From the NCBI RefSeq assembly GCF_030848565.1, contig NZ_JAVDDV010000012.1, positions 32,001 through 82,732 of the forward strand: 50,732 nt of DNA, given 5' to 3'. The DNA comes from Natronolimnohabitans sp. A-GB9 (lineage in GTDB: Archaea > Halobacteriota > Halobacteria > Halobacteriales > Natrialbaceae). Positions 1-50,732 of the stretch are shown here, piece by piece. Position 1 is the first letter of the stretch. Each line of letters begins with the position of its first letter. Below the pieces are notes generated by a model that was given only the letters and a program-made list of their open reading frames with translations, did not search any database and had not been told where the DNA came from. The position numbers were made by a program, and so were the translations under genes.

Positions 1-657
1 CTCTGTTTTCGTATTTGGAAACCAATACTGACAAATTAATTATTAATACGAGGGTCTGCTGCTATAGTAGTGTAGAAAATAAGCAATACTATTGGGATAC
101 TCGACTCGCTATCGAACCTGACGGGAGAAGGAGTCCCCAACCCGCTTATGGTAGTCTGGGCGTCTATTCCGATCGATCTCTCACAACGTGGTTATTAGTC
201 GTGTAGTTCCGATCGGAGGAAACTGGTCCGTATACTCTCAGCAGGACTCGTTTAAATCGGGTTCTTGATCGGCTAGGTCGATGTCGTCTTGTCTTTACGC
301 GATAACGCCGAGAAGCGCCTCGGGCTCGGGATATTTTTATACTTTCCCAATACTGTACTGGTAGATAATCTACATAAATATTACTTATAGTGATCCGCGA
401 GTGTCCGTACGGTGCTGCTACTCTCCTTTCTATCAGTAATAGAAGGTTCGTTCGAAACCGACTACTGGTACGTGAAAACACATCGGGTGTCGGTTCTGAA
501 CGCTTGCTAACCCAACGACTCGATCAGCGTCGTCGCCGTGGTGTCTAGTTCTTCCAGACGTTCTATCCATTACGTACATACGGTTGTAATATATTAATTA
601 TCGAACACATAACGTGTCGCATCGGGAGCAGCCCTTCGAGAGTTATAGCAGCCACTG
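1..657. other. Intergenic, no gene seen
   Basis: AT-richer than the rest of the window, with only short open frames of arginine-rich or low-complexity composition that lack the acidic signature of haloarchaeal proteins. No tRNA or rRNA motif was seen. The only recognisable structure is the palindromic repeat that begins at its right edge. Confidence 0.6.
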
Positions 658-805
658 ATACGGATTGCTGTACCGATTTTCCGGCGCAACCACAACCCGG
701 GTCGCGGTTGCGCCGGTACCGACGTACAGGAGTCCGTATGAAAGTCAGTGCGCACCCGATCGCATGAGGGCTGTGCGATCGGTGTACGAACAGTTTCAGT
801 TGTTA
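658..805. repeat. Composite palindromic intergenic repeat (A+B modules)
   Basis: Module A (658-739) has outer arms ATACGGATTGCTGTACC and GTACAGGAGTCCGTAT enclosing an 11-bp stem, CCGGCGCAACC (681-691) and GGTTGCGCCGG (706-716). Module B follows at once with GAAAGTCAGTGCGCAC and a stem CCGATCGCA (756-764) with TGCGATCGG (774-782). The same A+B pair recurs at 33793-33957, and module A also at 26457-26533, so this is a dispersed family. It is free-standing here, not next to a recognisable gene end. Confidence 0.85.
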
Positions 806-1015
806 CTATATTGGAAAGCGTTAGCTGAGGGGGTAGCTTCGATATAAAGCGAGTCGTGAAAAACGAGGTCCCCGACGGCTCATAAACGGTGTGACGTGTC
901 GGCGAGGGTTTTACGTCCGTTCGATGCGATCTATTGACATGGATCGGAATATCGAGTTCGGACACGACTCGAGGCCGACGCCTCGTTTTACGGTCGCCCC
1001 GCACCTATCACGAGT

Positions 1016-1669
1016 ATGGCAACGATACGAGCGTCGGTGGCCGAAACGATCGTCCGTGCCACGAGGTCCTCGCTCGTCCTCGTATTCGCTGTCGGGCTCC
1101 GTCGACGGAATCCTGGTGCGGTCGTAAACGCCGTCGTCGCCCTCGTTGGATCGTTTCTCCCCGACCTCATCGAACGTCGATACGGCATCGAGTTCCGGCC
1201 GTGGCAACGCGTCTATGCGGTCACTGCGATGCTTACACACGCCGTCGGCATGTTGGGACCGTACGACGACGTCGGCTGGTGGGACCACCTTACTCATGTT
1301 CACTCGGCGACCCTCCTCGGTGGACTCGCCCACGCCGTTGCCCGTCGCCGGAATCGTGATCCTCGAGTGGCCGTTCTGGGTACCGTCACCGTCGCTGGTG
1401 TCCTCTGGGAACTATTGGAGTACGCGATTCACATGACCGCTCGTCGATTCGGTGTCGAACCCATCCTCGTCGCCTACGGGAAACGCGACACTGTGCTCGA
1501 TCTCTGCTTCAATTTCGTCGGGGCGGTTCTCGCGCTCGTGTTCGGAGATCGGTTCCTGCGAAACTTCATCCGAGATACCAGCTCGGTCTTCGTGTTTCCG
1601 GGCGATCTATTCAGTCTCCTTCGCTGTTCGATTCCGCTCGAGTTGCCGTTGCCGAGACGGCGTCGCTGA
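1016..1669 (+). CDS. Multi-pass membrane protein (YjdF/DUF2238-like)
   Basis: About 217 residues with four or so hydrophobic segments. Conserved-looking motifs are WWDHLTHVHSATLLGG in the middle, WELLEY further on, and GKRDTVLDLCFNFVGA near the end. This WxDxxTH / WExxE / DTxxDxxxN pattern resembles the YjdF/DUF2238 inner-membrane family, whose function is unknown. The start at 1016 follows a weak TTTTACGG box about 30 bp upstream. The last 20 residues are arginine-rich and lie entirely over the end of the convergent gene, so the natural C terminus may have been extended by loss of an earlier stop. Membrane location is confident; the family assignment is moderate. Confidence 0.75.
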   Translation: MATIRASVAETIVRATRSSLVLVFAVGLRRRNPGAVVNAVVALVGSFLPDLIERRYGIEFRPWQRVYAVTAMLTHAVGMLGPYDDVGWWDHLTHVHSATLLGGLAHAVARRRNRDPRVAVLGTVTVAGVLWELLEYAIHMTARRFGVEPILVAYGKRDTVLDLCFNFVGAVLALVFGDRFLRNFIRDTSSVFVFPGDLFSLLRCSIPLELPLPRRRR

Positions 1670-1961
1670 GACGGTAGTGACCGGACTGATCGGCCTCCTC
1701 GATCAGTTCGGTGTTGATCATCCAGCGAAGGAACTCCTCGTACTCGCCGTCGCTTAGTGTCCCACTCACTCGCGCTTCCTCGACGACTCGGCGGGTGTGG
1801 ATCGGCTCTAACTGTTCGAACGTGGTGAACAACTCGACGATGTCGTCGAGGAGTACACCGACGTTTTGGACGTCCGCTTCGTCCATACGGATCGCACGCA
1901 GGACGCTCGCGCGATCGATCTCGACTTCCGCCGTCGCAGTATCAGTGTTATCTGCACGCAT
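1611..1961 (-). CDS. Small acidic haloarchaeal protein, function unknown
   Basis: A 116-residue, strongly acidic, mostly helical protein beginning MRADNTDTATAEVEID. The middle (VGVLLDDIVELFTTFEQLEPIHTRRVVEEARVSG, then EYEEFLRWMINTELIEE) looks like a short winged-helix or helical bundle, but I do not recognise a named family. There is no signal peptide or membrane segment. Composition and codon use fit a real haloarchaeal gene. It converges on the membrane-protein gene and overlaps its last 59 bases, so both 3' ends share sequence. It stands alone with no operon partner. Confidence 0.7.
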   Translation of the reverse strand: MRADNTDTATAEVEIDRASVLRAIRMDEADVQNVGVLLDDIVELFTTFEQLEPIHTRRVVEEARVSGTLSDGEYEEFLRWMINTELIEEADQSGHYRLSDAVSATATRAESNSEGD

Positions 1962-2656
1962 GCGAACGGCTCCTTCGAGTGCCAGCGTGAACTAGTTTCC
2001 CGTCGTCCGGTTCACGAGCCGGGATGCTCGACCGATCGGTCGATCAGTCGATCGAAGCCGAACGCCGTTTCGACTGATCGACATTCTGCCGCCCGAAAGA
2101 AATTCGAACAATTGATACATAATACCCACGATAACAACCGTATTTCAGTGGAAAAACACCGTCCCGACGATGATCGTCCCGGTACGATCCCGGCTGCTCT
2201 CGATAGAATATGATAAGGAGCTGATGATATAGGTCGAGCCTGTATCGTAACCGTTCGACGGTAAGACGACGATTTGGGAGTGGACTGTTTATCATAATAC
2301 CGACACTACTAGCTCTCGAGTCGAATCGAGCAGGTGGACCGCTCGCGGTAAGCGACGGTCGGTCGGAACGTGCCGTCAAACGGGCGACACCTGCGTGACG
2401 TGCCGGCATCGTTCGTCGGAGGGGGTGAATGGATCGAGACGATCCTGCACGCCCCGCCAATTGGCCTACACCGATCAGTGTCGGATCCAGTTCGTCTGCT
2501 AGCTTACTACCACGGACGAAACTGGATCGCAGTGTCTACGCACAGTAAACTAACGGAACAGTGATAATCGATACCTTGGAACATATGTAAACTAAATCTA
2601 GTGAATTTGGTTAGCCCGTTCGACTCGCTACCCGCCTACCGATTCCAGCGGGGATA
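1962..2656. other. Intergenic, no gene seen
   Basis: About 700 bp without a convincing gene. It starts with short GATCGGTCGATCAGTCGATCG-like iterations near 2030-2056, then moderately AT-rich sequence. The right end holds the promoter of the regulator gene at 2691. Confidence 0.55.
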
Positions 2657-2658
2657 CC

Positions 2659-2665
2659 CTTATAC
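2659..2665 (+). promoter_or_regulatory. TATA-like box for the winged-helix/binding-protein gene
   Basis: CTTATAC lies about 28 bp before ATG 2691, the spacing expected for a leaderless haloarchaeal transcript. This supports ATG 2691 over the out-of-frame ATG at 2687. Confidence 0.6.
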
Positions 2666-2690
2666 CGAATTACGTTATGTGTTGGCATGA

Positions 2691-3980
2691 ATGGAGTCAC
2701 GAACGTTCTGGGTGCTCGACGACGACGATCGAACCGTCGTCGCGGATCTCGCGGTCGGACTCGGGCGGACGGCCGCGCGGGTGCTCGCGTATCTCCTCTT
2801 GCGAGCCCAGCGGGAACCCGAGTGCGAGCCCGCGACGATGGTCCAACTGCAGGTCGGGACGGGGTTGAGTCGATCGCCGGTCAGCAACGCGGTCACGCAA
2901 CTCGAGGACGTCGGGTTGATCGAGCACACGACGGTCAGTACCGACGCCCAGGGGCGCCCACCGTCGGCGTGGCAGCCGACCGTCGATCTCGTCTCGAGTC
3001 GCCGTCGCGTCTACGAGGCCCACGCGAGGACGCTTCTCGAGCGGGCGGCTGGGATCTTTTCGGACGAATCGTCGACGGCGGATGGGCCACCGGAGGCGGC
3101 GGGGGACGACGAACTGACGGTCGCGTTGAACTGGCACCCGAACGGGCTCCACGTCCCGCTGTATACGGCGACGGCGTCGACGTCGACGTCGACGTGGTAC
3201 GACGAGTACGGTGTCGACGTCGGCCTCGAGCACTGTGAGGGATCGCTACGTGCGCTCAACCGGGTGCGTTCGGGCGAGGCGGACGTCGCGATCGCCGGTG
3301 CCGCGACGGTCCTTCGAGCCAGAGCGTCGGGGGCGCCGATCGTCCCGATCGCGGTACTCTATCAGCGTGCGATGACGGTGCTGTATACCGTCCGAGACGT
3401 GTTCGGCGAGCAACTCCGCAGCGTCGAGCAGCTCCGCGATCGACGGATCGGAATGCCGCCTCACTCCGAGACCGGCGTCCTCGGCCGTCTGTTCATCTCA
3501 CAGACGGCACTCGAGGACGCCATCGAGATCGTAGAGACGGCCGGAGAAGAACGCGAGGCACTCCTGTCGGGACGTGCCGACGTCGTGACCGGATCGGTCA
3601 CCGACCCACAACATCTAGAACGGCGCGGGAAGACGGTCGATACGCTCCTCGTTACCGACCACTTCCCGATATACGGGCCGACGATCGTCGTCCACGAGGG
3701 CGCGCTTCGAGAGCGACGCGACGACTTCGCGGCGTTTCTCGCCGGTACGGCCGGCGGATGGGCGGACGCGAGTCGCGAACCCGGGCCGGCGGCGGCCCGG
3801 ATCGCCGAACTGGGCGACGACGGACCGGACCGCGTTCGGGCGACATTCGAGCGGGCCGCGACCGAGTTCGGTGGCAGCGACGACACGCGCGAACACGGGT
3901 GGGGATGGCAGTGCGAGCGGACGTGGAATAGGCTTCGGACGGCACTCGAGCAGGGACAGCTACTCACGGAGGAGCCATGA
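2691..3980 (+). CDS. Winged-helix DNA-binding domain fused to NMT1/THI5-type solute-binding domain
   Basis: 429 residues. Residues ~10-100 form a MarR/TrmB-like winged helix with a recognition-helix segment GLSRSPVSNAVTQLEDVGLI (58-77). A linker (~105-139) leads to a periplasmic-binding-protein fold of the NMT1/THI5 type starting ELTVALNWHPNG (140-151) and containing LRDRRIGMPPHSETG and the PIYGPTIVVH segment. There is no signal peptide or lipobox, so it should be cytoplasmic. The simplest reading is a one-component regulator that senses the same ligand class as the adjacent importer; this is inference. Three in-frame GTCGAC hexamers (3176-3193) encode a Thr/Ser run where relatives usually have a ligand-pocket loop. 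Its stop overlaps the ATPase start by four bases (ATGA), so it is first in a three-gene operon. Confidence 0.88.
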   Translation: MESRTFWVLDDDDRTVVADLAVGLGRTAARVLAYLLLRAQREPECEPATMVQLQVGTGLSRSPVSNAVTQLEDVGLIEHTTVSTDAQGRPPSAWQPTVDLVSSRRRVYEAHARTLLERAAGIFSDESSTADGPPEAAGDDELTVALNWHPNGLHVPLYTATASTSTSTWYDEYGVDVGLEHCEGSLRALNRVRSGEADVAIAGAATVLRARASGAPIVPIAVLYQRAMTVLYTVRDVFGEQLRSVEQLRDRRIGMPPHSETGVLGRLFISQTALEDAIEIVETAGEEREALLSGRADVVTGSVTDPQHLERRGKTVDTLLVTDHFPIYGPTIVVHEGALRERRDDFAAFLAGTAGGWADASREPGPAAARIAELGDDGPDRVRATFERAATEFGGSDDTREHGWGWQCERTWNRLRTALEQGQLLTEEP

Positions 3981-4720
3981 TCGAACTCGACGACTTGACG
4001 GTTACGTTCGACGATTTCACGGCGATCGCGGACGTCGATCTGCGGATCGAACCGGAGGAGTTCGTCACTATCGTCGGTCCTTCAGGCTGTGGGAAGACGA
4101 CCCTGCTGCGTGCAGTCGGTGGCCTTCAGGAGCCGACGGCCGGGCGCGTCCGAATCGACGACCGAGTGCCGGCCGCCGCACAGGAAGCCGGCGATATCGG
4201 ATTCGTCTTTCAACAGCACACGCTGTTTCCCTGGAAGAGCGCGCTCGAGAACGTCGTCTTTCTTCGAACGATGGCGGACAAGTCGCCAAAGCGAGAGAAA
4301 GCACACGCGTTGTTGCGATCGATGGGACTCGACGGATTCGAAGAGGCTCGACCGAGCCAACTCTCCGGCGGGATGAAACAACGGGTGGCGATCGCTCGCG
4401 CGCTCCATCTCGGTGCGGACGTCCTCCTGATGGACGAACCGTTCGGCGAACTCGACGAGATCACCCGCGACGAACTCGGCGCCGAGATCCGGTCGCTCTG
4501 GCGCCAGGAGCGCAAGACGATCGTCTTCGTCACCCACAGTGTCCCCGAGGCAGTCTTTCTCGGGGAGCGGTGTGTGGTAATGCGCGACCAGCCGGGACGG
4601 ATCGAGGCGACGTTCGATATCGATCTTCCGACCCCACGTGATACCGACGTGTTCGGCTCTCGAGCGTTCCAGGAACAGGTCGCGGCGGTACGCCAGACGT
4701 TACACGAGAGTTACGAATGA
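3977..4720 (+). CDS. ABC transporter ATP-binding protein (SsuB/TauB/ThiZ-like)
   Basis: 247 residues, usual length for the nitrate/sulfonate/taurine/pyrimidine importer ATPases. Walker A is GPSGCGKTT (34-42), the Q-loop is FVFQQHTLFPW, the signature is LSGGMKQR, Walker B is VLLMDEPFGELDE, and the switch His is in FVTHSVPEA. It powers import by dimerising under the permease at the inner face of the membrane. It overlaps the preceding gene and the next permease by 4-bp ATGA junctions, implying translational coupling. It is the only ATPase in the locus, so it may also serve the second permease encoded on the other strand. Confidence 0.95.
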   Translation: MIELDDLTVTFDDFTAIADVDLRIEPEEFVTIVGPSGCGKTTLLRAVGGLQEPTAGRVRIDDRVPAAAQEAGDIGFVFQQHTLFPWKSALENVVFLRTMADKSPKREKAHALLRSMGLDGFEEARPSQLSGGMKQRVAIARALHLGADVLLMDEPFGELDEITRDELGAEIRSLWRQERKTIVFVTHSVPEAVFLGERCVVMRDQPGRIEATFDIDLPTPRDTDVFGSRAFQEQVAAVRQTLHESYE

Positions 4721-5496
4721 ACCGACGGATCCGTCTCGCCGCGACCGACGCGATCTATCCGGCGGCCGCACTCGTCGCCGCCGTCGCCTGCTGGTGGGCG
4801 ATCACTGTCGTCACCGACGTACCGTCGTTCGTGTTACCACCGCCGGACGCCGTCCTCGCGCGACTCATCGGCAACCCCGAGCTGTACGCGATCAACGCCT
4901 GGTATACGCTCGAGAAGGTCGTCTACGGCGGTCTCGTCGGGATCGTCTCGGGGATCGCTCTCGCGGCGTTCGTCGCCTACGTACCGTGGTTTCGACGAGC
5001 CATATACCCGTATCTCGTCACCGTCAGGGTGTTGCCGAAGCTCGCGATCGCGCCGCTGTTGCTCATCTACCTCGGGACGGGCATGGGGACGGCGATCGTC
5101 TTCATCGCGATGATCACGTTCTTTCCGCTCGTGTTGAACACGGCGGCGGGCCTCGACCGAGCGCCGGCACGACACCGCGAACTGCTGCGGTCGGTCGGCG
5201 CGGGCCCGCTTGAGCGCGTTCGCTACGTCGACGTCCCGTACGCGATCCCCGGCGTTTTCGCGGGGCTCAAACAGTCGGTGACGCTTGCCGTCGTCGGTGC
5301 CGTCGTCGCGGAGTGGGTCGTCGCGGACAACGGACTGGGCTTTCTCATCCTGATGGGGTCGGAAAACGTCAGCCCGGACATTATGCTCGCCGCGTTGCTC
5401 GTCCTGTTGCTCGAGGGACTGTTGCTCTACGGCGGAGTCGTCGCCCTCCAGCGGGGCGTCGACAGTTGGCTCGACCTCGAGGGTGGCGGGAGCTGA
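4717..5496 (+). CDS. ABC transporter permease 1 (SsuC/TauC/ThiX-like)
   Basis: 259 residues with about six membrane segments. The EAA-like coupling loop is ELLRSVGAGPLERVRYVDVP followed by AIPGVFAGLKQSV, typical of the BPD_transp_1 family serving NMT1-type receptors. It starts inside the stop of the ATPase gene (ATGA at 4717-4720), third gene of the regulator-ATPase-permease operon. It converges on the second permease gene with 46 bp between the stops. Substrate cannot be read from the sequence. Confidence 0.93.
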   Translation: MNRRIRLAATDAIYPAAALVAAVACWWAITVVTDVPSFVLPPPDAVLARLIGNPELYAINAWYTLEKVVYGGLVGIVSGIALAAFVAYVPWFRRAIYPYLVTVRVLPKLAIAPLLLIYLGTGMGTAIVFIAMITFFPLVLNTAAGLDRAPARHRELLRSVGAGPLERVRYVDVPYAIPGVFAGLKQSVTLAVVGAVVAEWVVADNGLGFLILMGSENVSPDIMLAALLVLLLEGLLLYGGVVALQRGVDSWLDLEGGGS

Positions 5497-5542
5497 CCGT
5501 ACTACGTTCGAATCTGCGTCTATCATCGGTCTGCTGTCCGTC

Positions 5543-6430
5543 TCAGGTGTGCCAGACGAGGCGTTCGATCGCGACCGGGACGAGGTAGAAGACGATCCCG
5601 AGCAGCGAGAGGACGACGAGGGCAGCGTACGTCTCCGACGTCTGGAGGTACGCGGCCGTCTCGAACACCCGGTAGCCGAGACCGGCGTTGAGCGTGACAA
5701 ACTCGGCGACGATCGCGCCGATGACGGCAAGCGTCGCGGCGATCTTCAGCCCGGCGAAGACGCTCGGCGCGGCCGCAGGAACGCGGACGTAGAGGAAGGT
5801 TTCGGTCTTCGAGGCGTCGACCGTCTCCATCAACTCGAGGTACGCCTCGGGCGTCTGTCGGAGTCCGTCGAGCGTCGCGATCGTGATCGGGAAGATCGTC
5901 AGCGTGACGACGACGAGGGCACGAGCGGGCACGCCACGGCCGAACCAGAGAAACAACAGCGGTGCGATCGCGATCAGTGGGGCGATCCGGAGCGCGACGA
6001 CGTACGGTAACACCGTGTTCGCCACCGTCCGGGAGTGGACCATCGCGAACGCGAGGACGGCACCGACGACTCCACCGACGATGAGTCCGATAGCGGCCGT
6101 CACGGCCGTAATCGCTGCGTCTCCGAGCAACGTCGGGTGCGTCTCGACGAGGGCCGTTCCGACGTCTCCCGGTGACGGAAGGATGATCGACGGGATTCCG
6201 TAGTAGACGACGACGGCGTGCCAGGCGGCGAGCAACGCGCCGAGCACCAGCGCCGGCGGACCCGCTACTTCGACGAGCCACCGAACGACGTCGCCGGGGC
6301 TCCCGACGGTGTCGCGGCCGATCGACGGCAGTTCGAACCGTCGACCGCGACTCCGATCGTCGCGTCGTTCGTTGCTCCCCTCGAGCGTCGATCCCTCAGA
6401 TCGAGCCATCGGAACGCCGGTTGTGCTCAC
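5543..6430 (-). CDS. ABC transporter permease 2
   Basis: 295 residues with a disordered basic N terminus (~45 residues) and then about six membrane segments. The coupling loop is YLELMETVDASKTETFLYVRVPAAAPSVFAGLKIAATLAV. It is a paralogue of the permease at 4717 but only distantly similar. I took the GTG at 6430, 7 bp after the stop of the lipoprotein gene; ATG 6409 is an alternative that removes seven residues. It is the second gene of a two-gene operon with the lipoprotein receptor. Its TGA is followed by GACGGACAGCAG, a degenerate form of the stop-anchored repeat. Confidence 0.92.
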   Translation of the reverse strand: MSTTGVPMARSEGSTLEGSNERRDDRSRGRRFELPSIGRDTVGSPGDVVRWLVEVAGPPALVLGALLAAWHAVVVYYGIPSIILPSPGDVGTALVETHPTLLGDAAITAVTAAIGLIVGGVVGAVLAFAMVHSRTVANTVLPYVVALRIAPLIAIAPLLFLWFGRGVPARALVVVTLTIFPITIATLDGLRQTPEAYLELMETVDASKTETFLYVRVPAAAPSVFAGLKIAATLAVIGAIVAEFVTLNAGLGYRVFETAAYLQTSETYAALVVLSLLGIVFYLVPVAIERLVWHT

Positions 6431-6437
6431 ACATCGG

Positions 6438-7484
6438 TCACGTCTCGGTCAGTTCCGCGTACTCCGAGATGTACTCGTCGTCGGTGTCGAGATACTCGTT
6501 CGTCCACACGTCGTCCGGATCGACGTCGTTCTCGAGGACGCCGGCTTCGGTGAGCGTCTCGTAGGTTTCGTCCCACGGCTCCGACGCGCTCGCGCCCCAG
6601 CCCTCGGTCTCGACAGTCTCGGAGCGCATGTATCCGCCGTGCATCTCCGCCCACTTGTCGGCCTGGTTCGTTCGCACCTCGCCGAGTTCCGGCTGGACGT
6701 CGACGAGCGCGTCGATCGCCTCGTCGGGATTTTCGATCCCCCAGACGGCCCCTCTGGCGGTCGCTCGAAGAAACGCGCTGACGGTGTCCGGATGCTCCTC
6801 GGCGAACGATTCGTCGGTCGTGATGAGGTGGCCATAGGAGGGAACGACGTCCTGAATCTCGAGGACGTCGATCTCGGCGCCCTGGTGTTCCGCGTCGACG
6901 ACGTCGCTGAACACGCCGCCGGCGGCGTCGATCTCGCCGCCGAGCAACTGCTGGACGGTATCGAACCCTGCATCGACGTAGTCGACGGTATCCAACACGC
7001 CGTGGTGGTCGAGAAACGCCTCGGTCATCGTCCGCACCATTCCGGGGCCGCTGCCGACCGTGGCGCCCTCGAGCTGTTCGGCATCGGTGAGCTCGCCGAA
7101 CTCGTCTCGATCCGCGAAGACGACGTTCGGGTTCCGTTGCATCACGATCCCGACGGCAAGCGGGGACAGCCCCTCGCTGTTGACCGTCAGGAGCTGGTCG
7201 CTGCTCGAGATCGCGAACTCGACGTTTCCGAGCCCGGCCTGATTCGCCGCAAAGTCGGAGCCGTCGCCGCTCTCGAGTTCCACCTCCTCGATCCCTTCCT
7301 CCTCGTAGAACCCGTTCTCGCGGGCAGCGACGTAGGGAACGTGAAGCCCGCTCATGTTCCAGTTGAGCAACAGCGTCACCGACTCTCGGACGCCCTCCCC
7401 CGAGCCGTCGTCCCCGATCGTTCCGAGACACCCCGAGACACCGATTCCGGCACCGATCGCGAGCATCCCGCGACGTGTATGCAT
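6438..7484 (-). CDS. NMT1/THI5-type solute-binding lipoprotein
   Basis: 348 residues from ATG 7484 (an in-frame GTG lies nine bases upstream). The N terminus MHTRRGMLAIGAGIGVSGC has twin arginines (4-5), a hydrophobic stretch and a lipobox with Cys19, so it is exported by Tat and lipid-anchored outside the cell. The mature part begins VTLLLNWNMSGLHVPYVAARENGFYEEEG, the hallmark of NMT1/ThiY/SsuA-type receptors. The C-terminal DPDDVWTNEYLD motif is shared with the signal-less protein at 8050. It should deliver ligand to the permease encoded directly downstream. Confidence 0.93.
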   Translation of the reverse strand: MHTRRGMLAIGAGIGVSGCLGTIGDDGSGEGVRESVTLLLNWNMSGLHVPYVAARENGFYEEEGIEEVELESGDGSDFAANQAGLGNVEFAISSSDQLLTVNSEGLSPLAVGIVMQRNPNVVFADRDEFGELTDAEQLEGATVGSGPGMVRTMTEAFLDHHGVLDTVDYVDAGFDTVQQLLGGEIDAAGGVFSDVVDAEHQGAEIDVLEIQDVVPSYGHLITTDESFAEEHPDTVSAFLRATARGAVWGIENPDEAIDALVDVQPELGEVRTNQADKWAEMHGGYMRSETVETEGWGASASEPWDETYETLTEAGVLENDVDPDDVWTNEYLDTDDEYISEYAELTET

Positions 7485-7499
7485 GTGAGTCACACTCTC

Positions 7500-7592
7500 A
7501 CCGTTACCGTCTGTCCACGGAGGCGAATATAAATCATTCGTACTAACCGTTATATTGGGAACTGAACCGCGGGGAATCGGACCGTTACCGTC
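7500..7592 (-). promoter_or_regulatory. Promoter region of the lipoprotein operon with duplicated ACCGTTACCGTC
   Basis: On the minus strand a TATA-like ATTTATATTC lies at 7525-7534, about 45 bp before ATG 7484. The 12-mer ACCGTTACCGTC occurs at 7500-7511 and again at 7581-7592, with a partial copy (AACCGTTATA) near 7544. Repeated words around a TATA box suggest operator sites, possibly for the winged-helix/binding-protein regulator. No TPP-riboswitch-like core was seen. Confidence 0.4.
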
Positions 7593-7618
7593 GATCCCAC
7601 ACTACGATGTCTGCCATA

Positions 7619-8047
7619 CTACGTCACGTCGTCGTGTGTAAGCAGCGGTCGATCCCGTTTGCCGTCCGGCGGCTCGACGGTAATCACCTCGAGCAGGTTC
7701 CCGTCCGGGTCCAGGAAGTAGAACCCCTCGAACGCGTCCCAGTCGTAGGGACCCTGGTTCGGGAACTGGTCGTCGAGTTCGTCGACCAGCGCGTCGTAGC
7801 GCGACCGAGCGGTCTCGAACGCGAGGTGGGCCTTGTCCAGTGGATGCTCGAGATCGGACGGCTCCCATCCGTCCGGGCGACCCGTCTCCACGAGCGTCAC
7901 GACGGTGTCGCCGACCTCGAACATCGCGTGTTCGCCGTGGAACTCCTCCGGGGGGCGACGGACCGACAACTCGAGGACGTCCCGGTAGAACGGGTAGGTC
8001 GCCTTGAGGTCCGCGACGTCGACGTTGATGTGATCGACGGCGCGCAT
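7619..8047 (-). CDS. VOC-superfamily (glyoxalase/dioxygenase-fold) protein
   Basis: 142 residues from ATG 8047 (MRAVDHINVDVADL). An open extension upstream reads into the neighbouring gene in another frame and looks unreal. Paired beta-alpha-beta-beta-beta modules are visible. Likely metal ligands are His6, a His in DKAHLAFET and the Glu in FLDPDGNLLEVIT, which is the standard VOC C-terminal signature. It may be a lyase, isomerase or ring-cleavage enzyme; the reaction cannot be told. It is the last gene of a four-gene operon, two bases after the preceding stop. Confidence 0.88.
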   Translation of the reverse strand: MRAVDHINVDVADLKATYPFYRDVLELSVRRPPEEFHGEHAMFEVGDTVVTLVETGRPDGWEPSDLEHPLDKAHLAFETARSRYDALVDELDDQFPNQGPYDWDAFEGFYFLDPDGNLLEVITVEPPDGKRDRPLLTHDDVT

Positions 8048-8049
8048 CG

Positions 8050-9015
8050 TTACGGTGACACCCGTTCGGCGTACTCGCGGACGACCGCGGCCTCCGGATC
8101 GAGGTAGTCGTTCGTCCAGACGGCGTCCGGGTCGATCTCGCCCTCGAGCAGGTCGGTCTCGGAGAGCGTCTCGCCGAGGCGTCGCCACCGGTCCGGATCG
8201 TGGCTGCCCCACCCTTCGGACTCGACGTGTGGCGTAAACTGGAGGTCTCGAGCGGCCGTCTCGAACTTCTCGCGTTCGATCCGTCGGCGCCGCTCCAGCG
8301 TCGCGTTCCGCGAGAGCAGCGCGTCGACGGCCGCCGCGGGCGCTTCCGTCGCCACAGCCCAGCCGCGGGCCGTCGCGCGGAGGAACGACCTGACCGTCTC
8401 GGGCTCTTCGGCCGCGAACTTGGGATTCGTGACCAGCGTCATGCCGTAGACGTCGAGGTGATCCCCGATCGGGAGCTCGTCGGCGGTCCGTTCGTGTTCG
8501 TACTCGAGTTCGAGGCCGTTCGTGACGACGCCGACGGCCGCGTCGACGCTCCCATCGAGGACCTTGTGCTGGACGCGGTGGTGGGTGTGGGGGTCGACCT
8601 CGAGGAGGTCGACCTCCTCCCGAATTCCGGCGTCCTTGAGCAGTTGGGCGGTCAGGATCCGCGTCTTGGTTGCAGAGGGAGCGACGGTCCGACCGACGAG
8701 TTGCTCGGGCTCTTCGAGGGCCTCGCCGAAGACGTCACGCAGGGTGTAGATCGCCGCTGGGGTCTTCGCCGTCACCGCCGCGACGGCCAGTGGCTCGTGT
8801 CCCTGGCTCTGGACGGAGAGGACGGCGCTCGCGCCGGCGAGGGCGAACGCGGCCTCCCCGCGAGCGGCCTGCTCGGCGGCAAAGGGCGAACCGTGTCCCT
8901 CGAGGAAGGCGACGTCGAGCCCCTCCTCCTCGTAGAAGCCCCGTTCGCGGGCGAGGAAGTAGGGTGCCTGGAACCCGTTCGGTTCCCAGTTGAGTTGGAA
9001 GGTAACGGTCTCCAT
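8050..9015 (-). CDS. NMT1-type solute-binding-fold protein without signal peptide (1)
   Basis: 321 residues from ATG 9015 (METVTFQLNWEPNGFQAPYFLARERGFYEEEG). A Shine-Dalgarno-like GGAGGTG lies 5-11 bases upstream at 9020-9026, fixing this start. The binding fold is full length, yet it begins straight at the first strand with no signal peptide or lipobox. It shares DPDAVWTNDYLDPEA at the C terminus with the lipoprotein at 6438, so the two are close relatives. Either it is a cytoplasmic binding protein or this fold is used as an enzyme, as in THI5 or dihydroxyphthalate decarboxylase; both are inference. Third gene of the four-gene operon. Confidence 0.88.
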   Translation of the reverse strand: METVTFQLNWEPNGFQAPYFLARERGFYEEEGLDVAFLEGHGSPFAAEQAARGEAAFALAGASAVLSVQSQGHEPLAVAAVTAKTPAAIYTLRDVFGEALEEPEQLVGRTVAPSATKTRILTAQLLKDAGIREEVDLLEVDPHTHHRVQHKVLDGSVDAAVGVVTNGLELEYEHERTADELPIGDHLDVYGMTLVTNPKFAAEEPETVRSFLRATARGWAVATEAPAAAVDALLSRNATLERRRRIEREKFETAARDLQFTPHVESEGWGSHDPDRWRRLGETLSETDLLEGEIDPDAVWTNDYLDPEAAVVREYAERVSP

Positions 9016-9016
9016 C

Positions 9017-10027
9017 TTACACCTCCAGCTGGAACATCCCTTCCGGGAGGTGATCGACGCCGAGGGCATCACCCCCCGCGACGTCGTGGAGGTGGTCGAA
9101 CAGCCGTTCCATCCCGGCGACCGTCTCCTCGTCCCAGTCGGCGACGACCATGTCCCGCCAGCCGTCCCGGACCGCCCGGACGATCTCGGGATCGTCCTCG
9201 TACATCAGCCGGTCGCCGATCTCTATCCAGAGGTCGTCGTCGCTCGTGAGCCGATCGACGGCATCCCGGTAGGCTCCCTTGAACCCGCGGACGGCGTCGG
9301 GATTTGCCTCGAGATAGCGCTCGCTCGTGAGAAACGTCGAGATCGGGAGCTTACGGTCGGCCTCCGAGAGGTCCTGGACGAGTCGCGACATCGGCAACAC
9401 CTCGTGGTAGTCGCCGGTCTCGGTGATCTCGGGAACGATCGGCCAGAACTGGAGGACGGCGTCGACCTCGCCGGTACGAAGCATCTCGGTGAGCCGGACC
9501 TTCGAGCCGGACTCGACAGGCGTCGCCTCCTCGTCAGGATCGAACCCGTGATACTCTCGGCACGCGGCTCGGACGAGGATCCAGTTCTTATCGAGGCGGC
9601 GAACGACGCCGATGCGGTGGCCCGGCAGATCGGTCAGGTCCTCGATCGGCGACTCCGTCGGCGCCACGAGGCCGCCGACCGTCCGTCCGTAGGGGTGGAT
9701 GGCGACGATGGGTGCCCCCTCCGCTCGTTCGCGTGCCGTCGAGATGTAGTCGATGTCGATGAGGTCGGCGTCGCCGTCCTGGAGCTTCGCCTCGACGGTC
9801 TCGACGCCACCCTCGAGTTCGTCCGAGACGAGCTGGACGTCGAGGTGGAACCCGTGGTCGTGATCGAGCCCGAACCGCTTGATGGTATAGAGCATGTACC
9901 GCGGGCTGCCGTTGTGCTCGAACCGGGCCCGCAACACGGGTCGATCACCGGGCTCGCCGTGGTGGGCGTCTAGCTCGGACTGCTGGCTCTCGATGTCGAC
10001 GGCGTCGGTAGTCTCCACGGTGATCAC
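9017..10027 (-). CDS. Solute-binding-fold protein without signal peptide (2)
   Basis: 336 residues from GTG 10027, chosen because it forms a 4-bp GTGA overlap with the stop of the upstream gene; GTG 10018 is an alternative. It begins ITVETTDAVDIES, then VLRARFEHNGSPRYMLYTIKRFGLDHDHG, a type-2 periplasmic-binding fold. Recognisable pieces are DADLIDIDYISTARE, LPGHRIGVVRRLDKNW and GEVDAVLQFWPIVPEI. There is no signal peptide, so cytoplasmic. It is a distant paralogue of its neighbours. It could be a soluble binding protein or a PBP-fold enzyme; I cannot tell from sequence. Second gene of the operon. Confidence 0.85.
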   Translation of the reverse strand: MITVETTDAVDIESQQSELDAHHGEPGDRPVLRARFEHNGSPRYMLYTIKRFGLDHDHGFHLDVQLVSDELEGGVETVEAKLQDGDADLIDIDYISTARERAEGAPIVAIHPYGRTVGGLVAPTESPIEDLTDLPGHRIGVVRRLDKNWILVRAACREYHGFDPDEEATPVESGSKVRLTEMLRTGEVDAVLQFWPIVPEITETGDYHEVLPMSRLVQDLSEADRKLPISTFLTSERYLEANPDAVRGFKGAYRDAVDRLTSDDDLWIEIGDRLMYEDDPEIVRAVRDGWRDMVVADWDEETVAGMERLFDHLHDVAGGDALGVDHLPEGMFQLEV

Positions 10028-10920
10028 CCCAGCGGTGCGACGATGGCGTCGATCTCGGCCTCGCCGTCGATCAGATCGCGATCTTTCATCCACTCGAGTT
10101 GGGCTCCGAGATCCTGCCGATCGGCGGTTTCGGGCACCTCGTAGCGCGGGACCGAGACGCGTGACTCGAGTTCGTCCATGTCTACGTCCTCGAAGAGATC
10201 GGGCGCGACTCGAGCGTCTTTCTCGAGCATGTCGAGGTACTCCTCGCGGAACTCGCCGGGGTTCTCGTTGATGTCGCGGGCGGCTCGGGTGTACGCCGCG
10301 ACGTACGAGTCGACGATCTCGGCATCGACGTCCTCGGCGCCGACGATCCCCATGTGGTTTTCGAACTCGAGGATCGACTGAAAGCCCAGATACTCCGCGA
10401 GTGTGGCCTGAGGATCGAGCAGTGTCACGGCGTCTACTTCGCCGTCGCGTAGCGCTCGCAGGCGGTCGGTGGGCATCCCGCGGTGGACGAGCTGGATGTC
10501 TTCGGGGGCGACGTGTTCCTCGAGGGCCCGCATCGCAGTGTACTCCTGTCCGGTTCGGCGGTTGACGGCGACGTCGACACCAGCCAGATCTGCCGGTGAC
10601 TCGATCGACGTCTCCGGCCGGGTAAAGACCGTGTACGGCTGGTCGGCGAAGGTCCCGTTGGCGACGACCTGTCCGTCGTCCATCCGCCACGTTCGCTTCA
10701 GACTCTCCCACTTGCAGACGGGGTACAGATCGACCTCGTAATCGCCGGTCAACGTCTCCGCTGCGGGAATATATTTGACCGTTACCGATCGCCGATCGCG
10801 TTCGACCAACTCTACCTCGAGTCCCTCCGCTTCGAAGTAGCCTCGCTCGGCTGCGACCCGCTGGGGGAGCACGAACGAGAACGGGAGGTGGAACAGCCTT
10901 AGTGTGTTATTGTCTGGCAT
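10024..10920 (-). CDS. Solute-binding-fold protein without signal peptide (3)
   Basis: 298 residues from ATG 10920 (MPDNNTLRLFHLPFSFVLPQRVAAERGYFEAEG). An in-frame extension upstream runs through the promoter and is unlikely. It is another type-2 binding fold with VDLYPVCKWESLKRTW, SPADLAGVDVAVNRRTG and GEVDAVTLLDPQATLAE. It lacks a signal peptide or lipobox. It is first in a four-gene operon of three binding-fold proteins and a VOC protein, with no permease. A TATA-like box sits in the shared divergent region with the cupin gene. Confidence 0.85.
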   Translation of the reverse strand: MPDNNTLRLFHLPFSFVLPQRVAAERGYFEAEGLEVELVERDRRSVTVKYIPAAETLTGDYEVDLYPVCKWESLKRTWRMDDGQVVANGTFADQPYTVFTRPETSIESPADLAGVDVAVNRRTGQEYTAMRALEEHVAPEDIQLVHRGMPTDRLRALRDGEVDAVTLLDPQATLAEYLGFQSILEFENHMGIVGAEDVDAEIVDSYVAAYTRAARDINENPGEFREEYLDMLEKDARVAPDLFEDVDMDELESRVSVPRYEVPETADRQDLGAQLEWMKDRDLIDGEAEIDAIVAPLG

Positions 10921-10963
10921 CCATATGGCGCTAATCACGAATCCACAGTTAAAGGTTTCTCGT

Positions 10964-10976
10964 GAATTTTTATAAG
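10964..10976. promoter_or_regulatory. Divergent promoter region, TTTTTATAAG
   Basis: An AT-rich TTTTTATAAG lies between the divergent binding-protein operon (start 10920) and the cupin gene (start 11012). It is close to self-complementary, so it could serve as TATA box for either direction at about 40-50 bp. Confidence 0.45.
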
Positions 10977-11011
10977 ACCCTCCGTGGATGGGTGTTGTGT
11001 GGTGTGTTATC

Positions 11012-11362
11012 ATGGAAATGCGAAACGCCGACGAGACGACACTTGAGGAGGTCGCTGACGGGGTGTACCTCGGCGATCTCGCGATCGGTTGCGAGGCGAG
11101 CGTGAAGTACTGGCGGATCGACCCCGGGGCGACGCTCCCACCGCATCGCCATCACAACGAGCAGATCGGCTACGTACTCAGCGGATCGCTCGTCGCGCTC
11201 GTCGAGGGGGAGGAGGTGACGCTGTCTCCTGGGGACTGCTATCGATTCCCGAGCCGGGAGTTACACGGCGCCGAGAACCGCTCGTCCGAACCGGCGGTCG
11301 GGATCGGCGTCCTCGCACCGCCGCGAGAGCGTCCCGACTGGGGGGATGAGTCGAGTTCCTGA
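11012..11362 (+). CDS. Small cupin-domain protein
   Basis: 116 residues from ATG 11012. A single cupin barrel shows motif 1 as PPHRHHNEQIGYVLSG (His, His and Glu metal ligands) and motif 2 as PGDCYRFPSRELHGAEN (fourth His). Cytoplasmic. Small one-barrel cupins of this kind bind a divalent metal and act as isomerases, dioxygenases or ligand sensors; the function here is unknown. It is transcribed divergently from the binding-protein/VOC operon, so it may belong to the same process. Its TGA is followed at once by CACGGACTGCTGT, the arm of a palindromic repeat. Confidence 0.88.
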   Translation: MEMRNADETTLEEVADGVYLGDLAIGCEASVKYWRIDPGATLPPHRHHNEQIGYVLSGSLVALVEGEEVTLSPGDCYRFPSRELHGAENRSSEPAVGIGVLAPPRERPDWGDESSS

Positions 11363-11418
11363 CACGGACTGCTGTAGCCGATTACCCGGAGTCAGCGATC
11401 GACGACAGCAGTCCATAT
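11363..11418. repeat. Stop-anchored palindromic repeat
   Basis: Arms CACGGACTGCTGT and ACAGCAGTCCATAT enclose a short, diverged inner part. The left arm begins directly after the TGA of the cupin gene. Probably a transcript-end hairpin; same family as the elements at 37533 and 43769. Confidence 0.8.
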
Positions 11419-11652
11419 GCGCCGAATCTCGATCGTCGCCGCTGTGTCTCGAGTCGAAGTCGGCTGTCGTCTTCGTTTCGGTCGTCGATCCGTGTCGCAC
11501 CCGCTATCGTCTGCCGGATTCAAAAAATATATTGATCATTATATAATTTCAGGTCTTACCCGTCATTTCCATATAACAAGTCCTATACTGGCGAACGTTG
11601 CCACCATACATGGAGTGGCAGCTGACAACATGTGCCACGCCGGATAACAGAC

Positions 11653-12555
11653 ATGACAGACGCACATATTACGACTGAAGGACAGCGGCAACTGGTCCGC
11701 ACGCTCGGTGCCGACCGAGTCGACGAGGGTGATCAGTTGACGCTCGAGCGATTACGCGAGTCGATCGATGGGGAGACAGACCCCGAGTTCGCCTCGATGG
11801 GAGAGACGATCCGGAGCGATCTCTCGGGGAAACTCGATACCGAGTTGCTCGAGACCGAACTCGAGAACCTGTCGGCGCAACTCGACCGACTCCCCGAGGT
11901 TCGCGAGCAAGGGATTCCGGAGGGTGAGACGGAGCCGGAGGTACTCTATCGCGAACTCGTCGAACCGGGGTGGCGAGTCTACGATCACCTCGTCGAGGTC
12001 GACTTCTTCGAGAGCCTCGAAGCGAACCTCCCGCAGTTCACACCCGAGCACATCGAGGAGACAGCCCACGAACTGATCGGTTCGGACGCGCTGGTCGACG
12101 AACTCGAGTCGCTCGGGTTCGACGAGCGCGAACGGCTCGCAGTCGTGATGGACGTCGTCAACAACAACACGCGGCTCGCACGGTGGGTCCCGGCAAAGGA
12201 CATTCCTGAGGAGGTCGAGTTCGACGTCGAACACGTCCCGCCACTCCACCAGCGTGCGGCCGGTGGCGTCTTGCTCTGGATCAAGGCACTCGACGTCCAC
12301 CTTTGGCAGAAACGGATTCTCATCACCGACGAGATTTTAGACGACGGCTACTGGGACATCAAGGCGATGCTCGGCGGGTTCGCCTTGTTGACGAAAGCCG
12401 CACTCGAGGTCGCCGAGGACGACGAGCTGTCGGACGCACAGCTGACAGCGGCGATCACCGCCAGCGCGGCGATCATGATCGTCAACCAGGAAGAGATCTG
12501 CAAGCACATGTTCTGGATCACTGAGGAAATGCGCGCACCACCGAAAGCGAGGTAA
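11653..12555 (+). CDS. Uncharacterised acidic helical protein paired with the quinoprotein gene
   Basis: 300 residues from ATG 11653; an in-frame ATG 21 bases upstream is less likely. I do not recognise the family. It is acidic and helical, with a tryptophan- and histidine-rich middle (ARWVPAKDIPEEVEF, then PPLHQRAAGGVLLWIKALDVHLWQKR) and a small-residue stretch LTAAITASAAIMIVNQEEICKHMFWITEEM near the end. There is no signal peptide and no clear membrane segment. Only 6 bp separate it from the PQQ-type dehydrogenase gene, so the two are almost certainly co-transcribed, and it may be an accessory or electron-transfer partner. The upstream 230 bp are AT-rich (TTATATAA near 11540). Confidence 0.85.
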   Translation: MTDAHITTEGQRQLVRTLGADRVDEGDQLTLERLRESIDGETDPEFASMGETIRSDLSGKLDTELLETELENLSAQLDRLPEVREQGIPEGETEPEVLYRELVEPGWRVYDHLVEVDFFESLEANLPQFTPEHIEETAHELIGSDALVDELESLGFDERERLAVVMDVVNNNTRLARWVPAKDIPEEVEFDVEHVPPLHQRAAGGVLLWIKALDVHLWQKRILITDEILDDGYWDIKAMLGGFALLTKAALEVAEDDELSDAQLTAAITASAAIMIVNQEEICKHMFWITEEMRAPPKAR

Positions 12556-12561
12556 TACACA

Positions 12562-14280
12562 ATGTCACTCGAAGAAGACAGGGCCGTTCAGGCCGCAAAG
12601 GATACGATCGTTCGCGAAACGGACCAGGGATATCGGGTACTAGGTTCCCCCGACAAGTCGGTTACACACCAACACGACGTCGACCGGATCGAGGAGTTCG
12701 ACGTCACCGACGAGATGATCCGCGAGTCGCCCGACAACCCCGAATCGTGGCTCAACTACGGTGGGGGGTACGAACAACACCGACGGACGACGGCGGACGT
12801 CATCACGCCCGACAACGTCGCCGACCTCGAGGTCGAGTACGTCCTCGACGTCGGGGCTGGCTCGAGTATGGAGGGGACGCCGCTGATCGTCCCCGGAGAT
12901 CCGCCGGTGATGTATCAGTCAAACGGACCGAATCACGTCAAAGCCATCGACGCTCGAGAGGGTGATATCCTCTGGAGTTACACGTACGCCGTTCCCTCTG
13001 ACGTCGTGTTGTGTTGTGACGACAACAACCGGGGCGTCGCCGTCCACGGCGACAAGGTGTTCATGACGACGCTCGACTCGGGTGTCGTCGCGCTCGACCG
13101 CTACACGGGCGAAGAGGAGTGGTACACGTCGACTGCGGACCACGAAGAGGGGTACTCGGCGACGTGGGCGCCGATCGCTTTCGACGGGATGATCTTCACC
13201 GGCAGCGCAGGCGGCGAGTACGGTGTCCGGGGCTTCCACAAGGCCCTCGACGCCGAGACCGGCGAGGAGCTGTGGCACACCTGGACCTCACCCGAAGAGG
13301 AGTGGGTCGGCGACAGCATCAATCAGTCCTGTGCGACAAACTGGATGAACGCGACGATCGACGTCGAGAACCGCCGGCTCCACCTCCCGATCGGAAACCC
13401 GGGGCCGGACTTCGACGGCTCGGTCCGTCCGGGGCCGAATCGCAACAGTTGCTCGACGCTGACACTCGATATGGACACCGGCGAGCGGATGTGGACACAC
13501 CAGGAAGTCGCACACGACGTCTGGGACTACGACTCCGCGGCGCCGCGGATCTTCATCCGCGATTTCGAGATCGAACACCGCAACACGACGACCGACGTCG
13601 TCATCTCCGCGGGCAAGACCGGGTGGGTTTACACGATGGACGCCGACACTGGCGAACTCCTAGAGCGCAGCGAACCCGGCGTCCAGCAGCTGAACATGTA
13701 CCGGATGATTCCGCACATCGACGAGGGTCGTCGCATGCCGTTCATGCCCGGTGCGATGGGTGGCAACGACTGGCAGCCACCGGCGTACAACCCCGAGACC
13801 GGGCTCGCCTACTTCAAGATGAACAACTCGCCCCAGGAAGCCTGGTGGCGCTTCGAGGAGTACGAAGAGGGCAAGAAGTACTGGGGCGGCATCCTCGAGG
13901 ACCAGACGGAAGCAGTCCCCGACGACTACAACGGAAAGATCAGTGCCATCGTCGCGATCGATCCGGAGACGGGCGAACGCGTCTGGCGCGACTGGATCGA
14001 GAGCGAGGCCTATATCTGGGGCGGCCTGATGACGACCGAGACGGGGGTCGTCTTCAGCGGCACTCAGAACGGCAACTTCATCGCCTACGATGGCGAGTCC
14101 GGCGAGCGCCTCTGGGAGTACGACCTCGGCGAGTCTTCGATCGCCGGCAGCCCGATGAGCTGGTACGACTCCGAGACCGAAACGCAGTACGTCGCGATTC
14201 AGGTCGGCGGCAGCGGCTGGCTCCGCCGCGGCCCCGGCGGGCGTGACACCCGCCTGGCCGTCTTCTCGATGGAAGCGTAG
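12562..14280 (+). CDS. PQQ-dependent alcohol dehydrogenase, lanthanide-type active site, no signal peptide
   Basis: 572 residues, an eight-bladed quinoprotein propeller of the methanol/ethanol dehydrogenase family. Visible hallmarks: vicinal Cys151-Cys152 followed by DDNNRG, tryptophan-docking repeats such as ALDRYTGEEEW and AIDPETGERVW, Glu219 in GSAGGEYGVRG, Asn279 in GNPGP, Asp322 in WDYD, and Lys352 in GKTGW. Asp324, two residues after the catalytic Asp322, is the extra ligand that marks lanthanide-using XoxF-type enzymes; calcium MxaF enzymes carry Ala there. The enzyme would oxidise an alcohol or aldehyde with PQQ. Unlike bacterial relatives it starts MSLEEDRAVQAAKDT with no Sec or Tat signal, so export is unclear. 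No PQQ biosynthesis or cytochrome c gene is in view. Confidence 0.93.
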   Translation: MSLEEDRAVQAAKDTIVRETDQGYRVLGSPDKSVTHQHDVDRIEEFDVTDEMIRESPDNPESWLNYGGGYEQHRRTTADVITPDNVADLEVEYVLDVGAGSSMEGTPLIVPGDPPVMYQSNGPNHVKAIDAREGDILWSYTYAVPSDVVLCCDDNNRGVAVHGDKVFMTTLDSGVVALDRYTGEEEWYTSTADHEEGYSATWAPIAFDGMIFTGSAGGEYGVRGFHKALDAETGEELWHTWTSPEEEWVGDSINQSCATNWMNATIDVENRRLHLPIGNPGPDFDGSVRPGPNRNSCSTLTLDMDTGERMWTHQEVAHDVWDYDSAAPRIFIRDFEIEHRNTTTDVVISAGKTGWVYTMDADTGELLERSEPGVQQLNMYRMIPHIDEGRRMPFMPGAMGGNDWQPPAYNPETGLAYFKMNNSPQEAWWRFEEYEEGKKYWGGILEDQTEAVPDDYNGKISAIVAIDPETGERVWRDWIESEAYIWGGLMTTETGVVFSGTQNGNFIAYDGESGERLWEYDLGESSIAGSPMSWYDSETETQYVAIQVGGSGWLRRGPGGRDTRLAVFSMEA

Positions 14281-14299
14281 CGCGACCGCCGATTTACGA

Positions 14300-14305
14300 T
14301 TTTTT
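14300..14305 (+). terminator. T-tract terminator after the quinoprotein gene
   Basis: Six consecutive T residues 20 bp after the stop codon, inside otherwise GC-rich DNA, match the oligo-T intrinsic termination signal of archaea. Confidence 0.5.
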
Positions 14306-14406
14306 GCCGTGTACAGCCGCCCTCGGAGCTCTCCCCTCCGCTCTCGGTGTGATGGTTCCGGCCCCAACAGATACCAGCGTCGTCCTCGTACTGCGGCGTA
14401 CGGACG

Positions 14407-15651
14407 ATGCACGCCCCATCATTACCGGACCGATCGATCGAGGGGTACGCCGCCGTGACGAGTCACGATCGACTCGAGCGGCTTCGGGAACTCGCCGCGG
14501 CGCTGGAGGACGTCCGCATCCTCCATCTCAACTCGACTGCGACCGGCGGCGGCGTCGCAGAACTGCTCCGATCGATCGTGCCGGTGTGTGACGATCTCGG
14601 CATCGACACTGACTGGCTCGTCATGGATGCCGACGACGACTTCTTCGAAGTGACCAAGGCGATCCACAACGGCCTTCAGGGGAACGGTCCCCGGCTGACG
14701 TCGGCGATGAAATCGACCTACCGGGAGACGGCCGAGCGAAACGCGGCCGAACTCGATGCCGAGTACGACGTCGTCGTGGTTCATGACCCCCAGCCACTCG
14801 GGATGCTCGAGCGGCTCGCAGACGCGATGCCGGACGCGTCGATCCTCTGGCGCTGTCACGTCGATCTCACCGACCCGGACGACGCGTACCTCGCGTTCGT
14901 CTCCGAGTACATGGACCGGGTCGACCACGCGATCTTCAGCCGGTCGGTCTACGGGGCCGAGATCGACGCCCCGACGAAGAGCGTGATCCATCCCTCGATC
15001 GATCCGCTCGCGCCGAAGAACCGATCGCTCGACGAGGAGACGATCGCAGCCGAGTGCGACCGACTCGACCCGCTCTCGTTCGAAACCCCGGTCGTGAGTC
15101 AGGTCTCTCGCTTCGACCCCTGGAAAGACCAGTTCGGCACGTTAGCGGTGTTTCGCCGCGCCCGCGAGGCAATCCCGGAACTTCAGTTGGCGCTGGTCGG
15201 GGGCATGGCCGGCGACGACCCGGAGGGAATCGAGCTGTACGAACGCGTCGCTGCCGAGGCCGTCGACGATCCGGACGTACACGTCCTGACCGACCTCCCG
15301 GATACGACGGTAAACGTTTTGCAACGTTGCTCCGACGTCGTCGTCCAGAAGTCGCTTCGCGAAGGGTTCGGACTGGTCGTCTCGGAAGCCCTCTGGAAGC
15401 AAACGCCGGTCGTCGGCTCGAACGTGGGTGGCATTCCGCTCCAGGTCGAGGACGGGCGAAACGGGTATCTCGTCGAACCCGACGACGTCGAAGGCGCTGC
15501 CGATCGCGTCGTCTCCCTCCTCGAGAACGAGACGCGCCGGACGACCTTCGGGGCGAACGCTCGCGAGCACGTACGCGACCGGTTTCTGCTCTCTCGCCAA
15601 CTCGAGGAACTGCTCGAGACCTTCGTCGAGGCCCGTGATCTCGAGTGTTGA
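14407..15651 (+). CDS. treT: Trehalose glycosyltransferring synthase (TreT), GT4 family
   Basis: 414 residues, the length of archaeal TreT. TreT joins glucose from an NDP-glucose to free glucose to give trehalose. Diagnostic strings are ILHLNSTATGGGVAELL near the N terminus, VVHDPQPLGML, WRCHVDLTDPDDAYLAFV, VSQVSRFDPWKDQ for the second Rossmann domain, and SLREGFGLVVSEALW with its two glutamates of the GT4 donor site. Cytoplasmic. It is followed by a universal stress protein and, convergently, by a sugar nucleotidyltransferase that could supply the donor. The stop is followed by GACGGATCGCTGTG, a degenerate repeat arm. A GTG 48 bases downstream is a possible alternative start. Confidence 0.9.
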   Translation: MHAPSLPDRSIEGYAAVTSHDRLERLRELAAALEDVRILHLNSTATGGGVAELLRSIVPVCDDLGIDTDWLVMDADDDFFEVTKAIHNGLQGNGPRLTSAMKSTYRETAERNAAELDAEYDVVVVHDPQPLGMLERLADAMPDASILWRCHVDLTDPDDAYLAFVSEYMDRVDHAIFSRSVYGAEIDAPTKSVIHPSIDPLAPKNRSLDEETIAAECDRLDPLSFETPVVSQVSRFDPWKDQFGTLAVFRRAREAIPELQLALVGGMAGDDPEGIELYERVAAEAVDDPDVHVLTDLPDTTVNVLQRCSDVVVQKSLREGFGLVVSEALWKQTPVVGSNVGGIPLQVEDGRNGYLVEPDDVEGAADRVVSLLENETRRTTFGANAREHVRDRFLLSRQLEELLETFVEARDLEC

Positions 15652-15759
15652 GACGGATCGCTGTGCCTTCGGCTCACGACGGGGCGAAACGGGCCGTTGT
15701 GAGCGACGACCGGCCCCCACACAGTTATCCACCGAGACGGTGAAAGCGGATCTACGTCC

Positions 15760-16656
15760 ATGAGCCGGCTCATCGAATCGGTGCTGATACCGACGGACGA
15801 CAGCGAGGGGGCCCTCGCGGGGGCGAAACTCGGGATCGCACTCGCGTCGCGGTTCGACGCCGACGTCCACGTCCTGTCGGTCGTCGACGTCCACGACTCG
15901 GTCGATCCCGACGACGACGCGTTCGCGTCGCTCGAGGAGAACGCGACGGACGCAGTCGAGACGATCTCGAGACTGGCACGGGACCACGACGCGGACCTCG
16001 AGGTCACGACCGCGGTCAAACGCGGGACGCCGTTTCAGTCGATCAGGGAGTACGCCAGCCGACGGGAGATCGACGTCATCGCCATGGGGACGAAAGGTCG
16101 GTCGGGGCTCGACAGGTTCCTTCTGGGCAGCGTCACCGAAAACGTTCTCCGGACGGCCCGAACGCCCGTCCTCGCCGTTCCCCCTGCCGCCGGTGTCGCT
16201 TCGATCGACGACGCGACGTTCGAACAGTTCCTCCTGCCGACGGACGGCAGCGACGGTGCCGCGATCGCGGCCGAGTGGGGGATCTCACTCGCGGCCTGGC
16301 TCGAGTCGACGGTACACGCCCTGTACTCCGTCGACACGAGCCGCTTTTCGGGGTCTCAAGAACCCGGCGACGTTCTCGGAGAACTCGAGCGCCAGGGCGA
16401 GGACGCGATCGAAGCGGTCCGGGAGCGTGCCGACGACGTCGACGTCAGCGTCTCCGGCTCGATCACGACCGGCACGCCCGCGACGGTGATCCTCTCGTAT
16501 GCCACCGAGCGAGACGTCGATATGATCGTCATGGGAACGCACGGTCAGACGGGAATCGGACAGTGGTTTCTCGGCAGCGTTACCGAAAACGTCGTCCGTC
16601 AGGCCGACGTGCCGGTGTTTTGTGTCCCGGTTAGCGCCGAGTCACCCGATAGCTGA
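15760..16656 (+). CDS. Tandem universal stress protein (UspA, two domains)
   Basis: 298 residues with two Usp domains. Domain 1 (about 1-145) ends GTKGRSGLDRFLLGSVTENVLRTARTPVLAV and domain 2 (about 155-295) ends GTHGQTGIGQWFLGSVTENVVRQADVPVFCV. Both keep the G-2x-G-9x-G-S ATP-binding signature, so both halves should bind nucleotide. Cytoplasmic; likely a stress-response signalling or protective protein. It lies 108 bp downstream of treT on the same strand, which supports a stress and osmoprotection context. Confidence 0.94.
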   Translation: MSRLIESVLIPTDDSEGALAGAKLGIALASRFDADVHVLSVVDVHDSVDPDDDAFASLEENATDAVETISRLARDHDADLEVTTAVKRGTPFQSIREYASRREIDVIAMGTKGRSGLDRFLLGSVTENVLRTARTPVLAVPPAAGVASIDDATFEQFLLPTDGSDGAAIAAEWGISLAAWLESTVHALYSVDTSRFSGSQEPGDVLGELERQGEDAIEAVRERADDVDVSVSGSITTGTPATVILSYATERDVDMIVMGTHGQTGIGQWFLGSVTENVVRQADVPVFCVPVSAESPDS

Positions 16657-16697
16657 CGATCCCGATACGGCGGTCAGTACGAAACGTCACTTCGCGA

Positions 16698-17675
16698 TCA
16701 CTTCGTCGGGCTGTCCGAATCCGGAATGTGGGTGTACGCCCCGACCATCGCGTCGTGAAGGTCGATGCCGGCGAGCTCGGCACCCTCGTCGACGATCGAC
16801 CCGCGGACGGTCGCCCCGTCGAGTCTCACGTCCGGGAATATCACTGCACGCTCGAGGTCGGTATCGACGAGGGTTGCTCCCGACATGACGTGGACGTTCG
16901 CGCCGAGCGTGACGTTCTCGAGTGATGCCGTCTCGGCGACCCGTGGCTCGTCTAGGTGCCAGGCGACGGCCTCGAGATAGCTCTCTCGTGTCCCGATGTC
17001 GAACCAGTTTTCCTCGAACGCGTAGGCGTACGTCGGTTCCTGCGACTGGAGCCACGCGACGAACCAGCCGGGCTCGTCCGGCTCGTTTCCCGCCTCGAGA
17101 TACGTCTGAAACAGGGGCAGTGTCTCGCGAGGAAACGCATAACAGCCGGTCGAAACGAGGGTTCCCGGTGGATCGTCGGGTTTCTCCTGGAAGTCGACGA
17201 CGCGGTCGCCGTCGAGATCGACGACCCCGTAGGCGGTGGCCCGCTGTGGTTCGCCCACGTCGTAGACGGCGATCGTCGGTGCCGCCCGCTGCTCGAAGTA
17301 GTCGAGAAAGCGCTCGATTTCGAACTCGAAGCGGTTGTCGCCGGCGACCACTAACAGATCGTCGTCGATCCCCTCGCGGTCGATCAGCTCCTCGAGCGCC
17401 CCGACGACGCCGAACTTCTCGCCTTCGGCACGCGTCTCTTCGACCGACAGCTGTGGTTTGTCGTACGAACGCGCCTCCAGATGCGCCTCGAAGTCGGCTG
17501 CGAACCGCTCGTTCGTGCTTACGTACACCGTCTCGATGCGATCGTCCGACTCGAGTTCGGTGTAGATTCGATCGATGACGGTGGTCTCCCCGAGCGGAAG
17601 CAACATCTTCGGCCGCTGTCTCGTGATCGGCCACAGTCGGGTCGCGTATCCGCCGGCTAAAACGACGGCTTTCAT
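16698..17675 (-). CDS. Sugar-phosphate nucleotidyltransferase with left-handed beta-helix tail
   Basis: 325 residues. The N terminus MKAVVLAGGYATRLWPITRQRPKMLLPLG contains the GGxxTRLxPxTxxxPK signature of hexose-1-phosphate nucleotidyltransferases. DLLVVAGDNRFEF carries the metal-binding Asp and DFQEKP the usual E-K-P motif. From about residue 245 the repeats ASLENVTLGANVHVMSG and GATVRGSIVDEGAEL look like hexapeptide beta-helix turns. It would make an NDP-sugar, plausibly NDP-glucose for the nearby TreT or mannose/glucose donors for glycosylation; the base and sugar cannot be told. It converges on the Usp gene, with GATACGGCGGTCAGTAC (about 16672) between the stops. Confidence 0.9.
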   Translation of the reverse strand: MKAVVLAGGYATRLWPITRQRPKMLLPLGETTVIDRIYTELESDDRIETVYVSTNERFAADFEAHLEARSYDKPQLSVEETRAEGEKFGVVGALEELIDREGIDDDLLVVAGDNRFEFEIERFLDYFEQRAAPTIAVYDVGEPQRATAYGVVDLDGDRVVDFQEKPDDPPGTLVSTGCYAFPRETLPLFQTYLEAGNEPDEPGWFVAWLQSQEPTYAYAFEENWFDIGTRESYLEAVAWHLDEPRVAETASLENVTLGANVHVMSGATLVDTDLERAVIFPDVRLDGATVRGSIVDEGAELAGIDLHDAMVGAYTHIPDSDSPTK

Positions 17676-17805
17676 GGGGTTAGATCACCGCTCGCCGCGG
17701 TCGTGGCTCGTGGATCGATCGCCCGGTTGCGCCGAACGGAATCCGACCTATACTCATGTCTCACACACGGGGTCTGGCTCCCACGACTCCGGTTGTAAAC
17801 CTTTC

Positions 17806-17874
17806 ATACGGACTGCTGTCCCGATCGCCAGGACGGGTCGGCGATCGGCGGGCAGTGACGACAGCAGACCATAT
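17806..17874. repeat. Palindromic intergenic repeat
   Basis: Outer arms ATACGGACTGCTGTCC and ACAGCAGACCATAT, inner 9-bp stem CCGATCGCC (17821-17829) with GGCGATCGG (17840-17848). It lies between the nucleotidyltransferase start and the methyltransferase stop, about 50 bp from the latter, so it is not directly stop-anchored. Confidence 0.85.
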
Positions 17875-17922
17875 CATCCCTGATCGGGCGCGCTGACCGG
17901 GATCGCCCTCACCACGACGGCG

Positions 17923-18732
17923 CTACTCGCTCGAGGACGACTCCGGACTGGCGACGACGATCAGATACGGCTCCCCGCCACCGGTTCGCTCGAGTCGCAT
18001 CGCGGTATCGATCGTGAACCCGGCCGCAGTGATTCGGTCGAGCCAGTAGGAGTCAGTCGCTCGAGGGGCGTTCGACTCGCCGTCGGGATCGGTGTCGGCG
18101 CCGTCCGGAAGGAGGGGCAACTCCAGGATTCCAACTGTTCCATCGGTGCGACAGACGCGTCGACACTCCCGCAGCGCCGCCTCGGCCGCTGGTTCGGGGA
18201 GATCGTGCAGGACGCGGCAGGCGGTGACGACGTCGACCGCCCCGTCGTCGAGGGGCAGCCGTGCTGCGTCGCCGGCGATCGGGTCGACCGCGAGCCCAGC
18301 GCGGTCGGCGTTCCGCCGCGCTAGTTGCGGGCCGTTCCCGAGGATTACCCGATCGTCGAAGACGTCGATACCGAGCACATCCGGGCCGTCCGACCCATTC
18401 GGAACGTGTGGGGCGAGCCCGACCAGCGACCGGCCGGTCCCACAGCCGACGTCGAGGATGCGATCCGCGCGATCGAGGGGGAGCCGCGAGGCGAGTGCGT
18501 CGTACTTGTACCGCTCGAGGTGCCACGGTGGCGGTGAGACGAGTCGGGACGCTCGCCGTCCCCCGTAGCCGACCGCGGCGAGTGCGATCGCTGCCGCACC
18601 GAGTCGGCGATCCAGCCGTTGCGTTCGGCGTCCGAGGACGGTCGCGAGCGCGACGACGACCGCCGCGGCGGCTATCGATCGGAGTCGTCGTCGCCAGTGA
18701 TAGACGCCGAAGTAATACCGTGGCCGGAACAC
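17923..18732 (-). CDS. Membrane-anchored class I SAM-dependent methyltransferase
   Basis: 269 residues. The first ~60 residues hold two hydrophobic segments (SIAAAAVVVALATVLG and LGAAAIALAAVGYGG), followed by a type-11 methyltransferase domain with motif I DRILDVGCGTGRSLVGL, an acidic post-I residue in VLGIDVF, and a motif DGAVDVVTACRVLHDLPEP. It would transfer methyl from S-adenosylmethionine at the inner membrane surface; the acceptor may be a lipid or quinone, which is inference. It follows the amphi-Trp gene on the same strand with a 10-bp gap. Confidence 0.88.
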   Translation of the reverse strand: MFRPRYYFGVYHWRRRLRSIAAAAVVVALATVLGRRTQRLDRRLGAAAIALAAVGYGGRRASRLVSPPPWHLERYKYDALASRLPLDRADRILDVGCGTGRSLVGLAPHVPNGSDGPDVLGIDVFDDRVILGNGPQLARRNADRAGLAVDPIAGDAARLPLDDGAVDVVTACRVLHDLPEPAAEAALRECRRVCRTDGTVGILELPLLPDGADTDPDGESNAPRATDSYWLDRITAAGFTIDTAMRLERTGGGEPYLIVVASPESSSSE

Positions 18733-18742
18733 GGTCGCCCAG

Positions 18743-19045
18743 TTACTCGACGCTTAGCCCGCCACCTTCCCGTGCCTGTTCGAACTCGAGTTCGATCTCG
18801 AGTTCTTTCTCCCGGCGACCGCCGAACTCGACTTCGACCTCGATCGGTTCGCGGTACTCGAAGGGGATCTCCCACGTGCTCCCCGACACCGTCAGTGACG
18901 CGTCGTCTTCGAGGGCGTCGGCAATCTCACGGAGGAAACTGGCGGTTTCCGTCCGTGAGAGATGGACCTCTCGCTCGAAGAACCCATCCGTGATGACCCT
19001 GCGCTCGGACGTCTCGTCGTCTGGAAACTCGATGTCATTCCCCAT
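18743..19045 (-). CDS. Amphi-Trp domain protein
   Basis: 100 residues from ATG 19045 (MGNDIEFPDDETSERR). An in-frame ATG 42 bases further upstream would overlap the divergent promoter region. The pattern TETASFLREIADALEDDASLTVSGSTWEIPFEYREPIEVEVEF with alternating acidic and hydrophobic residues matches the haloarchaeal amphi-Trp domain, a small strand-rich module of unknown function. Very acidic and soluble. It is divergent from an ArsR-type regulator and 10 bp upstream of the methyltransferase gene. Confidence 0.85.
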   Translation of the reverse strand: MGNDIEFPDDETSERRVITDGFFEREVHLSRTETASFLREIADALEDDASLTVSGSTWEIPFEYREPIEVEVEFGGRREKELEIELEFEQAREGGGLSVE

Positions 19046-19152
19046 GGGAGTCGTAACCACGACACTGAACATAAATGTGCGTGACAACGAAGGTATGCTA
19101 CTGGCTCACAACTGACGGAACACTCAACTGTTCCGGTATCCTATCCAAACCC

Positions 19153-19437
19153 ATGTCTCTGCTCGAGGTGTTAGGGAACACCCGCCGCCTGAAGATCATT
19201 CGAGAGCTCTCTCGGGAACCGAAGTACGTCTCTGAACTGGCCGAAACCGTCGGAATGGACGGTAAATCCGCGGTCCATCACCTCTCGGTGCTCGAAGAGG
19301 CAGGGATCGTCGACCACTACCAGCGCGGCAATCGGAAGTACTACCGACTCGTCAAGGACATCGAACTCCACGCCGCGCCCCCGCCCGAGCGATCGTTCAT
19401 CCTGCAGGCGTCCGAACGGGTCGACGAGACGACGTGA
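19153..19437 (+). CDS. ArsR-family winged-helix regulator
   Basis: 94 residues from ATG 19153 (MSLLEVLGNTRRLKIIRELSREPKYVSELAE). Upstream in-frame codons are poor and cysteine-rich, so I discard them. The recognition helix is MDGKSAVHHLSVLEEAGIV, followed by the wing QRGNRKYYRLV. No cysteine metal site is present, so it is not a classical arsenic sensor. Similar haloarchaeal proteins are general HTH repressors. It is divergent from the amphi-Trp gene and may control that promoter. Confidence 0.88.
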   Translation: MSLLEVLGNTRRLKIIRELSREPKYVSELAETVGMDGKSAVHHLSVLEEAGIVDHYQRGNRKYYRLVKDIELHAAPPPERSFILQASERVDETT

Positions 19438-19552
19438 CGACGCGACGCCGATTCGTCGCTCGATGTCACCACCCAGAATCGATTCTTCCGAACCGATAGT
19501 AGAACGGAAAATACACTAAAGGTATTTGCACGTCCATGTTGATTGGTCGCAT

Positions 19553-20098
19553 ATGCCAGTGTGTGCACACTGTGGAGAGGAACATCCACTGCCGGGATCG
19601 TACAGGAGTCACGTCCTGACGTGTAAGGAGGGCAACGGTGCCGTAGCGGCGGACGAATCGATCGAGGAGCCGTCGACCGAGGGGGAGGCCGACACGTCGA
19701 CACAGCCGACCCTCGAGCAACACGTCGAACGAGTCATCGAGGACCAACTCGAGGAGATCCGGACCGATATCGAGCAGTTATCGGACGACATCGAAGAGGT
19801 CGAACAGTTCGCGACGATCAGTCTCGGCGAACGACGTCTCTCCCAGGCCGAGGCGAACGTAGAAGAGCTTTCGGCTTCCCTCACCGAGTTCTCCGAGCAA
19901 ACCCTCGAGAAGGTAAACAGCTTAGAGTCCCGACTCGAGCAACAGACGATCGTCCTCGCGACGGTCCTCGAGGCGCTCGACGAGTCCGATATCGACGTCG
20001 ATACCACAGCCATCAGAGACTACCAGCAAGAACAGATCGTCACCGATCAGGCCCCGGACGAGAAACTCGAGACGGCGCTGGACCAACTCGAGTCCTGA
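19553..20098 (+). CDS. N-terminal zinc-finger plus coiled-coil protein
   Basis: 181 residues from ATG 19553. The first 25 residues, VCAHCGEEHPLPGSYRSHVLTC, give a C-x2-C...H-x3-C zinc-finger pattern. An acidic linker follows, then a long heptad-like helix (about 60-150: EQHVERVIEDQLEEIRTDIE and ANVEELSASLTEFSEQTLE). No membrane segment. The architecture suggests an oligomeric scaffold or DNA/protein-binding factor. I do not recognise a named family. Confidence 0.82.
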   Translation: MPVCAHCGEEHPLPGSYRSHVLTCKEGNGAVAADESIEEPSTEGEADTSTQPTLEQHVERVIEDQLEEIRTDIEQLSDDIEEVEQFATISLGERRLSQAEANVEELSASLTEFSEQTLEKVNSLESRLEQQTIVLATVLEALDESDIDVDTTAIRDYQQEQIVTDQAPDEKLETALDQLES

Positions 20099-20169
20099 TA
20101 CCATCACGTCTCCGGCACGGCCGCACGACAGCCCGCGGTCTCGCCGGATCTAACGGATCGCAGTCCGTC

Positions 20170-20592
20170 TCAGTATTCGGGTCGCTGGGCCTGGATGACG
20201 TCCGAGAGCTGCATGTGCTCGTCTGCGAGGAGTTCGTTGAGATCGTCGGCCGTGATGATCCCGACCAGCTCTTCGCTGTCGTTACAGACGGGGAGACGGC
20301 GGATGCCGTGCTCGCTCATTAGCTCGGTTGCCCGGTAGAACCCAGCAGTGTGGTCGACGGTCGTCAGATCGTCGGACATGACGTCGTGTGCTGTCGTCTC
20401 GGTCGGATCCATCCCGTCGCCGATCACGCGTGTCGCGAGATCACGGTCGGTGACGATTCCGGTCGGTTCATCGCCGTCCGTGATCACGACGCTGCCGACG
20501 TGAGAGTCGTCCATACGTGTCGCGAGTTCCTGAACGGGCTCGTCTTTCTGTGCCGTTACGACGTCGCTTCGGGCGAGATTTTCGATAGGCAT
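20170..20592 (-). CDS. Tandem CBS-domain protein
   Basis: 140 residues from ATG 20592 (MPIENLARSDVVTAQKDEPV). Two CBS motifs are clear: HVGSVVITDGDEPTGIVTDRDLATRVI and GIRRLPVCNDSEELVGIITADDLNELL. Stand-alone CBS pairs bind adenine nucleotides and regulate partner proteins; the partner is not identifiable. A TATA box 31-36 bp upstream supports this start and a leaderless transcript. The TGA is followed by GACGGACTGCG, a degenerate repeat arm. Confidence 0.92.
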   Translation of the reverse strand: MPIENLARSDVVTAQKDEPVQELATRMDDSHVGSVVITDGDEPTGIVTDRDLATRVIGDGMDPTETTAHDVMSDDLTTVDHTAGFYRATELMSEHGIRRLPVCNDSEELVGIITADDLNELLADEHMQLSDVIQAQRPEY

Positions 20593-20620
20593 AAACCCGT
20601 CTCGCCGTCCCACCGACACA

Positions 20621-20630
20621 GGTATAAACC
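20621..20630 (-). promoter_or_regulatory. TATA box of the CBS gene
   Basis: GGTTTATACC on the minus strand, 29-38 bp upstream of ATG 20592. Good haloarchaeal TATA spacing for a leaderless mRNA. Confidence 0.6.
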
Positions 20631-20716
20631 CATACCGTATCTCCAGGGCACCGTGACTACCACGTCCGTTGAGTGAAACGAACGCACGAGGCGGGTGTTC
20701 GAACTCCTCGAGGGGC

Positions 20717-20837
20717 CATACTACTGATACTACCGGACAAAAGTCAGTAAACACCCGATCGCGCCTCGACGCCTGTCGCGTTCCGCGACAGCGTCTCGAG
20801 TGCGATCGGTGTGTGCATCGTTTTGTCCGGAAGTATG
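20717..20837. repeat. Long B-type palindromic repeat
   Basis: Outer arms CATACTACTGATACTACCGGACAA and TTTTGTCCGGAAGTATG are roughly complementary. The inside holds CACCCGATCGCGC with GTGCGATCGGTG, and an inner hairpin CTGTCGCG with CGCGACAG. It matches module B of the composite elements at 658 and 33793. Confidence 0.82.
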
Positions 20838-20901
20838 ATTCGATGATCGGTCGCGCGACTGTGGCCGGTCCGACAGTATTACTGACCGCTGGCCGACAGT
20901 C

Positions 20902-21108
20902 TCACCGACGCCGTTTCCGGATCCCCTTCAGTGCGGCCTCACGGCTCGTGTATCCGATCCCGACTGCATCACAACTCGCACACTCCCAGCGGTATTCGCC
21001 TCTGAATCCACGGATCGAAACGACGCCGTCACAGTCGGGACAGCGTTTTCGTCGACGCGACTCCCGCACCCGCTCGAGAATATCGACGACGGTCCGATTC
21101 TCGTTCAT
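20902..21108 (-). CDS. Small zinc-ribbon protein
   Basis: 68 residues from ATG 21108 (MNENRTVVDILERVRESRRRKRCP). Two CxxC knuckles, CPDC and CASC, are separated by about 20 residues and form a zinc ribbon. A basic C-terminal helix (SREAALKGIRKRRR) follows. Probably a nucleic-acid or protein-binding mini-protein. An open frame continues upstream, but it lies antisense to the ferredoxin region and has arginine-rich shadow composition, so I start at this methionine. Confidence 0.75.
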   Translation of the reverse strand: MNENRTVVDILERVRESRRRKRCPDCDGVVSIRGFRGEYRWECASCDAVGIGYTSREAALKGIRKRRR

Positions 21109-21170
21109 ACAGTTCCTGCTTCGATCGACCCAACATAGGCCTTCTCCTTCGAGACTGCGGCGACTGTCAG

Positions 21171-21191
21171 ACTGCCGGACAGCAGTCCATA
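21171..21191. repeat. Stop-anchored repeat, half element
   Basis: On the minus strand TATGGACTGCTGTCCGGCAGT begins directly after the TGA of the ferredoxin gene and can fold as GGACTGCTGTCC-like hairpin arms. Short member of the dispersed family. Confidence 0.7.
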
Positions 21192-21674
21192 TCAAACTTC
21201 GCGGACGCCGATGACGCGGTCCTGCAGATAGTCGAGATACATCGCGTTGTAGATGAGTTTTACCTCGTCGCTTACGGGTACCGACTGACACGTGAGGACG
21301 ATCCCACGCTCTTCGACCTCCGCTTCGGTCAGGATCAGATCCATATCCATCGCGATCTCGCCGTCGTAGACGATTCCCGCGCAGTTCGCACACGACGCGG
21401 CACGGCACTCGAAGGGCCACTCGTAGCCCTCTGCCTCGGCGGCGTCGAGAACGTACGTGCGACCGCGGACCTCGATCGTCCCGTGGTCGGCGTCGTCGAG
21501 GTCGGCGTCGGCTGCTTTTTCGAAGAGATCGTCGTCGTCGAGCTCCCAGCCGTGTTCGTCTAACACCTCGTAGTTGAGATACTCGACCGTTCGAACAGGG
21601 ATGTCCTCGCTGTCTTCGTCTTCGTCCGCTTCTGCGTGTTCGCCCAGTCGAACATGTGGGAGGTCGTGTGACAT
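21192..21674 (-). CDS. fer: Haloarchaeal 2Fe-2S ferredoxin
   Basis: 160 residues. The body matches the Halobacterium plant-type ferredoxin: [31 protein letters not shown] (the halophile-specific acidic insertion), then [11 protein letters not shown] with three cluster cysteines in C-x4-C-x2-C spacing and the fourth in VLTCQSV. It carries one 2Fe-2S cluster and shuttles electrons in the cytoplasm, for example from 2-oxoacid:ferredoxin oxidoreductases. It has an extra acidic N terminus of about 28 residues compared with the classical protein. It may supply electrons for neighbouring redox enzymes, which is inference. Confidence 0.93.
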
Positions 21675-21729
21675 AAGACAACACTAGCCGCGATTCCCCT
21701 TAGCAATATTGGTGATGTTCGGAACTCGA

Positions 21730-24000
21730 TCACTCGCCCTCGAGTTCGTCGAAGCTGTCGGGATGTTCCCATCGTGACTCGTTGCCGGCCGTCGAGCGTT
21801 CGGTCTCCTCGAGCGCCCGTTCGAAGTGATCGCTCGCCAGTTCGATCTCCTCGACGTGGGGCCCTCCTCGCTCGCTCGCCTCGACGTATTCGCGGACGGC
21901 GTTCATCGCCGCGGTCCGACAGATCGCCTCGATATCGGAACCGACAGCACCGTCGGTTCTGGCGGCGAGTGTCCCGACATCAACGTCAGCCGCGAGCGGT
22001 CGGTCGCGGAGATGGATCTCGAAGATCTCGCGACGCGCAACTTCGTCCGGCGGCTCGACGAAAACGTGCCGTTCGAAGCGGCCGGCACGGAGCAACGCGT
22101 CGTCGATGAGCTCCGGGCGGTTGGTCGTCGCAAGCACCACGACGTCCTCGAGTTCCTCGAGCCCATCGAGTTCGGTCAGGAGCTGGGAGACGACACGCTC
22201 CCCGACGTTCGATCCATCGGAGCCGCCACGCGTTCCGGCGATGGCGTCGATCTCGTCGAACACCAGGACGGCGGGTGCGTTCTGTCGGGCCGTGCTGAAG
22301 ACGTTTCGAATGCCGCGTTCGGACTCGCCGACGTACTTGTCGACGAGTTCGGGCCCCTTGATCGAGATGAAGTTCGACTGGGCTTCGTTTGCGACCGCTC
22401 GAGCCAGTAGTGTCTTCCCGGTTCCCGGCGGCCCATATAGCAACACACCGGTCGCCGGCCGCAGCGATACCCGCTCGAACGCGTCGGGGTACTCGAGGGG
22501 CCACTGGACGGCCTCGCGAAGCGTTCGCTTCGCTTTCGGAAGGCCACCGACGTCTCCCCAGCTGACGTCGGGGACCTCGGCGAACACCTCCCGCATCGCG
22601 GAGGGCTCGATCCCGTGGAGTGCCGTCTCGACGTCCGTTTCGGTGACTTCGACGCCGTCTAACTGATCGGTCGAGATCCGGATATCGTCGCCGTCTGACT
22701 CCTCTCGAACCCGCCGCAGCGCACACATTGCGCTCTCTCTGAGCAGGTTCTCGAGATCGGCGCCGACGAAGCCGTGGGTCGACTCGGCGTACTGTTCGAG
22801 ATCGACGTCATCACCAAGGGCGACATCGCGCGCGTGAACCCGGAGGATCTCCGCTCGCGCGTCCGCGTCGGGGACGCCGATCTCGATCTCGCGGTCGAAC
22901 CGGCCAGGACGGCGAATCGCCGGATCGACTGCGTCGACGCGGTTTGTGGTTCCGATGACGACGACCTGTTCGCTGTTGTCCATCCCGTCGAGCAAGGAAA
23001 GCAGTTGGGCGACGATCCGCCGCTCGAGGTCGCCGACGTCCTCGCGTTTGGGCGCGATCGCGTCGATCTCGTCGATGAAGACGATCGCTGGGGCTTCTTC
23101 CTCGGCCTCGTGGAACACGTTCCGGAGCCGCTGTTCGCTCTCGCCGTAGTACTTCGAGACGATCTCCGGCCCCGACAGCGTCTGGAAGTGGGCGCCGATC
23201 TCGTTGGCCATCGCTCGCGCGATCAGCGTCTTCCCGGTCCCCGGCGGCCCGTAGAGGAGCACACCAGTGGGTGGATCGACACCGATCCGATCGAAGAGAT
23301 CCGGATGGGCCATTGGCAACTCGACGACCTCCCGTACCTGCTCGAGTTCGTCCTCGAGACCACCGATATCGTCGTAGGTAGCGTCCGTATTCTGGCTTCC
23401 GACGACCGTCTCGTCGGCACCCTTTGTCGCCGTCTCACGCCCGCTTGCCGCCGTCCCTGCTTTTCCTGTCTCTCCCGTCGAGGCCGGCTCCGGTGCGACG
23501 ACGATCGCCGTCCACTCCTCGACGCGGACGGGACCGGTCGGTTCGACGTCGACGATCTCGACCGGTGCCGTTTGCGTCTCGTCTCGCTTTCCGGCCTCCG
23601 GTTCGTCGGTGATCGGAACCGTCGCCGTCTCCCCCGCCGACACCACCTGATCGACCAGTACGTTCTGCTGGGAGAGCGACAGCGCCACCTCGGGGTCGAG
23701 GTCGTCGGGTAACGCGATCTCGACCCGTTCGGCCGACCGCACGGCGACCGATTCGACGGTGACGGTATCGCCGACCTCGACTTCGAGTATCTCGAGTTGT
23801 GTGTCGCCGAGTCGGATCGTCCGCTCGTCGACCGTCTCCGGCGGGCGGGACATCACCTCGACGACCGTCGACTCGCCCGTTGGCCCCTCGAGAGCGACGT
23901 AGTCGCCGGATTCGACCTCGAGCGTGGCCAACGCGTCCCGCTCGAGGACGGCGACGGACTCCCCCCGGCGATTCGAGAGTGGCTTGACAGTAGCCTTCAT
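21730..24000 (-). CDS. CDC48/VAT-type AAA+ ATPase
   Basis: 756 residues from ATG 24000 (MKATVKPLSNRRGESVAVLERD); the open extension upstream is not acidic and unlikely. Order: CDC48 N-terminal double-psi barrel domain (~1-195), D1 AAA domain with GVLLYGPPGTGKTLIARA and IVFIDEIDAIAPKRE, then D2 with GVLLYGPPGTGKTLLARA and VLVFDEIDAIAGTRGG. Arginine-finger regions (RRPGRFDREI, LRAGRFERHV) are intact. It forms hexamers that unfold proteins for the proteasome. A low-complexity Thr/Gly/Ala/Glu insert of about 35 residues separates N and D1. Haloarchaea carry several cdc48 paralogues and I cannot say which this is. Confidence 0.94.
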   Translation of the reverse strand: MKATVKPLSNRRGESVAVLERDALATLEVESGDYVALEGPTGESTVVEVMSRPPETVDERTIRLGDTQLEILEVEVGDTVTVESVAVRSAERVEIALPDDLDPEVALSLSQQNVLVDQVVSAGETATVPITDEPEAGKRDETQTAPVEIVDVEPTGPVRVEEWTAIVVAPEPASTGETGKAGTAASGRETATKGADETVVGSQNTDATYDDIGGLEDELEQVREVVELPMAHPDLFDRIGVDPPTGVLLYGPPGTGKTLIARAMANEIGAHFQTLSGPEIVSKYYGESEQRLRNVFHEAEEEAPAIVFIDEIDAIAPKREDVGDLERRIVAQLLSLLDGMDNSEQVVVIGTTNRVDAVDPAIRRPGRFDREIEIGVPDADARAEILRVHARDVALGDDVDLEQYAESTHGFVGADLENLLRESAMCALRRVREESDGDDIRISTDQLDGVEVTETDVETALHGIEPSAMREVFAEVPDVSWGDVGGLPKAKRTLREAVQWPLEYPDAFERVSLRPATGVLLYGPPGTGKTLLARAVANEAQSNFISIKGPELVDKYVGESERGIRNVFSTARQNAPAVLVFDEIDAIAGTRGGSDGSNVGERVVSQLLTELDGLEELEDVVVLATTNRPELIDDALLRAGRFERHVFVEPPDEVARREIFEIHLRDRPLAADVDVGTLAARTDGAVGSDIEAICRTAAMNAVREYVEASERGGPHVEEIELASDHFERALEETERSTAGNESRWEHPDSFDELEGE

Positions 24001-24150
24001 TCTTGTCGTTCGATAACGTGTAACGCTCGGGAGCAAGAACGTTTGGGTCGGCCGTACTGCGCTGTCGTCCGTCTCGGACGACCACCGACCGTCAGTGCCG
24101 ACACCCACGACCCGCCTATAAGTGTCAGGGAGTCGATGTAGAGGTCCGTC

Positions 24151-26289
24151 TCAGTCGTCGGCGGCTTTTCCAGTATCGTCGCCGATCGAGACTTCGATCT
24201 CGGCGGCGGCAGCCTTGTATTCGGGGATCTTTGCGCGTTCGTCGAGGACGTCGTTGGTGAGTTTGTTCGCGGAGGCGGCTGCGAAGTGTGGCGTCGTCCA
24301 GATCACGCCCTCCTTGATATCCTCGGTGACCTGTGCTTCGACGGTAATCTCGCCGCGTCGCGACGTGAGCGTCACTTCGTCGCCGTCCTCGATGCCGTAG
24401 CGTTCGGCGTCGGCGGGGTGGACGTCGACGAAGTTCTCGGGCGTCTGACGGTTGAGCGTCGGCGAACGAGTACTCATCGTCCCAGTGTTGTAGTGTTCCT
24501 CGAGACGAGCCGTCGTCAGGATCAGCGGATACTCCTCGTCTGGCGTTTCTGCCGGCGGCTGATGACTGACGCCCTCGATCTGGCCGAGTCCGCTCTCGGT
24601 GTCGAACTCGTCTTCGTAGAGGTACGGGTCACCTTCGTCGCCAGGCTCGTAACACGGCCAGTGGAGGCCGTCTTCGCCAAGCAGGTCGTAGGTCATCCCG
24701 TGGTAGATGGGACAGACCTGCCGGAGTTCCTCGAAGACCGCTTCGGGGTCGTCGAAGTCGAACTGCTCCTCGCCGTCGTCGAACAGTCGTTTCCCGACCT
24801 CCGAAACGATCTCGAGGTCGTGTTTCGTGTTTTCGTGAACGTTCTCGACGCCACGCATGCGCTGGACGCGCCGATCGGTGTTGGTGACGGTCCCGCCGCG
24901 TTCGGCCCAGGTCGTCGCCGGCAGGATGACGTCGGCGTACTTCGCCGTCTCGGTCATGAAGATGTCCTGGGCGACCAGGAACTCGAGATCCCCGATCCGC
25001 TCGGCGACGCTGTTGGCGTCGGGTTCGCTCATGACGGGATTCTCTCCCATCACGTACAGCCCCTTGACCGAGTCACCGAACTCGTGGGAGAGTTCGACGT
25101 TCGTCAGGCCGGGTTCGTCGGGAACCTCGAACCCCCAGACCTCCTCGACGCTTTCGCGAGCCTCATCGTCGTCGACCAACTGATAGCCCGGAAGGACGTT
25201 GGGCATCGCACCGACGTCGGACGTCCCCTGGACGTTGTTCTGACCGCGAAGCGGGTTGACCCCCGTCCCGGGTCGACCGAGGTTGCCCGTGATCAACGCG
25301 AGATTGATCTCGTTTTGGACGTTGTCGACGCCACAGGCGTGCTGGCTCATGCCCATCCCGGTGAAGATCGCGGCGTTGTCGGCTTTCGCGTACTTCTCGG
25401 CGGCTCGCTCGATCTCCTCGAGGTCGAGCCCACACTCCTCGGCGGCGGCCGCCTTGTCGAACTCCGCAAGCGTCGCTTGCAGATCCTCGAACCCGTCGGT
25501 GCGCTTCTGGATAAACTCCTCGTCGATCCAGCCGTCCTCCGGGTGCTCCTCGTGGTGCTCGAGGATCGTCTTGAGGACGATATTCAACAGCGGGATGTCG
25601 GTCCCTGGATTCAACTGGAGGTGCTGGTGTCGATCGCTGTCGTCGATGCCGAACGACCGTGTCGTCTTGTTCGCGTGGGGATCGACCTGAATGACGGTCG
25701 TGCCGTCAAGCACTGCCTGGCGGAAGTACTGGCTGTTGGCGATCGGATGCTGCTCGCCGGGGTTTGCCCCCTGGATCCAGAAGACGTCGGCCTCGTCCCG
25801 GAGATCCGCCATGCTGTTTGTCATCGCGCCGGCGCCCAGACTCGTCCGTAACGCCCAGACCGTCGAGGCGTGACACATCCGCGTGCAGTTGTCGACGTTG
25901 TTCGTCCCGTAGCGGCGGGCGAGTTTCTGCAGGAGGTAGTTCTCCTCGTTCATCGTCTTCGAGGAGCCGAAAAAGCCCACCGCGTCGGGACCGTGCTCCG
26001 CTCGGATGCGCTCGAGTTCGTCGACGACGTACTCGTAGGCTTCCTCCCACGTCGCCTCGCGGAACTCGCCGTCTTCCTTGATCAGCGGTTCGGTGAGTCG
26101 GTCCTCGTGGTCGACGACCTCCGTCGCCGCACCGCCTTTGATACAGACACGCCCTTCGTTGACCGGCGCGTCGCCCCACGGCATGAACTGGACGTCACTC
26201 GGTTCCTCGCCCTGCTGGACCGTGATTCCACAGCCGACACCACAGTACGGACAGATCGTCTTTACCGGATCTTGAGTATCATCGGACAT
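24151..26289 (-). CDS. Formate dehydrogenase alpha-like molybdopterin oxidoreductase
   Basis: 712 residues, the length of FdhF/FdhA catalytic subunits. The N-terminal 4Fe-4S site is Cys13, Cys16, Cys20 and Cys49 (ICPYCGVGCG ... GRVCIKG). Cys139 in NCTRMCHAS is at the position of the active-site Cys/SeCys next to the conserved His140. The GMGMSQHACG and NNVQGTSDVGAMPN segments and the C-terminal molydopterin dinucleotide-binding domain are present. It would oxidise formate or a related substrate in the cytoplasm, since no Tat signal is present. No beta subunit, diaphorase or FdhD gene is next to it, so its electron partner is unknown; the ferredoxin at 21192 is a candidate. Its TGA is followed by GACGGACC. 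Confidence 0.92.
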   Translation of the reverse strand: MSDDTQDPVKTICPYCGVGCGITVQQGEEPSDVQFMPWGDAPVNEGRVCIKGGAATEVVDHEDRLTEPLIKEDGEFREATWEEAYEYVVDELERIRAEHGPDAVGFFGSSKTMNEENYLLQKLARRYGTNNVDNCTRMCHASTVWALRTSLGAGAMTNSMADLRDEADVFWIQGANPGEQHPIANSQYFRQAVLDGTTVIQVDPHANKTTRSFGIDDSDRHQHLQLNPGTDIPLLNIVLKTILEHHEEHPEDGWIDEEFIQKRTDGFEDLQATLAEFDKAAAAEECGLDLEEIERAAEKYAKADNAAIFTGMGMSQHACGVDNVQNEINLALITGNLGRPGTGVNPLRGQNNVQGTSDVGAMPNVLPGYQLVDDDEARESVEEVWGFEVPDEPGLTNVELSHEFGDSVKGLYVMGENPVMSEPDANSVAERIGDLEFLVAQDIFMTETAKYADVILPATTWAERGGTVTNTDRRVQRMRGVENVHENTKHDLEIVSEVGKRLFDDGEEQFDFDDPEAVFEELRQVCPIYHGMTYDLLGEDGLHWPCYEPGDEGDPYLYEDEFDTESGLGQIEGVSHQPPAETPDEEYPLILTTARLEEHYNTGTMSTRSPTLNRQTPENFVDVHPADAERYGIEDGDEVTLTSRRGEITVEAQVTEDIKEGVIWTTPHFAAASANKLTNDVLDERAKIPEYKAAAAEIEVSIGDDTGKAADD

Positions 26290-26456
26290 AAGTCAGGTTT
26301 CGACCACGGTTGTGAGTCGCGGTGTAGCGATTACTCTCTCCAGAACCATGATTCTTTCTAACACAAAGCATGTCTCCTGTATACGAGTGTCACTCGAGTC
26401 GCATGTCTTTGCCGTCGGATCGTCCATATCACGTACTCGAGTGCCGGGCGATCCGA

Positions 26457-26533
26457 CGGTTTACTGTACGTCATTGCCGGCGCAACCGCGACCCGGGCGG
26501 CGGTTGTGCCGGTACATCGGTACAGCAATCCGT
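26457..26533. repeat. Palindromic repeat, A module
   Basis: Arms ACGGTTTACTGTACG and TACAGCAATCCGT enclose stem CCGGCGCAACC (26477-26487) with GGTTGTGCCGG (26502-26512). The inner part matches the elements at 658 and 33793. A further imperfect inverted repeat, GTCGGATCGTCC with GGGCGATCCGAC, adjoins on the left (26414-26458). Confidence 0.82.
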
Positions 26534-26606
26534 ACCGACCGTCGACCGACGAGACGGTCGTCGGTGGCAAACATTCATAGTCGACTCCGTAAACGAACCG
26601 AGTACC

Positions 26607-27173
26607 GTGGAGCTTACACCTGCGACCGTCGCGGCGAAAGCCGACGAATACCGGGACGAGGAACCGCTGTACCCAGTCGAGCAGGAGCGAATCGAGGGCC
26701 TGCCCGACGCGTTCGAACGCGGTGAGTTCGGCTGGCGCGACGCGGAGTGGGTCGTGAGGTGGTACTACCGACGCCACCTCGGTGGTATCTCTCACGAAGA
26801 ACGCCGGGCGGCCGAAAAGCGATTCGGACGAAACGACTTCGAAACGGTCGAGCGTGTCATCGACGACGTCACCGCACTCTCGGACACCGCCGAACAGGTA
26901 TCCCGGTTAACCACGCTCGAGGGCGTCGACGTTCCGCTCGCCTCCGCCTACCTGCTGTTTGTCGATCCGACGTCGTATATCGTCGTCGGCGAGCGGGAGG
27001 TCGCCGTTCTCGACGCCGCCGGTCGGTTGCCAGACACGTTCTCGGACTTCTCTTCGATCGAGGGATACGAGACGTATCTCGAGAGTTGCCACTCGGTTGC
27101 CACCGACGCCGAGTGTGACATGTGGACGCTCTATCGCGCGCTCTGGCGGCTGTCGACGGAACTCGACGAATAG
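26607..27173 (+). CDS. Conserved haloarchaeal-type hypothetical protein
   Basis: 188 residues from GTG 26607 (translated MELTPATVAAKADEYRDEEPLYPVEQE). I reject upstream in-frame codons because they run through the palindromic repeat. The protein is acidic with aromatic clusters (FGWRDAEWVVRWYYRRHLGG, DPTSYIVVGEREVAVLD, ECDMWTLYRALWRL). No signal or membrane segment. The pattern resembles proteins with a thermonuclease-like or HhH-GPD-like fold annotated only as hypothetical, but I cannot assign it. It lies alone between the formate dehydrogenase promoter and the aldehyde dehydrogenase gene. Confidence 0.75.
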   Translation: MELTPATVAAKADEYRDEEPLYPVEQERIEGLPDAFERGEFGWRDAEWVVRWYYRRHLGGISHEERRAAEKRFGRNDFETVERVIDDVTALSDTAEQVSRLTTLEGVDVPLASAYLLFVDPTSYIVVGEREVAVLDAAGRLPDTFSDFSSIEGYETYLESCHSVATDAECDMWTLYRALWRLSTELDE

Positions 27174-27210
27174 CGGTGGAGAACAGTTCTCGTTCGCTGG
27201 GACGTCGACG

Positions 27211-27219
27211 AACATATAG
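27211..27219 (+). promoter_or_regulatory. TATA box of the aldehyde dehydrogenase/SDR operon
   Basis: AACATATAG lies 25-33 bp upstream of ATG 27244. This favours ATG 27244 over the in-frame ATG at 27220, which almost overlaps the box. Confidence 0.6.
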
Positions 27220-27243
27220 ATGGGCCGACGTGTTAAGGCCGGT

Positions 27244-28830
27244 ATGGCCCGGACAACAGGCCCGCCGGTGTACGGAGAAACGGGTCTCGCCCCCGATCAC
27301 CTCACGGACCTCGCGTCGCGTATCGAACCGACCGGCGATCGGTCGCCGATCCCGGTTCGAACGCCGATCACCGACGACGAGATCGGAACGGTTCCCAGCT
27401 GCACGGCTGCGGACGTCGAACGTGTCGCCGAGCGAGCCAGAGCGGCACAGTCGTCCTGGGCGGAGACGCCGATCGAAACACGGGCGGCCGTCCTCGAGCG
27501 TTTCGGTGATCTCGTCTCCGACCGTCGCACGGAACTGCTCGATATCGTCCAACTCGAGACCGGGAAGGCCCGCCACCACGCACTCGAGGAAGTGCTCGAC
27601 GTCCCCCTGACGTGTTCGTACTACGCCGCGAACGGGCCCGCGATACTCGCGGATGCGGACCGATCGGGGGCGATCCCGTTCGTGGCCGACGCCAGTGTCA
27701 CCTACGATCCCGTCGGCGTCGTCGGCGTAATCTCCCCCTGGAACTATCCACTGACGCTTGCGATGACCGACGCGGTCCCGGCGCTGCTCGCCGGCAACGC
27801 CGTCGTCTGTAAGCCCGACGAGCGCACGCCGTTTATCGCGCTGGCGCTTGCGAGCCTTCTCGAGGAAGCCGGGCTCCCGGATGGCCTCTTCCAGGTCGTC
27901 ACCGGCGACGGACCGACCGTCGGCTCCGCCCTGATCGACGCAGTCGAGTACGTCGCCTTCACCGGTGGCACCGAGACTGGACGAACCGTCGCTGAGCAGG
28001 CGGGTCGCAACCTGATCGGCTGTTCGCTTGAACTCGGCGGCAAGAACCCGATGGTCGTCCTCGAGGACGCCGACGTCGAGACGGCCGCCCGCGGCGCGGT
28101 CAAGGGGGCGTTTACGAACGCGGGCCAACTCTGTCTGGCGCCCGAACGGATCTACGTCCACGAGGACCGATACGAGCCGTTTCTCGACGCGTTCGTCGGC
28201 GCGACCCGAAAACTGAGCCTCGGTCTCGAGTTCGCGTACGGGCCCGACGTCGGCTCGCTGATCGACGGCGACCACCTCGAACTCGTCGAAGCATACGTCG
28301 AGGGTGCCGTCGACGACGGCGCGTCGTTGCTCTCGGGTGGCCGCCACCGTCCCGACGTCGGTCCGTTCTGTTACGAGCCGACGATCCTGACCGACGTCGA
28401 CCCCGACTCGCGGATCGCCTGCGAGGAGACGTTCGGACCGGTCGTCTCCGTCTACCCCGTCGCAGAGACGAGTGAGGCGATCGAGCGGGCCAACGACACG
28501 CCCTATGGGCTCAACGCCAGCGTCTGGACCGAAGATCGGGCGCGTGGCCGTCGAGTCGCAGACGAGATCGACTGTGGCACCGTCTGTATCAACGATCCCT
28601 ATACGGTCGGCTGGGCCGCCGTCGATGCCCCGATGGGCGGGTTCGGTGACTCCGGACTCGGCCGTCGACACGGCCCGGAGGGGCTTCGACGGTACGTCGA
28701 CGCACGGACGATCGCGACTTCGCGAATCGGACCGTTCGACGCCCCGCCGGGCGTGTCACCCGGCTGGTTCGCCGCGTTCATGACCGGGTTGACGACCCTC
28801 CAGCGCCGGCTCGTGAGGTGGCTGCCGTGA
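27244..28830 (+). CDS. Aldehyde dehydrogenase (succinate-semialdehyde dehydrogenase-like)
   Basis: 528 residues from ATG 27244. NAD(P)-dependent aldehyde dehydrogenase fold with Asn166 in ISPWNYPL, Glu263 in LELGGKNPM and nucleophile Cys297 in FTNAGQLC, all intact. It resembles the GabD2/succinic-semialdehyde group; the C terminus carries an extra tail (WFAAFMTGLTTLQRRLVRWLP) that could touch the membrane. The substrate is not certain. It overlaps the following SDR gene by 4 bp (GTGA), so aldehyde oxidation and the SDR reaction are probably linked. Confidence 0.93.
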   Translation: MARTTGPPVYGETGLAPDHLTDLASRIEPTGDRSPIPVRTPITDDEIGTVPSCTAADVERVAERARAAQSSWAETPIETRAAVLERFGDLVSDRRTELLDIVQLETGKARHHALEEVLDVPLTCSYYAANGPAILADADRSGAIPFVADASVTYDPVGVVGVISPWNYPLTLAMTDAVPALLAGNAVVCKPDERTPFIALALASLLEEAGLPDGLFQVVTGDGPTVGSALIDAVEYVAFTGGTETGRTVAEQAGRNLIGCSLELGGKNPMVVLEDADVETAARGAVKGAFTNAGQLCLAPERIYVHEDRYEPFLDAFVGATRKLSLGLEFAYGPDVGSLIDGDHLELVEAYVEGAVDDGASLLSGGRHRPDVGPFCYEPTILTDVDPDSRIACEETFGPVVSVYPVAETSEAIERANDTPYGLNASVWTEDRARGRRVADEIDCGTVCINDPYTVGWAAVDAPMGGFGDSGLGRRHGPEGLRRYVDARTIATSRIGPFDAPPGVSPGWFAAFMTGLTTLQRRLVRWLP

Positions 28831-29918
28831 CCGATCCCGAGGTCTTCCTCACTGGCTTTCCGGGCTTTTTGGGCTCGGCGCTGCTCGAGCGCATACTCGC
28901 TCGTGGCGACGGACCGGTCGCCTGTCTGGTCCAGCCCCAGTACCTCGAGACGGCGCGGCGCCGGGCACGGGCGATCATCGACCGTACTGACGCCGTCGAT
29001 GCCGCCGACGCGATCCGCCTGCACGAGGGGGACATCACCGAGTCCGACCTCGGCCTCGGGGACGACCTCGAGGCCCTCGAGACGGTACGGGACGTCTACC
29101 ACCTCGCGGCGGTGTACGACCTCGGGGTAGACGCCGACCTGGCGGAGGCGGTCAACGTCCGCGGAACCGAACACGTCCTCGGGGTCGCCGCCGAACTCGG
29201 CGTCGATCACTTTCACCACGTCAGTACCTGTTACGTCAGCGGTCGATACGACGGCGTGTTCACCGAAGCCCACCTTCAGGAGGGCCAGTCGTTCAACAAC
29301 CACTACGAGGAGACGAAATACCGCGCGGAGGTCGCCGTCCAGGAGCGGATGGCCGACGGATTTCCGGCGACGGTCTACCGCCCCGCGATCGTCGTCGGCG
29401 ATAGCCAAACGGGCGAGACCGACAAGTTCGACGGCCCGTACAACTTGCTCGAGTTACTGCTTGCCCAACCGCGCTGGCTTTCGGTGGCGGTGACGCTGCC
29501 GGGCTCGAGCGACGCGGAACTGAACGTCGTCCCGCGTGACTTCGTCGTCGATGCGATCGCCATGCTGAGCGATCGCGAGGCGTCGATCGGCGAGGTCTAT
29601 CAGCTCTGTGACCCCACACCGCTTCCCGTTCCGCAGTTCATCGACGCGCTCGCCGAGGCTGCCGACCGCCGTCACGTGGCGCTCCCGACGACCGAATCGA
29701 TCGCACGAGCCGGCGTACGTGCCCTCGAGCGTGCCTCGGTCGACGTCGATCCGAACACGCTCGCGTATCTCGACCACCCGACGCGATACGCCTGCCCGGC
29801 GACGACGCGTGCACTCGCCGGAAGCGGACTCGAGGTCCCCCCGTTCGAAGCGTACGTCGACCGACTCGTCGAATTCACCCGACAGAACCCGGACGTCGGC
29901 GACGAGCCGATGCGCTGA
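28827..29918 (+). CDS. Extended short-chain dehydrogenase/reductase
   Basis: 363 residues from GTG 28827, which forms a GTGA overlap with the aldehyde dehydrogenase stop; GTG 28818 in the same frame is an alternative. The Rossmann motif is TGFPGFLG (TGxxGxxG). The catalytic triad is visible as Ser in HVSTCYVSG and Tyr/Lys in YEETK. The family includes the reductase domain of fatty-acyl-CoA and dihydroflavonol reductases, and the C-terminal part (residues 200 on) is long enough for an acyl or polyprenyl substrate. Coupled with an aldehyde dehydrogenase it might interconvert acyl, aldehyde and alcohol forms; that is inference. Confidence 0.9.
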   Translation: MTDPEVFLTGFPGFLGSALLERILARGDGPVACLVQPQYLETARRRARAIIDRTDAVDAADAIRLHEGDITESDLGLGDDLEALETVRDVYHLAAVYDLGVDADLAEAVNVRGTEHVLGVAAELGVDHFHHVSTCYVSGRYDGVFTEAHLQEGQSFNNHYEETKYRAEVAVQERMADGFPATVYRPAIVVGDSQTGETDKFDGPYNLLELLLAQPRWLSVAVTLPGSSDAELNVVPRDFVVDAIAMLSDREASIGEVYQLCDPTPLPVPQFIDALAEAADRRHVALPTTESIARAGVRALERASVDVDPNTLAYLDHPTRYACPATTRALAGSGLEVPPFEAYVDRLVEFTRQNPDVGDEPMR

Positions 29919-29940
29919 GCTAGTACCGTTCCACCCGTCG

Positions 29941-29986
29941 ACTGCTGGGTCGAATCGGACGACACCGCAGGATTCGACCCAGCAGT
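29941..29986 (+). terminator. Perfect 16-bp hairpin after the SDR gene
   Basis: ACTGCTGGGTCGAATC (29941-29956) and GATTCGACCCAGCAGT (29971-29986) are exact complements with a 14-nt loop, 22 bp after the stop. Likely a transcript-end hairpin. Only CTGCTG recalls the dispersed repeat family. Confidence 0.65.
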
Positions 29987-31127
29987 GCAGGCGTGGACCG
30001 CCACTAGAGGACAGACTCACTGCTCACGACGGTCCTTCGCTCTCGTGTCGTTTTCTACGCTGATTCGGAGAACGGCCCAATATGAAAGAGATCCGATCTA
30101 TTTACTCAACGTCACTAAAAGTGACGATCTTCATATGTGTTATAATACAGAACACTCAAATATGTGGCTTCGATCGTCGAGTGGGTTGCTCCAGCTTCGT
30201 TCTATGGTAGTGGGGATATACTACAAAACAATACTGGAGTGTGAAACCGATAACGGCAGCGAGACCGATACTCGTTTTCGGTCTGCCGGCTAATATACGT
30301 TATTCATATAGGATGAGTACGTGATACTGTCGTCGATTGTATCGTCCTCGAATCTACCGTAACCCAGTATTGTTGTCTCATACAAATATATGGCTAGTTA
30401 TAATTAGTGTTAGTTTATCATACACCTGTAAGGGACCGTTCGGTGTCGGTGACCCAACTACTTATCGGACTTGACGAGTGATAACTATCAAATCAACTAT
30501 ATTATATTCGCGGTCAGGTTCTGACCTCGAGACATAACTGACAAAAAATGTCTGATCTGATAATATTATCCCCATCGAGTATCGACGATTACTTCGACGT
30601 TTTCGATCGCTGACTTCCGTTCTAACACACGTTCCGTACAGGCCGTCACCTCGGGATGGCCGCAGTCGCGCGACCGATCGTCGAATAGTGCTGTCCAACA
30701 GTATATTATTTCACTCGAAACCTCGTCGGATAGCTCATTAGGTGAAACAGCTGATAATTACACTCGCTTATTGTACAGCAATTTATTTTGACGGCTGGAC
30801 CAACTGGCGGTAGGGTTACTTATCAGACAGTCTTTAGCTCCACGGAGACTTTTCTCCGGTTTGATACGGAAGAGAATCAACGCGATCCCAAAAGATCGCT
30901 GGAACAGTTCTAAGAGTCATAGGAGTTGGCGGCTGAAGAGGGTGTCTGAAAGACGACCAGTGGACTGCGTCGCCAGAATATACGCACTACAGGCCTGCTA
31001 AACCCTCTGTAGTCTCAACCGCTCTCGTTACTTTTCTATATAGCTATATGGCATTTACAACGTTTTGATTCGGATCCTTTCCGGCCTCTCCCTGCTGAAT
31101 TCGGGTGAATAGGGCCTCGAGTCGAAC
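29987..31127. other. AT-rich intergenic desert upstream of the recombinase
   Basis: About 1.1 kb, clearly AT-richer than its surroundings, with many TATAAT-like words and no frame of haloarchaeal composition. No tRNA gene or obvious attachment-site duplication was seen. Such composition often marks integrated or decayed foreign DNA. Confidence 0.6.
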
Positions 31128-31155
31128 ACACTTGATTAGTGCAATAATCAAGTGT
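31128..31155. promoter_or_regulatory. Perfect 11-6-11 inverted repeat upstream of tyrosine recombinase (Xer/dif-like architecture)
   Basis: Left arm ACACTTGATTA (31128-31138), spacer GTGCAA, right arm TAATCAAGTGT (31145-31155); the arms are exact complements and stop there. Two 11-bp arms around a 6-bp spacer is the geometry of Xer/dif crossover sites. It sits 81 bp before the recombinase start. It could instead be an autoregulatory operator next to the TTTTATGA element at about 31158. Confidence 0.55.
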
Positions 31156-31235
31156 AGTTTTATGAGTGTCCGTCCCCTCTGTCGATCACGAACGATGAAA
31201 TTTAGCACGCGCTGCGCTCTCGAGGGTGAGTGCCG

Positions 31236-32375
31236 ATGAGTTCCGGATCGACACCGGTGGCAACACCGCTGGCGGAGTTCCTGCGATCGAAGTCCAAAGG
31301 CGGCGACGAAAGCGGAAACTATCGGCGGAACCTCGAGCGTTGTGTCGAGGACTTTCTCGAGTGGCTCGACGGCGATCCCCGTTGTAGTGGCACGTTCGCC
31401 GATCTCGACGAGCGAACGTTCCGTCGGTACGCACGCGAACTCACGAGCCGTGAGCTCGCTCCGGGTACAGTGAACACGTACTATGCCAACGTCAGCGCGT
31501 ATATCGGCTGGTGCGTTCGCGAGGGACTCCTCGAGGCAAACTACGCACAGCGAAACGTTGCGACGGAGCCACTTCCCGAAACCGACGGCCGACGGTCCGG
31601 CGACCAGCAGGCCTGGACCGACGAACACCGGACGCTGATCACGCGCCACGTCGATGCACAGGCCCACGACGCAGTTGATGAAGGTGGGTTCGACGCGATC
31701 AAGGCGTTTCGTGATCGGGCGCTCGTCTATGTGCTCTGTTACTCCGGTGTCCGCGGCGGCGAGATCTTCGCCGACCCGAAAGACGATCGGCGAAACGGGC
31801 TTCGCTGGGGTGACGTCTCCCTCGAGGATCGGACGATGACGGTGCTCGCGAAGAAACAGAACTGGTCCGATCGATCGGTGACGGAACAGGCAGTAAATCC
31901 TATTTCGCGATACAAACGAATTCTCGATCCTGCCAGTGACGACTGGCCGGTGTTCCCGACGTTTCATCTGCCGACGCTCTACGGAACGCTCCGTACCGGT
32001 CTCCGAGACGAACACGGCCGGTCGGCAGACGAGATCGAGGCGTTCGTCGACGATCTCACCGGTCAAGTAGCGGTTTTCGACGCGCTTCGCGAGTACGAAC
32101 TGACGCCACCGTCGATCAACACTGACGGTGCCCGCCGGATCATGCGGCGTCTGTGTGAACGAGCCGAGATCGATCTCGACGACAAACACGGCTATCTCGC
32201 ACCTCACGGAGGTCGCCGCGGTGCTGGCGAAGTGATGGTTCGACAGCGCGGGTTTACCGCTGCCGCTCGTCTGCTGGACAACAGCGAAGCCGTGGTTCGA
32301 GATTCCTACTCCCATATCGAAGCGAAAGAGATGGCCGAAGACGCCGGAAACGCATTCGCCGAACACGATCAATGA
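31236..32375 (+). CDS. Tyrosine recombinase/integrase (XerC/D-like)
   Basis: 379 residues from ATG 31236; an in-frame GTG six bases upstream is equally possible. Residues ~10-105 form a SAM-like core-binding domain (NYRRNLERCVEDFLEWLDGD ... NTYYANVSAYIGWCVREGLL). The catalytic domain shows Arg in YSGVRGGE, Lys in VLAKKQNW, His-x-x-Arg in APHGGRRG, and the Tyr nucleophile in DSYSHIEA. The usual second His/Trp of the LGH motif is Asn (LLDNSEAVV). It breaks and rejoins DNA at specific sites. It is flanked by an AT-rich desert and 650 bp of geneless DNA, and no other mobile genes are present. Confidence 0.92.
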   Translation: MSSGSTPVATPLAEFLRSKSKGGDESGNYRRNLERCVEDFLEWLDGDPRCSGTFADLDERTFRRYARELTSRELAPGTVNTYYANVSAYIGWCVREGLLEANYAQRNVATEPLPETDGRRSGDQQAWTDEHRTLITRHVDAQAHDAVDEGGFDAIKAFRDRALVYVLCYSGVRGGEIFADPKDDRRNGLRWGDVSLEDRTMTVLAKKQNWSDRSVTEQAVNPISRYKRILDPASDDWPVFPTFHLPTLYGTLRTGLRDEHGRSADEIEAFVDDLTGQVAVFDALREYELTPPSINTDGARRIMRRLCERAEIDLDDKHGYLAPHGGRRGAGEVMVRQRGFTAAARLLDNSEAVVRDSYSHIEAKEMAEDAGNAFAEHDQ

Positions 32376-33025
32376 CGCGCCGAACCGGACGAAATCGGTT
32401 CCAGCGATTGGACTGTAATCGATCGGCAGTCGAGGTGTTCGTCCCCGCTGTCCTCGAGAACGAACCAGTGTAACGAGGAACACGTTCGATCTATTTACAA
32501 CCATACTATCGTAATACTCGGTGTGAGTGGGGATAAGCAGTACAGTGTCACACGAACCGGTCCGGCAATGGTGAAACGCTGTCTGATCGGGAACGGAGAT
32601 TTCAGACCTGTAGATGCGGAGAATCCGTGTTCTCCTCCGATAGCGTGTTCGGATAGTGTTCCGAGTCTACCGAAACAGCATCGAGGTCGACGCTGAGTCC
32701 CGTTCTCGGCAGTCTCCGAGATAGTACGGATTCACTCCCCTGACGAAAACGAACTCGAGACCGATCGTAGCGGCGACGATTCGAAGACATCGAGCGAGTA
32801 CCGAGAGCGGGATTCGACTATTCCGGATCAAGGAGATAACGACTATTGAAACGAACAGGGTTGCTGAATTCACGGCTACTAACGGCTGAGAGGCAGCATT
32901 CTTCTCATCGGCTGGTATCGGGTACTGACTGTCGACCCGGAAACGGTCGACTGACTGAACATACTCCCGAAGGTCTTTCCGGGATAACCGAAAGCTTTCT
33001 ACAGTCGGCGGAACAGCACACTCGT
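32376..33025. other. Intergenic, no gene seen
   Basis: 650 bp between the recombinase and the IclR gene. Short frames here are arginine-rich and unconvincing. The right end contains a palindromic GAAAGCTTTC (about 32990) before the IclR start, a possible regulatory site. Confidence 0.5.
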
Positions 33026-33778
33026 ATGACCGAAAGCTCGAACCAATCAGTTCGACGGGCGTTCATGCTCGTCGACGAACTCGCGGAAAACGGCGGCCGA
33101 GGGGTCTCGGAGCTAGCCGAGCAACTAGATATGCCAGTGAGCACGGCCCACGACTACCTGCAGGCGCTCGTCGAGACGGGATACGTAACGAAAGACGGCA
33201 CGGAGTATCGGACGACGACGCGATTTCTCGAGGTTGGCCACCGGGAACGACACCGACTGGAGGTGTTCAAAGCGGTCCGTGACGAGCTCGAGACGGTTGC
33301 CGAGGAGACCGGTGAACACGCGACGCTGCTGATCGAAGAGGCCGATCAGGCGGTAATTCTGGCCGTTCAGGAGGGACCGGACGCGATCAACTTGTTCGCG
33401 TACCCGGGTGCCCGCATGCCGTTGCACGCCACGGCGCCAGGAAAAGCGATGCTCGCATACATGCCGGCCGACCGCGTCGACGAGATCGTCGATCGACACG
33501 GACTCGTCGAGGTGACGCCACAGACGATCACCGATCCCGACGTCCTGTTCGAACAGTTAGAACGGATCCGCAGCCAGGGCTATGCGATCGACGAAGGAGA
33601 ACGCATCGCCGGTATGGTCTGTATCGCGGCGCCGATCCTCGACAAGAGCGACCGGGTACGCGGTGCGTTCTGTGTCTGTGGGCCCCGGAGTCGGATCGAC
33701 CAGGAACGCCGGGAGGAAATCGCCGACGTCGTTCAGCGAGCGGCGAACGTGACGCAGGTGAACCTGGACTACGTCTGA
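33026..33778 (+). CDS. IclR-family transcriptional regulator 1
   Basis: 250 residues from ATG 33026 (MTESSNQSVRRAFMLVDELAENGGRG). Winged helix with recognition helix DMPVSTAHDYLQALVETGYV, then a GAF-like effector domain (PGARMPLHATAPGKAMLAYMP, and FCVCGPRSRI near the C terminus). Haloarchaeal IclR proteins regulate sugar and acid catabolism, and this one opens a block of acyl-CoA genes, so those genes are the likely targets. Its TGA leads straight into a palindromic repeat. Confidence 0.93.
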   Translation: MTESSNQSVRRAFMLVDELAENGGRGVSELAEQLDMPVSTAHDYLQALVETGYVTKDGTEYRTTTRFLEVGHRERHRLEVFKAVRDELETVAEETGEHATLLIEEADQAVILAVQEGPDAINLFAYPGARMPLHATAPGKAMLAYMPADRVDEIVDRHGLVEVTPQTITDPDVLFEQLERIRSQGYAIDEGERIAGMVCIAAPILDKSDRVRGAFCVCGPRSRIDQERREEIADVVQRAANVTQVNLDYV

Positions 33779-33957
33779 TATACTGCCGGACAATACGGAT
33801 TGCTGTAACGAGTTACCGTGCAACCACAGCCCGGGTCGCGGTTGCGCCGGTAACGACGTACAGGAGTCCGTAAAACCACTTCACACACCGATCGCGTTCC
33901 GACGCCTGTCGTCCTGCGAGGGCGTCTCGAGTGCGACCGAATGCGCACTGACTTTCA
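33779..33957. repeat. Composite palindromic repeat between convergent genes (A+B modules)
   Basis: Starts TATACTGCCGGACA right after the IclR stop. Module A (33793-33872) has ATACGGATTGCTGTAAC and GTACAGGAGTCCGTA around CAACC/GGTTG with the shared CCCGGGTCGCGGTTGCGCCGG core. Module B ends GTGCGCACTGACTTTC, the complement of GAAAGTCAGTGCGCAC at 740-755. Its last bases overlap the TGA of the acyl-CoA ligase on the other strand. Confidence 0.85.
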
Positions 33958-35595
33958 GTGACTACTCTGGCTGTGGTTCTCCTGTTCCCGGTCGCGGAGT
34001 TCGATACGACGGATCTTCCCGCTCGAGGTCTTGGGAAGTTCGTCCACGAACTCGATTCGACGGGGGTACTTGTACGGTGCCGTCTCCGCTTTCATGAACG
34101 CCTGCAGTTCGTTCGTGAGCCCTTCGCTTGCTTCGTACCCATCGGCGAGGACGACGTAGGCTTTGACGATGCTTCCGCGCTCGTCGTGAGGGCTACCGAC
34201 TGCGGCCGCCTCGGCGACGGCATCGTGGCTAACGAGGGCGTCTTCGACTTCGAAGGGGCCAATCCGGTAGCCCGACGAGATGATGATGTCGTCGGCCCGG
34301 CCCTCGAAGAAGAAGTAGCCGTCCTCGTCTCGTGACGCCAGATCACCAGTCCGGTAATAGTCGCCCGAAAGCGTCCGTTCGTCGAGGTCCGGTTTCTCGT
34401 AATAACCGTCGAAGATCGCGGGAGAGTCGACAGGAACCGCGATTTCGCCGACCTCGCCGGGTTCGACCGGTTCCTCCTCGTCGACGTCGATGATCGTCGC
34501 GCCGACACCCGGCGTGGGCTTGCCCATGCTGCCGGGCTTGACGTCGATGCCTGGATAGTTGGCCACGAGTGCGATGGTCTCGGTCTGCCCGTAGCCGTCC
34601 CGTGGCGTCACGCCCCAGGCCGCTTCGATGCGTTCTATCGGTTCGCGGTTCAGGGGTTCACCCGCGGAGAGCGTATCGTTCAACTCGACGTCGTACGCCT
34701 CGAGATCGGCGTTGGTGAGCATTCGATACTGCGTGGGGACGGCACAGAGCTTCGTGACGCCTTCCGTCTCGAGGATTTCGAGGAACGTCTCGGGCTCGAA
34801 TGCGCCGTCGTAGACGAGCTGTGTCGCGCCGGTCGTCAGCCCGACACCGACCGGGCTCCAGAACCATTTCGCCCAGCCGGTTCCGGTCGTCGCCCACAGC
34901 AACTCGTCCTCGAGGTTCGTCTCCTCGTCGATACCCCACCAGTACGGCGCGTTGACACGGTTGAAGCAGTACATCCAGCGGTGTTTGTGCAGTACCGGCT
35001 TCGGCTGGCCGGTCGTACCGCTTGTGTAGTTGATCGACATCGGTTCGTCGGCGCCGAGTTCGGGCCCATCGTACTCGGCTGGCTGGTCGTCGACGATGGA
35101 TTCGAAGGTCGACCGCTGTTCGTCCCCGTCGTCGGTTCCGTCGAGGACGATGACTCGCTCGAGCGGCGTCTCCTCGAGGACAGGATCGACCATATCGGTG
35201 AGCGACTCGTGGACGACAATCGCTGTGGCGTTGCAGTCGTTTGCACGGAACGCGATGTCGTTGGCCCGGAGCTGAGACGAACAGGGGACCAGAAGTGCTC
35301 CGACTGCGAGGACGCCCAACTGAATCGCGAACGCGTCGGGATGGCGGGGAAACAGATGGAGTACTCGATCCCCGTTGCCGATTCCCAACTCTTCGAGGCC
35401 GTTCGCGAAACGGCACATGTCGTCCCGGAGGTCCGCGTATGTCCGCTCCGTTCGGTCGCCGTCCGCGTCCAGAAACCGAATAGCGGCGCGATCTCTGATC
35501 TCGTCGGCGTACTCGTCGACGGTCGATGTCACTGTATACGATTCCGGCACATTCCATTCGAACTCCGCGACGGTGGCAGTGCAATCTATGCCCAT
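33955..35595 (-). CDS. AMP-forming acyl-CoA synthetase (MACS-like)
   Basis: 546 residues from ATG 35595 (MGIDCTATVAEFEWNVPESYT); a GTG nine bases upstream is possible. ANL-superfamily motifs: YTSGTTGQPKPV (P-loop), DGYGQTET, YRTGDLASRDEDGYFFFEGRADDIIISSGYRIGPFEVE (hinge Asp and A8 loop), and the catalytic Lys in PKTSSGKIRR. It activates a short- or medium-chain acid to acyl-CoA via acyl-AMP. Next to methylmalonyl-CoA mutase, propionate or a branched acid is a plausible substrate. A TATA-like AATTATAC lies about 45 bp upstream. The TGA stop belongs to a repeat end. Confidence 0.92.
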   Translation of the reverse strand: MGIDCTATVAEFEWNVPESYTVTSTVDEYADEIRDRAAIRFLDADGDRTERTYADLRDDMCRFANGLEELGIGNGDRVLHLFPRHPDAFAIQLGVLAVGALLVPCSSQLRANDIAFRANDCNATAIVVHESLTDMVDPVLEETPLERVIVLDGTDDGDEQRSTFESIVDDQPAEYDGPELGADEPMSINYTSGTTGQPKPVLHKHRWMYCFNRVNAPYWWGIDEETNLEDELLWATTGTGWAKWFWSPVGVGLTTGATQLVYDGAFEPETFLEILETEGVTKLCAVPTQYRMLTNADLEAYDVELNDTLSAGEPLNREPIERIEAAWGVTPRDGYGQTETIALVANYPGIDVKPGSMGKPTPGVGATIIDVDEEEPVEPGEVGEIAVPVDSPAIFDGYYEKPDLDERTLSGDYYRTGDLASRDEDGYFFFEGRADDIIISSGYRIGPFEVEDALVSHDAVAEAAAVGSPHDERGSIVKAYVVLADGYEASEGLTNELQAFMKAETAPYKYPRRIEFVDELPKTSSGKIRRIELRDREQENHSQSSH

Positions 35596-35816
35596 GATTG
35601 GCACACCCCACGACCGGAAAGTTAGTTCTTTCGAACAGTATAATTGACTGATAGTAGGGTGGCTTAAAAATGACGCTGACGACGGGATCGAAGCGGAACG
35701 TGGGATCGGTCAGCCGACGATAATCGGCGTGTTCACACTGGTTCGCTCGAACTGGCAGGCCTGTCGATCCAGCACATACATAATACCGTTTACAATAAAG
35801 TTTTAGAATATCGATA

Positions 35817-37532
35817 ATGACGTTCCTCTCAATGTTCGACGATCAGGAACTCGACGATATCCGCCAGCAGCAAACGGAGTGGGAAGAAAACACTCTCGAG
35901 CCGACTCTCGAGGCTCACGGCGAGCGAAAGGACCGATTTGGGACGGTCTCGAACCACGAGGTCGACCGCCTCTATACGCCGGACGACATCGCAGACGTCG
36001 ACTTCGACGAGGATATCGGCTTCCCGGGTGAGCCACCGTACACGCGGGGTCCGTATCCGACGATGTACCGCGGACGGACCTGGACCATGCGACAGTTCGC
36101 CGGCTTCGGGACTGCCGAAGAGACGAACGAACGGTTTCACTATCTCATCGACGAGGGCCAAACTGGACTCTCGACGGCGTTTGACATGCCGTCACTGATG
36201 GGTCTGGACTCGGACCATCGGATGAGCGAGGGCGAGGTCGGCAAGGAAGGCGTCGCCGTCGATACGCTGCGGGACATGGAGATTCTCTTCGACGGGATCG
36301 ATATCGGGGAGGTTTCGACGTCGTTTACGATCAATCCGTCGGCGGCAGTGATCTACGCGATGTACATCGCGCTGGCCGACCAGCAGGGGGTCCCACGCGA
36401 GGAGATCCGTGGAACGCTACAAAACGACATGCTCAAGGAGTTCATCGCCCAGCGCGAGTGGGTGATTCCGCCGGAGCCCTCGCTTGATATCGTCACCGAC
36501 ACCATCGAGTTCGCCGTCGACGAGACGCCGAAGTTCCACCCGGTCTCTATCTCCGGCTATCACATCCGCGAGGCCGGCTCGACTGCCGTCCAGGAGGCAG
36601 CGTTTACGCTCGCCGACGGGTTCGCCTACGTCGAAGACTGCCTCGACCGCGGACTCGACGTCGACGAGTTCGGCCCGCAGCTGTCCTTTTTCTTCAACTG
36701 TCACAACTCGATCTTCGAGGAGATCGCGAAGTTCCGCGCGTCACGCCGCGTCTACGCCCGTGTGATGGAGGAGTGGTACGACGCCGAAAAACCCGAGTCG
36801 AAACGCATGAAGTTCCACACCCAGACTGCAGGCCAGTCCCTGACCGCCCAACAGCCGCTGAACAACATCGCTCGAGTGACCATCCAGGCGCTGGCCGCGG
36901 TCTTCGGCGGTACGCAGTCGCTACACACCAACAGCTTCGACGAGGCACTGGCCCTGCCAAGCGAGAAAGCCGTCCGGGTCGCGCTCCGTACCCAACAGAT
37001 CATCTCCGAGGAGTCGGGAGCGGCCGACATCGTCGATCCGATGGGCGGGAGTTTCGCCATCGAGAAGCTCACGAACGAACTCGAAGCAGAGATCATGGCC
37101 TATCTCGAGGAGATCAGGGAGATGGGCGACGGCTCCATCCGTGACGGCGTCCTCGAGGGGATCGATCGGGGATACTTCCATCGCGAGATCGGCGAAGCGA
37201 GCTACGAGTACCAGCAACGGGTCGAACGCGGTGAGGAAGTCGTCGTCGGCGTCAACGAGTTCACCATCGAGGAAGACACCTCGCCGGACATCCTCGAGGT
37301 CGACGAGACGACGCGAGATCGCCAACTCGACCGCCTCGAACACGTCAAAGACGAGCGCGACGACGCCGAAGTCGATGCGACTCTCGAGGCACTGTCGGAT
37401 GCGATCGAGAACGACGAGAACGTCATGCCCTCGATCATCGACGCGGTGAAAGCGTACGCGACGATGGGCGAGATCATGCAGGTGTTCGAGGACCACCACG
37501 GCGCCTATCAGGAGAACATCACGCCCGTCTGA
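35817..37532 (+). CDS. Methylmalonyl-CoA mutase, large (catalytic) subunit
   Basis: 571 residues, matching the TIM-barrel (N-terminal) half of bacterial mutase. Clear landmarks: FPGEPPYTRGPYPTMYRGRTWTMRQFAGFGTAEETN (substrate-binding Tyr and Arg), TFTINPSA-type SFTINPSAAV, QNDMLKEFIAQ, PVSISGYHIREAGS, TAGQSLTAQQPLNN and GGTQSLHTNSFDEALALPS. It interconverts (R)-methylmalonyl-CoA and succinyl-CoA with the B12 subunit encoded at 37699. This feeds propionyl-CoA carbon into the TCA cycle. An ATG 15 bases downstream could be the real start. Its TGA is directly followed by TACGGACTGCTGTCCCG, and the repeat separates the two subunits. Confidence 0.95.
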   Translation: MTFLSMFDDQELDDIRQQQTEWEENTLEPTLEAHGERKDRFGTVSNHEVDRLYTPDDIADVDFDEDIGFPGEPPYTRGPYPTMYRGRTWTMRQFAGFGTAEETNERFHYLIDEGQTGLSTAFDMPSLMGLDSDHRMSEGEVGKEGVAVDTLRDMEILFDGIDIGEVSTSFTINPSAAVIYAMYIALADQQGVPREEIRGTLQNDMLKEFIAQREWVIPPEPSLDIVTDTIEFAVDETPKFHPVSISGYHIREAGSTAVQEAAFTLADGFAYVEDCLDRGLDVDEFGPQLSFFFNCHNSIFEEIAKFRASRRVYARVMEEWYDAEKPESKRMKFHTQTAGQSLTAQQPLNNIARVTIQALAAVFGGTQSLHTNSFDEALALPSEKAVRVALRTQQIISEESGAADIVDPMGGSFAIEKLTNELEAEIMAYLEEIREMGDGSIRDGVLEGIDRGYFHREIGEASYEYQQRVERGEEVVVGVNEFTIEEDTSPDILEVDETTRDRQLDRLEHVKDERDDAEVDATLEALSDAIENDENVMPSIIDAVKAYATMGEIMQVFEDHHGAYQENITPV

Positions 37533-37613
37533 TACGGACTGCTGTCCCGCTGTTCTGCCGATCGCCAGGGCGGGGTCGGCGATCGGTGGGCAGTGACGAC
37601 AGGTAATCGTATG
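37533..37613. repeat. Stop-anchored palindromic repeat between mutase subunits
   Basis: TACGGACTGCTGTCCCG begins right after the TGA of the large subunit. Inner stem CCGATCGCC (37558-37566) pairs with GGCGATCGG (37578-37586), and GACGACAGGTAATCGTATG closes the element. Confidence 0.85.
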
Positions 37614-37698
37614 AAACACACGTTGAAGTACTCCAACGACGCTTGTATTGATTCTTCGTTTCGATAGAGTCATACGGACCCATACGAAAGGCGGAAAT

Positions 37699-38115
37699 AT
37701 GAGCACTGAGATGGGTCAACAAAGCATCCGTTGTATGGTAGCGAAAGTCGGACTCGATGGGCACGATCGTGGCGCACACGTCGTTTCGCGGGCGTTTCGT
37801 GACGCCGGCTTCGAGGTCATCTATTCGGGACTGCACAAGGCACCGGAGGAGATCGTCCAGGCGGCCGTCCAGGAGGACGTCGACGTCCTTGGAATCTCCA
37901 TCCTGTCGGGCGCCCACGACACGCTGATCCCGAAGATCATGGACGGACTCGAGGAGTACGGCGCCAAGGCGGACACGCTCGTCCTGGCCGGTGGCGTCAT
38001 CCCCGAGGAGGACCGCGAGGAACTCAAAGCAGCGGGTGTCGCAGCTATCTTCGGCCCCGGAACCTCCATCGAGGAGACCGTCGAGTTCGTTCGCGAGAAC
38101 GCCCCAGACCGGTAA
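37699..38115 (+). CDS. Methylmalonyl-CoA mutase, B12-binding subunit
   Basis: 138 residues from ATG 37699 (MSTEMGQQSIRCMVAKVGLDGHDRG). DGHDRGAHV contains the D-x-H-x-x-G base-off cobalamin motif with the lower-ligand His. SGLHKAPEEIV, GISILSGAHD and LAGGVIPEEDRE complete the Rossmann-like B12 domain. It forms the mutase with the 571-residue subunit 166 bp upstream. The gap holds a palindromic repeat, so the subunits may be expressed unequally. Confidence 0.95.
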   Translation: MSTEMGQQSIRCMVAKVGLDGHDRGAHVVSRAFRDAGFEVIYSGLHKAPEEIVQAAVQEDVDVLGISILSGAHDTLIPKIMDGLEEYGAKADTLVLAGGVIPEEDREELKAAGVAAIFGPGTSIEETVEFVRENAPDR

Positions 38116-38273
38116 CCGGCGTTCACGACGCGTTACTCGAGGATCTGCTCGCGGGCAAACCACGTGACTCGAGAACGACCTCGACATCGCCGGCGGGATC
38201 GACGGTTCGGAGTGGGAGATGAACGGGAGAGACGAGCGAAAAAGCGGTGAGCGAAGCGTCGTCGGTCGCTTTC

Positions 38274-38344
38274 ATACGGACTGCTGTCCCGCCGATCGCC
38301 ACACGGGGACAGCGATCGGTGGGCAGTGACGACAGGAGACCGTC
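38274..38344. repeat. Stop-anchored palindromic repeat
   Basis: ATACGGACTGCTGTCCCG with CCGATCGCC, then GCGATCGGTGGGCAGTGACGACAGGAGACCGTC, ends exactly at the TGA of the convergent acyl-CoA dehydrogenase (minus strand reads TGA GACGGTCTCCTGTCG). Very similar to the elements at 17806 and 37533. Confidence 0.85.
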
Positions 38345-39532
38345 TCAGTCCAATAACTGCTGTGCGATCGTATTCCGAAGGACTTCGCTGGTTCCCTCGT
38401 AGATCTCGTTGAGTTTGGCGTCTCGATAGAAGCGCTCGGCGGCGAAGTCCTTCGTGTAGCCGTATCCACCGTGGATCTGGATCCCTTCGTTGGCGACTTC
38501 GCGCGAGACTTCACTGGCGTAGAGTTTCGCCTGTGCGGCCTCCTTGATGAAGTTCTCACCCCGGATCTTCTTGTCGGCCGCATCGTGCATAAGCAATCGT
38601 GCGGCACGTGTCTTCGTGTCCATGTCGGCCAGTTTGTGCTGAATCGCCTGGAAGTCGGCGATCCGCTGGTCGAACTGCTCGCGGTCCTGGCTGTACTCGC
38701 GGGCTTCGTCGAGAGCCGCCTGTGCGATCCCGACAGATCGGGCGGCGATGGTGATCCGGCCGCCGTTGAGGGTCTTCAGCGCTTGCACGAACCCGTCGCC
38801 TTCCTCGCCGAGCAGCCGATCTTCGGGGACCCAGAGGTCGTCGAACCGAAGTTCCGCGGTCGGACAACCTTTGTCACCGAGCTTGTCCTCCGTCCCCTCG
38901 ACGATGAACCCGTCGTCTTCCTCGGGACGGACCACGAACGAAGAGACTCCTTTGGTGCCCGCGTCGGGATCGGTCTTGGCGAACAGCGTCACCGTGTCCG
39001 CGACCGAGCCGTTGGAGATCCACAGCTTCCCGCCGTTGATGCGGTAGCCGTCGCCGTCTTTCTCCGCGGCTACGTCGCTCCGTTCCGAGGCTGTCGCCTC
39101 GCACTTCTCCGCGGTCGTCTCCATCGCGGGGACGTCACTGCCGGCACCGGCCTCCGAGAGGGCGAACGCGCCGATATCCCGTCCCTCGGCCAGCGGCGTG
39201 AGGTACTCCTCTTTCTGGGACTCGTCGCCGAACTCGTAGAGCATGTTCCCTGCGAGTGAAATGTGGGCTGCGACGATCGTCCCCAGTCCGCCCGATCCGC
39301 GGGCGATCTCCTCTAGGGCTGCCGGATACGCGTGATAGTCGAGTCCGGCACCGCCGTACTCCTCGGGGAAGGGCATTCCCATCAGTCCCAGTTCGGCGAG
39401 GTCGTCGACGAGGTCGTGGGGGAACTCGTCCTCGTGGTCGATCTCGTCGGCGACCGGGACCACTTCCTCATCGACAAACTCGCGGACCATATCGATGATC
39501 TGGCGCTGCTCGTCGGTAAAGCGAAAGTCCAT
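38345..39532 (-). CDS. Acyl-CoA dehydrogenase 1
   Basis: 395 residues from ATG 39532; a GTG nine bases upstream is an alternative. FAD acyl-CoA dehydrogenase with GAFALSEAGAGSD (flavin loop), KLWISNGSVADT, DREQFDQRIADFQAIQHKLADM, and the catalytic Glu in NEIYEGTSEVLRN. It catalyses alpha,beta-desaturation of acyl-CoA, passing electrons to ETF. Residues 134-152 have an extra polar insert. A TATA box (ATCTATAGG, 39557-39565) lies 25-33 bp upstream. It is a paralogue of the gene at 42282. Confidence 0.94.
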   Translation of the reverse strand: MDFRFTDEQRQIIDMVREFVDEEVVPVADEIDHEDEFPHDLVDDLAELGLMGMPFPEEYGGAGLDYHAYPAALEEIARGSGGLGTIVAAHISLAGNMLYEFGDESQKEEYLTPLAEGRDIGAFALSEAGAGSDVPAMETTAEKCEATASERSDVAAEKDGDGYRINGGKLWISNGSVADTVTLFAKTDPDAGTKGVSSFVVRPEEDDGFIVEGTEDKLGDKGCPTAELRFDDLWVPEDRLLGEEGDGFVQALKTLNGGRITIAARSVGIAQAALDEAREYSQDREQFDQRIADFQAIQHKLADMDTKTRAARLLMHDAADKKIRGENFIKEAAQAKLYASEVSREVANEGIQIHGGYGYTKDFAAERFYRDAKLNEIYEGTSEVLRNTIAQQLLD

Positions 39533-39664
39533 GTGTGACACGTTCAGCCGGTTCGCCTATAGATGTTCCTCTTCTCGAGGACGGCGGTGGTTCCGTCCCG
39601 TCCGGCCGGTTACGCCGTCGGACAGAACTATTCGAAAATCGCTCGCGAATTCACGACCGACTTC

Positions 39665-39687
39665 GTACTGACTGCTGTCCGGCAGTA
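39665..39687. repeat. Stop-anchored repeat, short form
   Basis: Minus strand reads TACTGCCGGACAGCAGTCAGTAC directly after the TAA of the enoyl-CoA hydratase gene. It carries GGACAGCAGTC, the family core, without the inner hairpin. Confidence 0.7.
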
Positions 39688-40476
39688 TTAGCGGCCGACG
39701 AAGTCGGGATCGCCGTCACCGAAAAACGCCTCGAGACCGCGTTCGTAGTCTTCCGTCCGTGCCGCATCGGCGATCGCGTCCGCTTCTGCGGCCAGCTGTG
39801 ACTCGAGGCTCCGATCGTAACTGTCGGTGAGCAGCCGGGTGGCGGTTCCGAGTGCGTGTGTCGGGCCGTCCGCGATGTCGGCGGCGACCGCCGTCAACCG
39901 TTCCTCGAACTCACCCGATGGCGCGACTTCGGTCGCAAGCCCCAGGTCGACGGCCTCGTCGGGTGCGATCGGCTTGTCTCGGAGGACGATCTCCTTTGCA
40001 GTCCGGAGCCCGACGAGTCGGGGGAGGAAAAACGTCGCTCCGCCGTCGCCTGTCAGTCCGATCCCCGGGTAGGCAAACTGCAGCGTCGCATCGTCCCCGA
40101 GGACGACCAGATCGGGCAGTAGTGCGAGACTGAACCCGATGCCGGCCGCGACGCCGTTTATCCCGCCGACGATCGGCGTCTCCGTCCGATGGAACTGGAC
40201 GATCGCTTCGTGGGCGCGTCCGGCCAGCGTTCGAAGCCGTGGTGCGTCTTCCGCACCGCCGGAGAGCTGTGAGAGGTCGGCGCCGGTTCCGAAGAAGTCT
40301 CCAGTGTGAGTGAGGACGATACACCGGACGTCGGGATCCTCACCGAGCGTCGTGGCGGCCGACACCAGTTCGTCGGCCATCTCGAGTGTGAGTGCGTTTC
40401 GTCCGGCAGTGCTGTCGAGGGTTACCGTCGCGACGCCGTCGTCGCGCTCGACGACGAGGTTCTCGTAATCGACCAT
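39688..40476 (-). CDS. Enoyl-CoA hydratase/isomerase family protein
   Basis: 262 residues of crotonase fold. Oxyanion-hole loops are HTGDFFGTGADLS and GVAAGIGFSLALL. The active-site region reads GLTGDGGATFFLPRLVG: Asp rather than the first hydratase Glu precedes the GG, as in PaaG-type isomerases and degradative enoyl-CoA hydratases of aromatic or unsaturated acids. It may act as hydratase or double-bond isomerase within the acyl-CoA block. It is transcribed alone. Confidence 0.9.
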   Translation of the reverse strand: MVDYENLVVERDDGVATVTLDSTAGRNALTLEMADELVSAATTLGEDPDVRCIVLTHTGDFFGTGADLSQLSGGAEDAPRLRTLAGRAHEAIVQFHRTETPIVGGINGVAAGIGFSLALLPDLVVLGDDATLQFAYPGIGLTGDGGATFFLPRLVGLRTAKEIVLRDKPIAPDEAVDLGLATEVAPSGEFEERLTAVAADIADGPTHALGTATRLLTDSYDRSLESQLAAEADAIADAARTEDYERGLEAFFGDGDPDFVGR

Positions 40477-40542
40477 GGTAACCGCCGGTTCGAATCGTGA
40501 GAAGTTAACTATTGGCTATCAGTTCCGAGGAGTGACGCCGGT

Positions 40543-40621
40543 CGTACGGACCGCCGTCCGTCAGTTTCGGTGCACCCGCGACCATCCCGCGGTCGCACCG
40601 AGACACGGCACAGAGACCGGA
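40543..40621. repeat. Diverged palindromic repeat
   Basis: CGTACGGACCGCCGTCC and GGCACAGAGACCGGA form weak arms around a GC hairpin (CGGTGCACCCGCGACC ... GCGGTCGCACCG). It ends at the TGA of the CoA-transferase gene (minus strand TGA TCCGGTCTCTGTGCC). Confidence 0.6.
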
Positions 40622-42193
40622 TCAGTTGACGGCGTCGGTCAGATCCATCGGTTCGTCCTGGAAGAGACGCGGATCCATCTCGCCGACGTCGTCGACGACT
40701 GCGGGCTCACACTCGAGTTGTGCCAACACGTCCGCCTCGAGGTCGACACCCGGCGCGAGTTCGACGAGGGTCAGGCCCTCCTCGCGGAGTTCGAAGACGG
40801 CACGTTCGGTGACGTAGACGACCGGCTGGTCGATCTCGCGGGCGTACTCCCCGCTGAAGGTGATCTGTTCGACGGACTCGAGGAACTTCGGCTGGTCTCC
40901 CTCGCGTTCGATCTCGAGTTCGCCGTCGCCGGCGGTCACCTCGAGGCCGTTCGTCGTGAGCGTGCCACAGAAGACGACCGTGTCGGCGTTCTGTGTGATG
41001 TTGATGAACCCGCCACAACCCGGCAGCTGTGAGCCAAAGCGGCTGACGTTGATGTTCCCATCGCCGTCGACCTGTGCCATCCCGAGGAATCCGACGTCGA
41101 GTCCGCCACCGTCGTAGAAGTCGAACTGCTGTGTCGAGGAGACAAGCGCCTCGTAGCCGGTGGCCGTCCCGAAGCTGATTCCGCCGGAGGCGGAGCCACC
41201 GATCGGACCGGACTCGACGGTCTGGGTGATCTCGTCGTCGATGTTTCCTTCGGCGGCGACCACGGGGACGTGTTCGGGCACGCCGACGCCGAGGTTGATC
41301 ACCGAGTCCGGTTCGAGCTCCATGGCCGCCCGTCGGGCGATGATCTTTCGCACGCCGAGGGGTTCGTCGTCGCCGTCGTCACCGTCCGCGCCGGCAGCCG
41401 GCGGACGAACCTCGCCGCTGTAGGCCGGGTTGTACGACTCGGCGTAGGTCTGTGGGTGGTGTGAGGACGGCGCCTCGACGACCGCGTCGACGAGGACGCC
41501 CGGAATCGCCACGTCCTTCGGATCGAGCGTCCCCGCTTCGGTGACGCGTTCGACCTGTACCAGGACGGTCCCGCCGGAGTTGTGGGCCGCCTGGGCCATG
41601 GCGAGGACGTTCGACTCGAGGGCCTCCCGTTCCATCGTCACGTTCCCGTTCTCGTCGGCAGTCGTTCCCCGGACGATCGCGACGTCGATAGGGACCGACT
41701 GGTAGAAGAGGTACTCCTCGTCGTCGATCGTGATGAGTTCGACGAGGTCCTCTTCCGTGGCGTCGTTCGCTTTCCCACCTTCCTGGCGCGGATCGACGAA
41801 CGTACCGAGGCCGACGTGGGAGATCGTACCGGGTTTCCCCGCGGCGGTGTCCCGCAGGAGGTGATCCATGGCACCGAACGGGAAGTTGTACGCCTCGACC
41901 TCGCCTTCGACGACCTGCTCCATCAGATCCGGCGTGAATCCCCAGTGGCTGGCGATCGTCCGTTCGATCATCCCGTCCTGGACGAGATGGGAGAGGCCAC
42001 GACCCTGTCGATCGCCTTCGGCGGCCGGATGGAAGAGGGTGAGATCGCCCGGCGATCCCGTCTCGGCGTAGCGCTCGCCGAGCCCCTCGAGGAGATACTC
42101 GGGAATCCCGACCGCGACGAACCCACCGACACCGACGGTGTCACCGTCATCGATACGCTCGATAGCGTCTGCCCTCGACTGAAGCGTTGTCAT
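40622..42193 (-). CDS. Family I CoA-transferase, fused subunits (acetate/propionate CoA-transferase-like)
   Basis: 523 residues with both halves of a type I CoA-transferase fused, as in Pct/YdiF. Alpha half: VGVGGFVAVGIPEYLLEGL, AYNFPFGAMDHLLRD, GTTADENGNVT. A short acidic linker (GADGDDGDDE) precedes the beta half: INLGVGVPEHVP, catalytic Glu in TVESGPIGGSASGG, and GGFINITQNADTVVFCG. It exchanges CoA between acyl-CoA and acetate or propionate. Divergent from acyl-CoA dehydrogenase 2, with an ATACTTAG-like box at about 42224-42231. Confidence 0.93.
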   Translation of the reverse strand: MTTLQSRADAIERIDDGDTVGVGGFVAVGIPEYLLEGLGERYAETGSPGDLTLFHPAAEGDRQGRGLSHLVQDGMIERTIASHWGFTPDLMEQVVEGEVEAYNFPFGAMDHLLRDTAAGKPGTISHVGLGTFVDPRQEGGKANDATEEDLVELITIDDEEYLFYQSVPIDVAIVRGTTADENGNVTMEREALESNVLAMAQAAHNSGGTVLVQVERVTEAGTLDPKDVAIPGVLVDAVVEAPSSHHPQTYAESYNPAYSGEVRPPAAGADGDDGDDEPLGVRKIIARRAAMELEPDSVINLGVGVPEHVPVVAAEGNIDDEITQTVESGPIGGSASGGISFGTATGYEALVSSTQQFDFYDGGGLDVGFLGMAQVDGDGNINVSRFGSQLPGCGGFINITQNADTVVFCGTLTTNGLEVTAGDGELEIEREGDQPKFLESVEQITFSGEYAREIDQPVVYVTERAVFELREEGLTLVELAPGVDLEADVLAQLECEPAVVDDVGEMDPRLFQDEPMDLTDAVN

Positions 42194-42250
42194 GCGTCTG
42201 ACGTTCGGAGTGGATCACATTTCTAAGTATCTATTCTATTCGAATCGCAC

Positions 42251-42260
42251 ACTTTAGTAG
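42251..42260 (+). promoter_or_regulatory. TATA-like box of acyl-CoA dehydrogenase 2
   Basis: ACTTTAGTAG lies 22-31 bp upstream of ATG 42282 in the short divergent region with the CoA-transferase gene. Confidence 0.5.
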
Positions 42261-42281
42261 CCCACTCACGAATGTCGAGGC

Positions 42282-43406
42282 ATGGAACTCACGAGTGAGC
42301 AGGAGCTGATCCGAGACACGATACGGGAGTTCGTCGAGAACGAAGTCGCCGAGGACGTTCGCGAAGCGGACGAAACGCAGGCGTTCCCCGAAGACGTCTG
42401 GGACGGGCTCGCGGAGTTGGACTTTACGGGAATGACCGTCCCCGAGGAGTACGGTGGGCTCGACGTCGACGAGGTCACGTACAGCCTCATCAACGAGGAG
42501 CTGGCCTACGGTCATCTCGCGGTCGCGACGGCGCTGTCGGTCCACTGTCTCGCGACGTCGTGTATCCGACAGTTCGGGACCGACGCCCACAAAGAGGAGT
42601 GGCTCCCCGAGATGGTCGACGGACGGCCGGTCGGGGCCTTTGCCCTCTCCGAACCCGAGGCGGGTTCGAACCCAGCCGAGATGAGTACGGAAGCCCGACT
42701 CGAGGGCGACGAGTACGTCATCAACGGGAAGAAACAGTGGATCACGAACGGCGAGCGAGCGGGCGTCGTCATCCTCTTTGCCAAGACCGATCGGGACGAC
42801 CCCGACACGGTCACGCAGTTTTTGGTGCCAAAAGACGTCGACGGCCTCGAGGTCGGGAAAAAAGAGGACAAACTCGGGCTCCGGGCCAGCGACACGACGA
42901 CGCTGATCTTCGACGACGTCCGGATCCCTGCCGAGAACCGCCTGACCGAGGTCGGTGACGGTCTCAAAGCCGCGTTCTCGATCCTGACTGGCGGTCGGAT
43001 CGCGATCGCAAGCCAGGCCGTCGGCGTCGCACAAGCAGCCTTAGACGCCGCGGTCGCGTACGCAAACGAGCGTGAACAGTTCGATCAGCCGATCATCGAA
43101 CACCAGGCGATCGGTCAGAAACTCGCCGACATGCAGACCGACGTCCAGGCGGCCCGACTGCTGACCCGCGACGCCGCACGGAAAAACGAGAGCGGCGTCG
43201 ATCCCAAGTCCGCGGCGATGGCGAAGTACTTCGCCAGCGAAACCGCGGTCGACGTCGCAAACGAGGCCGTCCAGGTCCACGGTGGCTACGGCTACACGAA
43301 GGACTTCGACGTCGAACGCTACTACCGTGACGCCAAGATCACGACGATCTACGAGGGAACCAGCGAGATCCAGAAGAAGATCATCGCTCGCCACCTCAAG
43401 GAGTAG
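42282..43406 (+). CDS. Acyl-CoA dehydrogenase 2
   Basis: 374 residues of short/branched-chain acyl-CoA dehydrogenase type. Motifs: GAFALSEPEAGSNPAEM, KQWITNGERAGV, EREQFDQPIIEHQAIGQKLADM, QVHGGYGYTKDFDVERYYRDAK and the catalytic Glu in TIYEGTSEIQKK. It is shorter than the enzyme at 38345 by the insert after the flavin loop. It introduces the C2-C3 double bond with electrons to ETF. Placed next to the CoA-transferase, 3-hydroxyacyl-CoA dehydrogenase and thiolase genes, it would start a beta-oxidation cycle. Confidence 0.95.
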   Translation: MELTSEQELIRDTIREFVENEVAEDVREADETQAFPEDVWDGLAELDFTGMTVPEEYGGLDVDEVTYSLINEELAYGHLAVATALSVHCLATSCIRQFGTDAHKEEWLPEMVDGRPVGAFALSEPEAGSNPAEMSTEARLEGDEYVINGKKQWITNGERAGVVILFAKTDRDDPDTVTQFLVPKDVDGLEVGKKEDKLGLRASDTTTLIFDDVRIPAENRLTEVGDGLKAAFSILTGGRIAIASQAVGVAQAALDAAVAYANEREQFDQPIIEHQAIGQKLADMQTDVQAARLLTRDAARKNESGVDPKSAAMAKYFASETAVDVANEAVQVHGGYGYTKDFDVERYYRDAKITTIYEGTSEIQKKIIARHLKE

Positions 43407-43595
43407 GGCCAATCCGCATCTCGACGATCGTGGCGAGCCTCGAGCGACCAGTGCGGTTGCTCTACGGACCACTCGAGCGATCACAATCAGTACAACGGCG
43501 CGCGCCGGCAGGCAGCCGAGAACAGCGAGGCTGCCTGCCAAAATCGTGCGAGGGATAAGCGAGTGAGCATCGCGAACGAGCGAATCGGCTGGGGA

Positions 43596-43718
43596 GGGCG
43601 TGGTAACGCCCTGTTGTCACGATAGCAGGACGCTTTGTTCGCGGCCATTTCAAAGACGCTGATCCACATCCCTCGAAGACGCCGATCCAGTCCCCCAAAG
43701 ATACTGATCTACGAGCAT
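43596..43718. repeat. Small hairpin and threefold degenerate 23-bp repeat
   Basis: GGGCGT (43596-43601) pairs with ACGCCC (43606-43611) in a 4-nt-loop hairpin. Then CAAAGACGCTGATCCA (43651), CGAAGACGCCGATCCA (43674) and CAAAGATACTGATCTA (43696) repeat at 22-23 bp spacing. The surrounding 440 bp have no gene. Confidence 0.55.
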
Positions 43719-43768
43719 CTATAGCGCAGTAGCGTCTCGAAAACGGGTATCCGAAATCGCAACGGAGT

Positions 43769-43849
43769 CATACGGTCTACTGTAGTCAATTACCGCCGAT
43801 CGCCGATCCCATCCTGGCGATCGGCGGTAACCAGTTACAGCAGTCCGTA
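43769..43849. repeat. Stop-anchored palindromic repeat, best-formed copy
   Basis: Outer arms ATACGGTCTACTGTA and TACAGCAGTCCGTAT. Inner perfect 15-bp stem TTACCGCCGATCGCC (43790-43804) with GGCGATCGGCGGTAA (43816-43830). Minus strand reads TGA TACGGACTGCTGTAAC at the stop of the 3-hydroxyacyl-CoA dehydrogenase gene. Confidence 0.88.
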
Positions 43850-44704
43850 TCAGTCGTACTCGTAGAACCCTTTCCCGGTCTTTTTCCCGAGTTCGCCCGC
43901 CTCGACCTTCCGCTTGAGAAGATAGGCAGGCTTGTACCGATCACCGAGTTCCTCGTGGAGCGTCTCGGATGCGTGGAGACAGACGTCGAGGCCGATATGA
44001 TCTGCAAGCGTCAGCGGCCCCATCGGTACGTTCGTCCCGAGTTCCATCCCCGCGTCGATGTCGTCCTTGCTCGCAACGCCTTCGTCGTACGCTCGAATCC
44101 CCTCGTTGATCCAGGGCATCAGGATCCGGTTCGTCACGAAGCCGGGTTTGTCGTCCGACTCCCAGGTCGTCTTCCCCAGGTCTTCCGAGAGGTCGTGTGC
44201 TAGCTCGACGACCGCCGGCGTCGTCTTCTCGCCGACGACGACCTCGACACCCTCCATCACCGGAACCGGGTTCATGAAGTGCAGCCCGACGACGCGTTCG
44301 GGACGGTCGGTCGCACTGGCGATCGAGGTAATCGAGAGCGTACTCGTGTTCGTCGCCAACACCGCATCGTCGTCCATCACCTCGTCGAGATCCTCGAAAA
44401 CGTCCTGCTTGATCTCGAGGTCTTCGACGGCAGCCTCGACGACGATGTCACAGTCGGCGAGGTCCTCGAGGTCGGTCGTTCCCTCGATCCGATCGGTGAT
44501 CGTCGCCGGCTCTTCCTCGAGTTCGTCGCGGTCCTCGAGTCGGGCGAGACTCGACTCGATCGAGTCGAAGCCGTTCTCGACGAACTCCTGTTCGATGTCG
44601 CGCATCACGACGTCGTAGCCGTTCGTGGCGGCGACCTGTGCGATACCACTGCCCATCGTTCCCGCGCCGACGACACCGACGCGGTCGATCGTCTCGACGT
44701 TCAT
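43850..44704 (-). CDS. 3-hydroxyacyl-CoA (3-hydroxybutyryl-CoA) dehydrogenase
   Basis: 284 residues from ATG 44704 (MNVETIDRVGVVGAGTMGSGIAQVAATNGYDVV). GAGTMGSG is the NAD-binding loop. VGLHFMNPVPVMEGVEVV contains the catalytic His, and the C-terminal domain has GPLTLADHIGLDVCLHA and GKKTGKGFYEYD. Single-function HBD type without hydratase domain. It oxidises 3-hydroxyacyl-CoA to 3-ketoacyl-CoA for the thiolase encoded divergently. A CACTTATATG box 24-33 bp upstream supports this start. Confidence 0.95.
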   Translation of the reverse strand: MNVETIDRVGVVGAGTMGSGIAQVAATNGYDVVMRDIEQEFVENGFDSIESSLARLEDRDELEEEPATITDRIEGTTDLEDLADCDIVVEAAVEDLEIKQDVFEDLDEVMDDDAVLATNTSTLSITSIASATDRPERVVGLHFMNPVPVMEGVEVVVGEKTTPAVVELAHDLSEDLGKTTWESDDKPGFVTNRILMPWINEGIRAYDEGVASKDDIDAGMELGTNVPMGPLTLADHIGLDVCLHASETLHEELGDRYKPAYLLKRKVEAGELGKKTGKGFYEYD

Positions 44705-44727
44705 CACGTGTGTCTGTTCGGACGACT

Positions 44728-44737
44728 CATATAAGTG
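44728..44737 (-). promoter_or_regulatory. TATA box of the 3-hydroxyacyl-CoA dehydrogenase gene
   Basis: CACTTATATG on the minus strand, 24-33 bp upstream of ATG 44704, fits a leaderless promoter. The divergent thiolase has its own TCTATAACC box at 44808-44816. Confidence 0.6.
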
Positions 44738-44845
44738 TGCCGGCTGTATGGACGTGAAACTGACTGCCAATTCCGTAGCGCCGTTCGTATCGGCTGGGTT
44801 CGACACATCTATAACCATATCTGTACAATCAATTCACGGTAGCAA

Positions 44846-46012
44846 ATGTCGAATACGATCATCGCGGGAACAGGCATGACTCCGTTCGGACCACACCAGG
44901 ATCGGACGGGGCGGGACATGTTTGCAGCGGCGGGACGCGCCGCCCTCGACGATGCCGGACTCGAGCCCGAGGACGTAGACGAGGTGTTTTACGGGAACTT
45001 CGTCGGGACGATCACCGAAAATCAGGGCCACCAGGGTCCCATCGCCGCGGAGGCACTCGGAACGACGGCTCCGAGCAGGCGCGTCGAAAGCGCGTGTGCC
45101 TCGAGTGGGGCGGCGATCCGCGACGCCGTTCGGGCGGTCCGAAGCGGCGACTCCGACGTCGTCGTCGCCGGTGGGATGGAACGAATGAGCAACGTTGGAA
45201 CCGCCGGCGCGACCGACGCACTCGCCCGTGCAGCCGACGATCTCCACGAGATCAGGGCCGGTATCACGTTCCCCGCGGCGTACGCCTTGATGGCACAGGC
45301 GTATTTCGATCGCTTCGGTGGCAGCCACGAGGACCTCGCTCACATCGCCGTCAAGAACCACGAGAACGCACTCGTCAACGACCACGCACACTTCCAGCAG
45401 GCGATTTCTGTCGACGACGTCATCGAAGCGCCCGAAGTGGCGGCGCCGCTTGGGCTGTACGACGCCTGCCCGATCAGCGACGGTGGGGCTGCGCTCGTGC
45501 TCACGTCCGCGGAGTACGCCGCCGAACACGACCTCGAGACGACGGTCGCGATCACGGGATCGGGACACGGCGGCGATACGATGGCCTTACAGGATCGACG
45601 GGAGCTCGCGAAGACGCCGGCGACCCGCGACGCCGCCGAGGAGGCCTACGACGACGCCGACGTCGGCCCATCCGACGTCGATCTCGTGGAGGTCCACGAC
45701 TGCTTTACGATCGCGGAAGTCCTCGCACTCGAGGGACTCGGACTCTACAGCTATGGAGAGGGGATCGGTGCGGCCCGCCGCGGCGAAACCTGTCGGGACG
45801 GCAGGCTTCCGGTGAACCTCTCGGGCGGCCTCAAAGCGAAGGGCCATCCTGTCGGTGCGACCGGCGCAGCCCAGCTCATCGCGGTGGCCTCGCTGCTCGA
45901 GGGATCGCATCCGCGCGCTGACGCCGTCGAAGACGCAACGCTTGGCGTCGCCCACAATGCTGGCGGCACGGTCGCCAGTGCGACGGTTCACGTTTTGGAG
46001 GTGGTTGCATGA
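44846..46012 (+). CDS. SCP2-type thiolase (acetyl-CoA acetyltransferase family)
   Basis: 388 residues. Nucleophile Cys84 lies in VESACASSGAAI. VHDCFTIAEVLALEGLGL is the HDCF motif of SCPx/archaeal thiolases, and GGLKAKGHPVGATGAAQL holds the second catalytic His. It lacks the Cys of the CxG motif found in bacterial degradative thiolases, as archaeal ones do. Archaeal thiolases of this group work with a DUF35 OB-fold partner, encoded just downstream. The stop TGA (46010-46012) overlaps an ATG at 46009, now the first unit of a 51-bp tandem repeat. Confidence 0.94.
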   Translation: MSNTIIAGTGMTPFGPHQDRTGRDMFAAAGRAALDDAGLEPEDVDEVFYGNFVGTITENQGHQGPIAAEALGTTAPSRRVESACASSGAAIRDAVRAVRSGDSDVVVAGGMERMSNVGTAGATDALARAADDLHEIRAGITFPAAYALMAQAYFDRFGGSHEDLAHIAVKNHENALVNDHAHFQQAISVDDVIEAPEVAAPLGLYDACPISDGGAALVLTSAEYAAEHDLETTVAITGSGHGGDTMALQDRRELAKTPATRDAAEEAYDDADVGPSDVDLVEVHDCFTIAEVLALEGLGLYSYGEGIGAARRGETCRDGRLPVNLSGGLKAKGHPVGATGAAQLIAVASLLEGSHPRADAVEDATLGVAHNAGGTVASATVHVLEVVA

Positions 46013-46166
46013 GCACTGCGAATGCAACGATACCAGCGCTTTGCTCTGGGAGTGGTTGCATGAGCACTGCGAATGCAACGATACCAGCGCTTTGCTCTGG
46101 GAGTGGTTGCATGAGCGCTGCGAATGCAACGATACCAGCGTCCACGCTGGAGGTGGTTGCATGAGC
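45996..46166 (+). repeat. 51-bp tandem repeat separating thiolase and DUF35 genes
   Basis: GTGGTTGCATGAGC starts at 46001, 46052, 46103 and 46153, giving periods of 51, 51 and 50 bp. Units 1 and 2 are identical; unit 3 differs at one base in its first 38 and ends with a new copy of the thiolase tail. The 19-mer TGGAGGTGGTTGCATGAGC is present at both edges (45996-46014 and 46148-46166). Each unit contains an inverted repeat GTTGCAT and ATGCAAC around an 11-nt loop, with a start codon in the left arm. There are no spacers, so it is not CRISPR. Confidence 0.92.
46009..46164 (+). CDS. Possible repeat-encoded 51-residue peptide
   Basis: The tandem repeat is open in the ATG frame: two copies of MSTANATIPALCSGSGC and a third, altered one ending STLEVVA. 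Its ATG overlaps the thiolase TGA and its TGA overlaps the DUF35 ATG, so translation could pass along the chain by ATGA coupling. Composition (rare ATA codons, Cys, not acidic) is unlike host proteins, so it may be only a translational bridge or untranslated. Confidence 0.3.
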   Translation: MSTANATIPALCSGSGCMSTANATIPALCSGSGCMSAANATIPASTLEVVA

Positions 46167-46544
46167 GACGTCCGCGACGGCGCGTTCGACGAGTTCCTCG
46201 ACGCCCTCGAGGAAGGGGACGGCTACTACCTCGAGTGTTCGAACGGACACGGACTCCTCCCGCCGCGACGGGTCTGTCCCCACTGTGGCGATCGCGAACT
46301 GACACGGCGACCGCTCCCGGCGACCGGCGAGATCGTCACGCACACGTCGGTCGCCGTGCCGACGCCACAGTTCGACGACGACGCGCCATACGTCACGGCG
46401 ATCGCGTCGTTCGGTCCCGTCAGGATAACAGGTATCGTCGCCGATGCCGACCGAACCGACGTCGAGATCGGGCAACCAGTGGCCGTCGACGTCGAAGCAA
46501 ACGCGACGACGGGTGAACGAACGATCACGTTCCGACTCCAGTAG
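46161..46544 (+). CDS. DUF35 OB-fold protein, thiolase partner
   Basis: 127 residues from ATG 46161. An N-terminal helix and rubredoxin-like zinc ribbon (LECSNGHGLLPPRRVCPHCGDREL; one CxxC and a C-x3-H pair) are followed by an OB fold (GEIVTHTSVAVPTPQFDD ... ITGIVADADRTDVEIGQPVAVDVE). Such proteins clamp thiolases and bind acyl-CoA, channelling intermediates. Originally it must have overlapped the thiolase stop by ATGA; 152 bp of repeat now lie between, and the ATGA is regenerated. Confidence 0.92.
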   Translation: MSDVRDGAFDEFLDALEEGDGYYLECSNGHGLLPPRRVCPHCGDRELTRRPLPATGEIVTHTSVAVPTPQFDDDAPYVTAIASFGPVRITGIVADADRTDVEIGQPVAVDVEANATTGERTITFRLQ

Positions 46545-46728
46545 TAGAGCGTATGAGCGGCGATCTGTAAGGGGTAGTGATCGCTGAGTGCAGACGACTC
46601 ACTTGCGCTCGCTTCGCTCACGGGTCACTTTGCTCCCCGTTCGCCAGTCCGAGGTCCCCCCACGTTGGCCTCGCTTCGCTCACGGCGTGTCGATCGACCG
46701 CTCGAGAACTCAATCAGAACTATTCCAT

Positions 46729-46974
46729 TCAAGCTACCATAATAATGAACAGTATAGTGAAGTAGCCAACAACCCCAATCCGACCCACGAAACGCCGTTC
46801 ATCAGATTGAATTTCCAGACCATAGAGCGTAAATCCAACCATTAGTGTTAAAAGAAGAAGTATAGACACCACGCTCTCGAAAAATACGAAAAGTAATATA
46901 ATTGAGATATATGCCAATATAATACCATCCATAATTCGTTCATGACTTGGTATGGAATACGTCTTATTCCCCAT
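46729..46974 (-). CDS. Small membrane protein in AT-rich island
   Basis: 81 residues from ATG 46974 (a TTG 12 bases upstream is in frame). Two long hydrophobic stretches, GIILAYISIILLFVFFESVVSILLLLTLMVGF and GVVGYFTILFIIMVA, make it a 2-3-pass membrane protein. No family recognised. The AT-rich codon use (many ATA, TTA) is unlike the window's core genes and suggests acquired DNA. Confidence 0.6.
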   Translation of the reverse strand: MGNKTYSIPSHERIMDGIILAYISIILLFVFFESVVSILLLLTLMVGFTLYGLEIQSDERRFVGRIGVVGYFTILFIIMVA

Positions 46975-47178
46975 ATTTTCTCTCAACGTGATTCAGTATT
47001 AAATGTTGGGATAAATAACAAACACAGTCAACCATTGGTTTTTCGATTCTAAAGGAAGTCATAGAGAGTTCTCAAAGAATTGATTTCGAGTGACTCTTCG
47101 ATAAATAGCGCCGACAGTAGATATGCAAACTGAACGATAACCCGAAAGCATATGTCTCCTCGATAAGGAATTTGCTAT

Positions 47179-47427
47179 ATGCCTGCATTCGGAATCGGTG
47201 CCCCCATCTACCTTGCCATCCAAGCGTTCATTGCACGCTTCGTATATCGTGAGGCTTCAACTCACAACCGCCGCTCGCCGCTTGTTTTAGCCGGTAGCAT
47301 CTTTATCCTGAGTATCGCTGCTGTGTTTATCGTGGGTAGTATTCTACTTGTTCTCCTTGTCGAAGCAGTGGCTATTATACTGTACCGTGCTGGTACATCT
47401 AGAAATGAGTCACCTACTACTCAATAA
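47179..47427 (+). CDS. Small membrane protein in AT-rich island
   Basis: 82 residues: MPAFGIGAPIYLAIQAFIARFVYRE, a short basic loop, then two further hydrophobic segments (PLVLAGSIFILSIAAVF and VGSILLVLLVEAVAIILY). Three-pass membrane protein, no family recognised. It is divergent from the gene at 46729, and the region between is AT-rich. Length and composition resemble orphan halovirus or plasmid proteins, which is inference. Confidence 0.6.
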   Translation: MPAFGIGAPIYLAIQAFIARFVYREASTHNRRSPLVLAGSIFILSIAAVFIVGSILLVLLVEAVAIILYRAGTSRNESPTTQ

Positions 47428-48317
47428 TCAAATCTAAACAAAAGTAGGATTCTGATCAGAGGCGTCGAGACGTCCCATTCGAAGATTGAACTAGCTCTCG
47501 TGCTGCATCGCTTCAGCAGTCAGTTCCTCCTTATCTGGTGTGGATTCAACAGATCCGCCTGAACCGCACTCGAGTAAGCATCATAGATATTACTATAAGC
47601 GAAATCACCAGACGTAGTTGTTCAAAAGTACACAATATAATCAACTGCACACCGCAGCAGATACCCCTCCTATTACTCATCGTTTCGGTGGTGTGGCTGA
47701 CGAACCGTCCTGGTTGAAGAGAACCTGCAGTGCTTTCACAACTCCTAAATAAACTGTGAGCTATCAGAGCAGCGTAAATAATTCCTACAATTTTGTTACA
47801 AATACGAGGCTGAATATCGAAATTGTGCTACGATCTACTGATGGCCGAGCAGAACGAAATCAGGATCTACAAATCGGTACAACATCCCATATGAACTAAC
47901 AATACAAAATATGGGTGTACTGGGTATGTGAATCAAATGTTATAATAATGCTTGGATGAAGATTCGTATAGATTTGTATATCGATCGATATTGCGATTAT
48001 GGAGCAATACTATGGGTCGGAAATCAGTATCTTGTTATGATAGTTCAGCTATTACCATATGGAACTGTTCCGGGTCTCGAGGCCGAAGAACGGGATCGAG
48101 GTTTCGAACCAGTGGACCAGCGAGTGGCCCAGCATCGTCACGACCGCGACCGAACGATATTCGATAGAATTCGGACGGGGTACTGTCCCCCGGTCACTCG
48201 AGTGACGTGACGGTCACTAATCCTATCGGGGCCCAGACAGTAGCTGTCCGATAGTCCCTCGTTGTCTCTCGCCGCCGGTGGCGGCCGTTCACGTGCGATC
48301 GGGTAGCGCCGTCCGTA
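47428..48317. other. AT-rich intergenic region, no gene seen
   Basis: About 890 bp. The left 600 bp are AT-rich with no credible gene; the right part returns to high GC. A short open frame at 47956-48210 has mixed composition and no support. CGGACGGCG near 48312 is the degenerate repeat arm at the malate synthase stop. Confidence 0.6.
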
Positions 48318-49628
48318 TCATCCGACGACCAGCGCGCGTTCGACGAGGTCCTCACCGTAGATCTCCGCTAACTTCTCGTGTTGATCGGGCCGGTTCTCGT
48401 AAACGTCCTGGAACAGCGTGATCGGCGTCTGGGCGGCCTGATACGTGGCCTCGTCCCACATGCGGTCGTTGCTGATATCGACTTCGATACCGTCGATGGC
48501 AAGCGTCGCGGATCGCTCCATGGCGATCGCACCCTTGCCGGCTTCTTTGGCCGCTTCGAACTCCTCCATCGAGTCGACGATATCGTTCAGACTCGGGATA
48601 TAGGAGGTCCGATCCAGCAGTTCCTGGGTGAGCTCGTCGCCGTCGAGTTCACGTTCGTCACTGCCGACGCGAAGCCGGTATCGGTCGTCGCTCGCTTCCT
48701 CGAGGTCGATCTCGTCGCCGTCGTACACGTAACGACCGTCTTCCTCCTCGAGTTCGACCTCTCGGTCGTCGACCTCGAGGTGCCAGCTGCCGGTCTCGGG
48801 TGGCAGCGGTGACTTATTGGCCTCGACGACCTGGCCGGGAGTCAGCGACCAGATACCGAGCATCCCTTTGGCCTGGTTTTCGGTCATGCGCTCGTGGTAG
48901 CCGTCGACGTCACGGATGTCGTCGTACGGGCCGTCGATCGCGATCAGCCCGGCCGCGCTCGCACCACGGGAGGTGTTGTGGCGAAGTTCGGGCCACGGCG
49001 GCAGTTCACCAGTGGGCGTGATCGCGCGCATGTCCTTGGTGTAGTCGACCTCGCCATCGACGAGCAGAAACAGGCGCTCTAAGTTGTTCGAGGGGTTGCC
49101 CATCTCCTCGCGAAGGTCGGCGAGTGCCAGTTCGGCCTCCCCACTCTCGACGATGACCGACATGGCCAGGCTTCCCTCGGGCAACCCGTACTCGTTTTCG
49201 ACGATCGTGACGAACTCGTCGGCCTTCTTCCAGTCGTCGATGTCACCGACTTCCGGAATCACGAACCCATCGAGGTGTTCGACGGCGCCGTTGTCGGGGT
49301 CGGCGAGTTCCAGGATCTGCTGAAAGCCCTGATATCGAGTGGTGGGACTCTCCCGGTGCCAGACGACACGGGGGTGAATCTCGCCGGGGAAGTCGGCCCC
49401 GTGTTCGGAGATCACGTCGATCATGTTCTCGACCCCTTCATCACGCATCGAGGGCGCCGTCGCGTCCTCGTTGTCCGGCACCCAGACGTCCGGAGCTTCC
49501 ATTCCCCGAAGCTGGGCAGCTCGCCGTAGCATCTTGGCAGAGTCGTCCTCTCCTTCCACGGCAGTCGGTGTAGTAAAGAACGTACGAACGAATTTCCGGT
49601 CGTGAAGACGATCGGTATGGGTACTCAT
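48318..49628 (-). CDS. aceB: Malate synthase, haloarchaeal type
   Basis: 436 residues. The sequence is of the haloarchaeal malate synthase class (HpcH/HpaI aldolase-related), distinct from bacterial AceB/GlcB. Key strings are DVWVPDNEDATAPSMRDE, GEIHPRVVWHRESP, FVIPEVGDIDDWKK, LFLLVDGEVDYTKDMRA, ELRHNTSRGASAAGL and GMLGIWSLTPGQV. It condenses glyoxylate with acetyl-CoA to malate, the final step of the glyoxylate or methylaspartate cycle, so acetyl-CoA made by the neighbouring beta-oxidation genes can be assimilated. An ATATTAAAG-type TATA box lies 27-36 bp upstream. The TGA is followed by TACGGACGGCG. Confidence 0.93.
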   Translation of the reverse strand: MSTHTDRLHDRKFVRTFFTTPTAVEGEDDSAKMLRRAAQLRGMEAPDVWVPDNEDATAPSMRDEGVENMIDVISEHGADFPGEIHPRVVWHRESPTTRYQGFQQILELADPDNGAVEHLDGFVIPEVGDIDDWKKADEFVTIVENEYGLPEGSLAMSVIVESGEAELALADLREEMGNPSNNLERLFLLVDGEVDYTKDMRAITPTGELPPWPELRHNTSRGASAAGLIAIDGPYDDIRDVDGYHERMTENQAKGMLGIWSLTPGQVVEANKSPLPPETGSWHLEVDDREVELEEEDGRYVYDGDEIDLEEASDDRYRLRVGSDERELDGDELTQELLDRTSYIPSLNDIVDSMEEFEAAKEAGKGAIAMERSATLAIDGIEVDISNDRMWDEATYQAAQTPITLFQDVYENRPDQHEKLAEIYGEDLVERALVVG

Positions 49629-49654
49629 GAGTGCAGTTGACAGTATTACGTTCT

Positions 49655-49664
49655 AATATTAAAG
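49655..49664 (-). promoter_or_regulatory. TATA box of the malate synthase gene
   Basis: CTTTAATATT on the minus strand, 27-36 bp upstream of ATG 49628, in the gap after the upstream IclR gene. Confidence 0.6.
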
Positions 49665-49758
49665 TCGTTTGGTAGCAACCAACACTACGTCTCGAGCGTG
49701 ATGGGTTCGCTCTCTCGAGTCAAGAGAGCAAAGCGCGAAACGTGTCGCCGTCGGCGTA

Positions 49759-50526
49759 CTACACGTTGTACTTGTTCAGTTCGATCACGTTCACCGCCCG
49801 GCAGAGCTGATCGACGAACTCGTTTGACTCCCAGTCGTCGTCGATCCGTGTCGTCGGTCCGGAGACGCTGATCGCACCGATGACATCCGAGTTGAACCTG
49901 ATCGGTGCGGCGATACAGCGAAGTCCCTCGAGTCGCTCCTCGTCGTCGACCGCGAAGCCACGCTCGCGCGTTCGTTCTAATTCCTCGAAGAGTTCGTCTC
50001 GAGACGTGATCGTCTGGGGTGTCACCCTCGGAAGGCCGTGTTGGTCGATGATCTCGTCGACCCGCTCTCTCGGCAGGTGTGAGAGGATCGCCTTCCCGAA
50101 CGCCGTACTGTGCATGTGGTGTCGACAGCCGACGTAGGTGTCCAACTCGACTGCACGCTCGCCTTTCGACCGGCACAGATAGACGCCTTTGCCGTCCTCC
50201 TCGACGACGAGATGGACGAGCTCGCCCGAGGCTTCGGCGAGCTCCTCGACTTTCGGTTCCGCGACCTTGTAGACGTCTTTCTCGCCCCGTATCTGGCCGC
50301 CGATATCGAGGAATTTGAGGCTGAGTTGGTACGTCTTGCTGTCGGGGTCTTTGACGACGTAGCCGTGTTTCTCGAGCGTGCTGAGGTGGTTGTGAACGGC
50401 GCTTTTGCCCATCTCGAGTTCGTCCGCCAGCGTCGTCAGTCGCGCTTCCCCGAACTGGTTGAGTACCTCGATGAGTCGTAACGATTTCTCGGTCGTCCGC
50501 ACAGGGTGTTTTGCCCGTTCTCCCAT
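49759..50526 (-). CDS. IclR-family transcriptional regulator 2
   Basis: 255 residues. Winged helix MGKSAVHNHLSTLEKHGYVVKD, then a GAF-like effector domain (CRHHMHSTAFGKAILSHLPRERV, DDEERLEGLRCIAAPIRF, GAISVSGPTTRID). It lies 130 bp upstream of malate synthase on the same strand and is the natural candidate regulator of it and perhaps of the acyl-CoA block. A 20-bp palindrome overlaps its start codon, suggesting autoregulation. Confidence 0.94.
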   Translation of the reverse strand: MGERAKHPVRTTEKSLRLIEVLNQFGEARLTTLADELEMGKSAVHNHLSTLEKHGYVVKDPDSKTYQLSLKFLDIGGQIRGEKDVYKVAEPKVEELAEASGELVHLVVEEDGKGVYLCRSKGERAVELDTYVGCRHHMHSTAFGKAILSHLPRERVDEIIDQHGLPRVTPQTITSRDELFEELERTRERGFAVDDEERLEGLRCIAAPIRFNSDVIGAISVSGPTTRIDDDWESNEFVDQLCRAVNVIELNKYNV

Positions 50527-50545
50527 GTGTGACTGTACTCACACA
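50526..50545 (-). promoter_or_regulatory. Operator-like palindrome at the IclR start
   Basis: TGTGTGA (50526-50532) and TCACACA (50539-50545) flank CTGTAC. The site touches the ATG at 50524-50526 and sits between it and a TATA-like AATACTTATG (50551-50560), ideal for repression of a leaderless transcript. Confidence 0.55.
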
Positions 50546-50732
50546 GAACCCATAAGTATTATTCTATTATAGAAAACGGCAGCTATTTCTCGCGTCGCGT
50601 CTCGAGGATGACTCCACCGCAGATATCCGTAGAACGCCACGAACAGGTCGCCAGGTCTTCGATCGCGCGTTCGTGACATCCACCCTTGTCGAATCGACTC
50701 CCATCTCGGTGTCGCCGGGTTTTGCTATAGAG

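Follow-up and report, generated by a model that had tools for sequence, protein, structure and literature searches.

The MIRUs of mycobacteria, whose original description is reportedly that of Supply et al. in 1997, vary in tandem copy number and, to our knowledge, are without dyad symmetry. They insert at start codons and contain an internal ORF that is coupled at -4 nt to the target gene, an arrangement believed to spare the host gene from damage (review PMC12548453). Termination-reinitiation at ATGA junctions, the same type of junction in the same class of organisms as studied here, was described for Haloferax volcanii, and the accessible parts of these papers mention neither an inserted element nor a micro-ORF (PMC6728339, PMC10666635).

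The window analysed here is the whole stretch of 50,732 nucleotides from Natronolimnohabitans sp. A-GB9. In this window, 152 bp separates exact copies of TGGAGGTGGTTGCATGAGC at 45996 and 46148, between a thiolase gene and the gene of its DUF35 partner. The features of this junction are the following:

44846..46012, + strand: thiolase, the upstream cistron (Pfam Thiolase_N/C)
45997..46003, + strand: GGAGGTG Shine-Dalgarno (SD) motif in the thiolase end, for the micro-ORF start (from the sequence)
46009..46164, + strand: 51-codon bridging micro-ORF, with ATGA overlaps to thiolase at its start and to DUF35 at its end
46009..46059, + strand: unit 1, 51 bp (covariance-model match 45995-46063, 71.9 bits)
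46060..46110, + strand: unit 2, 51 bp, identical to unit 1
46111..46160, + strand: unit 3, 50 bp (covariance-model match 46097-46164, 73.7 bits)
46106..46130, + strand: helix H1 of unit 3, formed by GTTGCAT over the start codon and ATGCAAC (46124-46130)
46135..46150, + strand: helix H2 of unit 3, CCAGCGT-CC-ACGCTGG, the 3' arm of which continues into the next SD
46149..46155, + strand: GGAGGTG SD of the last unit, for DUF35 (from the sequence and the predicted fold)
46161..46544, + strand: DUF35 / OB-fold partner, the downstream cistron (Pfam PF01796, the former DUF35)

The TGA of the thiolase gene is part of the ATGA at 46009-46012, and the native SD lies within the final codons GAG GTG GTT GCA TGA. 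Judging from filled and empty sites of relatives, this native SD (45997..46003) would be the insertion site of the cassette. The micro-ORF product consists of two copies of MSTANATIPALCSGSGC followed by MSAANATIPASTLEVVA, and its TGA stop (46162-46164) lies within the ATGA of DUF35. Because units 1 and 2 are 51 nt long, with GGGAG as their internal SD, the ATGs inside the array share one frame, which gives a single 51-codon ORF. The sequence of unit 3 departs from that of units 1 and 2 in the hairpin. The initial annotation had divided these 152 bp into 51+51+50, with ATGA overlaps at both ends and a 51-residue frame, and this was correct to the base. The TRF score of the array (276) was far above that of any other tandem array in the window; an imperfect short tandem repeat of 22-23 bp was also seen at 43651-43709, close to the end of a beta-oxidation gene cluster. 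The array is single in its own genome, where two other thiolase/DUF35 pairs (L005, L006) are plain overlaps.

On the sequence comparisons that follow, we consider it likely that the array arose by tandem expansion from one copy of a small element which is dispersed in Halobacteria and occupies SD-ATGA junctions in translationally coupled gene pairs. Thiolase and DUF35 had been supposed to overlap directly by ATGA in former times, and this is indeed the arrangement seen in the sister species (G001) as well as dozens of relatives. The N-terminus of DUF35 in this sister species (MSEHSDAS..., G001:C86:93636-93711, L003) gave a weak model match (29.9 bits, E = 1.7e-5), which may be the remnant of a lost unit or due to chance. 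Related units were found at 25 thiolase/DUF35 loci (1-5 units of 50-62 bp each), and the chain of ORFs closed on the DUF35 start at all 25, 24 times via [AG]TGA and once (L086) via TGATG. At most loci every unit formed a separate ATGA-to-ATGA ORF of 17-21 codons, and some units, in the window and at L047 and L065, were multiples of three that read on into the next unit. The recent expansion proposed in the initial annotation is borne out by the range of 1-5 copies and by one genome (G122) in which two copies of the gene pair, ~98% identical (by mismatches), carry 2 and 1 units. At three loci, G050 has 2 units and its sister G051 has 1. Copy number thus changes fast.

A covariance model (R1) was built from the thiolase/DUF35 junctions; these training junctions had SD and ATGA ends, and the matches are thus biased to such ends, but not to their frame. 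Within the class Halobacteria, R1 matched 86 of 391 genomes at E<=1e-9, representing 44 of 86 genera, and within the family 68 of 125 genomes at E<=0.01, many of the latter matches being weak. The copies per genome were few (1-7). The strong matches were ORF cassettes located at ATGA junctions between other gene pairs. Hosts identified by Pfam were LeuC/LeuD, EtfB/EtfA, GcvPA/GcvPB, ribosomal L18e/L13 and ABC ATPase/permease, and further ones include HAD hydrolase/class II aldolase and hexapeptide transferase/DegT. Other host junctions were TrkA and its neighbour, ABC ATPase/PhnM-like and HPr, some of the host names (such as PhnM and HPr) being read from the sequence and not Pfam results. The idea of a local expansion that splits one gene pair was therefore too narrow, as the array is one copy of a cassette dispersed over unrelated operons. 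Elements from different operons were closer within a genus than between genera (0 of 2000 permutations), with the reservation that related sequences make P values exaggerate independence.

R1 matches of 34-46 bits were rejected as true cassettes, since 0 of 25 had SD and ATGA at both ends; they are related dispersed repeats. With regard to a viral origin, the SD-to-SD pattern had no exact match in 2.9 million viral contigs, a search that divergent copies would escape. The leuC/leuD cassettes (L198, L200, L204, L205, L206, L213) are orthologous and occur in genus g35 and its relative g61, where they look stably retained, unlike cassettes elsewhere, which are patchy. The L18e/L13 cassettes (L182, L197, L207) come from genomes of a family other than that of the window, and their presence means that an essential operon tolerates the insertion. 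At L196 and L212, the 60-bp units are in frame with the downstream gene, and the cassette may form an N-terminal extension of the downstream protein.

The order of a unit from SD to SD was as follows: the native SD is followed by a start codon and a micro-ORF of 17-22 codons, then by a pair of covarying hairpins, and the unit closes with an SD of its own. Two helices recur, of which H1 consists of the start-codon stretch and an inner arm, and H2 is the hairpin immediately before the next SD. Folding of the 181-nt region gave z = -5.8, and an equally good fold was obtained in 0 of 200 shuffles. In the 28 units of the training set, 34 double-change cells were counted compared to 9.8 after shuffling (slid controls <= 6). 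The corresponding numbers were 61 and 16.3 for 39 elements of other operons, none of them in the training set, with 11 of 18 pairs altered on both sides; the alignment of these 39 was fitted to the model and hence leans towards it. A main helix in which the inner arm would pair with the downstream start was rejected, as it showed weaker covariation and was broken in single-copy elements. The Rfam search gave no match above the gathering score.

These helices raise the question whether the cassette is an RNA element selected by the host to set the ratio of two proteins. H1 would then mask the start of the micro-ORF, H2 and the inner arm would mask the next SD and AUG, and the number of units would tune the output. 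In agreement with this, the H1 arm prefers its own upstream start region, matching it in 34 elements and the downstream one in 6 where the two regions differ (they are identical in the window), and A/G changes in the start codon are mirrored in the arm. Moreover, the predicted fold of the window pairs the SD and AUG of DUF35 with 46124-46136 and buries them in the last hairpin, and many of the hosts are heteromeric complexes. A predicted fold in which the downstream SD and start stay masked until ribosomes have translated the upstream ORF resembles the SD-sequestering structures of UTNI, in which, however, the native upstream gene and not an inserted cassette provides the pairing partner (PMC6728339). 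However, the cassette is present in a minority of genomes only and is missing from most orthologous junctions, and complexes are enriched among overlapping pairs anyway (PMC10666635). In addition, the hairpin architecture is also found in repeats outside ATGA sites, and the structure thus need not serve translation. We regard such a host-selected element as conceivable but doubtful.

The repeats outside ATGA sites (L139-L162, L216, L218, L222 and L225) form a dispersed Halobacteria family with the same two-hairpin plan (e.g. GAGGTCTTCGCGAACGAAGTGAGCGAAGGCTTGTCAGAGCTTGCTCTGACAGTGG), without SD or ATGA ends and without frame preference. The model used to find them (R2) matched 113 times in G417, 33 times in G159, 28 times in G107, 21 times in G003 and 6 times in the window's own genome. 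The window units are also detected by R2 (E about 2e-8), and a weak match was seen at window positions 3697-3765 (15.9 bits, E = 0.013). The ATGA cassettes and the outside repeats share the two-hairpin architecture, and the repeat family is possibly the parent of the cassette. This suggests that the hairpins are a trait of the family, and that SD, start codon and frame are a specialisation of this branch. A more far-reaching scenario, which we consider unlikely, is that a class-wide family of two-hairpin repeats spawned a specialised form that entered the coupled operons of heteromeric complexes. There it would act as a translational switch tunable by copy number, in which every unit masks the SD and start that follow it until a ribosome has passed.

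The reading as a dispersed cassette was examined at four pairs of filled and empty sites (phn, leuCD, etfBA and thiolase), all of which revealed a precise presence or absence. For phn, a 59-bp unit is found in Natrinema hispanicum (G059) and in G058 and none in Haloterrigena sp. H1 (G073); filled and empty DNA are 94-96% identical with a clean 59-bp difference. The filled leuCD site of G031 reads GGAGGTG/GTCGCATGA...CTGGAGGTG/ACGGTATGA, with an insert that starts with GTCGC, whereas the empty site of G033 reads GGAGGTG/ACGGTATGA. The two SDs differ in etfBA, GGGGGTG being the native one and GGAGGTG the one at the 3' end of the unit, and the unit therefore brings its own SD. The thiolase pair G036 and G038 showed a contrast between filled and empty site as in etfBA. 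As a deletion between the SD copies could give an identical empty site, gain versus loss is unproven at any single site; the scattered distribution favours gain plus loss, and we infer that units are mobile, as opposed to loss of an old unit at a given site. A purely local tandem duplication without wider meaning, in which the two SD-ATGA motifs of this one gene pair slipped against each other, could account for the identity of units 1 and 2 and for the ease with which copy number shifts. However, empty junctions lack the inter-SD core, and many unrelated operons and families contain it, making this explanation very unlikely. Slippage is still the likely cause of the expansion from 1 to 3 copies.

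Next to its location, the cassette is constrained in frame. The spans of R1 units were 0, 1 and 2 modulo 3 in 8, 0 and 73 cases, respectively (n=81), whereas the control repeats outside ATGA sites found with R2 showed no preference (27, 21 and 22). Because the unit length is 3n+2, the micro-ORF stops exactly in the downstream ATGA. The frame that rebuilds a second coupling, noticed initially in the window, is conserved across many lineages. H2 is 17 nt long when starting in phase 2 and 16 nt in phase 0 (56:0 vs 3:21), the three exceptions running on into the next unit or gene, and the 1-nt difference in phase is offset by the 16- or 17-nt hairpin. Depending on this length, the middle of the peptide occurs in two frames (ANATTPA-type or ERMRVRQ-type) while the frame of the end is kept, which indicates that continuity of translation is conserved and not the peptide. 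This points to selection for ribosome passage instead of peptide, and fits the observation in Haloferax volcanii that a stop-to-start spacing of ~20 nt nearly abolishes coupling (PMC10666635). The conserved frame and a recurrent LEVVA C-terminus could also be expected of a gene for a conserved functional micropeptide, but the two frames in its middle argue against this and the LEVVA tail results from reading the SD in codons, so that we consider such a gene highly improbable. Least credible is an assembly artefact of a short-read contig: the assembly is in 72 contigs, but G050 (Natribaculum breve) has arrays of two copies at three loci, of which two lie on its complete chromosome (NZ_CP095390.1), and the 3-contig genome G038 has an array of five.

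For the dispersed cassette, we propose that a unit is placed after the native SD, and that the native start codon would then follow the unit's own SD. Ribosomes ending the upstream gene would reinitiate on the micro-ORF, which is probably translated, and open the hairpins on their way. Having terminated at the second ATGA, they would start once more on the partner gene. ATGA junctions of Haloferax volcanii couple by termination-reinitiation (PMC6728339, PMC10666635), which explains why an insertion must carry an overlapping ORF. As ribosomes would reinitiate twice across the unit, coupling would outlast an insertion that would otherwise abolish it. A unit may be neutral for the host or have a dosage effect. 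The host may use units to tune stoichiometry, but an element that must not harm downstream translation would account for the frame constraint equally well.

Transposase-free, palindrome-bearing elements dispersed in haloarchaea, like the cassette, are the PATE, SMR and MITE of Haloquadratum (PMC3119063). PATEs are defined there by near-terminal palindromes related to IS605 ends and SMRs by inverted terminal repeats. Hairpins are present close to both ends of the unit described here. SMR-A differs from this unit in being ~110 bp long and in targeting other mobile elements, and no coding junctions or frame constraint are described in the accessible part of that source. REP/REPIN sequences, which RAYT transposases mobilise, are likewise short, genome-dispersed hairpin repeats, but they are bacterial, extragenic and without ORF bridging (PMC3116915, PMC2817692).

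Likened by function and description and not by MIRU sequences, the cassette appears to work like a MIRU. It is a short repeat dispersed over unrelated loci with a variable tandem copy number, its small internal ORF overlaps both neighbours (-4 nt at the target), and empty orthologous sites point to insertion at a coupled start/stop. It differs from the mycobacterial family in its host group, all elements here being from Halobacteria, the searched group, and in its two covarying hairpins instead of an absence of dyad symmetry. Further differences are that the unit is bounded by SD motifs, that its copies number 1-7 per genome and that related hairpin repeats exist outside ATGA sites. The simplest account of its anatomy, dispersal over operons, exact filled and empty sites, frame constraint, covarying hairpins and copy-number change would be a mobile, translation-transparent cassette capable of tandem expansion as well, and thus the archaeal counterpart, by analogy, of the MIRUs in mycobacteria.

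A literature search, conducted mostly outside subscription journals, found no description of a haloarchaeal element of this kind. Outside mycobacteria, we know of no other mobile repeat that is shaped by passing ribosomes through a gene overlap. If our reading is true, such a repeat has been found independently in a second domain of life. Since insertions into essential and heteromeric operons exist in nature together with their matching empty sites, the rules of termination-reinitiation could be tested in the wild, and likewise whether coupling really sets subunit ratios. It would also add many unannotated ORFs of 17-51 codons to haloarchaeal genomes.
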